A DNA stretch of 44,537 nucleotides, from positions 1-44,537 of the forward strand of contig NZ_AJLF01000004.1 of the NCBI RefSeq assembly GCF_000258515.1, read 5' to 3'. The stretch is from Thermococcus zilligii AN1. Lineage in GTDB: Archaea; Methanobacteriota_B; Thermococci; Thermococcales; Thermococcaceae. A program made the position numbers and the translations under genes. Positions 1-44,537 of this stretch are shown one piece after another (within the stretch, counting starts at the first letter, position 1; each line of letters begins with the position of its first letter). The notes under the pieces were generated by a model. That model did not search any database, had not been told where the DNA came from, and worked only from the letters and a program-made list of their open reading frames with translations.

Positions 1-13
1 TCACCTCTGCCAT
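1..13 (-). CDS. malK: MalK-like ABC transporter ATPase, first codons only
   Basis: Only the start codon and about three further codons (Met-Ala-Glu-Val) lie inside the window; the gene continues past base 1. A strong ribosome binding site, GGAGGTGAT on the minus strand at about 17-25, stands just before the ATG, and apu ends 38 bp upstream. In other Thermococcales the maltodextrin operon ends with the transporter ATPase MalK after amylopullulanase, and MalK proteins start similarly. The identity therefore rests on gene order and four residues. Confidence 0.6.
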
Positions 14-50
14 TCTATCACCTCCAAAAATTTATTAAAGAGAGAGGAAG

Positions 51-3000
51 TCAACGCTTCTTTCTTAGTAGTAGTGGGATGGCTGTTAGGCCGATTATGG
101 CCGCTGGGCCGCAGATTCCGCCACCGCCGGTGGTTTCCGTCTTGGTTTCAGTCTTGGTCGTAGTCTCAGTCTTGGTCACGGTTTCAGTCTTAGTCTCAGT
201 CCTGGTTGCAGTGTGAGTAACAGTCTCAGTGACTGTATCAGTCACAGTCCTGGTCATAGTCTCAGTCTTAGTCACCGTCTCAGTCCTGGTCACCGTCTTA
301 GTAACAGTAACCGGCGTGCTCGTAGGCACAGTAGTCGTAACCGGTGACGTCGTAGTCGTGGTGGTCGTTTCACCGCCACCCTGGGCAGTGCCCTCCACAA
401 GCGTCAGCATAACCACGGTTGCTCTTGTTTCTGCTTCTGCATTGTAGCTCTGGAGCTGTTCTTCCTGCGTTGGCTTAAATCCAGGTGGAGCGAGGAGATC
501 CATGACCCTGGGAGCAACTCCAGCTATGATAGCGTCAGCATCTCCCCCACCAATAGCCCACTCCTCCGCCGCAACACGCACAGGCCTCCACTTGTCCGGC
601 CCATAACCATCCTGACTACCGACGAGCACTGCCGCATAGAGACCGTAGTCTTCGCTGATCTGCATGTACTTCTTGGGCAGGTCGACGATTATCGCGTTGG
701 TGGTGGGGTCGGCCGATATCTTCATCTCACCCTGTATAGCAGTCCCGTCCGGGAGGACAACCAGGTTTCCGTAGTCCCATCCTGCAATTCTAAGGGCGAG
801 ATCCCACGGATGCTCCGGGTCGAGGTCAACGTTGCTTCCCGGCCCGTCCGGGAACATCTTTATGGCGCTGGTGTTTCCGCCTTTCTTGAAGTCAAAGTAC
901 GCCTCAATAATCTGCAGGCTGAAACCGTTCGGGCCATTCCACGGGTTGCCACCGAGGTCCTTGAAGTAGAACTCCATGTGCCAGTAGTCGTCTTTCTCGA
1001 CCATCTTGAACTTGAGTAGATCAAAGACTCCTGGCTGGAACACCGGGTTGGTCGGGTAAGTATAGGTTCCCGGACCGTGGTCATCACCCTCGGGATCCTC
1101 TACTACTATTGCGGGCTTTACCAGCTGGAGGGCTTTCACAGTTGCTCTTGTTTCTGCTTCTGCATTGTAGCTCTGGAGCTGTTCTTCCTGCGTTGGCTTA
1201 AATCCAGGTGGAGCGAGGAGATCCATGACCCTGGGAGCAACTCCAGCTATGATAGCGTCAGCATCTCCCCCACCAATAGCCCACTCCTCCGCCGCAACAC
1301 GCACAGGCCTCCACTTGTCAGGACCATAACCATCCTGCGAACCACTGATCACCGCACCCCAGAGGCCATAGCCCTCGTTGAGCTGGATGTACTTCTTGGG
1401 AACCTTTACGATGATTGCGTTCTTTGTTGGATCAGCCGAAATCGTCATCTCACCCTGTATAGCAGTCCCGTCCGGGAGGACAACCAGGTTTCCGTAGTCC
1501 CAGCCGGCTATCCTGAACGCAACGTCCCACGGATGCTCCGGGTCGAGGTCAACGTTGCTTCCCGGCCCGTCCGGGAACATCTTTATGGCGCTGGTACTCC
1601 CACCCTCCTTGAAGTCCAGGTAAACCTCAATAATCTGCAGGCTGAAACCGTTCGGGCCATTCCACGGGTTACCGCCGAGGTCCTTGAAGTAGAACTCCAT
1701 CACGTAGCTGTCCGCCTGCTCGAGGAGCCTGAAGCGGAGCAAGTCAAAGACCCCTGGCTGGAACACCGGGTTGGTCGGGTAAGTATAGGTTCCCGGACCG
1801 TGGTCATCACCCTCGGGGTCAACCATGTCCACAAGGACTTTTCCTGTAACCTGGGTTGGGAGCTTCAGCTCAACCGGGGTGCTTATTATCTCAAGGTTTC
1901 CGTCCTTTACCGTTGAGACCGCGAAGTAGAAGTGGCTCGGGCTCTCGAGGTAGTCAAAGGGAAGCGTGACCACCGCTTTTCCGTTCTCCACTGAGACGGC
2001 AAGGTTGGCGAGTGGTTCGTAGCTGTCATAGTCGGTGGCGTTGTAGATTTCCGCCTTCCCGTCCCTGAAGACAATGTGCTTGGTTATCATAAGTCCGACG
2101 CTGTCAGCTGAGAACGGGAATATTGTGTACTTCAGCTCGGTTGGTCTGTTCTGAAGGACCGTGAAGGTGTTTCCAACGCGTCTGTTGGGTTCCCATATGC
2201 TTATCTCGAACTCGCTGAGGCTTCCGGTAACCTCGAAGTGCAGGCCGTCCCCGTCAAAGTAAACGCTTACATTATCAGCAAGTGGGGAAAGGCTTGAGTA
2301 AGTCTTTATCTCACCCTCGGTTAGCCCGGTGAGGGCCCTTGTTGTGTAGGGAGCTCCGTCGGGGAAGTAGTTGCCGTAGAGGTAGCTCGGCGGCTTGAGG
2401 CCAGCTAACCTGTACATCTCGTAGAGGTAGGCCTTGAAGTAGCGGTCGAAGCTGTAGTCCTGACCGCTGTCCTGGTCGCTTCCGTACCACCAGAACCAGT
2501 CGCTGGCCTCCGCACGGAGCAGGTACTCGTAAGCCGTCTCCCAGTCAGCCTGGCTCATCTCGGCCTTGTTCTCCATGAGGGCTTTTCTGGCAAGGTAGAG
2601 CCAGTACCAGCCGTAGTTCTCCTGGGGTTCGCCTATCCAGGTGGAGAGCGTTCCGTCTATCCAGCTGCTCTCAGGCCACTGGTAGGTTCCCTCAACGCCG
2701 GCCATGTCGTAGAGCTCGCTGAGGCTCTGCGCTTTAAGGAGGGCGTTAGCATTATTCTCGAGGTCGAGGTACTTCATGGCCTTGGGTGTGAGTACCTTGG
2801 CCTTGTCCCCGTAGAGCTTTATGTACTCGCTCGGCGTAACGGTCCTTATGAGACCCTGCTTCTGGAGCTCGGTAAGCTTCTTGTAGAGCTCGGTAAGGAA
2901 GAGCTTTCCATCGTAGGGATAGTGCTCCCACGGGTTCTCACCGTCGAGGGTAACGACGTAAACGAGCGAACCATCGTAGTTCTGCCGCTGGATTCTGAGG

Positions 3001-4220
3001 AGCTCGTTCACGAAGTCGTTGACGGCATCGTACTGGTTCATTCCTGAGTAGCGGAAGCCGACGCGGTCGCTTAGATCATGGTTCCTCGGGAAGAGGTAGA
3101 TCTTCTTGTCGCCGAACTGGGCCACCCACGGGTGGTAGTAGTTGTCAACGGTGTTCTCTATTCCCATATTCTGGAGAACCATCTGGTCGGTCATGACCCA
3201 TGTCCAGTTGTTCTCGGCGAGAACTTTGAGAGCGCAGTCGTTGAGCGCCGATTCAGCCGCCCAGCCCCCAACGGGGGTAACGGTTCCGTTGCCGAGGTAC
3301 TCCCTGTAAAGCTCGTGGGAGACCTTCACGTGCTCATCGAAGTCGCTCTCCCAGCCGAAGTCACAGAGGAGCGGCCCAATCGGGTGGGCGTAGGGAACGA
3401 CGGTGACCTCAACGTTGCCGTTGCCGAGGAGGTAGTTTATCTTCTCGTGCTCAGCGAAGGTGTTGTTGAGGAGCCACTCCTGGTGGTAGAGAACCGTCTG
3501 GAGATCCTCCCTCGTATATTTGCCGACGTCAACCTTGTCGTAGATGGCCTTCAGATCGGGGTGATCCATTATGTAGCCGTAGTCAATCCAGGCGAGGTTG
3601 AAGTAGACGGCCAGGTCAATGTAGTCCTGCTCGGTGAACTCGCCGGTTATGGCCACCTTCTGCTCCTCGAGGGTAAGCCGTGAGTACTTCTCCTTTGCGT
3701 TCATTAATTTGTCCTTGAGCTCTGTATAGTGGTCCCAGAAGTCCCTCGTTGGGTTTCCGTTGGAGTCGGTGACGGGTTCCCCGTTCCAGGGGATGGTGTG
3801 GTCGAAGAAGCCCCCGGGAACCTGGAGCATCTGCCACTTCTCGTCAAGGGTCAGAGGAGTACCGCTGGCGAGCTTCTCACTTATGACCTGGAGCACGTCC
3901 TTCTTTCCGTTCATGTAGTCTACCAGCTGGGCTATGAGGGAACCGGAGAGGTCTATGGTCGCATGGACATCCGGATAGAGGCTCAGGTAGTAGGCCATCT
4001 TCCAGTAGTTGTTTGCCGCGTGGAGCCTGACCCAGGGTCTCGTGTAGATGCCCTGTACCGGGTCGTAGTAGTAGGGCTGGTGCTGGTGCCACACTATTAT
4101 GACGTTGAGGGGCTTCGGCTCTTGCCCGGAGGCCCTGCCAACGCCTATGCTGAAACCGCTTAGGAGTATAAAGCCCACCAACAGCAGGGAAATTCCTACT
4201 TTCTTCTTCCTCCCTAACAT
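51..4220 (-). CDS. apu: Amylopullulanase, GH57, secreted and surface-anchored
   Basis: This is an extracellular type II pullulanase that hydrolyses alpha-1,6 and alpha-1,4 bonds of starch and pullulan, supplying maltodextrins to the neighbouring ABC transporter. The 1389 residues comprise a signal peptide (1-32) and a GH57 catalytic region from about 37 with the family HQHQP motif. A GGWAAES segment holds the expected nucleophile Glu, and TLDGENPWE holds the likely acid/base Asp. Two tandem copies of a 225-residue glucodextranase-C/DOMON-like module follow at about 802-1027 and 1043-1268, each starting with DPEGDDHGPGTYTYPTNP. A Thr-rich TxTxT stalk runs from 1281 to 1360, and the C-terminus ends in CGP plus a hydrophobic stretch and RKKR, a CGP-CTERM sorting signal. 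The ATG is preceded by GGAGGTG. It is fourth in the malE-malF-malG-apu-malK operon, 38 bp after malG. Confidence 0.95.
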   Translation of the reverse strand: MLGRKKKVGISLLLVGFILLSGFSIGVGRASGQEPKPLNVIIVWHQHQPYYYDPVQGIYTRPWVRLHAANNYWKMAYYLSLYPDVHATIDLSGSLIAQLVDYMNGKKDVLQVISEKLASGTPLTLDEKWQMLQVPGGFFDHTIPWNGEPVTDSNGNPTRDFWDHYTELKDKLMNAKEKYSRLTLEEQKVAITGEFTEQDYIDLAVYFNLAWIDYGYIMDHPDLKAIYDKVDVGKYTREDLQTVLYHQEWLLNNTFAEHEKINYLLGNGNVEVTVVPYAHPIGPLLCDFGWESDFDEHVKVSHELYREYLGNGTVTPVGGWAAESALNDCALKVLAENNWTWVMTDQMVLQNMGIENTVDNYYHPWVAQFGDKKIYLFPRNHDLSDRVGFRYSGMNQYDAVNDFVNELLRIQRQNYDGSLVYVVTLDGENPWEHYPYDGKLFLTELYKKLTELQKQGLIRTVTPSEYIKLYGDKAKVLTPKAMKYLDLENNANALLKAQSLSELYDMAGVEGTYQWPESSWIDGTLSTWIGEPQENYGWYWLYLARKALMENKAEMSQADWETAYEYLLRAEASDWFWWYGSDQDSGQDYSFDRYFKAYLYEMYRLAGLKPPSYLYGNYFPDGAPYTTRALTGLTEGEIKTYSSLSPLADNVSVYFDGDGLHFEVTGSLSEFEISIWEPNRRVGNTFTVLQNRPTELKYTIFPFSADSVGLMITKHIVFRDGKAEIYNATDYDSYEPLANLAVSVENGKAVVTLPFDYLESPSHFYFAVSTVKDGNLEIISTPVELKLPTQVTGKVLVDMVDPEGDDHGPGTYTYPTNPVFQPGVFDLLRFRLLEQADSYVMEFYFKDLGGNPWNGPNGFSLQIIEVYLDFKEGGSTSAIKMFPDGPGSNVDLDPEHPWDVAFRIAGWDYGNLVVLPDGTAIQGEMTISADPTKNAIIVKVPKKYIQLNEGYGLWGAVISGSQDGYGPDKWRPVRVAAEEWAIGGGDADAIIAGVAPRVMDLLAPPGFKPTQEEQLQSYNAEAETRATVKALQLVKPAIVVEDPEGDDHGPGTYTYPTNPVFQPGVFDLLKFKMVEKDDYWHMEFYFKDLGGNPWNGPNGFSLQIIEAYFDFKKGGNTSAIKMFPDGPGSNVDLDPEHPWDLALRIAGWDYGNLVVLPDGTAIQGEMKISADPTTNAIIVDLPKKYMQISEDYGLYAAVLVGSQDGYGPDKWRPVRVAAEEWAIGGGDADAIIAGVAPRVMDLLAPPGFKPTQEEQLQSYNAEAETRATVVMLTLVEGTAQGGGETTTTTTTSPVTTTVPTSTPVTVTKTVTRTETVTKTETMTRTVTDTVTETVTHTATRTETKTETVTKTETTTKTETKTETTGGGGICGPAAIIGLTAIPLLLRKKR
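418..1319. repeat. Perfect 179-bp direct repeats inside apu (418-596 and 1141-1319)
   Basis: The two tandem accessory modules of apu lie 723 bp (241 codons) apart. Bases 418-596 and 1141-1319 are identical throughout, including synonymous positions. Shorter identical blocks recur in the rest of each module, for example around 722-779 and 1445-1502. Flanking bases at each end differ. This indicates recent duplication or gene conversion between the modules. Confidence 0.95.
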
Positions 4221-4258
4221 ACCACCACACCTCCGTTAAATATGAGACAACAACGAAA

Positions 4259-5608
4259 TCATTCCTTCAGACCTCCGATTGTCAGACCGCTCTTTATGTA
4301 CTTCTGTGCCAGGAAGAACATTATGAACACCGGCAGTGCGAAGAGCAGGGCAGCGGCAGAGAACTGGTTCCAGGAGACGTTTCTGAGGTCGTTGAGCATG
4401 CTGTAGAGCCATACCGTGAGCGGATAAAGATTTTCTTTGCTGAGGAGCAGGTTTGCAAGGATAAGCTCCGTCCATCCACCAATAAAAGCGAACACTGCAA
4501 CCGTCGCTATCCCGGGCAGTGCCATTGGTACTAAAACGTGCCTGATAATCTGGAGGTAGCTGGCCCCGTCAACCAGAGCCGCCTCGTCGAAGTCCGGACT
4601 GATTGAATCGATGTAGCTCTTGAGCAGCCAGGTGTTGAACGGCACGCTTCCGGCGGCGTAAATGAACGGAAGCACGTATATGTTATCTGTTAAGCCCAGC
4701 TTAACAAGCATTCCGTAGAGCGCAACAAGGCCAGCTATTCCGAGACCTCCGGAAACCTGGGTGAACATCAGGTAGAAGTATAGTACATGCTCCCTGCCGA
4801 AGAACTTGAGCCTTGAGAAGGCATAGGAAGCGGGGATCACGAAGAGCAGGGTGAGAACTACCGTCAGCGTGGCTATAATGAGGCTCCTCTTGAGGTGGCT
4901 GAAGAACTGGCCGCCGACCTTGTTCACGATGACGTAGTAAAAGTTTTTAACCTCCAGCCTTCCGGACTCCGAGTTTATCCTGACTCTACCCGGGAGCTTG
5001 AGGGTAACATCGTTGCCCACGTAGGTGTTGTTTCCCGCGCTGGTGAGGCCGTCAAGGGACAGCCTGGTATTTTCAGGGTTTTCGACCTTTATTCTGACCT
5101 CCTTCGCCTTGAGATATATCTCGCCCATGACGCCAACGCCGGAATCTATCCCCTTTGCATTCAAAGAGGCCAGCTGGCCATTAACGTACCTCTCCTGGTT
5201 GTCCTTGGTCGTTTTGTTGGCACCATCCACCTTCAGGTCGTCGACGTACTTAAGGTTGAACTGGGAGTCAATGGAAGACCTACCCCAGAGGGAGCCGTCC
5301 CTGTACTCAATCTCGTAGTCTGTCCCGATGATTTTTCCACTTTTGCTCGTCAGGTTGAACTCCTTGGACTTGACGGTGGCCTCTTTGTACCCGAATATTA
5401 TCTCCCTGTAGTTATCAAGGGTCACACTGCTGGGGATTAGCTCTATTGACGTTGAGGCTATCGTCCCCTTTGGTTTCAGGGAGACCAGGAACATATAGTA
5501 GACCGGGAAAAGGATTAGCGCCATGATCAGGATGGCCAGCAGGGTGAAACCTGCCACCTTCAATAACTCGCGCCTGTTTCTGAACTGGAAATCCACACCG
5601 ATCCTCAT
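4259..5608 (-). CDS. malG: Maltodextrin ABC transporter permease, MalG-like, with large external loop
   Basis: One of two membrane subunits of the maltodextrin importer. The 449 residues are much longer than a typical MalG (about 280). The first membrane segment is at about 15-40. A hydrophilic insertion of roughly 190 residues follows (about 45-235), rich in Asn, Lys, Thr and Asp. The normal permease core resumes near 238 and contains the EAA loop EAALVDGASYLQIIRHVLVP, which docks on MalK. In enterobacteria the large periplasmic loop belongs to MalF, whereas here it belongs to MalG. The start overlaps the malF stop by one base (TGATG), indicating translational coupling. Confidence 0.92.
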   Translation of the reverse strand: MRIGVDFQFRNRRELLKVAGFTLLAILIMALILFPVYYMFLVSLKPKGTIASTSIELIPSSVTLDNYREIIFGYKEATVKSKEFNLTSKSGKIIGTDYEIEYRDGSLWGRSSIDSQFNLKYVDDLKVDGANKTTKDNQERYVNGQLASLNAKGIDSGVGVMGEIYLKAKEVRIKVENPENTRLSLDGLTSAGNNTYVGNDVTLKLPGRVRINSESGRLEVKNFYYVIVNKVGGQFFSHLKRSLIIATLTVVLTLLFVIPASYAFSRLKFFGREHVLYFYLMFTQVSGGLGIAGLVALYGMLVKLGLTDNIYVLPFIYAAGSVPFNTWLLKSYIDSISPDFDEAALVDGASYLQIIRHVLVPMALPGIATVAVFAFIGGWTELILANLLLSKENLYPLTVWLYSMLNDLRNVSWNQFSAAALLFALPVFIMFFLAQKYIKSGLTIGGLKE

Positions 5609-6507
5609 CAGCTCGCCCCCTCCTGGATCTTTGTCAGTTTCATGCTAACCAGCATGTAAATGGCAAGCACTATAGTGGCGATGAACAGAACTGCAGCGGC
5701 CCTTCCATAGTGAGGTATGGAAGAACCAAATGCCCTCTTGTAACCGTAGAGGAGTAAAAACTTCTCTTCAAACAATGCCCCGTTGTAGAGGAAAGGCACG
5801 AGGAAGTACTGGAAGCTGGCGGCACTCGTGAGGATCGTGGAGAAGGCTATGGGCTTGCTGACGATTGGAATGACAACCCTGGTAAGCCTCTGCCAGTAGT
5901 TGGCCCCGTCTATAACGGCAGCCTCGACGAGTATATCAGGGACAGCCTGAAGTGCTGACGTTATTACTGTCATCATGAAGGGGTAGGCGAGCCAGACCTC
6001 AATGATATTTAACGCTATGAAGCCATAGAAGGCGTCGTTCATCCAGTCAGGTGGGTTTGAAACGCCCAAATCTCTGAGGACAATATTGACCGGCCCAAAC
6101 ACGGGATCAAACATAAAGCGCCAGACGGTTATGGAGAAAAGCAATGGGAGCGCCCAGGGGATTATGAGAAGGGCCCTGTATATTGACTTCCCAATTACGT
6201 ACCTGCTGTTGTAGAGCACGGAAAGGAGTATGCCAGCCAGAACCTTAAGTGTTACGCTGGTGGCAACGAATATCCAGGTCCAGAGGAAAGCGGATCTGAA
6301 TCCAGGGTCACTGATAGCCCACCGGAAGTTCTCCAGACCAACGAACTTCAACGGAGGAGCGTTGGGCGTCTGTATTGGAAAGTTGCCGAGCTGGGCGTTA
6401 GTAAAGGCTATGTAAATGGAGTAGACTATCGGGTATATGTTGAAGAAGAGGAAGGCAGCTAACCCCGGAGTGATGAGCGCAAGGGCCGCAATGGTTCTTT
6501 TTTTCAT
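5608..6507 (-). CDS. malF: Maltodextrin ABC transporter permease, MalF-like
   Basis: Partner permease of MalG. About 299 residues with six predicted membrane segments, no large external loop, and an EAA loop EAAVIDGANYWQRLTRVVIP for contact with the ATPase. I chose the ATG at 6507 because a GGTGG sits about five bases upstream; a GTG three codons earlier (6516) is possible but would be too close to the GGAGG. It lies 51 bp after malE and overlaps malG by one base, so malE-malF-malG are one transcription unit. Confidence 0.93.
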   Translation of the reverse strand: MKKRTIAALALITPGLAAFLFFNIYPIVYSIYIAFTNAQLGNFPIQTPNAPPLKFVGLENFRWAISDPGFRSAFLWTWIFVATSVTLKVLAGILLSVLYNSRYVIGKSIYRALLIIPWALPLLFSITVWRFMFDPVFGPVNIVLRDLGVSNPPDWMNDAFYGFIALNIIEVWLAYPFMMTVITSALQAVPDILVEAAVIDGANYWQRLTRVVIPIVSKPIAFSTILTSAASFQYFLVPFLYNGALFEEKFLLLYGYKRAFGSSIPHYGRAAAVLFIATIVLAIYMLVSMKLTKIQEGAS

Positions 6508-6558
6508 TTTATCCACCCGCCTCCGATCATGAAATTTGAAAAACAGGGAAAAGAGACA

Positions 6559-8064
6559 TCACCCTCCACTTATCGCCTGGAGTATCTGCTGCTGTGCATC
6601 CTGGAGGGCCTGCTCGATGGTCTTCTCACCGCTGATTATGGCCTGGATAGCCTTGTTGACTGGATCCCAGACTGCGGCCATCTTGGTGCTCTTCGGCATG
6701 AGGTAGGCGTTTTCAAGAGCCTTCATAAAGCCGCTTATAGCCGGGTCGCTCTGGACGTCCGGATCGCTGGCAACACTCTGAAGAACCGGAACGTAGCCGT
6801 TCTTGAAGGCGAGAGTGAGGGCAACTCCCTCGTTCGTCGAGAACCAGTTGAGGAACTCCCATATGGCCTGCATCTTCTCGTCATTGGCGTTGGCGGTAAC
6901 GTAGATCAGCTTGACTCCACCGTAAGGCCTCGGGTAGTATGTGGTCCCGTTGACCACTATCGGCGGGAGCGGGACGACTCCGAAGTTTATCCCGGCATTT
7001 TTAACAACCGAAATGCTCCACGGACCGTTGACCATGAACGGGGCTTTTCCGTCCGTAAAGAGACCGACCTGGGAGTTATAGTCAGTTGAGCTGGCCATGT
7101 AAGGCCAGATCTCATCAAAGAACAGGTGGAACCCCTGTATCGCCCTGGCATCGCCGAGGCCCGGCATTTCTGTCTTATCGTCAAAGTAATAGCCGCCGAA
7201 GGCCTGGGCCCAGCCAGAGATGAAGTACGGGTCGACCGGGGTAGCTATGCCGTACTTGCCATTGTTCGGGTCGTAGTACTGTTGCATTATCTGCTTCAGC
7301 TCATCGAAGTTCTTCGGCGGATTTGGCACGAGGTTCTTGTTGTAGATCAGGGCAACGGTCTCGGCCGCGAATGGGACACCGTAGTAGCGGCCCTTGTACT
7401 CAAAAGCCTCCTTGGCAAGCGGGACGAAGTTGTCCTTAAAGTTGGTCGGAACGTAATTATCTATCGGCTTTAGAAGTCCTGCTTCGGCGAACTTTCCAAT
7501 CCAGTCGTGGGCCCAGATGAAGAGATCGGGACCTTTGCCAGCGGGAATAGCAACCTTGAGTGCCCCCTCAAGATCGGCCTTGTAAACCATCTCGACGTGT
7601 ATGTTGGGGTGCTCGATTTCAAACTCCGCTATGAGATCCTTGAAGGTTTGGGCCTCATCTTGACCCATTGCGTGCCAGAGGACTATAGTAACCTTCTGGC
7701 CCGGGGTACTGGTGGTAGTGGTCGTCGTAGTTGTTGTGGTTGTTGTGGTAGTAGTTGTCGTGGTTGTCGTAGTAGTCGTTGGCTGGGTCGTAGTTGTGGT
7801 GGGCTTGGTGGTAGTAGTGGTTGTAGTGGTGGTCGGCTTGGTGGTAGTTGTAGTGATCGTTGAGGTTGTCTCAGGATAGGTGGTAGTGGTAGTCGTAGTA
7901 GTCGTGGGCTGACTGGTCGTGGTGGTAGTTGTGGTTGTAGTCACCGTGGGGGTAGTCGTCGTAGTTGTTGTGGTTCCGCCCCCACCGCCTCCGATACAGC
8001 CACTGGCCGCTACACCAAGAACAAGAATTCCCACCAGGACAAGGCTTAACAGGCTCTTTCTCAT
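6559..8064 (-). CDS. malE: Maltodextrin-binding lipoprotein on a poly-Thr stalk
   Basis: Extracellular solute-binding component of the importer (family 1 binding-protein fold). With ATG at 8064 the protein has 501 residues. A hydrophobic signal ends in a lipobox ASGC with Cys23 as the probable lipidated residue. A Gly run and about 90 residues that are nearly all Thr with a few Pro, Ser and Lys form a stalk (about 31-120). The ligand-binding domain starts at KVTIVLWHAMGQ. Start choice: GGTGAT lies four bases before this ATG, although in-frame GTG 8073 and ATG 8070 exist. First gene of the operon; its promoter carries a TGM-like operator. The stalk is likely O-glycosylated, by analogy with other archaeal surface proteins. 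Confidence 0.94.
   Translation of the reverse strand: MRKSLLSLVLVGILVLGVAASGCIGGGGGGTTTTTTTTPTVTTTTTTTTTSQPTTTTTTTTTYPETTSTITTTTTKPTTTTTTTTTKPTTTTTQPTTTTTTTTTTTTTTTTTTTTTTTSTPGQKVTIVLWHAMGQDEAQTFKDLIAEFEIEHPNIHVEMVYKADLEGALKVAIPAGKGPDLFIWAHDWIGKFAEAGLLKPIDNYVPTNFKDNFVPLAKEAFEYKGRYYGVPFAAETVALIYNKNLVPNPPKNFDELKQIMQQYYDPNNGKYGIATPVDPYFISGWAQAFGGYYFDDKTEMPGLGDARAIQGFHLFFDEIWPYMASSTDYNSQVGLFTDGKAPFMVNGPWSISVVKNAGINFGVVPLPPIVVNGTTYYPRPYGGVKLIYVTANANDEKMQAIWEFLNWFSTNEGVALTLAFKNGYVPVLQSVASDPDVQSDPAISGFMKALENAYLMPKSTKMAAVWDPVNKAIQAIISGEKTIEQALQDAQQQILQAISGG
7711..7976. repeat. Low-complexity (GTN)n tract encoding the MalE poly-Thr stalk
   Basis: About 265 bp of near-pure GTN triplets on the plus strand (ACN Thr codons on the coding strand), interrupted by a few Pro, Lys, Ser, Tyr and Glu codons. 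The third base varies, so it is not a simple microsatellite, but the tract should be prone to length change and to assembly error. Confidence 0.85.
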
Positions 8065-8095
8065 GGCCATCACCCTTTAGACTTCTGCACTTTAG

Positions 8096-8117
8096 TATCA
8101 TCACGGGTGATATATAT
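8096..8117 (-). promoter_or_regulatory. malE operon promoter with TGM-type Tgr operator
   Basis: On the minus strand a TATA element (ATATATAT, 8110-8117) lies about 26 bp before a predicted transcription start near 8087. The 17-mer TATCATCACGGGTGATA on the plus strand at 8096-8112 matches the Thermococcales glycolytic motif TATCAC-N5-GTGATA at 11 of 12 fixed bases and overlaps the downstream edge of TATA. Sites placed this way are reported to be repressed by Tgr/TrmBL1 and relieved by maltooligosaccharides. The regulator gene lies 2 kb away. Confidence 0.8.
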
Positions 8118-8153
8118 CTTGCGCTTCCGGGCTCAAGTTTAGCCCAGTGCCCT

Positions 8154-10103
8154 TTACAGTACCTCGATGACACTTTTGTACATTAAAAGGGCCGATGTGG
8201 GCGGCACCCCTGGAAGGCTTTTTCCTCTATAAGTCAGTTTTACCTCCTCCCCCGAGCAGTTTATAACGACGAAAACTTCTTCCGTGCCCAGAACCCGCTT
8301 GTAAGCGAACCATCTATCCCCCGCGGCCACAACCCTGAAATCTCCACGGGAGAGGGGAGCAAGGGAACGCCTGAAGTTTATGAGCTTCCTGACTTTCTGG
8401 AGTGTCTCTTCGTCCCACAGCTCTTCCTTCCAGGGCATCGGCGTTCTCCCCGCGCTCATGCCTTCCCCCGAGCCTTTTAGACCGATCTCGTCCCCGTAAA
8501 AGATCGCTGGGATCCCCTTGTAGGTCATCAGGAATGCGAGGGCGCAGAGGTACCTTTTTCTGTCTCCCTTGACAAGGTCTATGAAGCGCTCGGTGTCGTG
8601 GTTGTCGAGGAAGTTGTAGGTGAAGTACTCCGCTGGGCCGTAGTAGGCGCTCAAAAGGTTCAGCTCGTTGAGGAACTCCTCCGCTTTGATCTCCTCAAAC
8701 GCAAAAAACCTCAGGATTGCATCGTAGAGGAGGTAGTTCATGACCCCATGAAAGACGTCGAAGAGCCAGAGCCTTCCGTCGTCCATGACCTCACCAAAGA
8801 GATAAGCCTCCTTCGGAAGCCGCTTTCTAAGATCGCGCCAGAGGCCTGGAGGAACGCCGTGGGCAACGTCCAGGCGCCAGCCGTCGGCGCCCCTCTCAAG
8901 CCAGAACTCCATAACGTCCGCTATGAAATCCACCACCTCAGGGTTCCCGTGGTTTAGCCTCGGCATAAGCCAGACCGAGAAAAAGCTTTCGTAGTTCCAG
9001 TTCAAGCTTTTCAGCGCTTTGTGCTTCTCGATCCAGGGAAGGTCTGAGCCCAGGAGCTCAAGGAACTCCGATGAAACGACCGGAAAGCCCGTCACCCTGT
9101 AAAAGTCTTTGTACTGGCTCTTTTCGCCATTTTTGACAACATCCTGGAAGAACGGGTGGAAAAAGCTCGTGTGGTGGAAGACACCGTCAAGGACGAGCTT
9201 TATGCCCCTCTCCTTGAGGGCCTTCACGAGCTCCTCGAAGGCCTCATCCCCTCCGAGTCTCCTGGCCACATGGTAGTAGTCGATGATATCGTAGCCGTGG
9301 TAGGTCATGGACTCAAAGATGGGGGTTAAGTAGAGGGCGTTGACACCCAGGCCCTTAAGGTGATCCACATGCTCAACGATCCCCTTCAAGTCCCCCCCGT
9401 GGAATAACTCCCCCTCCAGCGGGAGCTTCTTCTCCTGAATTCCGACCGCGAACCTGTCCGGCATTATCTGGTAGAAGACGCTCTCCAACGGCCACGAGGG
9501 GGCTTCAAGCTCATTTGGAACGGCCCTGAACGGGCCGAGCTTTTTCAGGCTTCCTGACGTTGTTTCAACCAGGAAGTAATACTCCAGCTCCACCGGTTCC
9601 TTCCACAGGACCGCCTCATAGTACTCAAAAAGCCCGTCCTCAGCCTTTTTCCACATCCCGGTTTCCTCCCCGTTGACCGCCAGCACCGCCGACCTCACAA
9701 CGCCGCGCTTTCCCCTCAGAATGAAATGAGTCCTCCCAGCAAAGTGGTAGAGGTAGAGCAGGGCGGGAGAGTGGTAGATGTCCTCGTCACCCGCTATCTC
9801 AGCTATACTCACCTCCCTCTCGAACTTGTACGCAGGACGGCGGTAGTTCTCCCTTCTGGGATTCTCAGGGTCGAGCTCGAACCTACCGCCGAGGGAAAAA
9901 GCGTACCTCCAGAGGCCCTCCGGAAGGAGAACCCTCACTGTCCAGCGGTTTCCGCTCCTCTCCATCCTGAAGGAGCCCTCGTTGAACGCGTTGAAGCTTC
10001 CCAGGAGGTAGGCGTACTTCTCGTTGCCTGCGGAAATCGAGAACTCCACCTCGGCAAGCCTCCCGAAGTACGGGTCTTCAACGAATCCGAAAGTTTTATA
10101 CAC
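8154..10103 (-). CDS. GH13 neopullulanase / cyclomaltodextrinase-type amylase
   Basis: Predicted cytoplasmic glycoside hydrolase that degrades imported maltodextrins, cyclodextrins or pullulan fragments. With GTG at 10103 (GGGGTG upstream) it has 649 residues and no signal peptide. The N-terminal beta-sandwich region covers about 1-200. The TIM barrel shows all four GH13 regions: DGVFHH (about 310), GWRLDVAHG with the nucleophile Asp (about 412), FGEVMDD with the acid/base Glu (about 437) and DNHDTERF (about 502). The open frame extends 31 codons upstream into the divergent regulator, but homologous proteins begin near VYKTFGF, so I use the inner start. In related genomes this gene sits between tgr and malE, as here. 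Confidence 0.9.
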   Translation of the reverse strand: MYKTFGFVEDPYFGRLAEVEFSISAGNEKYAYLLGSFNAFNEGSFRMERSGNRWTVRVLLPEGLWRYAFSLGGRFELDPENPRRENYRRPAYKFEREVSIAEIAGDEDIYHSPALLYLYHFAGRTHFILRGKRGVVRSAVLAVNGEETGMWKKAEDGLFEYYEAVLWKEPVELEYYFLVETTSGSLKKLGPFRAVPNELEAPSWPLESVFYQIMPDRFAVGIQEKKLPLEGELFHGGDLKGIVEHVDHLKGLGVNALYLTPIFESMTYHGYDIIDYYHVARRLGGDEAFEELVKALKERGIKLVLDGVFHHTSFFHPFFQDVVKNGEKSQYKDFYRVTGFPVVSSEFLELLGSDLPWIEKHKALKSLNWNYESFFSVWLMPRLNHGNPEVVDFIADVMEFWLERGADGWRLDVAHGVPPGLWRDLRKRLPKEAYLFGEVMDDGRLWLFDVFHGVMNYLLYDAILRFFAFEEIKAEEFLNELNLLSAYYGPAEYFTYNFLDNHDTERFIDLVKGDRKRYLCALAFLMTYKGIPAIFYGDEIGLKGSGEGMSAGRTPMPWKEELWDEETLQKVRKLINFRRSLAPLSRGDFRVVAAGDRWFAYKRVLGTEEVFVVINCSGEEVKLTYRGKSLPGVPPTSALLMYKSVIEVL

Positions 10104-10138
10104 CTTGACCACCCCTGTATCACTGTTGATGAATAAAC
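10091..10138. promoter_or_regulatory. Overlapping divergent promoters of the GH13 gene and tgr
   Basis: The plus-strand TATA (GTTTTATAC, 10092-10100) serves tgr and lies inside the first codons of the GH13 gene. A minus-strand TTTATTCA at about 10131-10138 may serve the GH13 gene. Between them TATCAC at 10118-10123 begins a degenerate TGM (second half ATGAAT, 9 of 12 fixed bases overall). It may allow autoregulation by Tgr, but the second half-site is poor. Confidence 0.4.
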
Positions 10139-10176
10139 CGATGCCAGTGAACTTAAATGTCTTTGGAGGTCTGGCC

Positions 10177-11202
10177 ATGAGGGAGGAGGAGATCATAGAA
10201 AAACTTCAGAGGCTCGGTCTCACCAAGTATGAGAGCCTGGCGTACATAAATCTCCTAAAGCTCGGGCCGAGCAAGGCCACGGACATAACGAAGGAGAGCG
10301 GAATCCCCCACACCCGCGTTTACGATGTCCTAAGCTCACTCCACAGGAAGGGGTTTGTTGACGTCATGCAGGGGACGCCGAGGCTCTACAAGCCTGTCAA
10401 CCCCGAGGTCGTGCTCGAGAGGATAAAGGAGGACATAATCCAGGACATAGAGGACCTTAAAGCCGCTTTCCTCGACCTCTACCGGGAGGCACACGGGGAG
10501 GAGTTGCCGGAGATCTGGACAATCCAGGGCTTCGAGAACACTGTTGAGAGGGCGGAGCACATAATTAGAACCGCCAGGTACGAAGTCCTCATAAACACGC
10601 CCTTCGAGTTCCTGAAGTTCCTCCAGGGCGAGATTAAAAACAGAAAGGACGTGATCTTCGTCATCACGAGCAACTTCGAGGGAGAGATACCCGAATGGCT
10701 CAGGCAGGACAACATCATCCTGGCAAAGAGCGGTGGAGCGCCATGGCTGATGGCAAGCTGGATAATCGGCGACGTCAACTACGCCCTCTTCTTCGGCGCC
10801 CTGCCCAAGGACGGGAGAAGGGAGAAGTTCTACTCCTTCTGGGCCAGGAGCCCGAAGATAACCCAGAACTACATGCACTGGTTCTACACCATCTACTTCG
10901 ACAACAGCGAGGTCATAAAGCCGCTAAACTATGAAGGACTGCCAAAACCGCTCTCTCTCGTCAACATCAGAACCCTCATCACGGTTCTCAAGTTCGTGGA
11001 GCTCCCGAGAAGGGCTGAGATAGTGGGAAGGTACGTCGATACCAAAGAACCCGTAACCCTCGAAGGTGAAATCGTCGACTACGAATACACTCCCCTCACC
11101 GCAAACGTGACTTTCAAGTACAACGGAAACATCCTCAAGGTCGGTGGGCTCGGCAGTTACTTCGAGGACGTTGAGGGCGAGAAGTTCATCCTCCTCGAGT
11201 GA
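10177..11202 (+). CDS. tgr: TrmB-family sugar-sensing regulator (Tgr/TrmBL1)
   Basis: 341-residue transcription factor. The N-terminal TrmB winged helix (about 1-75) reads LGLTKYESLAYINLLKLG followed by ATDITKESGIPHTRVYDVLSSL. A coiled linker and a phospholipase-D-like sugar-binding region follow, then a C-terminal beta domain. Known Tgr/TrmBL1 proteins repress maltodextrin and glycolytic genes and activate gluconeogenic ones through TGM sites, with maltooligosaccharides as effector. The ATG at 10177 has GGAGGT six bases upstream; the open frame 51 codons further upstream runs through the divergent GH13 promoter and is not used. The position beside the GH13 gene and the mal operon is typical for this orthologue group. 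Confidence 0.92.
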   Translation: MREEEIIEKLQRLGLTKYESLAYINLLKLGPSKATDITKESGIPHTRVYDVLSSLHRKGFVDVMQGTPRLYKPVNPEVVLERIKEDIIQDIEDLKAAFLDLYREAHGEELPEIWTIQGFENTVERAEHIIRTARYEVLINTPFEFLKFLQGEIKNRKDVIFVITSNFEGEIPEWLRQDNIILAKSGGAPWLMASWIIGDVNYALFFGALPKDGRREKFYSFWARSPKITQNYMHWFYTIYFDNSEVIKPLNYEGLPKPLSLVNIRTLITVLKFVELPRRAEIVGRYVDTKEPVTLEGEIVDYEYTPLTANVTFKYNGNILKVGGLGSYFEDVEGEKFILLE

Positions 11203-11242
11203 TATTTTTACCCCACTTTATCCACAGCCGGGGGTAAACCAG

Positions 11243-12595
11243 ATGAGGATACTAATGCTGGGGTTTGAGTACCTTCCGGTAAAAGTCGGCGGGCTGGCGG
11301 AAGCCATCACGAGCACAGCGGAAGGCCTTGCCGGGCTAGGCCACGAAGTCGTTGTATTCACGCCGGACCACGGGAGGGGCCTCGGGGAGCCCGTGAAGAG
11401 GTTCAAGGTCATCTCCTTCGGGGAAGAGGTCGAGATAGAGGTAAGAAAGCGAGTGCAGAACGGCGTGACCGTTTACTCCCTCGCGGGTGGCCTTCTGAGC
11501 GGGCCCGACGTCTACGGGCCTGGCTGGGAGGGGCTTTTGAAAAAGACCGTCCTCTTCGGGAAGGCCAGCGCCGGACTTATGAACGGCCTCATCGGGGAGT
11601 TCAAGCCGGATATAGTCCACGCCCACGACTGGCATACCGTCTTTGCGCTCGGCCTCCTGAAGAAGTATTTCGGGATAAGGAGCGTTTTTACTGTCCACAG
11701 GCTCAACAAGGCAAAGGTTCCAGCGGGATACTTCCACGAGGCAAACCTCGGTGAGTTCGCCCCCTACCCGGATATCGACCCGGAGCACACGGCCGCTTAC
11801 ATGGCTGACCTGGTGACAACCGTCAGCAGGGGCTACCTCTGGGAGGAATGGGACTTCTTCGGGCACTTCGAAGGCAAAGCTACTCACGTCTTCAACGGCA
11901 TAGACTGCACCTTCTGGAACGAGGGGCTTCTCGAAAACGCGACTCTGCCAAGGAAAGAGCGCAGAAAGCTCATCTTAGGGCGCTTCGGCCTCCCAGACGG
12001 CAAAGCCTTCATGTTCATAGGCCGCTTCGACAGGGCCCAGAAAGGCGTCGATACCCTCCTGCGAGCTATAGAAGTGCTCTCCAGCGATCCGGGCTTTGGG
12101 GACATGCGCTTCCTCATAATCGGAAAGGGCGACCCCGAGCTTGAGAGGTGGGCGAGGGCAGTGGAAAGCCGCTTCCCGGGCAACGTTCGCGTGATAACAG
12201 AACTCCTTCCCCGGGAGAGGGTTAGGGAGCTCTACGGCTCCGTGGACTTCGTGGTTATCCCGTCCCACTTTGAGCCCTTTGGCCTTGTCCAACTCGAGGC
12301 CATGTGCCTTGGGGCCGTCCCGATAGGAAGCGCCGTTGGGGGGATAAAGGACACGATAATAGACCTCGATGGGGATCCACAAAACGCCACGGGAATACTC
12401 GTGCCGCCGGGGGATGCGTTTGCACTGGCGAAGGCGATGGTAAGGGCGAAGAACCTCGATGAAGGGACGCTCAACCGCCTCAGGGAGAACGGAAAGAGGC
12501 GCGCGAGGGAAGACTTCACGTGGAGGAATTCCTGCGAGAGGTACGTTAAGGCTTATCTCAACGAGATTGACAGGGCCATGCCCTTCCTGCGCTAA
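11243..12595 (+). CDS. glgA: Glycogen synthase (GT5/GT4-like)
   Basis: 450-residue GT-B glycosyltransferase that extends alpha-1,4-glucan from a nucleotide sugar. Near the N-terminus KVGGLAEA (about 14-21) is the nucleotide-sugar-binding K-x-G-G-L motif of glycogen/starch synthases. In the C-terminal domain [15 protein letters not shown] carries the E-x7-E motif. VHAHDWHT is also typical. The ATG at 11243 follows GGGGGT; an open-frame extension upstream overlaps the end of tgr and is rejected. The gene starts 41 bp after tgr and may be co-transcribed. Its last bases overlap the convergent rnp2 stop by 4 bp. Confidence 0.9.
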
Positions 12596-12954
12596 CGCCA
12601 GCCGTAATCAGCCAAAAACTTCCCCTTCACCCTTTTTATCGTCCCCGAAACGCCGAGCGTCCTGAAGATTGCCCGCGAACCGTTCACCTGAGTAACCAGC
12701 GTCAGGGCGAAGCGGAGCTCCTCCACATGCTCCCGGCCAACCCTGACGATGCCGGTCTGGCTCTTCTCGTCGAACTTTATGAACCACGGCTTAGCTTTAG
12801 CGGAGCCGAGGAAACCGAGTGTTGACAGCGAAGCCTCCCAGATGGCCCTCTTTATTTCCTCACCCGTGAAGGCCCTCTCACCGATAACCTGGAAGGCTAT
12901 GTAACGGTACTTATCCCTCAGCGTCGGTGGCAGGTACTTCGGCTTCTCCTTCAT
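12592..12954 (-). CDS. rnp2: RNase P protein component 2 (Pop5)
   Basis: 120-residue archaeal Pop5 homologue, a protein subunit of RNase P that pairs with Rnp3 and supports the catalytic RNA in removing tRNA 5' leaders. Diagnostic stretches are [19 protein letters not shown] at the N-terminus, [26 protein letters not shown] and the C-terminal [17 protein letters not shown]. Length matches the family. I use ATG 12954, with GGGGTG five bases upstream, rather than the GTG two codons earlier. Confidence 0.93.
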
Positions 12955-13027
12955 TTTCACACCCCACGAATCTGGCCACCAACCTTTTTAAGCCATGCCC
13001 CCGGCTGGGTTAGGGGGGTGAGGAGTT

Positions 13028-14104
13028 ATGAAAACGCCCTACTTTTCATTCGCCGTGGGAGAGCTCCCAAAGGGCTGTCAGCTCTGCGTCAGGGGCGAGA
13101 AGCTCGTCCTGTTCACCACCGGCGCCTGCCCGAGGGACTGCTTCTACTGCCCGCTCAGCCCGTGGAGGAGGGGAGACGTGGTTTACGCCAACGAGAGACC
13201 CGTTAAGAGCGCTGAAGACGTTATCGAGGAGGCCATTACCCAGGAGGCAAAAGGGGCAGGTGTCACGGGCGGAGACCCTCTGGCGAGGCTCGACAGAACT
13301 GTGGAATACATAAAACTCCTTAAGGAGCGTTTTGGCAGGGACTTCCACGTCCACCTCTACACCACCGGGGCTTTGGCGACCAAGAAGAACCTCGAAAAGC
13401 TCTACGATGCCGGCTTAGACGAGATACGCTTCCACCCTGACCTGTTCAACCCCAGCTCAAAGCTCTTCAGGGTCGAGATAGAGAACATAAAGAACGCCTT
13501 CGACTTCGACTGGGACGTTGGGGGGGAGATACCCGCAATTCCGGGCCAGTTCGAGAGGATGAAGTGGTACGCCGAGTTCTTGGATGGCCTCGGCGCGAAG
13601 TTCCTCAACGTGAACGAGCTTGAGTACAGCGAGATGACCCTCAAGACGCTTCTGGAGATGGGCTATCAGCCGGTCAGCGACGAGAGCGCCGCGATAAAAG
13701 GCTCCCTTGAAACCGGCCTAAAGCTCCTCGAGTGGGGGGAGGAGAATACTTCCCTGAGCTACCACCTCTGCACCGCGAAGCTCAAGGACGCCGTCCAGCT
13801 CAGGAACAGGCTGAAGAGGATGGCGAAAAAGGTGGCCAGACCCTACATGGAGATAACCGAGGAAGGAACGCTCCGCTTCGGGGTAGCGGAATACGACGAC
13901 CTCGACGAGCTCTACAGCTTTCTCGTGGAGGAGGCAGAGGTTCCGCCCGAGTGGCTTTACATAAACCGCGAGAAGGGAAGAATAGAGATGCCGGAGGAAG
14001 TTGCGGCTGAGCTGGCGGAGGCGATTGAAGGCGACGTTAAGTTCTTCGTCGTAGAAGAATACCCGACCTGGGACAGGCTGGAGGTGGAGAGAACCCCCCT
14101 GTAG
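13028..14104 (+). CDS. Radical SAM protein, Thermococcales family of unknown substrate
   Basis: 358 residues. Cys34-x3-Cys38-x2-Cys41 (CPRDCFYC) is the radical SAM [4Fe-4S] motif, preceded by an extra CxxC (Cys17, Cys20). GVTGGDPL is the glycine-rich SAM-binding strand and VHLYTTGALATK the following TIM-barrel segment. Annotation transfer often calls such proteins PflA-like; the substrate is unknown. GGTGAGGAG precedes the ATG and a TATA-like CTTTTTAAG sits at about 12984-12992. Divergent from rnp2 and ending on the base before the convergent DUF835 gene, so probably a single-gene unit. Confidence 0.85.
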   Translation: MKTPYFSFAVGELPKGCQLCVRGEKLVLFTTGACPRDCFYCPLSPWRRGDVVYANERPVKSAEDVIEEAITQEAKGAGVTGGDPLARLDRTVEYIKLLKERFGRDFHVHLYTTGALATKKNLEKLYDAGLDEIRFHPDLFNPSSKLFRVEIENIKNAFDFDWDVGGEIPAIPGQFERMKWYAEFLDGLGAKFLNVNELEYSEMTLKTLLEMGYQPVSDESAAIKGSLETGLKLLEWGEENTSLSYHLCTAKLKDAVQLRNRLKRMAKKVARPYMEITEEGTLRFGVAEYDDLDELYSFLVEEAEVPPEWLYINREKGRIEMPEEVAAELAEAIEGDVKFFVVEEYPTWDRLEVERTPL

Positions 14105-14848
14105 TTATTCAACCTCGAGCTCCTTGAACTCCCTCCTCAGCAGGGAGAGCTGGTTTTCCTCCAGGGCGGCGGGGCTAACCACCACTACCAACGTCCCCCC
14201 TTTAAGGAGGAAGTAATCCCTCAAGGTCGTCAGGAACTTGAAAACGCTACTGAAGCCGTTTTCCATTATCAGGTATTCGAGGCCATCGATGATTATGACG
14301 GTATCTTCGTCAGCCGTGGAAATCAGGCGATGGAGAATCGCCGGAAGACGGAGCGGGTCCATGGAGTTCTCACCCTCGACTTTGCTGAGCCACAGGTAGG
14401 GGATGCCCCTCTTCTTGAATACCTCCGGCGTCCTCGTCAGGGCCATCACTTTTTTGCCCGCCGACAGCCTGAGGATGGAGTCTATATCCCTGGTACCGGC
14501 CAGATAAGCCCCGCTCTTAAGCTGGGATGTTCCGTTGACTATCTTCGATGGCTCCACGGCAACCCGGGCCCTTCTCATGTAGTCCACAAGGTAATAGGTG
14601 CCCAGCAGAAGGGCAAAGGAGATTATGATGTCGTCAAGGATCTTGGTGAGGGATGTGGGGTAAACGTCGTTCATGACATCGGCCAGAAAACCCAGCCATA
14701 AGAGTAGTGTTACATGGGCGCCCTTCCTGAGAAGGCTCCGGGAAAGGGAAGTCTCAAACAGGGCCCGATACCTGTAGAGGATGAGTAAGGCCAGCGTTAC
14801 TATGCCGAGCTTTAATATTTCGAGGCCCAGCTTGAGGTCCAGCTCCAT
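14105..14848 (-). CDS. DUF835 membrane protein
   Basis: 247 residues. The N-terminal half is membrane-embedded, with hydrophobic segments at about 10-28, 42-62 and 72-92. The C-terminal half (about 105-247) is a DUF835 domain with AYLAGTRDIDSILRL, VMALTRTPEVFKKRGIPYLWLS and TVIIIDGLEYLIMENGF. That last Walker-B-like segment recalls a RecA/KaiC-derived fold without an obvious P-loop. DUF835 proteins are abundant in Thermococcales and of unknown function, possibly signalling. The stop is directly adjacent to the convergent radical SAM gene. Confidence 0.8.
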   Translation of the reverse strand: MELDLKLGLEILKLGIVTLALLILYRYRALFETSLSRSLLRKGAHVTLLLWLGFLADVMNDVYPTSLTKILDDIIISFALLLGTYYLVDYMRRARVAVEPSKIVNGTSQLKSGAYLAGTRDIDSILRLSAGKKVMALTRTPEVFKKRGIPYLWLSKVEGENSMDPLRLPAILHRLISTADEDTVIIIDGLEYLIMENGFSSVFKFLTTLRDYFLLKGGTLVVVVSPAALEENQLSLLRREFKELEVE

Positions 14849-15246
14849 CCTCCCTACCCGGCCTATAATACGCGCACGTCATAAAAGCTTTTCGATGCCG
14901 CGTTGGGCTATATCTGTCTCGGACTGACGTAATTAATTAATAACAATTTAAAGTGGTACTAAATTTACCGGAGCTTCCAAGATAACAGGGAAGCCTACAG
15001 AAGCCGGACTGTGGGAAAAGGGATGCGCCGGAAGAGAGGGGGTCTGTTTTACGCCCGCCCCTGTGTTGGAGCTTCCTTACCTTCGGGACGTTTTTACCCT
15101 TATTTCTGTTAATCATCGCCGCGGCCATCACTCAATCTTTGCGCTCTGGGAGAACTTGCAGTGGCGGGCATTGCCCTGCTGGCGACACTTAATTCCCGGC
15201 GGTAACGGGAGAAGAGAAATAAAAACGCAGTGGACAGAGCTGAAAA
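14849..15246. other. 398-bp intergenic region, possible decayed gene
   Basis: No intact gene found. The left end holds the promoter of the DUF835 gene. An AT-rich stretch follows (14929-14970, with TTTAAAG as a TATA-like element). The plus strand from about 15060 to 15200 encodes hydrophobic peptide in one frame (about 15096-15130: Phe-Leu-Pro-Leu-Phe-Leu-Leu-Ile-Ile-Ala-Ala-Ala). It then appears to continue one base out of frame as Val-Ala-Gly-Ile-Ala-Leu-Leu-Ala to a stop near 15203. This may be a remnant of a membrane protein gene, or chance. Confidence 0.35.
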
Positions 15247-18200
15247 TCAGCCCCCCACCTTCTCAATCCCTATCTTCGCCTCGACCTCGGGCCACTCGAC
15301 TACATAGCCCTTCGCTTCGCCGAAGATAAGCTCCACAGCCCTCGTTTCCCTCATTATGTAATCGAGGTTTTCCTGGAGCAGCTCGCGGTTTTCGTCGGTA
15401 GTTTCTATCGTGACCCGGATGCGGTCGTTGACATCTAAATCAAGGCGCTTTCTCATCTCCTGTATCCTCCTCACGAACTCCCTGGCGATGCCTTCCGCCA
15501 AAAGCTCCCTCGTGAGGGTCTTGTCGATGAACACCTTCCCGCCCTCGAACTCTTCAGCAACGAGGAAGTCCGGTAGCTTCTCCTCAACGGTGAGGTGCTC
15601 CCCCGTGAGGTGGAAGGTCTTTCCATCGATTTCAACGTCCATCTCACCCCTCTCGTAGAGTTCTCTGCCGTGTTCGCCTATCCAGGCCGTGACCTTCTTT
15701 GAGTCGCCCTTGAACTCGGGGCCAACTTTCGCGAAGTTCGGCTTTATTATGAGCTCGCGCTCGACCCTGCCAACGACGACTTCCTTGGCGTTGAGCTGGT
15801 CGCACAGGAGCCTGTTAAGCCTCTCCACGGCCTTCTTGACGGTCTCATCCTCTGTTTCGATGATTATCCTCCTCACAGGGTAGCGGAGCTTTATGTTGAC
15901 CCTCTGCCTCGCCGATGAGCCCGCCTCAACGATTTTCCTTACAACGTCCATCTCACGCTCAAGCTCCCTGTCTATCGCCCTCTCCTCGGCTTTTGGCCAG
16001 TCGAGCATGTGGACGCTCTCAACGCCAAGGAACGGCCTCAGGAGGTTCTGGTATATCTCCTCGGCTATGTAAGGCGTAAACGGCGCCATGAGCCTGAGCA
16101 GAACGTCGAAGACCTTCCAGACGGTGTAGTAGGCCGCCAGCTTGTCCGGGTCGTCGCCTTCGACCCACATGCGCTTCCTGATTAGCCTGACATACCAGCG
16201 GCTCAGGTCCTCAACAACGAAGTCGTAGATCGCCCTCGTAGCCTTCGCCAGCCTGAAGGTCTCTATACCATCCGTGACCTCACCTATGAGGCCGTTGACC
16301 CTGCTGAGTATCCATCTGTCCTCCTCTCTGAACGGAAGCTCCTCAGAAACCTTGGTGGGGTCAAAGCTGTCGAGGCTCATGTAGGTTGCGCTGAGCACGT
16401 ACACGTTCCAGAGTACGTTGAGCATCCTCACGACCTGCTCAAGGCCCTTCCAGCTGAAGCGGAGGTTCTCCCACGGATTCGTTGCCCAGAGCATGTAGAA
16501 CCTGAACGAGTCCCTGCCCCCCTTCTGGACGACTTCCTCGGGCCTTATGATGTTTCCGAGGCTCTTGCTCATCTTGTCGCCCTTCTCGTCCAGGACGTAG
16601 CCGTGCATGGCAACGGCCCTGTAAGGGACGGTGTCGAAGGCTATAACAGAAGCGGCCTGCTGGGAGTAGAACCACTTGGTCACCTGGTCCTCGCCTTCAA
16701 CAATGAAGTCAGCAGGCCAGAGCTTTTCGAAGAGCTCCCCGTTCCTCGGGTAGTCGAGGGAGGCCCAGCTGGCTATTCCGCTGTCGAACCACACGTCCAC
16801 GACGTCCTTGACGCGGCGCATCTCCTTGCCGTTCACCTTTATGATGAACGCATCAACGTAGGGCCTGTGCAAGTCCTCCGGCCCGAGCTTCTCCTCTATG
16901 ATTTTGAGCTTCTCCTCGTAGCTTTCGGGGAGTTCAATGCGCTTGCCGTTGACCTCTATCGCCACGCTCTTCTCTACCAGCTCCTTAAAGCTTCCAACGA
17001 CGTATATCTCGCCGTCCTCGCTTTGCCATATGGGGAGCGGGATCCCCCAGTAGCGCTGCCTGCTTATGACCCAGTCGCCGCTGTTCATGACGCCGTTGTC
17101 GTAGCGAACCTTGACCCAGTCTGGGTACCAGGTCACCTTCTCGTCGTTCTCCCGGATTATTTTGTCCTTGACCCTGCTGACCTTGAGGAACCACTGGTCG
17201 GTTGCCCTGAATATGAGCGGCGTCTTACAGCGCCAGCAGTGGGGGTACTTGTGCTCTATTTCTCCAGCCTTTACGAGGTAGCCCTTCCCGCGAAGGTGCT
17301 CGATTATCTCTCCGTCAGCGTCCTTGACGTAGGTGCCCTTCCAGAGGCCCTCGGTGTATCTTCCCTCGTCGTCAACCGGGCTGTAAACGGGCAAACCGTA
17401 GCGCTTTCCGACCTCGAAGTCCTCCTCACCGTGGCCCGGGGCTGTGTGGACTAAGCCGGTACCGTCCTCAAGGGTTACGTGCTCGCCGAGGATAACCCTG
17501 TGGGTCCACTCGTACCTCTCGCGGAACTCCTTTTGGGCCGGGTATTCCTCCATGAGGACGTGGGTGTATCTAATCCCCTCGAGCTCCTCTCCCCTGAACT
17601 CCTCAACGATTTCGCCCCTGACGCCGACCTCGGAAAGAACGCGCTCGACGAGGGGCTTCGCTATTATCCAGTACTCCTCACCATTTTCGGTCTCGACCTT
17701 AACCTTTGCGTACTCGTACTCGGGGTGAACTGTTACGGCCAGGTTGGCCGGCAACGTCCAGGGCGTGGTTGTCCAGATGAGGAGATACTCGTTGGTTTTT
17801 CCTTCCACCGGGAACTTTACGTAGATGCTCGGGTCCTTCCTTATCTTGTACTCGCCGCGAACCTCGTGTTCAGCGAGGGCCGTTTCACAGCGCGGGCACC
17901 AGTGGAGAACGCGCTTGTCCTTCTCCAAGAGCCCCTTCTCCCAGGCCCGTTTTAGGGTGAACCAGCCCGATTCGATGTACTCGTTCTTTATGGTCATGTA
18001 GGGGTCGTCCCAGTCCATCCATATCCCCAGCTCCCTGAACTGCTCGGTCATGATTTTGAGGTTGTTGAGGGCGAACTCTTTGCACTTCCTTATGAAGTTC
18101 TCCACGCCCACCTCGGTCTCTATGTCCTTCTTGGTCTTCAATCCCAGGGCCTGCTCGACCTTGACCTCTATGGGAAGGCCGTGCATGTCGAAGCCAGGCT

Positions 18201-18447
18201 GTCTCCTCACGTTGTAGCCCTGCATCGTCCTGAAGCGTATCACCATGTCCTTGATGATCTTGTTCCAGGCAGTTCCAAGGTGTATGGCGCCGCTGACGTA
18301 GGGCGGCCCGTCGAGGAAGTAGTACTTAGGCCCGCTGGCCCTGCTGGCTTTGACCTTCTCGTAGGTGTTGTTTTCCTCCCAAAAGCGCTCTATCTTCTCC
18401 TCAAGCTTTCCCGGGTTGTAGTCCCTAAACTCGGGCTCTTTAATCAT
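15247..18447 (-). CDS. ileS: Isoleucyl-tRNA synthetase
   Basis: 1066-residue class Ia aminoacyl-tRNA synthetase that charges tRNA-Ile. The HIGH-equivalent HLGT is in PPYVSGAIHLGTAWNKI (about residues 48-64) and the KMSKS loop in GDKMSKSLGN (about 623). The CP1 editing domain contains WTTTPWTLPANLA and HTAPGHGEEDF. Length and the C-terminal region fit the archaeal/eukaryotic type. The ATG has GGAGGGG upstream and a TATA-like GTTTTATCC on the minus strand near 18521-18530. Transcribed alone, divergent from the YjjX-type gene. Confidence 0.97.
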   Translation of the reverse strand: MIKEPEFRDYNPGKLEEKIERFWEENNTYEKVKASRASGPKYYFLDGPPYVSGAIHLGTAWNKIIKDMVIRFRTMQGYNVRRQPGFDMHGLPIEVKVEQALGLKTKKDIETEVGVENFIRKCKEFALNNLKIMTEQFRELGIWMDWDDPYMTIKNEYIESGWFTLKRAWEKGLLEKDKRVLHWCPRCETALAEHEVRGEYKIRKDPSIYVKFPVEGKTNEYLLIWTTTPWTLPANLAVTVHPEYEYAKVKVETENGEEYWIIAKPLVERVLSEVGVRGEIVEEFRGEELEGIRYTHVLMEEYPAQKEFRERYEWTHRVILGEHVTLEDGTGLVHTAPGHGEEDFEVGKRYGLPVYSPVDDEGRYTEGLWKGTYVKDADGEIIEHLRGKGYLVKAGEIEHKYPHCWRCKTPLIFRATDQWFLKVSRVKDKIIRENDEKVTWYPDWVKVRYDNGVMNSGDWVISRQRYWGIPLPIWQSEDGEIYVVGSFKELVEKSVAIEVNGKRIELPESYEEKLKIIEEKLGPEDLHRPYVDAFIIKVNGKEMRRVKDVVDVWFDSGIASWASLDYPRNGELFEKLWPADFIVEGEDQVTKWFYSQQAASVIAFDTVPYRAVAMHGYVLDEKGDKMSKSLGNIIRPEEVVQKGGRDSFRFYMLWATNPWENLRFSWKGLEQVVRMLNVLWNVYVLSATYMSLDSFDPTKVSEELPFREEDRWILSRVNGLIGEVTDGIETFRLAKATRAIYDFVVEDLSRWYVRLIRKRMWVEGDDPDKLAAYYTVWKVFDVLLRLMAPFTPYIAEEIYQNLLRPFLGVESVHMLDWPKAEERAIDRELEREMDVVRKIVEAGSSARQRVNIKLRYPVRRIIIETEDETVKKAVERLNRLLCDQLNAKEVVVGRVERELIIKPNFAKVGPEFKGDSKKVTAWIGEHGRELYERGEMDVEIDGKTFHLTGEHLTVEEKLPDFLVAEEFEGGKVFIDKTLTRELLAEGIAREFVRRIQEMRKRLDLDVNDRIRVTIETTDENRELLQENLDYIMRETRAVELIFGEAKGYVVEWPEVEAKIGIEKVGG

Positions 18448-18609
18448 TGAAAACCCCTCCAGAAGTGATAATCAGGGCTAACCCAGAACAGGGGGCTTCA
18501 GGCCACGAAACGGGCAAAGTGAAGGATAAAACACTCCCCCCTCATGGGCATCGGGCCAGAGTTGGGGGTTTTATTTATAAGGTTTTTGGAATCTCTCAGG
18601 GGGATCACT

Positions 18610-19191
18610 GTGAGGATTGCCGTTGGCTCAACAAACCCCACCAAGGTTCTGGCCGTTAAAGAGGTCATGGAGATGATCTACGGGGATGTTGAAGTCTTTG
18701 GCGTTGAAGTCGACAGCGGAGTGCCAGACCAGCCCGTTGGAATGGAGGAGACCATCAGGGGGGCAATAAACCGCGCCAGGCAGGCCCTGGAAAAGGGGAA
18801 AGCGGACATAGGGGTTGGAATAGAAGCGGGCGTTTACCCGGCCCCAAACTCGCTCACGGGCTATTTCGACATCCAGTTCTGCGCTATCCTGGATAGGGAG
18901 GGGCAGATCACCATAGGGCACGGGCCGGGTTTTGAGTATCCGCCCTACGTGGTCGAGAGGATAAAAGAGGGAGTCGAGGCTGGAAAGGCCATGGACGAGC
19001 TCGTCGGGGAGAAGGGCTTAAAGAAGAAAACCGGCGCCATAGGGTACCTCACGCGCGGAATCCTCCCAAGAAAGGAGCTGAACAAGCTCGCCGTGCTCAT
19101 GGCCATGGTTCCACGCATGAACCCGGAACTCTTCGGTTTGAGAAATGTGCCCTCCCCGACCGCCCCCCGATCACCGCTCACGGGGGTGTGA
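18610..19191 (+). CDS. Inosine/xanthosine triphosphatase (YjjX family)
   Basis: 193-residue house-cleaning NTPase expected to hydrolyse ITP and XTP. The N-terminal [19 protein letters not shown] is the family signature, followed by [33 protein letters not shown] and [12 protein letters not shown] chose GTG 18610 because GGGG lies about seven bases before it and the product then starts at the conserved strand; an open extension of 22 codons has no support. A TATA-like TTATTTATAAGG is at about 18569-18580. The last 15-20 residues (after PELFG) are rich in Pro, Ser and Thr and longer than usual for the family. Confidence 0.88.
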
Positions 19192-19355
19192 GAAGGGAGG
19201 GCAGAGAAAATTATGTCCGGGGATTTTAAGCGTTTTCCCCTGCCCCCATTCTCGATGACCTGGGTGTGCTGTCCAGCCCTGGGTCAGCTAAACCTTGGCC
19301 CCTCTCCTCGGTACTTGTAGCGCTTCTCCTCTTTGAGAACCCCTCGGTCTGCCCT

Positions 19356-20066
19356 TTATGTATTCATGCCTTTCGTCACCAAATCCTCGCCCAGAAGGGT
19401 TTCAAGGAGGAGTCTCAGGGGTTTGTTGTCCACAGTCTCAAGGGACGTCGTTACCTCCTCTACCGGCACCTTACCCCGCCTATACGAAACGTAGAGGTAG
19501 AGGGCATAAGCCGCAACCTTTGGGTCCCCCTCCCTGGTGACCTCCATGGCACTGGCTAAAAGGGGATCCTCCAGGAGCCTATCGGCAAGAGAGAGGAGCC
19601 CTTCTAAGTCGTCATTTTCAAGTGCGTTTTCCAGAGGAGTGTAGAACTCCTTGATAAGCTTTTTAGCAGCTCTCTCCCTTTCACCGAGGTCGAAGGTCTC
19701 CACTTTTTTGTTTCGGCTCAGGTAGTAAAAGATCGCCATAAGGGCAAACCCCAGCGCCAGGGCCAAGTAGATGCCCACTGGAAGCCCCGAGACTCCCCCA
19801 ATGGTTCCCCCGTACCGAACCCTGATGTAATAAAGGATTACCAACCCGCCGATAATCCAGGCAAGCGCGACCCAAACGTAAGTGACGGGAAAAGAACTTC
19901 CAGCTTCCGCGGGGGGCTTTCTTCTGTTCTCATCGCTGAGGATGCTCTTTTCGGCTATATCAACAAGAGCCTGAAGCCGCTTTTTCCTGAGCTGAATCTG
20001 GTCAAGCACATCCTTAAGGCCAGTTCCGCTTGCTTCCAAAACCCATCCCCCGTCCGTAAATAACAA
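19356..20066 (-). CDS. Hypothetical membrane protein, two membrane segments
   Basis: 236 residues from a TTG start. I do not recognise a family. There is a charged N-terminal helix (about 18-50), two membrane segments (about 63-82 and 92-113), and a cytoplasmic or external helical domain (about 120-236) rich in Leu, Glu and Lys that could be TPR-like. The start is uncertain: no Met occurs near the N-terminus, TTG 20066 has no good ribosome binding site, and it sits immediately after the stop of the preceding gene. Initiation may depend on coupling. The 164 bp beyond its 3' end contain no recognisable gene. Confidence 0.6.
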   Translation of the reverse strand: MLFTDGGWVLEASGTGLKDVLDQIQLRKKRLQALVDIAEKSILSDENRRKPPAEAGSSFPVTYVWVALAWIIGGLVILYYIRVRYGGTIGGVSGLPVGIYLALALGFALMAIFYYLSRNKKVETFDLGERERAAKKLIKEFYTPLENALENDDLEGLLSLADRLLEDPLLASAMEVTREGDPKVAAYALYLYVSYRRGKVPVEEVTTSLETVDNKPLRLLLETLLGEDLVTKGMNT

Positions 20067-20068
20067 AG

Positions 20069-20936
20069 CTATGCGTCCAATAAACTTTTCTGAGAGGACA
20101 GAACCCGGTAGAACACGAACGCCCCCGGGATTATGTACACGTACTGGGTGAGGAATTTATAAAGAAAAGCAACTCCAACTGCCTTCCCGCCAATATCGAG
20201 CGCGAGCACGATGCCAAGCTCGTTTCCACCGATTCCCCCGGGCGTCCCAATAATTCCCAGAACAGTGGAATACAGGACGGCAACAAATGCACCAGTCAGT
20301 CTGAATTCCCATCCGAAAGCTCTTCCAGTTGAGATTAAAGCCAGAGAAGAAAAGAAAACTTGCGCAAGAGTCGAGAAAAAAGCCGCCGGAAGGTTACCCC
20401 TTTTGGCCAGCTTCCAGCCCGAGTAAAATTCATTTATGAACTTTTCCTGTCTCAGGAGTCTGAAGAGCCTTGCGATAAGCCTGTAAAGGGAGTCCTCATG
20501 AAAAATCGCCCACAGAAACAGAATTAAAGGGAAAACGGCATACCATGAGCCATCCAGCAGAAGAACAAAAAGCCCGGGCAAGAGCTCAAAGACGACAACC
20601 ACAGAGTAAGCCCCAACTGAACGAACCCAACTAATTCCAAGGTATCTGCACTTGATGAGCGCCCCGAGGGCGGAGTTCACCGATATTGAAACGTAACCAC
20701 CCATCAGGTTCAGGAGGAGCAGTTTTTTAAAGGACACCCCTGAGTGGCCAAGAATGAAGTACCAGGAGGCAGTGTACAGGAGAAAGGCCAAAATTCCTGC
20801 GGCAAATGCAACCAGCAGATACCGGGGTTCCCCGAGGTGAAAGTTGGAACCGTTGACCTCATTCCTGATCCGGTAGAGAAAAAAAGAGCACAATGAGAAG
20901 AGTAATCAAAAGGGAAAAGGCCTTTCGTTTTCTCAA
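20069..20936 (-). CDS. Lysylphosphatidylglycerol-synthase-TM family protein, frameshifted near the N-terminus
   Basis: Polytopic membrane protein of the UPF0104/LPG_synthase_TM family, shown by the GTPGGIGGNELG segment and several hydrophobic helices; function in archaea is unknown. The uninterrupted frame starts only at a TTG (20893) without a ribosome binding site. One frame over, a TTG at 20936 has GGGGGAG seven bases upstream and encodes Arg-Lys-Arg-Lys-Ala-Phe-Ser followed by a hydrophobic first helix. This runs into a 7-T run (minus strand, about 20879-20885). Removing one T joins it exactly to the downstream frame (…LIVLFF/LYRIRNEV). So the real gene is probably 20069-20936 with a +1 frameshift in a homopolymer, either sequencing error or mutation. 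It follows speE directly. Confidence 0.7.
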
Positions 20937-20939
20937 TAT

Positions 20940-21809
20940 TTACTCCCCCGATTCCAAAAGCTCCCTAACGTACCTGGGCATCTGGAAGAGCGTCTCGTGC
21001 CTCTCCGGGTCATAGTAGTATAGCTTGAGCCCCTTTGCCCTTTCGAGGTCTACCTTTCTGAAATCTATGTCACCCTTTACGCCAACGAGGAAACTCCACG
21101 GTGAGGCATAGCCTATCACCGGGAAGCTGAAGTAATAAACCCGGTCGAAGACTTTCTTCATAGCCCTGTAAGCGTCGAGGAGCTCGTTCGTGAAAAGATA
21201 GACGCTGCCAGCCTGTGTTATGTATATCCCAGGATCGTTAAGCCTCTCGTAGGCATCGCGGTAGAAGCCTTCAGAGAAGAGAAGCTTTGCGGGACCGACC
21301 GGGTCAGTTGAGTCCACTATTATGGCGTCAAACTTTTCCTCACTCTCGTGGAGGTACTTCACGCCATCCTCTATGACGAGCTCGGCCCTCGGCTCCTCTT
21401 TCTTCATGAGCCTCCCGAGGAGATCCTTTGCGACGTCCAGGTAAAGGTACGAGGCCTCAACGACGCCCTCGTCTATCTCAACCATAACGGCCCTTTCAAC
21501 TTCCCCATGCTTAAGGACTTCCCTCAAAGTTCCCCCATCGCCGCCCCCTATGACGAGGACCTTCCTCGGGTTCGGGTGGGCCAGCAGAACAGGGTGGACA
21601 AGCGTCTCGTGGTAGCTCTCCTCGCCCGCCTCCACGAGCTGGACGGTGCCATCCAAAACCAGAAGCTTCCCAAAGCCCTCGGTTTCGTAGATTTCAAGCC
21701 GCTGATACTGCGTTTGAGTCTCAAAAAGGCGCCTCTTAACCTTAAAGCCAACGCCATAGCCCCTGGGATACCATTCAATGAAGGCGTTATCTTCAGCGTT
21801 GAACCCCAT
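20940..21809 (-). CDS. speE: Spermidine synthase-like aminopropyltransferase
   Basis: 289-residue polyamine aminopropyltransferase using decarboxylated SAM. The Rossmann motif [10 protein letters not shown] is at about 84-93, with MVEIDE at about 109-114 and the catalytic loop [13 protein letters not shown] at about 166-178 (Asp166, Asp169). Thermococcales homologues prefer agmatine, giving N1-aminopropylagmatine en route to spermidine. ATG 21809 is preceded by GGTGGTGA; an in-frame GTG four codons earlier is less well placed. The pyruvoyl arginine decarboxylase that would make agmatine lies 600 bp away, so two steps of the same pathway are neighbours. Confidence 0.93.
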
Positions 21810-21868
21810 GGTCACCACCACTAAAATCGGGGAGGTTGATGTTTTAAACCTAATGGCAACAGCCGGGA

Positions 21869-21904
21869 CAAAAGTTATAAACCTCCACTATCGAGTATCA
21901 CCCA
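21869..21904 (+). promoter_or_regulatory. Promoter giving a leaderless or near-leaderless transcript
   Basis: AAAAGTTATAAAC at 21869-21881 is a good BRE/TATA. The usual 25-27 bp spacing puts transcription start at or within a few bases of the ATG at 21904, and no ribosome binding site is visible before that ATG. Confidence 0.5.
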
Positions 21905-22392
21905 TGAGCATAAACCTCGTCAGAAAAGAACTATTCAGGAAGGTAAACCATCTGGCGAGGGAGATAGAGGATGGAATGAACTACGGAGTCCCCCATCTCG
22001 TAGGGGAGATAGAAGCCGGGGATCCCCCTAAAGTTGAGCTCAGCGTTGCCGTTTTCGATGGGAGCTACCACAGATTCATCTTAAAAGATGAGGGAAAGCT
22101 TTACTTCATGCTTCCCGTTGATTCCTCGAATCCGGGACGTGTCTTTATGGAAGTATGGACGTTTCTTAACGGAAAAACCGGGGGAAGTGTCCTAACACCC
22201 GGAACAAAAATCAGGGGCATTCTCAGCAGTGAACTCTCGAGGAGAGGATTCGAGACGATATGGATGAATGTCTACGAAAAGGGAGGCACAGGCTACGTGG
22301 AAGTGCTTGCCGTAAAGGAAAACGCCAGATACCGCATGACCTTTGAGAAAGCGGGGGATGAGCTAATCCTTCTTGAAATTGAAAAAATATGA
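21904..22392 (+). CDS. Hypothetical protein, 162 residues
   Basis: I do not recognise the family. The protein is soluble, mixed alpha/beta, with no signal or membrane segment. Hydrophobic-charged alternation in KVELSVAVFDGSYHRFIL and a C-terminal ARYRMTFEKAGDELILLEIEKI suggests a beta-rich fold. ATG 21904 fits the promoter spacing; the open frame 42 codons upstream overlaps speE and is rejected. It lies between speE and pdaD, divergent from speE and convergent with pdaD (1-bp gap between stops), so its location near polyamine genes need not mean a shared role. Confidence 0.65.
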   Translation: MSINLVRKELFRKVNHLAREIEDGMNYGVPHLVGEIEAGDPPKVELSVAVFDGSYHRFILKDEGKLYFMLPVDSSNPGRVFMEVWTFLNGKTGGSVLTPGTKIRGILSSELSRRGFETIWMNVYEKGGTGYVEVLAVKENARYRMTFEKAGDELILLEIEKI

Positions 22393-22393
22393 G

Positions 22394-22867
22394 TCAGTAG
22401 GGGAACATAACGACCGCCGCCACTACGGCAGCCGGCTTATCCTTGACCGTTATCTCGGCCGAAGCGGCCCTGAATTCCTTGAGCTTCCAGCCTCTTACCC
22501 TGAACCCTTCCTCGACCATCTTTCTAACCATGTTCTCGGCCTCTTCCCTGGTGCAGTAGCCGGAGTACTCGTAGATAAGCCCTCCTTCGTTCCCCTCGCT
22601 TATGCCGACTCCAAGGGCCGCGCTGATGGTCATCCCAGGTTCGTCGCTCTCGATGTGGGCATAGACCGTCGGAAGGAGCATTCCTATTGGAACATCGTGG
22701 ACTTTCTCCATCCACTCGATGTGCGCTGGAATTACACTGCTGAGCTTGACGAGGTTGACGTTACCTATACCGAGCTTGAGGAGTGCGTTATCGAAAGCGT
22801 TAAGCTTTGTTCCCCCTTCCGCAGCTGCAGCACCTATGAAAGCCCTCTTAGGAGTCATCCAGCTCAT
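22394..22867 (-). CDS. pdaD: Pyruvoyl-dependent arginine decarboxylase
   Basis: 157-residue proenzyme that decarboxylates arginine to agmatine, the first step of archaeal polyamine synthesis. It self-cleaves between the two serines of LVKLSSVIPA (Ser43-Ser44), leaving a pyruvoyl group on the alpha chain. Further family marks are GGTKLNAFDNALLKLGIGNVNL, LPTVYAHIESDEPG and GLIYEYSGYCTREEAE. ATG 22867 has GGTGG five bases upstream, and known homologues begin MSW as here; longer open-frame starts are not used. A TATA-like TTTATTAAC lies upstream on the minus strand (about 22915-22925). Confidence 0.96.
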   Translation of the reverse strand: MSWMTPKRAFIGAAAAEGGTKLNAFDNALLKLGIGNVNLVKLSSVIPAHIEWMEKVHDVPIGMLLPTVYAHIESDEPGMTISAALGVGISEGNEGGLIYEYSGYCTREEAENMVRKMVEEGFRVRGWKLKEFRAASAEITVKDKPAAVVAAVVMFPY

Positions 22868-23019
22868 CTTCGCCACCCATCTCACTTTTGAACTATTCTT
22901 CCCAAGGGCAATCGGTTAATAAACGTTTCGGAAACATCCGGGGGCAGATGGGCAGGACCCCGCAGAACAAAGGTTTACTCATATAGAAAGTAGAAACCAC
23001 AAAAAGTTGTAAGGGAAAT

Positions 23020-24675
23020 CTACCTTACTATAACGTTGAGTTTACTGAGCTTTATGGAGATGCTGTACTCTCTGGACACATCCCGGATGGCGCGCAGGAT
23101 AGTTTCCTTTGCATCGTTCTTGAGTTTCTCTTCATTAACGCCCGAGAAAGACCCAAAGAGGCCACCGACTTCCTCCTTGAGGAAGGACGCCTCGATGCTT
23201 ACGTAAACCGTGCTGTCTTGAACGTCCCAGCTTAGTTTGAGCCACTTGAACGTCACGCGGGGGATTAGTTTAAGCTCCGTGTGAAGCCTCGCCTTAAGGG
23301 TTTCCATGGCAGGTTCTATCCTACTCCTGAGAAGGGCCTGCTCACTCTCCTTCTTTTTCTCTTCGGTGAGGGAGGCAAGCTCCTCAATACCGGCCTGTTC
23401 TAAGAGTTTTTCAACCTCTTTCTCCAGCTCCGTTTTCCTCTCTATTATCTGAACCGCCCTGGTAGATTTTGGTTCGGCCTGGACTGCAGGGGCTGCCTTT
23501 TCAACGGTCTCCACCTCAATGTTGTGCACGGTTATATACCTGTTGAGGGTCTTCCCGAGGTCTTTGGAGTGCCTCGTGATAACGCTCCTCACGAGGTTTT
23601 CGACGCCCTCTCTCGGGAGGCCCGTTTCAACCACGAGCTTCGCGTTCACCTCAAACTCTCTGCGCCCTTTGATGTCAAAGCTGGCGGCCGTAACGTTGAT
23701 TCCCGCACCCCGGATCTCCTCGATTACGGTCCTGGCCATCGCGCTGAAATATGGCCACACGTCTTCAAGAACGGAAAGGGTTATTCTGCCCTCCTTGTCC
23801 ACTTTTCCCGTCTTCTTCTTGTCCGTATCTACTATCTGCTGGGGAGCAACTTCCTTCCCATCAAGAATCACTTTAATGTCCTTGAGTATCGGCTTTATGT
23901 CAGCCACCCTAAGTATCACCGGGGCGTGCGTGCTTATAGCGTGAAGCATTCTCTTCTCTGCAACTTCTCTCATCTGCCCTTCACTGTGTCCGTACATGTG
24001 GACATTGAGATAAAGAACCCCTCCACTAACCTCCCCCGAGAATACGATCTTAGTCAGCTGCAGTGTCCTAACTCTGTTGGCCTCAGATATTAGATGCCTG
24101 GCGTACTCCCTGAGGGCATCGTTTAAGAAGTCTCCGTTCGGAATCTCGTTTACTATCTCAACCTCTTCCACAGTCCCCGCACTTGCAGCCCTCTGGGTGG
24201 GCTCTGGCTTTTTCTCCTCTGGAGACCTGGCTGGCTCAGGGACTGCCCGGGGGACTATCTGTGCAACTTCTTGCGGGGAAGTTTTGGATTCCTCGGGGGA
24301 AAACAGACCCACTATAGGAACTTTGGGAGTTTCGGCGTACGCCTCAAGGTTGTCAGCTATTGACAGCTTCACGCCTATCTCATCGAGGGTGTAGAGGTCA
24401 ACTATCACCGGTCCCTTAATGAGCTCTCTGAAGAGCGAAAGTGCTCCCTCTCCAGAGATGCTCTTTCCAGAGCCAACTTCCTGGCCCTCAATTGCCAGAA
24501 TCTTTGAGCGATCCATCAGAATCTCCATGTAATACCCTTGACCGCTTTTTTTGCCGAAAATCTTGATGAAGGCCCCCTCTGCCGTTGAGAGGATACTTTG
24601 AATCTCCCTGAGCAAATCCCCCGGTGAGACTATTACAATGTTTTCCTTGAGGGGGGTTAAGCCGGGCAGCTTCAT
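23020..24675 (-). CDS. DUF2226 family protein
   Basis: 551 residues. An N-terminal domain (about 1-145) reads LTPLKENIVIVSPGDLLREIQSIL and resembles the DUF2226 proteins of Thermococcales. A Pro/Glu/Ser-rich linker follows (about 150-190). The rest contains repeated alpha/beta units with the theme hydrophobic-Lys-V-x-L-x-V/I at about 205-300, 325-400 and 440-551, including a short coiled coil (ERKTELEKEVEKLLEQAGIEEL). No catalytic motif is evident. ATG 24675 follows GGTGGGA, and 33 upstream open codons are rejected. Function unknown. Divergent from the DHH gene. Confidence 0.7.
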   Translation of the reverse strand: MKLPGLTPLKENIVIVSPGDLLREIQSILSTAEGAFIKIFGKKSGQGYYMEILMDRSKILAIEGQEVGSGKSISGEGALSLFRELIKGPVIVDLYTLDEIGVKLSIADNLEAYAETPKVPIVGLFSPEESKTSPQEVAQIVPRAVPEPARSPEEKKPEPTQRAASAGTVEEVEIVNEIPNGDFLNDALREYARHLISEANRVRTLQLTKIVFSGEVSGGVLYLNVHMYGHSEGQMREVAEKRMLHAISTHAPVILRVADIKPILKDIKVILDGKEVAPQQIVDTDKKKTGKVDKEGRITLSVLEDVWPYFSAMARTVIEEIRGAGINVTAASFDIKGRREFEVNAKLVVETGLPREGVENLVRSVITRHSKDLGKTLNRYITVHNIEVETVEKAAPAVQAEPKSTRAVQIIERKTELEKEVEKLLEQAGIEELASLTEEKKKESEQALLRSRIEPAMETLKARLHTELKLIPRVTFKWLKLSWDVQDSTVYVSIEASFLKEEVGGLFGSFSGVNEEKLKNDAKETILRAIRDVSREYSISIKLSKLNVIVR

Positions 24676-24812
24676 ATTCCCACCATCTTGTTGTTTGTTG
24701 TCCTGACCAGCGGCGACACCTATATATATTCCTAAGTTAAACGATGCAAAGAGCTCCGGGTTTGAGTTACGCAACGTACCTATTTAAACGTTGTTGATCA
24801 CAGGTGGTGATT

Positions 24813-26276
24813 ATGAGGATCCTGGTACTCGGCGGTGGTAGCATTGGCCGTCAGATAGCCGAGGCCCTCAAAGGGGAGTTTGATATAACGATAATAGAGA
24901 AGGACGAAATACGCGCCAAGTCCCTTTCTGAGGGGGGATTCAACGTTGTACAGGGCGACTTCTCGTACACGGCCACGCTCCTCAAAGCGGGCATTGAGAA
25001 AGCTGACGCCATTGTTATAACGACAAGAAACGTCGACACTGTTAAAAAAACGGCCTACATAATCAGGGGCAATAACCCAAATGTCCCAATAATAGCGCTT
25101 CTTCCGGATGATATGCCCAAAGAGACGCTGGAAAATGCAATCCGCGAGGAGTTCGAAAAGGAGGCCAGAATAGACTACGGCATTTACCCGCAGAAGGCAA
25201 TAATCGACGCGTTTTTGAGAACCCTGCTGGAACTCGGCGAAAAGAAAAACGCCACCCTTTTGTTCAGAAAACTTCAAGAGCTGAAAAAAAGCGGGGACTC
25301 TCTCCTGATAATAACCCACGACAACCCGGATCCAGACGCACTCTCGTCCGCGGTGGCCCTCTCCATGATCGCCCAGAACGCGGGATTGAAGACCACAATA
25401 GGCTACGGCGGGGAAATAACACACCACGAGAATCAGGCCTTTGTTAACCTCCTTGGGATCAATATAAGACGCCTTTCAAAGGGTTCCTACGAGCTCAGAA
25501 GACATCAATTTATAGCCATCGTCGATGCCCAGCCAAACGGAAACATAACAGTCCTCGACAAGGAGGATCTTGAGAGAGTAAAGGTGATAATAGACCACCA
25601 CCAGGTATTCCAGCACCTGTACGACTACCTGCCGGGTGATGTTTTCATCGACATAAGGCCGGAAGTTAAGTCGTCTGCGGCAATATTAACGGAGTACATG
25701 AAATCCCTGAACATAGTCCCGCCAGAGAACGTTGCGACTGCCCTTTTCTACGGGATATACATAGACACGAAGAAGTTCTCAAAGCTCAGCCATGTGGATC
25801 TCAAGGCCATCGAGTTTCTCGCGGGCAAAGTCAACTACGAGATTCTGGACAGAATCGAACGCCCGGATATTTCCCTTGAGACAGCGGAGATACTGGCCAG
25901 GGCAATACTGAACAGAAGAACATACAAGAACCTCCTCATTTCAAACGTTGGGTTCATAAACAACAGGGACGCCATAGCGGAATCAGCAGACTTCCTTTTG
26001 AGGCTCGAGGGGATAAGCACGGTTCTGGTATTCGGAATCGTCGACGATTCCATAGAGATATCCGCCAGAACCCGGGACGTAAGGGTGAACGTTGGGGCAG
26101 TTATGAAAGAGGCCTTCAGTGACATAGGGAGCGGGGGAGGACACCCGGCCATGGGGGGCGCAAGGATCCCCCTCGGGATTTTCAAGCTGGCCAAGGACAA
26201 AAACTCCCTCCTACGGCTCGTTGAGGAGGCAATAACGGAAAAGTTCCTCGAAGCCCTGGGAGTCAAAGAAAGCTGA
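24813..26276 (+). CDS. TrkA-N / DHH-DHHA1 phosphoesterase
   Basis: 487-residue protein with three domains. A Rossmann TrkA-N/RCK-like domain (about 1-130) has GGGSIGRQIAE, which suggests NAD(H) or nucleotide binding. A DHH phosphodiesterase domain (about 150-320) has the metal-ligand motifs THDNPDPDALSSA, VDAQ and the name-giving IDHHQ. The C-terminal DHHA1 domain has the substrate loop GSGGGHPAMGGA. DHH/DHHA1 enzymes hydrolyse cyclic dinucleotides, nanoRNA or pAp; which one cannot be told here. ATG 24813 follows GGTGGTGA, with TATA CTATTTAAACG at about 24779-24790. Its stop lies next to the 3' end of a convergent H/ACA RNA. Confidence 0.88.
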   Translation: MRILVLGGGSIGRQIAEALKGEFDITIIEKDEIRAKSLSEGGFNVVQGDFSYTATLLKAGIEKADAIVITTRNVDTVKKTAYIIRGNNPNVPIIALLPDDMPKETLENAIREEFEKEARIDYGIYPQKAIIDAFLRTLLELGEKKNATLLFRKLQELKKSGDSLLIITHDNPDPDALSSAVALSMIAQNAGLKTTIGYGGEITHHENQAFVNLLGINIRRLSKGSYELRRHQFIAIVDAQPNGNITVLDKEDLERVKVIIDHHQVFQHLYDYLPGDVFIDIRPEVKSSAAILTEYMKSLNIVPPENVATALFYGIYIDTKKFSKLSHVDLKAIEFLAGKVNYEILDRIERPDISLETAEILARAILNRRTYKNLLISNVGFINNRDAIAESADFLLRLEGISTVLVFGIVDDSIEISARTRDVRVNVGAVMKEAFSDIGSGGGHPAMGGARIPLGIFKLAKDKNSLLRLVEEAITEKFLEALGVKES

Positions 26277-26424
26277 TGTGGGCCCGAGCGATCCCCTGCC
26301 TTCACGGTAAGCTTTTCTACTTTCTCCGGCGGTCCGGAGCTCGGGCCCTGTGCGCCCGGCATCGTCACACCCGCTCATCGCCGGCACAAGCCTGCTCCCG
26401 GGCCCGGGCCACCGGGCGCGACCG
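26274..26424 (-). ncRNA. Two-hairpin H/ACA guide RNA
   Basis: No ORF, very GC-rich, with its own BRE/TATA upstream. Two hairpins of about 70 nt stand in tandem on the minus strand. Hairpin 1 (26352-26419) has a lower stem GCGCCCGG/CCGGGCGC closed immediately by ACA (26351-26349). Hairpin 2 (26280-26348) has a 10-bp lower stem GGGCCCGAGC/GCTCGGGCCC closed immediately by ACA (26279-26277). Each has an internal pocket and an upper part with GA-rich strands able to form a kink-turn (GCGATGAG in hairpin 1; GGAGAAAG opposite CGTGAAGG in hairpin 2), as needed for L7Ae. This is the architecture of archaeal guides that direct rRNA pseudouridylation with Cbf5, Nop10, Gar1 and L7Ae. The targets were not derived. 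The ends are approximate. Confidence 0.8.
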
Positions 26425-26443
26425 TCGTTGAAATTTATCGGCT

Positions 26444-26460
26444 TGGTATTTAAGGCTTTC
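26444..26460 (-). promoter_or_regulatory. Promoter of the H/ACA RNA
   Basis: On the minus strand GAAAGC followed by CTTAAATA is a textbook archaeal BRE and TATA box (TATA core at 26447-26453). Standard spacing places transcription start near 26424, about five bases before the first hairpin stem. Its strand is opposite to both flanking protein genes, so it can only serve the RNA. Confidence 0.7.
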
Positions 26461-26504
26461 AGCCCCAATAACCCTCAGGAATATTCCCACGGTGGCTTCA
26501 TGCC

Positions 26505-26518
26505 GAAAAGCATATAAG
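26505..26518 (+). promoter_or_regulatory. metK promoter
   Basis: GAAAAGCATATAAG at 26505-26518 gives a BRE/TATA about 25 bp before a predicted start near 26540, leaving a leader of roughly 20 bases that includes the GGGGGTGA ribosome binding site. No room exists for a SAM riboswitch. Confidence 0.6.
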
Positions 26519-26558
26519 CTGATGGACAGACCCGCTCATACCCATGGGGGTGACGCTC

Positions 26559-27776
26559 ATGGCCGAGAAGGTCAGGAACATAGTGGTTGAGGAGATGGTA
26601 AGGACCCCGGTTGAGATGCAGAAGGTGGAGCTCGTTGAGAGAAAGGGCATAGGCCATCCGGATAGCATTGCCGACGGCATAGCCGAGGCTGTCAGCAGGG
26701 CCCTCAGCAGGGAGTATATAAAGCGCTATGGTATAATCCTCCACCACAACACCGACCAGGTTGAGGTCGTTGGCGGAAGGGCCTACCCAAGGTTCGGCGG
26801 CGGTGAGGTCATAAAGCCGATATACATCCTCCTCTCCGGAAGGGCCGTGGAGATGGTTGACAGGGAGTTCTTCCCGGTTCATGAGGTGGCCATAAAGGCC
26901 GCCAAGGACTACCTCAGGAAAGCGGTCAGGCACCTCGACATTGAGCACCACGTCGTTATTGACTCGCGCATAGGCCAGGGAAGCGTTGACCTCGTCGGTG
27001 TGTTCAACAAGGCCAGGGAAAACCCGATTCCTTTGGCCAACGACACCTCCTTTGGAGTTGGCTACGCCCCGCTCAGCGAGACCGAGAAAATCGTCCTCGA
27101 GACTGAAAAGCTCCTCAACAGCGACGAGTTCAAGAAGAAGTGGCCGGCCGTTGGAGAGGACATCAAGGTCATGGGCCTCAGGAAGGGCGACGAGATAGAC
27201 CTGACCATAGCTGCGGCTATAGTGGACAGCGAAGTGGACAATCCAGATGACTACATGGCCGTTAAAGAGGCCATCGAAGAAGCGGCCAGGGAAGTTGTCG
27301 AGTCCCACACCCAGAGGCCGACCAAGATCTACGTCAACACAGCCGATGATCCGGAGAACGACATCTACTACATCACCGTCACGGGAACGAGCGCTGAAGC
27401 TGGAGACGACGGTTCCGTGGGAAGGGGCAACCGCGTCAATGGCTTAATCACCCCGAACAGGCACATGAGCATGGAGGCAGCCGCGGGCAAGAACCCCGTC
27501 AGCCACGTTGGAAAGATTTACAACCTCCTCTCAATGCTGATAGCCAACGACATAGCCGAGCAGGTCGAGGGGGTTGAGGAGGTCTACGTCAGGATCCTGA
27601 GCCAGATCGGCAAGCCTATCGATGAGCCCCTGGTTGCAAGCGTTCAGATAATACCGAAGAAGGGCTATTCGCTTGACGTCATCGAGAGGCCGGCCTACGA
27701 GATAGCCGATGCATGGCTGGCAGACATAAACAAGGTCCAGAAGATGATCCTGGAGGACAGGCTCAACGTCTTCTGA
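26559..27776 (+). CDS. S-adenosylmethionine synthetase, archaeal type
   Basis: 405-residue archaeal methionine adenosyltransferase making SAM from methionine and ATP. It belongs to the archaeal family, which is divergent from bacterial MetK. Signatures are [20 protein letters not shown] near residues 27-46, [50 protein letters not shown] and the basic [19 protein letters not shown] 26559 has GGGGGTGA about five bases upstream; an in-frame ATG five codons earlier lies before that ribosome binding site and is not used. The gene supplies the cofactor for the aminopropyltransferase, radical SAM enzymes and methyltransferases in this window. Confidence 0.96.
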
Positions 27777-27780
27777 GCCC

Positions 27781-30700
27781 TCAGCCTTTCTCTATTATCG
27801 CCATTATTTTTCTGTGGAGCTGTTTTATCATCTCCCTCCTGTCCTCCATGAGCACCACGTCGCTCGCCCCGATCACCTCAAGGTTGAAGGCGAAGGGGCT
27901 TGGGACGTTGTGCCTCTCGACGACAACCCTGATCCTCCCATTCCTAACCCAGCTCAGAAAGAGCCCGGCATTCTCCACGTCCATCTTGTCCTCCATTATC
28001 TCGCGGTAGACCTCCTTAAGCAGAGGAAAGTCCGGGTAGCGCTCCTTCAGAACTTTGAGAAGAGACACAGCCATTACCTGCTGTCTCCCCAGTCCTTTGC
28101 TCCTCCCCAAGTAGCGCCTGAGGATGAGCAGTCCGCGGTTGGCAACGTGTCTGAAGCGCCTCTTCAAAAGCTCGGTGTTTTCAAGGGCCCGCTCGAGAAC
28201 CCCGCGGAGGTCTTCAAGCTGGAAAAGCTCCCCTATCTCGACCTCCGAAAGCCTCGCCTCCTTTGGAACCCTCAGGAGGAAGCCGTTGTCGCTTATGGCT
28301 ATCCCAACGTTTGCCCCCTTCCGCCTGCTTATCGCGTAGGCGAAGGCCCTGCTCAGGGCGTCGTTGGCCTTTCTTCCAATGAGCGTGTGGAAAAAGTACT
28401 CGCAGGTGTTCTCCTTCTCCACCTCTTCAACAAGAACGGTTTCATCGTCGGGAACAACCGAGTACTTCGCCTGCTCGCGGAAGTAAGCGATGATAGCCCT
28501 CGCCGCTTTCTCGTCTATGCCATACTTTCTTGCCAGCCTCTTGACCGCGTCCTTTCTATTTATGAGGCCTTTAACTTCCCGCCTAAACCTCTGTATATCA
28601 AGGGCAAGGTCAAAGCTCAGAGGCAACATCTCGGAGAACCAGGCCGGAATTGTCGGCTTTGCCCCCTCTCTGGGAACCACGTATATCTTGTTGCCCCTGC
28701 TCCTGACGAACTCGTAGGTTCTCCCGGCTAAGACGAAGATATCACCCGGCATCAGCCTCTCGGCGAACTCCTCCTCGACCGTCCCAATCATTCTTTTGTC
28801 CATGGTGTAAACGCTGATTTTTGCCTCGTCGGGAATCGTTCCGGCGTTCATATAGTATATCGCCTTCGTCATCTTACCCCGTCTTCCAAACTTGCCATCT
28901 TCGAGCCAGATTTTGGCGTAGACCTTCCTGTCCTCCAAACCCGAGTATTCTCCAGCCAAATACCGGAGGACGCCCATGAAGTCCTCGAAGGGAAGGTCGT
29001 GGTAGGGGTAGGCCCTTCTGACAAGGCGGTAGGCCTCACCAACGTCCCACACCCTTTGGAGCGCCATCCCAACGATGTGCTGGGCCAGAACATCGAGGGG
29101 GTTCTTCGGTATCCTGACGCGGTCCAGGCGCCGGTTCCGGGCATTATGGGCCAGAACTGTCACCTCCACAAGGTCGTCGCGGTCGAGGGCGATTATAACC
29201 CCCTCGCTTACCTCGTGGAGCCTGTGGCCGGCCCTCCCGATGCGTTGCAGGGCCCTGTTGACGCTCTTCGGCGAGCCTATAAGGACGACGAGGTCAATAG
29301 TTCCAATGTCAATCCCCAGCTCCAGGCTTGTTGAGCTGTTTTTTGAGACGAAGCCGTTCACGACGTAGTTCCCTGTCTCAGAGTTTATTACCCCGTAGGC
29401 ATAACCAATGTAAGCGGGTTCAAGTGACGTTATTTTGTCAAAGAAGACATCCCCCTCGGCGAGGCTTTTCAGTTTTTGAATTTCACCCAGAACTTCACGT
29501 ATTCCCCTGTCCCTCGCCTCTTTTTCATAGACCTCCAGAAGCTTTAGGAGGTTCCCCCTGCTAATTTCACGTGCCCCGAGTTCGACTCTCACCGGGTTGT
29601 AGAGACTCATCTTCTGGAGGCGATAGGGGCTTATCCCGAGCTTTTCACGGATGTACCTCAAGCGCTTCCCAATCCCAGGAACCACGTCGAGGTTCGGGTA
29701 TCCCTCCGGGTAAAGTCTTTCCCGGTTGGAGAGGTCACTCCTCCAGGGCCATATCTTCTCGAAGAACCGCCTTAAATATTCCCCGCCGATGACGGCCACC
29801 GTATAAGCGGCGCCCTTCTCAGGTATCTCCCTGCCCCCAAAACGTTGAATCTCATCGTAACCTCCGGCTCTGATGGAAGATACCACCCCAAGCTGAAGGA
29901 GGACGTCTCTAATCCCCTCAGCAAACTCCCCCTTGAACGTCAAAAAGCCCGCTGAATAGACCCGTCCATCCTTAACCTCCAGATAGCCGTCTCCGTCGAA
30001 GTAGCCTGCCAGGAACTCCCTCCTGTGCTCTTCGGGAAGGACGTAAACTATCGAGGGAAAAACTCCCTTCCCGGACTTCCTCCCCTTGTTTCCCGTCAGG
30101 GCTTTGAAAATCCTCGTAAGCAGGGCGAAGGGAATTTCAAGCGCCCACGTGCTTTCGTTCTGTTTTCTTATAATCCCCTCGACGCCGAATTCTACTTTGC
30201 CCAGCTCCCGGTACTTTTCAAGCATTTCCCTATCGGTCGAGAACAGGGTCAGGGCCCCGCTTTTCCACGAGCCACAGGCCATCCAGAAGCCCAGCAGTCT
30301 GGCCAGTCCGGGAGTAAAGGTGGGAGGCAGGGTGTAGCCATCCTTGTCGGAGGTTATTCTGTCAACGTCTTCTCCCCTTATTTCAAGCCCCGCATCTCTG
30401 AGGAGGACTTTCAGCCTGCCCCATCTGAATGGGTAAACGCCGTTGAGTTGCTCGCTGAGGTAAGAGGCATCCCATCCCCTACGGCGCGCATAGGCACCAA
30501 CTGAACCGAATTTTGCCCGTATCGAAAGTTCAAGCTCCCCGAGGAAGCCCTTCTTGAGGTGAAGGTAAGCGGAGCCGGGAAGGACTTCAAAAATCGAAAC
30601 TTCCCTCTCCGGGCTCGGAAGTCTTCTGACGACCGCGACGTAGTCGCCTTCTCTAAGCTCTCCAGCCTCAACCCACTTGAGTTCCCCGTCCCTAACTGTG

Positions 30701-31938
30701 AGGAACCTGTGCTCCCCCGTCGCAACGATACCAAAGCCAAGCCTGGTCCTGATCCTGATGCCTTCACGGTTGTAGGGTATCCTGTGGGGCTCCCTGAACT
30801 TCACGAACCTTGCTCTGAAAGAATCCACTCCAGTGATCCTCGAAGAGCCCAAACCTTTAATCTCAACGGGGCCTTCCTCGGTCAGGATCTTCGAGTCCCC
30901 GGAGACACAGACGACGGCCTTAAGCTCCCCCCTCTTCAGCCTCTCCTCCACATCTAACCTGACCTCTCTGGAAAGGCTGGAGTGGTGGGTCTCTATAAGG
31001 CCCCCAAACTCGGGAAAACGCTTTTTTAGGTTAAACACGACCCTCTCGGCACCGCTTCTGGTATTGGTGAAGATGAGCGTCGTTCTGTGCCCCCTTATAA
31101 GCTCGGCCAGACGGTTGTAGAGGGCATCGCTAAGGACATTCGCCGGGGTGTATACCAGGTCTTCAACGACGCTTTCCACCTTTATCTCAGTCTCCTTTGC
31201 AAAGCTCACGTCAACTATAATGCCAGGCCGCGGCTTTCCCTCGTCGTCGAAGCCAAAGACGAACTTCGCTACCTCCTCAAGGGGGTGTATCGTCGCGCTC
31301 AGGCCTATCCTCACGAACTCCCTCCCGGCCATCTCCTGGAGCCTCTCCATCGTGAGGGCAAGGTGGGAACCGCGCTTGTTCTCAGCTAAGGCATGGACTT
31401 CGTCAACGATGACGTATTTCACCGTCTTAAGCCTCTCGCTGAATTTTGGGGCGTTTAAAGCTATCGCCAGGCTTTCGGGAGTTGTTATGAGTATGTGCGG
31501 CGGCTTTCTCACCATTTTGCTCTTTTCGTAGCTCGAGGTGTCGCTCGTTCTTATGGCGATACGGATTTCCGGTAAATCGTAGCCGAGCTCCTTCGCGACC
31601 TCCTTTATCTCCGCCAGGGGGCCCTCGAGGTTGCGCTTTATGTCGTTGTTGAGGGCCCTGAGCGGTGAGACGTAGAGGACGTAGATTTTATCCTCAAGCT
31701 TTCCCTCCTTTCCGAGCAGAATCAGCTCGTTTATAGCCGAGAGAAAAGCTGAGAGGGTCTTTCCGGAGCCGGTTGGGGAAGAAATCAGCACGTTTTCGCC
31801 TTTGTGTATCTCAACGACGGCGTAGCGCTGTGGGGGAGTAAAGCCCCCGAACTTCCGCTTAAACCACTCCCTGACAGGCTCGCTAAGGATGGAAAATATC
31901 TCCCCGTCGCTGTACTCCCTTTCAGCCCGGCGTATCAT
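27781..31938 (-). CDS. lhr: Lhr-type superfamily 2 helicase precursor containing an intein
   Basis: 1385-residue precursor; 861 residues after protein splicing. N-extein: Walker A SSPTGSGKT (about 53-61), DEVH box (about 179-182), motif III LSATI and motif IV TLIFTNTRSGAERV. C-extein: motif V STSLELGIDIG, motif VI QRIGRAGHR, then the winged-helix and Lhr-core domains. Lhr proteins are 3'-5' translocating helicases in DNA repair or replication restart. A 524-residue intein sits inside motif V, between Val343 and Ser868. ATG 31938 is chosen over a GTG three codons upstream; the ribosome binding site is weak (GTGAG). A metallophosphoesterase gene ends 38 bp upstream of Lhr's frame opening, a pairing also known in bacterial Lhr clusters. 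Confidence 0.93.
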   Translation of the reverse strand: MIRRAEREYSDGEIFSILSEPVREWFKRKFGGFTPPQRYAVVEIHKGENVLISSPTGSGKTLSAFLSAINELILLGKEGKLEDKIYVLYVSPLRALNNDIKRNLEGPLAEIKEVAKELGYDLPEIRIAIRTSDTSSYEKSKMVRKPPHILITTPESLAIALNAPKFSERLKTVKYVIVDEVHALAENKRGSHLALTMERLQEMAGREFVRIGLSATIHPLEEVAKFVFGFDDEGKPRPGIIVDVSFAKETEIKVESVVEDLVYTPANVLSDALYNRLAELIRGHRTTLIFTNTRSGAERVVFNLKKRFPEFGGLIETHHSSLSREVRLDVEERLKRGELKAVVCVSGDSKILTEEGPVEIKGLGSSRITGVDSFRARFVKFREPHRIPYNREGIRIRTRLGFGIVATGEHRFLTVRDGELKWVEAGELREGDYVAVVRRLPSPEREVSIFEVLPGSAYLHLKKGFLGELELSIRAKFGSVGAYARRRGWDASYLSEQLNGVYPFRWGRLKVLLRDAGLEIRGEDVDRITSDKDGYTLPPTFTPGLARLLGFWMACGSWKSGALTLFSTDREMLEKYRELGKVEFGVEGIIRKQNESTWALEIPFALLTRIFKALTGNKGRKSGKGVFPSIVYVLPEEHRREFLAGYFDGDGYLEVKDGRVYSAGFLTFKGEFAEGIRDVLLQLGVVSSIRAGGYDEIQRFGGREIPEKGAAYTVAVIGGEYLRRFFEKIWPWRSDLSNRERLYPEGYPNLDVVPGIGKRLRYIREKLGISPYRLQKMSLYNPVRVELGAREISRGNLLKLLEVYEKEARDRGIREVLGEIQKLKSLAEGDVFFDKITSLEPAYIGYAYGVINSETGNYVVNGFVSKNSSTSLELGIDIGTIDLVVLIGSPKSVNRALQRIGRAGHRLHEVSEGVIIALDRDDLVEVTVLAHNARNRRLDRVRIPKNPLDVLAQHIVGMALQRVWDVGEAYRLVRRAYPYHDLPFEDFMGVLRYLAGEYSGLEDRKVYAKIWLEDGKFGRRGKMTKAIYYMNAGTIPDEAKISVYTMDKRMIGTVEEEFAERLMPGDIFVLAGRTYEFVRSRGNKIYVVPREGAKPTIPAWFSEMLPLSFDLALDIQRFRREVKGLINRKDAVKRLARKYGIDEKAARAIIAYFREQAKYSVVPDDETVLVEEVEKENTCEYFFHTLIGRKANDALSRAFAYAISRRKGANVGIAISDNGFLLRVPKEARLSEVEIGELFQLEDLRGVLERALENTELLKRRFRHVANRGLLILRRYLGRSKGLGRQQVMAVSLLKVLKERYPDFPLLKEVYREIMEDKMDVENAGLFLSWVRNGRIRVVVERHNVPSPFAFNLEVIGASDVVLMEDRREMIKQLHRKIMAIIEKG
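29338..30909 (-). mobile_element. Intein in Lhr helicase motif V, with LAGLIDADG endonuclease
   Basis: The intein occupies precursor residues 344-867. Block A is CVSGDSKILTEEG with the nucleophile Cys1; block B is VATGEHRFL. The DOD/LAGLIDADG endonuclease lies between, with motifs LLGFWMACGSW (about intein residue 205) and EFLAGYFDGDGYLEV (about 298). Block F/G is AYGVINSETGN and YVVNGFVSKN ending in Asn, followed by Ser as the +1 extein residue. Splicing would restore LKAVV-SSTSLELGIDIG. Two oddities: the first endonuclease motif has Cys where the catalytic Asp is expected, and the residue before the terminal Asn is Lys instead of the usual His. The Lhr site is a known intein insertion point in Pyrococcus. 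Confidence 0.95.
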
Positions 31939-31984
31939 GGCTCTCACTTAGTAGGTTCGATTAAAAACTTTTTGGTATCCAAAA

Positions 31985-32677
31985 TCAAACCTGGCTGATC
32001 TTTCTCATGGCCTCCAGGAGCTTCCCGAGTTCTCCAAAATCCAGGACTTCTCCACCAACGGGAACCAGAACCCTTAGCTCGAGAACATTGGCCTTTTTCA
32101 AAAACGGGGAAACGATATCCCGCGTTACGTCGTTTCCATAGGCCCAGGGGCTGAAGGCCGGAAGGACTATAAGGCTCTCGCCCCTCAGGAAGACGGGCAC
32201 CTTAACGCTCGCCCCAACCTCGTCCCTCAGCCGTATTGAAGGATGTTCGTGGCCTATTATGAAGCGCTCCCCCTCTTCAACTCTGTGCCCGTGCACAACT
32301 TTCCACCCTTTGAGGTCCAGCCCGTCGACGATTTCAACGCCGAGCTCCCTGAGCCACAGAACACCGACATCATGGTTGCCCCTGACGAGGATGACCTCAC
32401 CGACCAATCCCCCGATGCCCTCGAAAAATGCCCTAAGCTCCGCCCTTTCCCTCTTAATGGGAACGAAGGAGTGCTTGAGGTCGCCGTCTATTATGAGCCT
32501 TTTGGGCCTTTCCCTCTCGAGAACATCCTTAAGGGAGGAAACAAGATCCCCCAAAAGCTTCGGCACGTAGTGGCCCCCGCTCGCAAGGGCCTCCTCAAAA
32601 CCGACGTGGAGGTCAGCCACCAGCAGGTTCTTTCCAACCATCAGGGCCCTTTCAGGGAGAAATTTAAAGAGGGACAA
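31985..32677 (-). CDS. Metallophosphoesterase, archaeal SbcD-related family
   Basis: 230 residues with the calcineurin-like metal-binding motifs in order: VADLHVGFE (D-x-H), IDGDLKHSF (G-D-x-x-H), VRGNHDVG (GNHD), VVHGHR and IIGHEHPS (GHxH). Family members are phosphodiesterases or nucleases, some with DNA-repair roles, in line with the adjacent Lhr helicase. TTG 32677 is used, with GAGGGGG seven bases upstream; no better start is near. It begins 11 bp after the wHTH gene's stop and its ribosome binding site lies in that gap, so the wHTH gene, this gene and perhaps lhr could be co-transcribed. Confidence 0.85.
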   Translation of the reverse strand: MSLFKFLPERALMVGKNLLVADLHVGFEEALASGGHYVPKLLGDLVSSLKDVLERERPKRLIIDGDLKHSFVPIKRERAELRAFFEGIGGLVGEVILVRGNHDVGVLWLRELGVEIVDGLDLKGWKVVHGHRVEEGERFIIGHEHPSIRLRDEVGASVKVPVFLRGESLIVLPAFSPWAYGNDVTRDIVSPFLKKANVLELRVLVPVGGEVLDFGELGKLLEAMRKISQV

Positions 32678-32688
32678 CGGCTACCCCC

Positions 32689-33630
32689 TCACTTAATGAC
32701 TAATTCAACCCAGTTTTCCCTGCCAAGTTTGTAAACCCTCACCAGGCCCTTTTCTTCGAGTCTCTTGAACATCCTCCAGGCGGTGGTCTTGGGAAGGCCA
32801 AGGGCGTCCCTGACCCTGGACTGAGGCGCTTTACCCCCGTTTTCAATGAGGAACAGCAGGGCGCCTCTCTCGTCGTCGTTTAGATCTGTCATTGCATCGA
32901 TCTTCTGGCGGAACCTCTCCAGAGCCTCCGGGCTCCAGCTTCGAGTTTCAGGGGTTTTCTTTTTCCCAAGGAGCAAGGAGGCCGCGCCCCCCGCGATTAA
33001 AAGCGCCAGAACGAGCCCTATCCACCTGGCCGGGCCTGAACCCCCGCCTCCACCGGTGGGTGTTGTAGTAGCCCGGCCCTGGGAAGTAGTGGTCGTGGTT
33101 CCAGTCCTCCCAGGAGATCCTGTCGTCGTGGTTCCTATCGGGATAAGGTAAGAGACGCTCACGTCTCCGGGCGGCATCAGCAGGGTGTTCCCGCGTATCT
33201 CAAGTGGGATGTCGCTCAGATCAACTATCACAGCATTGGACGGAAGGCTTATCGTAACGGGAACCGGGCTCTCGAGGGATACTGTCCAGATGGCCCCCTC
33301 CTTCGAGGTCAGGTCAGGGGTGTAGTAGGAGAGCTTGACAAGGGTAGCATCCCCGAAGTAAATCGTAACGTTACCGTTGTTTACCTCCACAGGGAGAAGG
33401 TTTCCGTTCTCGTCGAGGGCCACCAATCCCTCGGCGTGTTGGCCAAGCAGAGGGACGTCAAGTGCAACGGTGTAGTTTGCGGTTGAGATTGTTTCGTTGA
33501 CAAGTACATAACCGTCCTCGTAGACGGTCAGGGAAAGGGACGAAACGGTCTGACCCTCAACCGGAACCATTAGCAGGCCCGCGATGATCATGATGAAGAG
33601 CGACAAAAACGGCCGCATTTGGCGGATCAT
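32689..33630 (-). CDS. Membrane-anchored winged-helix regulator with extracytoplasmic domain
   Basis: 313 residues. Signal or first membrane segment at about 7-26; an extracellular beta-rich domain (about 28-165); a Thr/Gly/Pro linker (about 166-200); a membrane segment WIGLVLALLIAGGAASLLLG (203-222); and a cytoplasmic winged helix (about 250-313) with LNDDERGALLFLIENGG, RVRDALGLPKTTAWRMFKRLEEKGLV as recognition helix and wing. This is a one-component membrane sensor-regulator layout; ligand unknown. ATG 33630 has GAGGTGAG five bases upstream. A 13-bp tandem repeat lies just upstream of its TATA and may be its own operator. Confidence 0.8.
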   Translation of the reverse strand: MIRQMRPFLSLFIMIIAGLLMVPVEGQTVSSLSLTVYEDGYVLVNETISTANYTVALDVPLLGQHAEGLVALDENGNLLPVEVNNGNVTIYFGDATLVKLSYYTPDLTSKEGAIWTVSLESPVPVTISLPSNAVIVDLSDIPLEIRGNTLLMPPGDVSVSYLIPIGTTTTGSPGRTGTTTTTSQGRATTTPTGGGGGSGPARWIGLVLALLIAGGAASLLLGKKKTPETRSWSPEALERFRQKIDAMTDLNDDERGALLFLIENGGKAPQSRVRDALGLPKTTAWRMFKRLEEKGLVRVYKLGRENWVELVIK

Positions 33631-33659
33631 TTTCTCACCTCGGGCATTTATAAAACAGA

Positions 33660-33693
33660 CCTTTAAAAAAGTTTACGGGGAAAGTTTACGGGG
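33660..33693 (-). promoter_or_regulatory. Promoter of the wHTH gene with a 13-bp tandem direct repeat
   Basis: AAAGTTTACGGGG occurs twice without a gap at 33668-33680 and 33681-33693. On the coding (minus) strand the repeats stand immediately upstream of TTTTTTAAAGG (about 33661-33670), which is placed to start transcription near 33640. A second TATA-like sequence (33644-33652) is too close to the ATG. Head-to-tail sites next to BRE suggest a site for a DNA-binding protein. Confidence 0.5.
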
Positions 33694-33709
33694 AAAAAGA
33701 AAGAAGAGA

Positions 33710-34699
33710 TCACGGGCGCCTTCCGGGGTTTTCCGGCTTCCAGACAGGCCAGTGCGTTTCGTCATCCTTTTGGACCCACCTGAGGTGAGCAGCGACAAGC
33801 TTCAGTCTCGGAGTGGATTCTTTTATTATCTTTAGGGTTTCCACGGGCCTGCCCTCTCTGACGAGCTGTGTCACGTTCTCCCTGAGCTGGATCAGCTGCT
33901 GCGTGAGCTCGTCAACAAGGGTGGCGTTTATTCCCGGGGCGTTTCTAAGCCTCTGGAGGGCCCTGATCTCCATCTCCAGCCTTAAGGTAAAGGCGTTGGC
34001 TATTGGCCTGCTGCTTGCCTTGAGTAACTCCCTCTCGAGCTCCCTGAGGGCCTCATCCAGCTGCCTCTTCAGCTCCCTGGCCTTCTTAAGATCCTCCGTG
34101 AGTGCTGTGCTGTTACCGCTCATGACATCTTCCACAACTTTCCTGTAGGCCTCTCTGGTCTCGTTGTAGAGCTTCTCAGCCTCCGTGACATTTATTCCCC
34201 TCATCTTGGCGGCGTTGATGATCAGCTCTGCATGCCTGAAGTAGCCGTTCATCCTGAGGGCCTCGACCCTGGCGATGGTCTCGTTGCTGGGGCCCGTTCT
34301 CTCTGTCCCCACCGCTTCGCCCTTAACTATGGCCTTTATAACGATCTTGTAAGACCTCATGGCTTCAATGGCCTTCCCGATGGCTCCCCGGTAGTCACCG
34401 CTGTTGTAGAGGCTCCAGGCTTCGCTCCTGAGCTCCTCCGCCCTGTTGAACTGCTCAATGATGTCACTGGTGATGTTGCTCCCGTTTGCAATGAGCCCAC
34501 TGGTGTAGTTTGCCAGCCTGTCAACCATCCTCAGGAGGTTCTCCGCAGCCTTCTGCCCGGTTGCATTAACATTGGCAGAGGCATTAACCTGGGCCTGCAC
34601 TGAAGTCTGCCCGGCCTCAGCCGCCCCGACCATTGTGTAGGCCGGTACCACCGACAGCACCAGCATTGCCACCACAATTAGGGCTTTTACACCCCTCAT
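33710..34699 (-). CDS. Secreted helical protein, hypothetical
   Basis: 329 residues with an N-terminal signal peptide (about 1-27, VKALIVVAMLVLSVVPAYT). The rest is almost entirely helical with heptad-like Leu/Ala spacing, for example ENLLRMVDRLANYTSGLI and LKKARELKRQLDEALRELE, and several N-x-S/T sequons (NATG, NYTS, NITS, NETI, NVTE). No C-terminal anchor is present, so it is probably extracellular. I do not recognise the family and give no function. ATG 34699 has GAGGTGA five bases upstream, with a TATA-like CATATAGG near 34735. It precedes the wHTH sensor gene by 79 bp, which has its own promoter. Confidence 0.75.
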   Translation of the reverse strand: MRGVKALIVVAMLVLSVVPAYTMVGAAEAGQTSVQAQVNASANVNATGQKAAENLLRMVDRLANYTSGLIANGSNITSDIIEQFNRAEELRSEAWSLYNSGDYRGAIGKAIEAMRSYKIVIKAIVKGEAVGTERTGPSNETIARVEALRMNGYFRHAELIINAAKMRGINVTEAEKLYNETREAYRKVVEDVMSGNSTALTEDLKKARELKRQLDEALRELERELLKASSRPIANAFTLRLEMEIRALQRLRNAPGINATLVDELTQQLIQLRENVTQLVREGRPVETLKIIKESTPRLKLVAAHLRWVQKDDETHWPVWKPENPGRRP

Positions 34700-34824
34700 G
34701 TTCCTCACCTCGTTCTGGGTTAGGGAGCTTCCCCTATATGAGGGATGCGCTGAAACGGCAAAGGAAAAAACGTTCCCGGTCGTTCCGCCGTTTGTTTAAG
34801 CGTTTAAAACTGCCGCATTAGCCC

Positions 34825-34861
34825 GACAAAGCAATTTTGTCAGCCTTATCTCGCCTAAGGC
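34825..34861 (+). promoter_or_regulatory. Two adjacent inverted repeats upstream of the DUF134 gene
   Basis: GACAAA-N5-TTTGTC at 34825-34841 and GCCTTA-N7-TAAGGC at 34843-34861 lie side by side, about 75 bp before the DUF134 start and upstream of TATA-like elements (GCATAAGC about 34887, TTCATAAAGC about 34895). Both could be operators for the divergent secreted-protein gene or for DUF134. Neither matches the TTAGG box found at the neighbouring promoters. Confidence 0.4.
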
Positions 34862-34935
34862 CCGGCAGGCCAAAATTCTGAATCGCGCATAAGCTTCATA
34901 AAGCCTCCCCCGAAAGGGAGCAGGGAGTGAGGGTT

Positions 34936-35271
34936 ATGCCGCGTGGAATGGGCTGGGGCAGGGGAAGGAGGAGAAAGATGAGAATGATCGGCTTCATCCC
35001 CCAGGTCAAACACTTCCATCCCGCTCTCCCCCCGATGGTTCCGCCCAAAACTCCCATATTCATGACCTACGAGGAGTTCGAGGCCCTCAGACTCGTCGAT
35101 TACGAAGGTTTGACCCAGGAGGAAGCGGGCCAGAGGATGGGCGTTTCCAGGGGCACCGTCTGGAGGGCCCTCAGTTCTGCCAGAAAGAAAGTTGCCCAGG
35201 TGCTCGTTGAGGGGAGGGAGCTTATAATCTTGCCCCAGGGAAACGAAGAGCCAGGAATGGAAAAGGAGTGA
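34936..35271 (+). CDS. UPF0251/DUF134 DNA-binding protein
   Basis: 111-residue sigma-70-region-4-like helix-turn-helix protein. A Gly/Arg-rich N-terminus (MPRGMGWGRGRRRK) is followed by the family block PIFMTYEEFEALRLVDYEGLTQEEAGQRMGVSRGTVWRALSSARKKVA (about 42-90). ATG 34936 follows GGAGTGA; a GTG three codons earlier is possible. DUF134 genes are repeatedly found next to NifX-like proteins and Fe-S ATPases, as here, which makes this the local candidate for the factor that reads the shared palindromes. It converges on the ATPase operon with no gap. Confidence 0.88.
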   Translation: MPRGMGWGRGRRRKMRMIGFIPQVKHFHPALPPMVPPKTPIFMTYEEFEALRLVDYEGLTQEEAGQRMGVSRGTVWRALSSARKKVAQVLVEGRELIILPQGNEEPGMEKE

Positions 35272-36162
35272 TCAGCCGAGTATTTCCTCAGCTATTCTCC
35301 CGGCTATCTCCTTGAGGGCTCTCGACGCTTTTGAATCGGGAAAGGCCTCAACGACCGGCCTGAGGAGGCCCATGCTCTCAGGGATTGCCCTGTCGTAGGG
35401 AACTTCCCCGAGTACCGGGATACCTTCGCTTTCGGCCCACCTCCTCAGCTCTGTAAACCCGGGGTTCATGTCAGCCTTGTTGATTATGAGGTAAGCCGGC
35501 TCCCTGAAGTGCCGGACGACCCTGTAGGCGCGCTGGACATCGGAGAGGGAAGCGGGCGTTGGCTCGGCTATGAGTATGGCCACGTCTGCTCCTCCGAGGC
35601 TCGCTATGACCTGGCAGCCGATTCCAGCGGCGGAATCCACGATCATGTGCTCGAGGTTTAGCTCCTCCATTATTTTCTTAGCCCACTCCTTTTCTTCGGT
35701 GACGAGCTTTCCGCTCTCGGGCCTTCCAACGTCAAGCTGGGCGGAGATGACCGGAAAGCCGTACCTGGTGGTTGCCTTCCTTATTACTCCGGAGCGAACC
35801 TCCTCGAGGCTTATCGCTCCCTCAACCGGACAGACCAGGCCGCAGACGTTGCAACCCTCACAGGTGAGCCCGTTAACCGCGTAGTTGCCCTCACCGTCTA
35901 CGTAGATGCACCCGTAGGGGCAACGCTCCATGCAGATGCCGCATCTTATACAGCTCCCGGCGTTTATCCTCGCTACCCTTGCCCCGAAGTGTTCCCTCTC
36001 CTCCTCCCACTCTTCAACGCCGAGGAGGAGGCCGAGGTTCGGTGCTCCCGCGTCCGCATCGACGGCTATGAGCCTGTAACGGTCTTTAAGGAGGTAAAGG
36101 AGCGAAGCCGTTATCGTGCTCTTCCCAACGCCGCCCTTGCCACTTGCTATAGCTAACTGCAT
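35272..36162 (-). CDS. MinD/Mrp-like P-loop ATPase with inserted ferredoxin domain (copy 1)
   Basis: 296 residues. The deviant Walker A GKGGVGKST is at 8-16 and switch DADAGAPNLG at about 35-44. An inserted 2[4Fe-4S] ferredoxin has Cys71, 74, 77, 81 (CIRCGICMERC) and Cys101, 104, 107, 111 (CEGCNVCGLVC), with an extra Cys85. VDSAAGIGC is the Walker B region. Such proteins are thought to act in Fe-S or metallocofactor assembly, but the client is unknown. Its ATG overlaps the stop of copy 2 by one base (TGATG), so the two are translated together, probably as a heteromer. Confidence 0.9.
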   Translation of the reverse strand: MQLAIASGKGGVGKSTITASLLYLLKDRYRLIAVDADAGAPNLGLLLGVEEWEEEREHFGARVARINAGSCIRCGICMERCPYGCIYVDGEGNYAVNGLTCEGCNVCGLVCPVEGAISLEEVRSGVIRKATTRYGFPVISAQLDVGRPESGKLVTEEKEWAKKIMEELNLEHMIVDSAAGIGCQVIASLGGADVAILIAEPTPASLSDVQRAYRVVRHFREPAYLIINKADMNPGFTELRRWAESEGIPVLGEVPYDRAIPESMGLLRPVVEAFPDSKASRALKEIAGRIAEEILG

Positions 36163-37040
36163 CACTCACCACCCCCAAAAGCGAGAATCCTTTCGGCAAG
36201 CGCCCTGAATATCTCCGCCTCGGGGTAATCGCTCAGGGCTATCGGCCTTCCGCTAACGTAGCTCTTCACCATGTTCTCGCTGTAGGGTATTTCAGCAACC
36301 ACTTCGGCGCCATACTCTTTGGCCAGCCCGTAGACCTTCCCCTTCTCCCCGAGGTCGGCCCTGTTTATCACAACCCACGTGGGGATCCCCATGAGTTTCC
36401 CCAGTTCGAGGATTAGCCCCGTGTCGTGGATTCCGAGCGGGGTTGGTTCCGTGACGGCTATAAGGAGATCAGAGAACTCAACTGCCTTCGAAACTGTGTT
36501 GCCGGTCCCTGCGGCAGTATCGATGAGTAAGATGCCCTCGCTCTCTTTGTGGATTTCGGCGGCCTTCCTCTTGGCGGCCACGACAAGGGGCATCGACCTC
36601 TCCTCGCCTTCCCTCAGCTTTCCGGTCACCAGCGTGAAGCCGTAGGGCGTTGGCGTGACGTAGGTGTGCCCGATCAGCCTTGCCCCCCCGAGGATTGCCC
36701 CGGAAACAGGGCAGACTATCTCACATGCGCGGCAGCCGGAGCAGAGGGTTGGTATGAGGAAAGGCGTTCCATCCTTCAGGGTGATTATGGCGTGCTCCTC
36801 GCAGGCTTCTGCGCACTTCCTGCAGCGGGTGCACTTGGAGTAGTCGAAGAGGGGCATGAACTGGTTCACCGGCTCCTCGTTGGCCAGCTCAAGGCCGAGG
36901 AGAAGGTGGTCGTTTGGTGCTTCAACGTCCAGGTCAGCCATTGTGAGATCGGCCCCCAGCTTCCTGAGCGCTACCGCGAGATTAACGGCGACGGTGGACT
37001 TTCCGGTGCCCCCTTTTCCACCGCTCACGGCTATCTGCAA
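36162..37040 (-). CDS. MinD/Mrp-like P-loop ATPase with inserted ferredoxin domain (copy 2)
   Basis: 292 residues, paralogous to the next gene. Deviant Walker A GKGGTGKST is at 8-16, DLDVEAPN at 37-44, ferredoxin insert Cys70, 73, 76, 80 (CTRCRKCAEAC) and Cys100, 103, 106, 110 (CSGCRACEIVC), and Walker B region LLIDTAAGTG. First gene of the two-gene operon. The TTG start at 37040 has GGGTGGGAGG directly upstream, unusual but without a better alternative. The promoter is divergent from the NifX-like gene, and a TTAGG palindrome at 37056-37069 lies between TATA and the start. Confidence 0.9.
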   Translation of the reverse strand: MQIAVSGGKGGTGKSTVAVNLAVALRKLGADLTMADLDVEAPNDHLLLGLELANEEPVNQFMPLFDYSKCTRCRKCAEACEEHAIITLKDGTPFLIPTLCSGCRACEIVCPVSGAILGGARLIGHTYVTPTPYGFTLVTGKLREGEERSMPLVVAAKRKAAEIHKESEGILLIDTAAGTGNTVSKAVEFSDLLIAVTEPTPLGIHDTGLILELGKLMGIPTWVVINRADLGEKGKVYGLAKEYGAEVVAEIPYSENMVKSYVSGRPIALSDYPEAEIFRALAERILAFGGGE

Positions 37041-37055
37041 CCTCCCACCCCCGAA

Positions 37056-37100
37056 TTAGGCGAACCTAAAAGCTTTTAAAGTTTGTGCATACGCTCAAAA
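37056..37100. promoter_or_regulatory. Divergent control region: TTAGG palindrome plus TTTGTGCAT palindrome
   Basis: TTAGGCGAACCTAA (37056-37069) is a near-palindrome, followed by a TATA-like CTTTTAAAG (37073-37081) that reads on both strands. GTTTGTGCATACGCTCAAAA (37081-37100) follows, an imperfect version of the perfect palindrome found at 40374-40395 (17 of 20 bases). The same order and nearly the same spacing occur before the second NifX-like gene. Confidence 0.65.
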
Positions 37101-37109
37101 GGTGATAGC

Positions 37110-37523
37110 ATGAGGTGCCTTAAAGTTGCCTTCGGAATGGAGGGCGAAGAGACGCTTACCGATGCCCACTACGGCGACTCGGAGTTCTTCGCGATCTACG
37201 AGATCTGTGAGGACGGTAGCGTTAAACTCTTAGAAAAGAGGCCGAACAGGGCCAGGGACTTTGAGGAGAAACACGACGAGGGCCACGGTGATCCGGGGAA
37301 GTTCAAAGCCGTTTTGGGCCAGCTCCTCGACGTTGACGTTTTGGCCGCCTTCAGGATGGGCCCGAACTTCCTCAGGATAAGGGACAAGACCGACAAGGTG
37401 GCCTTCTTTACCAGGACCCGGGACCTAAGGCTCGCCCTCAAGAGGGCCGTTGAGAACTTCGAAGAGCTTTGGGAGCAGGTGCAGGAGAAGAGAACTGTTA
37501 AAAAGCCAATCGATGAGGGGTGA
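37110..37523 (+). CDS. NifX/NifB-C-like (dinitrogenase iron-molybdenum cofactor) family protein, copy 1
   Basis: 137 residues of the ribonuclease-H-like fold that binds metallocofactors. It starts KVAFGMEGEETLTDAHYGDSEFFAIYEI, with LLEKRPN and DVDVLAAFRMGPN as core elements. A His/Asp/Glu-rich stretch EEKHDEGHGDP (about 54-64) could bind metal. The window shows no nitrogenase genes, so a role in another Fe or metal cofactor is likely. ATG 37110 follows GGTGAT. The next gene starts 2 bp after its stop, so the two are co-transcribed. Confidence 0.82.
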   Translation: MRCLKVAFGMEGEETLTDAHYGDSEFFAIYEICEDGSVKLLEKRPNRARDFEEKHDEGHGDPGKFKAVLGQLLDVDVLAAFRMGPNFLRIRDKTDKVAFFTRTRDLRLALKRAVENFEELWEQVQEKRTVKKPIDEG

Positions 37524-37525
37524 GC

Positions 37526-37960
37526 ATGAGGTTCTGGGGAATTGAGCCGAAGGCCGGGCTTATAGCTGGCCTCTATGCCCTCCTCGCCTTTTATCTAAAG
37601 GCGAAGTTTGAGATAGGTTTATCCTCCCCGCCTCTTGGCCTTCTTCTCCTCGTTCCAGGGTTGGCTCTTTGGCTCCTCTGCTACCTCCAGGTTTCGAGGG
37701 CCCACGCGAGGGGCGAGCTCCTGACTGCGGGATGCTACTCAAAGATTAGGCACCCGATATACTCGATCTGGGGCACCCTAATCCTTCCCGGCTTCTCTCT
37801 CGTAGTTGGCGGCCTCATGCTTCTCCTTCCGCTCGTTTACTGGTTATCCGTCATGGCCTTCATTGGCGAAGAGGAGAAGAGCCTTGAGGAGAGGTTCGGC
37901 GAGGGGTGGAGAAGGTACTCGGAAAGGACCGGCAGGTTTCTTCCGCGCCGGAGGAGTTAG
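37526..37960 (+). CDS. Isoprenylcysteine methyltransferase-like membrane protein
   Basis: 144 residues with about four hydrophobic segments (about 9-25, 35-58, 84-104, 105-117). The ICMT/PEMT/NnrU-type SAM-binding motif is KIRHPIYSIWGTLI (about 73-86), followed by EEKSLEERFGEGWRRYSERTGRFLP near the C-terminus. The family methylates membrane-embedded thiols, amines or lipids; the substrate here is unknown. ATG 37526 has GGGGTGA just upstream, overlapping the previous gene's stop. The 3' end overlaps the convergent DUF364 gene by 4 bp. Confidence 0.8.
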   Translation: MRFWGIEPKAGLIAGLYALLAFYLKAKFEIGLSSPPLGLLLLVPGLALWLLCYLQVSRAHARGELLTAGCYSKIRHPIYSIWGTLILPGFSLVVGGLMLLLPLVYWLSVMAFIGEEEKSLEERFGEGWRRYSERTGRFLPRRRS

Positions 37961-38694
37961 ACCTCCACCACGTACTTCCTGTTCCCCTCCTCAAACCCCT
38001 TAAAGGAGCCGAGCTTCAAGCCCAGGAGGGCCCTTTCGATGTCAACCACCTTCACAGAGGCAAGGTGCGTTACCCCGGTCCCCTTCAAGAACTCCGGCAA
38101 AAGCTGGCCCGTAGGGCCCGTGAGGACGAAGAGCCTGGCTTTTCTCGCCCTGTCGAGGAGCATGTCCACTGTGCCGTTAACCAGACAGCTCGCGCTCGCT
38201 ATAACGGCGTCCATCTCAGGCAAAAGGTGGTACTCTAAAGCGTCGCTGTAAGTATCTCTGTCCCAGAGCTTGGCGTTCCTCTCAAAGACGAAGACGTTGA
38301 AGCCCCTCCTGCGGAGCTCATCAGCCAGCGGAGGCATGTTGCCTATCAAAGCCACTCTGCCGGCGTTCTCAGGCAAAAGCCCAAGCACGTCAGTCCAGTC
38401 CGCGTTACTGAGGTCTATGTGGTACTGGGAGACCGCGTTGATTGCCGCCAATCCTAAGGTGCGCTCGATCACGTTCAGGCTGTCCGCTTTCTCAATGAAA
38501 ACCCCAAGTGAAGGCTCGCTTATCGAGTTATTGTAGCGCTGGACTTCCTCCGGGAGGGTCATCGCAACGCCAAGGGCTTTTCCCTCAGGGCCTTCAACCA
38601 AAACCCACGTGTAGGGCAAAGCAAAGCCGAAATCGACCAGTTCAAGCCCCCCAACCAGTTTCAGGGCCTTTTTCTTTATCTTCGAGAGCAGCAT
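37957..38694 (-). CDS. DUF4213/DUF364 putative heavy-metal chelation protein
   Basis: 245 residues. N-terminal DUF4213 region (about 1-95, FGFALPYTWVLVEGPEGKALGVAMT) and C-terminal Rossmann-like DUF364 region (about 100-240) with VALIGNMPPLADELRRRGFNVFVFERN, MDAVIASASCLVNGTVDMLLDRA and VLTGPTGQLLPEFL. Family members are annotated as putative metal-chelating or PLP-enzyme-like; biochemistry is lacking. ATG 38694 is preferred (GTGAT five bases upstream) over ATG 38700 or GTG 38703, which overlap the preceding methyltransferase stop. Second gene of the two-gene operon with that methyltransferase. Confidence 0.82.
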   Translation of the reverse strand: MLLSKIKKKALKLVGGLELVDFGFALPYTWVLVEGPEGKALGVAMTLPEEVQRYNNSISEPSLGVFIEKADSLNVIERTLGLAAINAVSQYHIDLSNADWTDVLGLLPENAGRVALIGNMPPLADELRRRGFNVFVFERNAKLWDRDTYSDALEYHLLPEMDAVIASASCLVNGTVDMLLDRARKARLFVLTGPTGQLLPEFLKGTGVTHLASVKVVDIERALLGLKLGSFKGFEEGNRKYVVEV

Positions 38695-38699
38695 AACCA

Positions 38700-39329
38700 T
38701 CACTTCACGGCCTTTATGACCACAAAGCTCCCCTCGCCGTAGCCGGGCTTAACGGGTTCGACTTCCTTAACCTCGCCCAGCCTGTGGAAAAGCGTCTGAA
38801 CAATTTCAAACTCTTTGAAGCCGGCCTTTTTTAGGAGCTCCAGAAGTTCCTCAGTCGAGAAGAACCTCGCGTCCCTGTAAAAAACGCTTTCCTCCCTGTG
38901 CTCCTCGTAGTGCCTCCCGATCGGGCTGTTTCCATCAACGAAGCCTATTACCAAAGCCCCGCCCGGCTTCAGCACGCGGTAGGCCTCGCGCAGGGCCTTT
39001 TCAGGGTCGTCAACGAAGCAGATCGTCGTGACCATCAGAAGATAATCGAAGCTCTCATCGGAAAAGGGGAGGTTCTCGGCAACGCCTTCGATGACCTCTA
39101 TGCCCCGCTTTTTAGCTACCTCTGCCATCGCTTTGGAGGGCTCGATGCCCAGCTTTATTCCCAAGGGGGCGGCAAATCTACCGGTTCCGACACCTATCTC
39201 CGCCCCTTTGCCTTCCCCAGGCAAAAGCGTCTTCACAGCCTCAAGTTCCGAGAGATAAGCGTATTTGTGCCTCTCGAACCAGCCCTCATAGCGGTCGCGG
39301 TGCTTTTCAAAGGGCTCTACCTTTGGCAT
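38700..39329 (-). CDS. Class I SAM-dependent methyltransferase
   Basis: 209 residues. Motif I is GAEIGVGTGRFAAPL (about 43-57), acidic loop GIEPSKAMAEVAKKRG, motif IV DYLLMVTTICFVDDPEKALREAYRVLKPGGALVIG. Methyltransf_11 type; substrate unknown. ATG 39329 follows GGGGGTGAG by about six bases. A TATA-like GTATAAACG (about 39360-39368, minus strand) and the TTAGG palindrome at 39373-39386 lie upstream, shared with the divergent radical SAM gene. Downstream it leads into the DUF364 gene. Confidence 0.85.
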   Translation of the reverse strand: MPKVEPFEKHRDRYEGWFERHKYAYLSELEAVKTLLPGEGKGAEIGVGTGRFAAPLGIKLGIEPSKAMAEVAKKRGIEVIEGVAENLPFSDESFDYLLMVTTICFVDDPEKALREAYRVLKPGGALVIGFVDGNSPIGRHYEEHREESVFYRDARFFSTEELLELLKKAGFKEFEIVQTLFHRLGEVKEVEPVKPGYGEGSFVVIKAVK

Positions 39330-39359
39330 TACGGCTCACCCCCTCTTCCTTCAACCAAA

Positions 39360-39386
39360 CGTTTATACGCTTTTAGGTTAACCTAA
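39360..39386. promoter_or_regulatory. Divergent promoter with perfect TTAGGTTAACCTAA palindrome
   Basis: CGTTTATACG (39359-39368) is self-complementary enough to be TATA on both strands. TTAGGTTAACCTAA (39373-39386) is a perfect 14-bp palindrome between it and the radical SAM start: downstream of TATA for the plus gene and next to the BRE for the minus gene. It is the best copy of the three related sites (others at 37056 and 40352). TTAGGTTA resembles the half-site of DtxR/IdeR-type iron boxes. Confidence 0.7.
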
Positions 39387-39399
39387 TCGCGGTGGTGGC

Positions 39400-40359
39400 A
39401 TGATAGCCTTTGGGCCGGTCCCTTCGAGAAGGCTCGGGAGGAGCCTCGGGGTAAACAACATCCCCGATAAGGTCTGCTCCTTCGCCTGCGTTTACTGCCA
39501 GATAGGCAGAACCCTGAGGATGGAGCTTGAGAGGAGGCCCTTTTACGGGCCGGAGCTGATATTTGACGAGGTCAGGAAAAAGGTCGGGGAAGCTGAAGAG
39601 AGGGGCGAGAGGATAGACTACGTAACCTTTGTCCCGGACGGTGAGCCTACCCTCGACGCAAACCTCGGGAGAGAAGCCGAGCTGTTGAAAACGCTCGGAA
39701 TCCCGCTCGCGATACTCACCAATTCATCACTCATCTGGCGCGAGGACGTGAGAGAAGACCTCCTCAGGTTCGACTTTGTTTCCCTCAAGGTGGATGCCGT
39801 CAGCGAAGAGATCTGGAGGAAAGTGGACAGGCCCCACAAAGGCCTGAGCCTTGAGAGAATCCTCGAGGGTATGCTCGAGTTCAGGAAGGTCTTCGGGGGA
39901 AAAGTGGTCACCGAGACGATGCTTGTGGATGGCATAGATTATGGCGACGAGTTTGAGAGGATAGCGGACTTCTTAGCGGAGCTTGAGCCGGATACAGCCT
40001 ACATAGCGACCCCCACGAGGCCCCCAGCCGAGGAGTGGGTGAGGCCAGCTAAGGAAGAGGTGATAAACCATGCCTTCCAGACCTTCGCCGGGAAGCTCGG
40101 TGAAGATCGCGTCGAGTATTTGATAGGCTACGAGGGCAACGCCTTCGCCTTCACAGGGAACGTTGAGGAGGATTTGCTGGGCATCACCTCGGTGCACCCG
40201 ATGAGGGAAGAGGCCGTTGAGGAGTTCCTCAGAAAGGCAAACGCCGACTGGGGCGTTGTTGAGAGGCTTTTGGTGGAAGGAAAGCTGATAGAGCTGGAAT
40301 ACAACGGGAAGCGCTTTTACATGCGCAGGCTGAAGAGCAGGGGACCCGCAGTTAGGTGA
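39400..40359 (+). CDS. Radical SAM protein, COG0731-like, with C-terminal winged helix
   Basis: 319 residues. The N-terminal FGPVPSRRLGRSLGVNNIP is the family signature, then Cys26-x3-Cys30-x2-Cys33 (CSFACVYC) for the radical SAM cluster, and VTFVPDGEPTLDANLG for SAM binding. The C-terminal part (about 245-319) looks like a small winged helix (MREEAVEEFLRKANADWGVVERLLVEGKLIELEYNGKRFY), so the enzyme may bind DNA or act as a sensor. Related proteins are annotated as Fe-S oxidoreductases of unknown substrate. ATG 39400 follows GGTGGTGGC. Its stop codon lies inside the next TTAGG box. Confidence 0.85.
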   Translation: MIAFGPVPSRRLGRSLGVNNIPDKVCSFACVYCQIGRTLRMELERRPFYGPELIFDEVRKKVGEAEERGERIDYVTFVPDGEPTLDANLGREAELLKTLGIPLAILTNSSLIWREDVREDLLRFDFVSLKVDAVSEEIWRKVDRPHKGLSLERILEGMLEFRKVFGGKVVTETMLVDGIDYGDEFERIADFLAELEPDTAYIATPTRPPAEEWVRPAKEEVINHAFQTFAGKLGEDRVEYLIGYEGNAFAFTGNVEEDLLGITSVHPMREEAVEEFLRKANADWGVVERLLVEGKLIELEYNGKRFYMRRLKSRGPAVR

Positions 40360-40395
40360 ACCGAAAAGTTTAAATTTTGTGCATATGCACAAAAT
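40352..40395 (+). promoter_or_regulatory. NifX-like copy 2 promoter: TTAGG box, TATA, perfect 22-bp palindrome
   Basis: TTAGGTGAACCGAA (40352-40365) is followed by TATA GTTTAAAT (40368-40375). A perfect palindrome at 40374-40395 comes next, with half-site ATTTTGTGCAT followed by its exact reverse complement. The palindrome sits where transcription should start, so a protein bound there would block initiation. The layout copies that at 37056-37100. Confidence 0.7.
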
Positions 40396-40410
40396 ATTGG
40401 GGTGATGAGT

Positions 40411-40971
40411 ATGAAGATCGCGATCCCGACCAACGGTGGAGGAAGGAACGACACGGTTGCGGCTGTGTTCGCCCGTGCCCCCGCCCTCTACATAGCGGAA
40501 GTGGACGAAAACGGAAACATCCTGAGCGAGAAGGTCATTCGGAATCCAGCTTCAACAGCCGGCGGTGGAGCAGGCCCGATGGTGGTTCAGGCCCTCATCA
40601 ACGAGGGCGTTGAAGCGGTAATAGCCCCCCAGGTTGGACCAAACGCCCTCGGTGCCATACAGGCGGCGGGCATAAGGCTCCACCAGGTCGCGCCAGGGAC
40701 TCCAGTAGAGGAGGCAATAAAGGCTGTCGTCAGTGGCGCGGCGGGACGGTTTGCTCCCCCAGCTGTCGCTACAACTCCCCTCACTCCAGCTCCAGCCTAC
40801 GGCCCGTACCCCCTCCCACCGGCTTACGGCTACGGCCCCGGGTGGGGCGGGGGCTGGTGGGGAAGGGGACGCGGTTGGGGCGGTGGAAGAGGAGGAAGGC
40901 CCGGCCACTGCCCGTGGACAGGCCAGCCAAGCAGGAGAGCCTGGCTTTCCAGGTTCTTCGGCTGGTGGTGA
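40411..40971 (+). CDS. NifX/NifB-C-like family protein, copy 2, with Gly/Pro/Trp-rich tail
   Basis: 186 residues. The first 110 form the dinitrogenase iron-molybdenum cofactor-binding fold: KIAIPTNGGGRNDTVAAVFARAPALYIAEVDENGN, then NPASTAGGGAGPMVVQALINEGVEAVIAPQVGPNALGAIQAAGI. The tail from about 115 is low-complexity: a Pro/Ala/Tyr section then Gly/Trp/Arg repeats (WGGGWWGRGRGWGGGRGGR) and a final CPWTGQPSRRAWLSRFFGWW. Such tails are seen in DUF5320-like neighbours of NifX genes and may bind metal, nucleic acid or membrane. ATG 40411 has GGTGAT five bases upstream. Confidence 0.85.
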   Translation: MKIAIPTNGGGRNDTVAAVFARAPALYIAEVDENGNILSEKVIRNPASTAGGGAGPMVVQALINEGVEAVIAPQVGPNALGAIQAAGIRLHQVAPGTPVEEAIKAVVSGAAGRFAPPAVATTPLTPAPAYGPYPLPPAYGYGPGWGGGWWGRGRGWGGGRGGRPGHCPWTGQPSRRAWLSRFFGWW

Positions 40972-41004
40972 CTTTCCCTCTTTTGAATTTTAGGGGGCCA
41001 AAAA

Positions 41005-41220
41005 ATGCCGGGAAGAGGAAGGGGCTACGGCAGGGCCTTCATGAGAAACTACCCGGGGTACAGGTTCTTACTCCCCGGGGGACTTTACGGGCTGATAAAC
41101 CTGGTTTTCCTTTTCCTCATCCTCTACGTGCTCTTCAAGCTCCTCCTGGTCGCCGCTGGCTACGTGATCGCACTTGCCGTTCTCTACCTCCTCTGGGCCG
41201 CACTGAGGCGTGGGTTATAA
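41005..41220 (+). CDS. Small membrane protein, 71 residues
   Basis: A basic Gly/Arg/Tyr-rich N-terminus (PGRGRGYGRAFMRNYPGYR) is followed by two close hydrophobic segments (about 27-48 and 50-66) and a basic end. No family recognised. The N-terminus echoes the Gly-Arg tails of the preceding NifX-like protein and of the DUF134 protein. ATG has GGGGG seven bases upstream. It starts 33 bp after the NifX-like gene without its own TATA, so the two are probably co-transcribed. A T-run at 41236-41241 may end the transcript. Confidence 0.75.
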   Translation: MPGRGRGYGRAFMRNYPGYRFLLPGGLYGLINLVFLFLILYVLFKLLLVAAGYVIALAVLYLLWAALRRGL

Positions 41221-41714
41221 GGATCCTTTCCAGCTTTTTTGGGCGTTATCAAGCTTATATGTCTTTGGTTCCAAAGTCTCCTGGTTAAACGGCGATTTAA
41301 ACCTAAAGAGGCCTTCAAAGGGTTTTGGAAGTCTTTAGTAACCTTGTGTTACTATCTAACATTTTGTTACAGGTTTTTGTGCGTTTTGTAACGAATTTTT
41401 TTCGGAGTTTTGAGTAGAGGGAGGAGAGGGCCCGGAATCCCGCCCCCCGGATGGGAATTGGAGTTTTTTGCGTTTAAAGGGTTTAAAAGCCGTTTTTGCC
41501 TGTTTGGGCCCTTTTTCTCCCCCTGGAAGTCTCATGCTCATGGGGGTACACTGTGAGAAAAGCCTTGGGGAATGGTTTTGTCCGTCGAGTTTGGCTTTTT
41601 AATGGCCGGAAATCCGGCCTTTTGAGGGCTCTCTTAAGACCCCTCCACAGAAAAACTTATAAAATCCGGGAATTAATATGGTCTTGCAGGGCAAACTGAG
41701 AAAAAACCCGCCCT
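41221..41714 (+). other. CRISPR leader region
   Basis: About 490 bp without a gene between the small membrane protein and the first repeat. Much of it is T-rich on the plus strand (41330-41400 especially), as in Pyrococcus/Thermococcus leaders, which are about this long. It carries the array promoter at its right end. The orientation agrees with repeats that end in GAATGGAAAC, the part that becomes the 8-nt crRNA tag in related species. Confidence 0.75.
41650..41664 (+). promoter_or_regulatory. Promoter of the CRISPR array
   Basis: GAAAAACTTATAAAA at 41650-41664 is a strong BRE/TATA. Transcription should begin near 41687, about 28 bases before the first repeat. Confidence 0.65.
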
Positions 41715-44537
41715 GTTGCAATAAGACTCTGGGAGAATGGAAACCGGAGGACAGGCCGGGCCTTCGGGGGGGCCCGGGGAGGTTGCAATAAGACTCTGGG
41801 AGAATGGAAACGTGAACACGTTCGCGACGTACCATGTTGTCTCAACGAGTTGCAATAAGACTCTGGGAGAATGGAAACCATTTATCTTGTGCTTTTTGAG
41901 GTTGCTAATCAGCTCGTTGCAATAAGACTCTGGGAGAATGGAAACTCTTTCATCGCTTGTATTATTCTTTCTCTTAGTGGGACGTTGCAATAAGACTCTG
42001 GGAGAATGGAAACCTCTGCATCTTCCCAAGTAACCCACTCTCCCGTTTTCGGTTGCAATAAGACTCTGGGAGAATGGAAACAGCCCAATACACCTCGGCC
42101 CAATTTTCGCCCAGACAAGGTTGCAATAAGACTCTGGGAGAATGGAAACAATAATAGCACTTATAGGAACAACATCACCCTGCAAGTTGCAATAAGACTC
42201 TGGGAGAATGGAAACCATTAATCCCCTTCTTTATCGCCTCATCAACCGAACCACCAAGTTGCAATAAGACTCTGGGAGAATGGAAACTGTTTGTGGCGGC
42301 GCTGTTTGCAGCGACAGGCACAGGTGTTGCAATAAGACTCTGGGAGAATGGAAACAACCATCAACCGGTGGATTATTCGGATTATTATATAACGTTGCAA
42401 TAAGACTCTGGGAGAATGGAAACTCACCTAACTCCCTTATCATCTCCAACCGCTCATACAAGTTGCAATAAGACTCTGGGAGAATGGAAACAACCCAATA
42501 GTCACATCATCCCGCCTACCATAATGCGCCGGTTGCAATAAGACTCTGGGAGAATGGAAACCGACTACGACGTGGACTTCAAGGCATACAAAATACACGT
42601 TGCAATAAGACTCTGGGAGAATGGAAACTCAGGCGGTGGTGGGGGCTTTATGGACATGGACAACATGTTGCAATAAGACTCTGGGAGAATGGAAACACCC
42701 ACACCGTCGGCGTGGTCAGCCTGACTTTTCCCGGAGAGTTGCAATAAGACTCTGGGAGAATGGAAACAGCTCATCAGCACTTGACCTCGCCCAATCAGCA
42801 ATCATAGTTGCAATAAGACTCTGGGAGAATGGAAACTAACCCAAAACCCTCGGAATATGCAACTCAGCATCAACGTTGCAATAAGACTCTGGGAGAATGG
42901 AAACCCCACGCCTGAGTATCCTTATTCCACCAGTAAAACCTGTTGCAATAAGACTCTGGGAGAATGGAAACGAAGAAATCGGCAAACAACTACTTTTAGA
43001 CTACAACGAATGTTGCAATAAGACTCTGGGAGAATGGAAACTCCAGTGCGTGGGAGATATGGAAGGCCTGGCGGGAACTGTTGCAATAAGACTCTGGGAG
43101 AATGGAAACGGACACTCGGAGCACTCATGGAGAGGTGGACAAAGAGGTTGCAATAAGACTCTGGGAGAATGGAAACAAACATAAACCTCCACCATACCAT
43201 TAACCATCTCATCAAAGTTGCAATAAGACTCTGGGAGAATGGAAACCACGGAGGCGGGCTATGATTATCTCGTCTAACTCCTTAAGTTGCAATAAGACTC
43301 TGGGAGAATGGAAACAAGTTCATCTTTTTCCTAACTTTTCATTTTTTTATTCGTTGCAATAAGACTCTGGGAGAATGGAAACACAAAATACCACCCTAAC
43401 CCTATACCACCTAACGCCTAACCAAGTTGCAATAAGACTCTGGGAGAATGGAAACGAGGGTCTGAATATTAAGCTTGGTGCGGGGGGTGAGGAGGTTGCA
43501 ATAAGACTCTGGGAGAATGGAAACTGTCCTCACTATTCGCTTCTATTCTAACCTTCTTCCCTTGGTTGCAATAAGACTCTGGGAGAATGGAAACATAACC
43601 GGCACCAAACCAGCAAACGAAACCAAAAATAGTTGCAATAAGACTCTGGGAGAATGGAAACGGGTTAGGTCTTTGAACAGTTCCTGTTCAGTTTCATAAA
43701 GTTGCAATAAGACTCTGGGAGAATGGAAACAAGACACGTATGACTGTCATTCACCATCCCCCCCAGTTGCAATAAGACTCTGGGAGAATGGAAACGGATC
43801 GACGGCGTCAGGATAACCGTCGGCCAGAGGAGTTGCAATAAGACTCTGGGAGAATGGAAACACTGTCTTCTGAACTATTGTGTCGAAGTTCGCGTTGCAA
43901 TAAGACTCTGGGAGAATGGAAACGAGGAACTTGCGCTCTTCCGGCTTTAAGTCCATAAAGAGTTGCAATAAGACTCTGGGAGAATGGAAACAGGAGACGA
44001 TGAGACTGTTATATTCTGAGGTTAAGGTTAAGTTGCAATAAGACTCTGGGAGAATGGAAACTCACTTCAGCGTTGCCGTCTGGGAGCCTAACTATCCGAA
44101 GTTGCAATAAGACTCTGGGAGAATGGAAACTTTCATCTTTTCATAATCATAGTAAACGTATATCATGTTTGTTGCAATAAGACTCTGGGAGAATGGAAAC
44201 ACCACCCCATTAACAAAACTCTGGATAAACTAATATGTTATTGTTGCAATAAGACTCTGGGAGAATGGAAACCATCTTATGCCAAACCATACACACCACC
44301 CTCCTACCTTGTTGCAATAAGACTCTGGGAGAATGGAAACGACTGTCGTCTTATCAAGGCTTACGTTCCAGCTGTTTACGTTGCAATAAGACTCTGGGAG
44401 AATGGAAACGTATATACCTCCATCTTTTTTTGCTCAGTGGGGATATAGTTGCAATAAGACTCTGGGAGAATGGAAACCAACTATTAGAACTTCATTACCA
44501 AACTCGAAAAAAATGTTGCAATAAGACTCTGGGAGAA
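41715..44537 (+). CRISPR. CRISPR array, 41 full repeats plus one truncated by the window end
   Basis: The repeat is 30 bp, begins GTTGCAATAAGACTC and ends GGGAGAATGGAAAC. All copies I read are identical. The first is at 41715-41744, the last complete at 44448-44477, and a 42nd begins at 44515 and is cut at 44537. The 41 spacers are 32-43 bp, mostly 37-40. The repeat matches the Thermococcales family served by Cas6 and I-A, I-B or III-B effectors, with 8-nt tag ATGGAAAC. The absence of repeat decay shows that the distal end of the array lies beyond the window. No cas genes are present; they must be elsewhere. The many short ORFs across the array are repeat artefacts. Confidence 0.99.

What the first reader, a model, noticed from the sequence alone, without database searches (positions are those of the whole stretch)
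26274..26424. A two-hairpin H/ACA guide RNA gene hidden between a DHH phosphoesterase and SAM synthetase
Two perfect lower stems (8 and 10 bp), each closed at its 3' side by ACA, spaced as tandem units of about 70 nt, with kink-turn-like GA-rich strands and a dedicated BRE/TATA five bases before the first hairpin. It is not visible to ORF-based annotation. Its 3' end touches the DHH stop codon on the other strand.
Basis: partly seen in the sequence, partly recalled or inferred. Interest (0 to 1): 0.75.

Follow-up and report, generated by a model that had tools for sequence, protein, structure and literature searches.

The report
Known archaeal pseudouridine-guide RNA (HgcE/Pab105)
The sequence is a real two-hairpin H/ACA guide RNA gene of a Thermococcus species, but it belongs to an RNA family (HgcE, also called Pab105) described years ago, so it is ordinary apart from some family-level detail.

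Summary
Minus-strand 26421-26277 is the Thermococcus ortholog of HgcE/Pab105 (Rfam RF00060; 74.3 bits against a 50-bit cut-off). It has two abutting H/ACA units of 71 and 72 nt, each ending in ACA. Both carry GA/UGA kink-turn signatures and both have strongly covarying stems. Published work on Pyrococcus abyssi already splits Pab105 into motifs 105.1 and 105.2 and gives 23S L2554 as the target of motif 1 (PMC4652768). Here hairpin 1 points to the equivalent U (23S 2558 in this genome) and hairpin 2 to the 16S 5' end (GAUCC[U]G CCGGAG, about E. coli U20). Complementarity alone is not better than shuffled pockets; the target call rests on published work and on conservation. Corrections: the TATA-like box is about 31 nt before hairpin 1, not five, and Rfam models only one of the two hairpins. 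One small extra: in genus Thermococcus the upper stem of hairpin 2 is one layer shorter on both strands (7+7 nt) than in sister genera (8+8), contrary to the published 10-layer rule.

The parts
26349..26419 (-). H/ACA unit 1 (motif 105.1): 9-pair lower stem (8 WC + U-G), 10-layer upper stem with kink-turn, pocket GGCCC / GACGAU, ACA box at 26349-26351
   Evidence: sequence and structure; covariation; R1 model hit 26277-26421
26277..26348 (-). H/ACA unit 2 (motif 105.2): 10-pair lower stem, 9-layer upper stem with kink-turn, pocket CUCCGG / GGAUCG, ACA box at 26277-26279
26260..26386 (-). Extent given by Rfam RF00060 (HgcE), 74.3 bits; it cuts hairpin 1 in the middle and runs past the ACA into the DHH gene
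26448..26460 (-). Predicted BRE/TATA promoter (GAAAGCC + TTAAAT), conserved about 32-38 nt upstream of hairpin 1 in nearly all relatives; expected start near 26424
24804..26276 (+). Convergent DHH phosphoesterase gene whose stop codon TGA (26274-26276) abuts ACA box 2; this neighbour abuts the RNA in only about ten of the relatives
26544..27776 (+). Divergent S-adenosylmethionine synthetase gene (metK); neighbour of HgcE in Thermococcus and two further groups in the family, not in the Pyrococcus loci

Best explanation
The locus encodes the Thermococcus ortholog of HgcE/Pab105, a two-unit archaeal box H/ACA sRNA. It is transcribed leftwards from its own promoter. Each hairpin binds L7Ae at its kink-turn and Cbf5-Nop10-Gar1 at its lower stem, pocket and ACA, and presents an internal loop that base-pairs with rRNA around one unpaired U. 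Hairpin 1 guides pseudouridylation of 23S U2558 of this genome (P. abyssi 2554, about E. coli 2462). Hairpin 2 most likely guides 16S U15 counted from AUUCCGG (about E. coli U20). Shown here: family membership, the two-hairpin structure with covariation, conserved promoter and pockets, and presence of Cbf5, Nop10 and Gar1 genes. Inferred: transcription, RNP assembly and the modified positions in this organism.
For: RF00060 match above its gathering score. A two-hairpin model built from 34 loci hits 26277-26421 with 145 bits (this sequence is in the training set) and finds independent Pyrococcus and other family loci with 67-136 bits. Covariation: 13 pairs with two-sided changes in A1 and 23 in A2, with 0/500 shuffles reaching the score. 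ANA boxes, kink-turn UGA and pocket residues are invariant or nearly so. The upper-stem strand lengths of hairpin 2 change together (7+7 or 8+8). In the family search 72 of 94 genomes have a match over the cut-off. Pocket spacing of 15 nt to ACA fits the published rule; hairpin 1 best target is 23S 2558 = P. abyssi L2554, published for Pa105.1 (+4 offset). The same procedure ranks the published HgcF target first (2676 = L2672+4) and the HgcG target second (2020 = L2016+4). The 23S and 16S targets are identical in all genomes checked. Cbf5, Nop10, Gar1 found.
Against: No transcript or pseudouridine data for this organism. Pocket-rRNA complementarity is not better than shuffled pockets (hairpin 1: 126/300, hairpin 2: 27/300). 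In isolation hairpin 2 is predicted to prefer another local fold (UCCGG/CCGGA) over the kink-turn fold, and its upper stem has a C-A mismatch and 9 rather than 10 layers. The 16S target of motif 2 could not be checked against the primary paper (Muller 2008 not held).
Confidence: 0.96

Rival explanations
1. Hairpin 1 is a working guide, but hairpin 2 has lost or changed its 16S guide function in Thermococcus and survives as a structural or protein-binding unit.
For: Thermococcus hairpin 2 has one upper-stem layer fewer than sister genera; the window adds a C-A mismatch; six species carry AGAU instead of GGAU in the 3' guide arm although their 16S target, where checked in four of them, is unchanged; G028 lacks CUCCGG.
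Against: The left arm CUCCGG is invariant in every intact locus and GGAU in all but that clade, which is hard to explain without a conserved target; the window keeps 6+6 contiguous pairs to the 16S site.
Confidence: 0.15
2. The transcript mainly acts as an antisense or 3'-end regulator of the convergent DHH gene, or as a leader-linked regulator of metK.
For: ACA box 2 abuts the DHH stop codon; metK is next to HgcE in all Thermococcus loci recovered.
Against: DHH abuts the RNA in only about ten relatives and neither gene was found beside HgcE in the nine Pyrococcus loci, while the RNA stays conserved. The gene is divergent from metK, so it is not its leader.
Confidence: 0.03
3. Chance inverted repeats in a GC-rich intergenic stretch.
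For: Hairpin 1 alone folds only modestly better than shuffles (z -1.7).
Against: Rfam match, covariation and conservation across the family.
Confidence: 0.005

Closest known systems
HgcE / Pab105 H/ACA sRNA (Rfam RF00060), Pyrococcus abyssi
   Same: Homologous sequence above gathering score, two H/ACA motifs in tandem, conserved pocket core (GGCCC, GACG; CUCCGG, GGAU), same 23S target site, kink-turns, ANA boxes
   Different: Hairpin 1 3' guide is GACGAU here against GACGUC in P. abyssi; hairpin 2 upper stem is one layer shorter (7+7 against 8+8); genomic neighbour is metK, not found beside the Pyrococcus copies
HgcF / Pab35 (RF00058) and HgcG / Pab40 (RF00064)
   Same: Same class of multi-hairpin Thermococcales H/ACA sRNA; both also present in this genome; weak cross-matches in both directions
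   Different: Different pockets and targets; not orthologous
Eukaryotic hairpin-hinge-hairpin H/ACA snoRNA
   Same: Two hairpins, ACA box, internal-loop pocket
   Different: No H box hinge here (an ACA follows each hairpin) and archaeal kink-turns are present

Membership tests
HgcE / Pab105 (RF00060) | Covariance-model score above the curated gathering score | tested here: met
   74.3 bits vs 50, model positions 1-130 of 130
HgcE / Pab105 (RF00060) | Orthology with P. abyssi Pab105 | tested here: met
   R1 two-hairpin model built from Thermococcus loci finds the Pyrococcus loci at full length with 67-82 bits; L047 comes from a 1,765,118-bp chromosome, recalled to be the size of P. abyssi GE5
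Archaeal box H/ACA sRNA | Hairpin(s) each followed at once by an ANA box | tested here: met
   ACA at 26349-26351 and 26277-26279; A.A invariant in 34 relatives
Archaeal box H/ACA sRNA | Kink-turn or K-loop in the upper stem (tandem G-A pairs, 3-nt bulge) | tested here: met
   GA/UGA signatures in both hairpins, UGA invariant; three-dimensional fold not tested
Archaeal box H/ACA sRNA | 14-15 nt between pocket-closing pair and ACA | tested here: met
   15 nt in both when the best targets are paired; rule from PMC4652768
Archaeal box H/ACA sRNA | Upper (GA) stem of 10 stacked layers (rule of PMC4652768) | tested here: inconclusive
   Hairpin 1: 10 layers. Hairpin 2: 9 layers in all but the divergent Thermococcus copies, 10 in sister genera
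Archaeal box H/ACA sRNA | Compensatory base changes in the stems | tested here: met
Archaeal box H/ACA sRNA | Both pocket arms complementary to rRNA around an unpaired U-N | tested here: inconclusive
   Found (23S 2558: 6+4 pairs; 16S U15: 6+6) but not above shuffled pockets; hairpin 1 agrees with the published target
Archaeal box H/ACA sRNA | Cbf5, Nop10, Gar1, L7Ae encoded by the host | tested here: met
   Cbf5, Nop10, Gar1 found; L7Ae not searched, assumed
Archaeal box H/ACA sRNA | Transcript and guided pseudouridylation | not testable with these tools
   No expression or modification data for this organism

The most novel reading that the evidence does not exclude
In genus Thermococcus the second unit of HgcE has moved to a 9-layer upper stem by a paired deletion on both strands while keeping its 16S guide arms, so the published rule that a productive guide needs exactly 10 layers is not general. 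In a six-species clade the guide arm itself has changed against an unchanged 16S, pointing to lost or retargeted modification.
Probability: 0.3. Interest if true: 0.3.

Novelty: already known. Interest (0 to 1): 0.15.

Why it matters
It matters mainly as annotation: a stable RNA gene of about 145 nt that ORF callers miss, whose Rfam coordinates are wrong at both ends because the model covers only one of the two hairpins. The collection of orthologs also gives a natural test of the 10-layer geometry rule for archaeal H/ACA guides.

Tried and rejected
Scanned all pocket registers against 16S and 23S. 23S 2051 for hairpin 2 (8+4 pairs) scored well without the spacing rule but needs the upper stem opened to five layers, so it was dropped in favour of 16S U15 at the canonical 15-nt spacing. 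Significance of complementarity was tested and found weak. Guide-target co-change as proof was looked for and not found: the 23S target is identical in all 25 genomes, although Pyrococcus guides differ at the end of the arm. An exact-pattern hit in an Actinobacteria contig (L036) has no Rfam match and lies in unrelated sequence: chance. L030 was found to be HgcG, not HgcE, and excluded. The bacterial promoter/terminator scan was uninformative. The primary Pab105 paper (Muller 2008) is not held.

Full report
Observation. On the minus strand between the DHH phosphoesterase gene (24804-26276, +) and metK (26544-27776, +) lie two abutting hairpin units, 26419-26349 and 26348-26277, 71 and 72 nt long, each ending in ACA. 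The last ACA (26277-26279) abuts the DHH stop codon (26274-26276).

Identity. cmscan of the window against Rfam 15 gives RF00060 HgcE (Pab105) at 26386-26260, 74.3 bits against a gathering score of 50, E = 5e-14. Rfam's own structure covers only the second hairpin and leaves its first 38 positions unpaired, so its coordinates start inside hairpin 1 and run past the ACA. PMC4652768 states that Pab105 = HgcE = RF00060 and splits it into 105.1 and 105.2. It says that Thermococcus H/ACA genes, in particular those of T. kodakarensis, are orthologs of Pyrococcus genes.

Relatives and covariation. Within the family, 72 of 94 genomes have a match over the cut-off; none of 24 other genomes examined outside the family had one. 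An alignment of 34 distinct loci (A1) keeps the ANA boxes, the kink-turn UGA of both hairpins and most pocket residues. With the two-hairpin structure, 89.1% of cells pair, 13 pairs have two-sided changes and 0 of 500 shuffles reach the covariation score; sliding the partners by one column drops pairing to below 50%. A covariance model from A1 finds further family loci that were not in the alignment, including nine Pyrococcus ones, with 67-136 bits, and 23 pairs show two-sided changes in that second alignment. A2 is fitted to the structure and includes weak HgcF/HgcG cross-hits, so its counts lean towards the model.

Promoter. TTAAA preceded by a purine-rich BRE-like stretch lies 32-38 nt before hairpin 1 in nearly all Thermococcus loci (31 nt in the window, 26448-26453). 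The claim that the TATA itself is five bases away is wrong.

Neighbours. metK is adjacent in every Thermococcus locus recovered and in two other groups of the family, but was not found in the nine Pyrococcus loci. DHH abuts the RNA in only about ten loci. The RNA is therefore conserved independently of the DHH gene.

Targets. With the published 14-15 nt spacing rule, hairpin 1 (GGCCC / GACGAU) best matches 23S 2558 of this genome (AGUCGUC[U]C GGGC, 6+4 pairs). T. kodakarensis numbering is P. abyssi + 4 in this region, so this is P. abyssi L2554, the published target of Pa105.1. Hairpin 2 (CUCCGG / GGAUCG) best matches 16S U15 of the Rfam match (UUGAUCC[U]G CCGGAG, 6+6 pairs), about E. coli U20 (my alignment). 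It may be the P. abyssi site printed as S27 in PMC4652768, but this could not be verified. As controls, the same procedure on HgcF ranked the published target first (2676 = L2672+4) and on HgcG ranked it second (2020 = L2016+4). For Pab91 the published target L2685 was not among the top hits. Complementarity alone is not significant (126/300 and 27/300 shuffled pockets do as well), so the target assignments rest on publication and on pocket conservation. Both rRNA sites are identical in all genomes checked.

Small variant. In hairpin 2 the upper-stem strands between guide arms and kink-turn are 7+7 nt in nearly all Thermococcus copies and 8+8 nt in sister genera; the mixed 7+8 type appears only as an artefact of the clade with AGAU in place of GGAU. 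This gives 9 and 10 stacked layers, in conflict with the stated requirement for exactly 10. The window copy also has a C-A mismatch in this stem.

Machinery. Cbf5, Nop10 and Gar1 are encoded in the genome; L7Ae was not searched. T. kodakarensis dRNA-seq verified seven H/ACA RNAs (PMC4247193), but the entry for this locus could not be checked.

Verdict. Real, correctly read by the first stage, already known as a family. Low interest.

Noticed in passing
window 19146-19202 (-): Second H/ACA sRNA gene in the same window: Pab91 (RF02795, 81.6 bits), overlapping the 3' end of the ORF 18544-19191 on the other strand.
   Followed up: partly
window 19146-19202 and L032 (23S, around position 2689): The published Pab91 target (P. 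abyssi L2685, here 2689) was not among the top hits: the 23S reads GACCG[U]C GCGAGA here while the guide arm keeps CUCAC, which by inspection leaves a mismatch at the second base of the 3' duplex.
   Followed up: partly
window 26478-26487: Palindrome GGAATATTCC between HgcE and metK; an AATATTCC...GTTAT block recurs at this place in most Thermococcus loci. Possible regulator site for metK or HgcE.
   Followed up: no
L018, L020-L022, L024, L025 (hairpin 2): Six-species Thermococcus clade with AGAU instead of GGAU in the 3' guide arm of hairpin 2 although the 16S site is unchanged in the four genomes checked; possible loss or retargeting of the 16S modification.
   Followed up: partly
L029 (G028): Divergent HgcE copy: hairpin 2 has lost CUCCGG; scores only 31 bits with RF00060 and 49.9 with the new model.
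   Followed up: no
L027 and L028, hairpin 1: Two Thermococcus copies have a much shortened hairpin 1 upper part, apparently a K-loop or truncated form in place of the kink-turn stem.
   Followed up: no
window 27781-31947 (-): Large helicase-like ORF (1388 aa) that appears to carry an intein (an insert between VVCVSGDSKILTEEG... and ...NGFVSKNSSTSLELGID).
   Followed up: no
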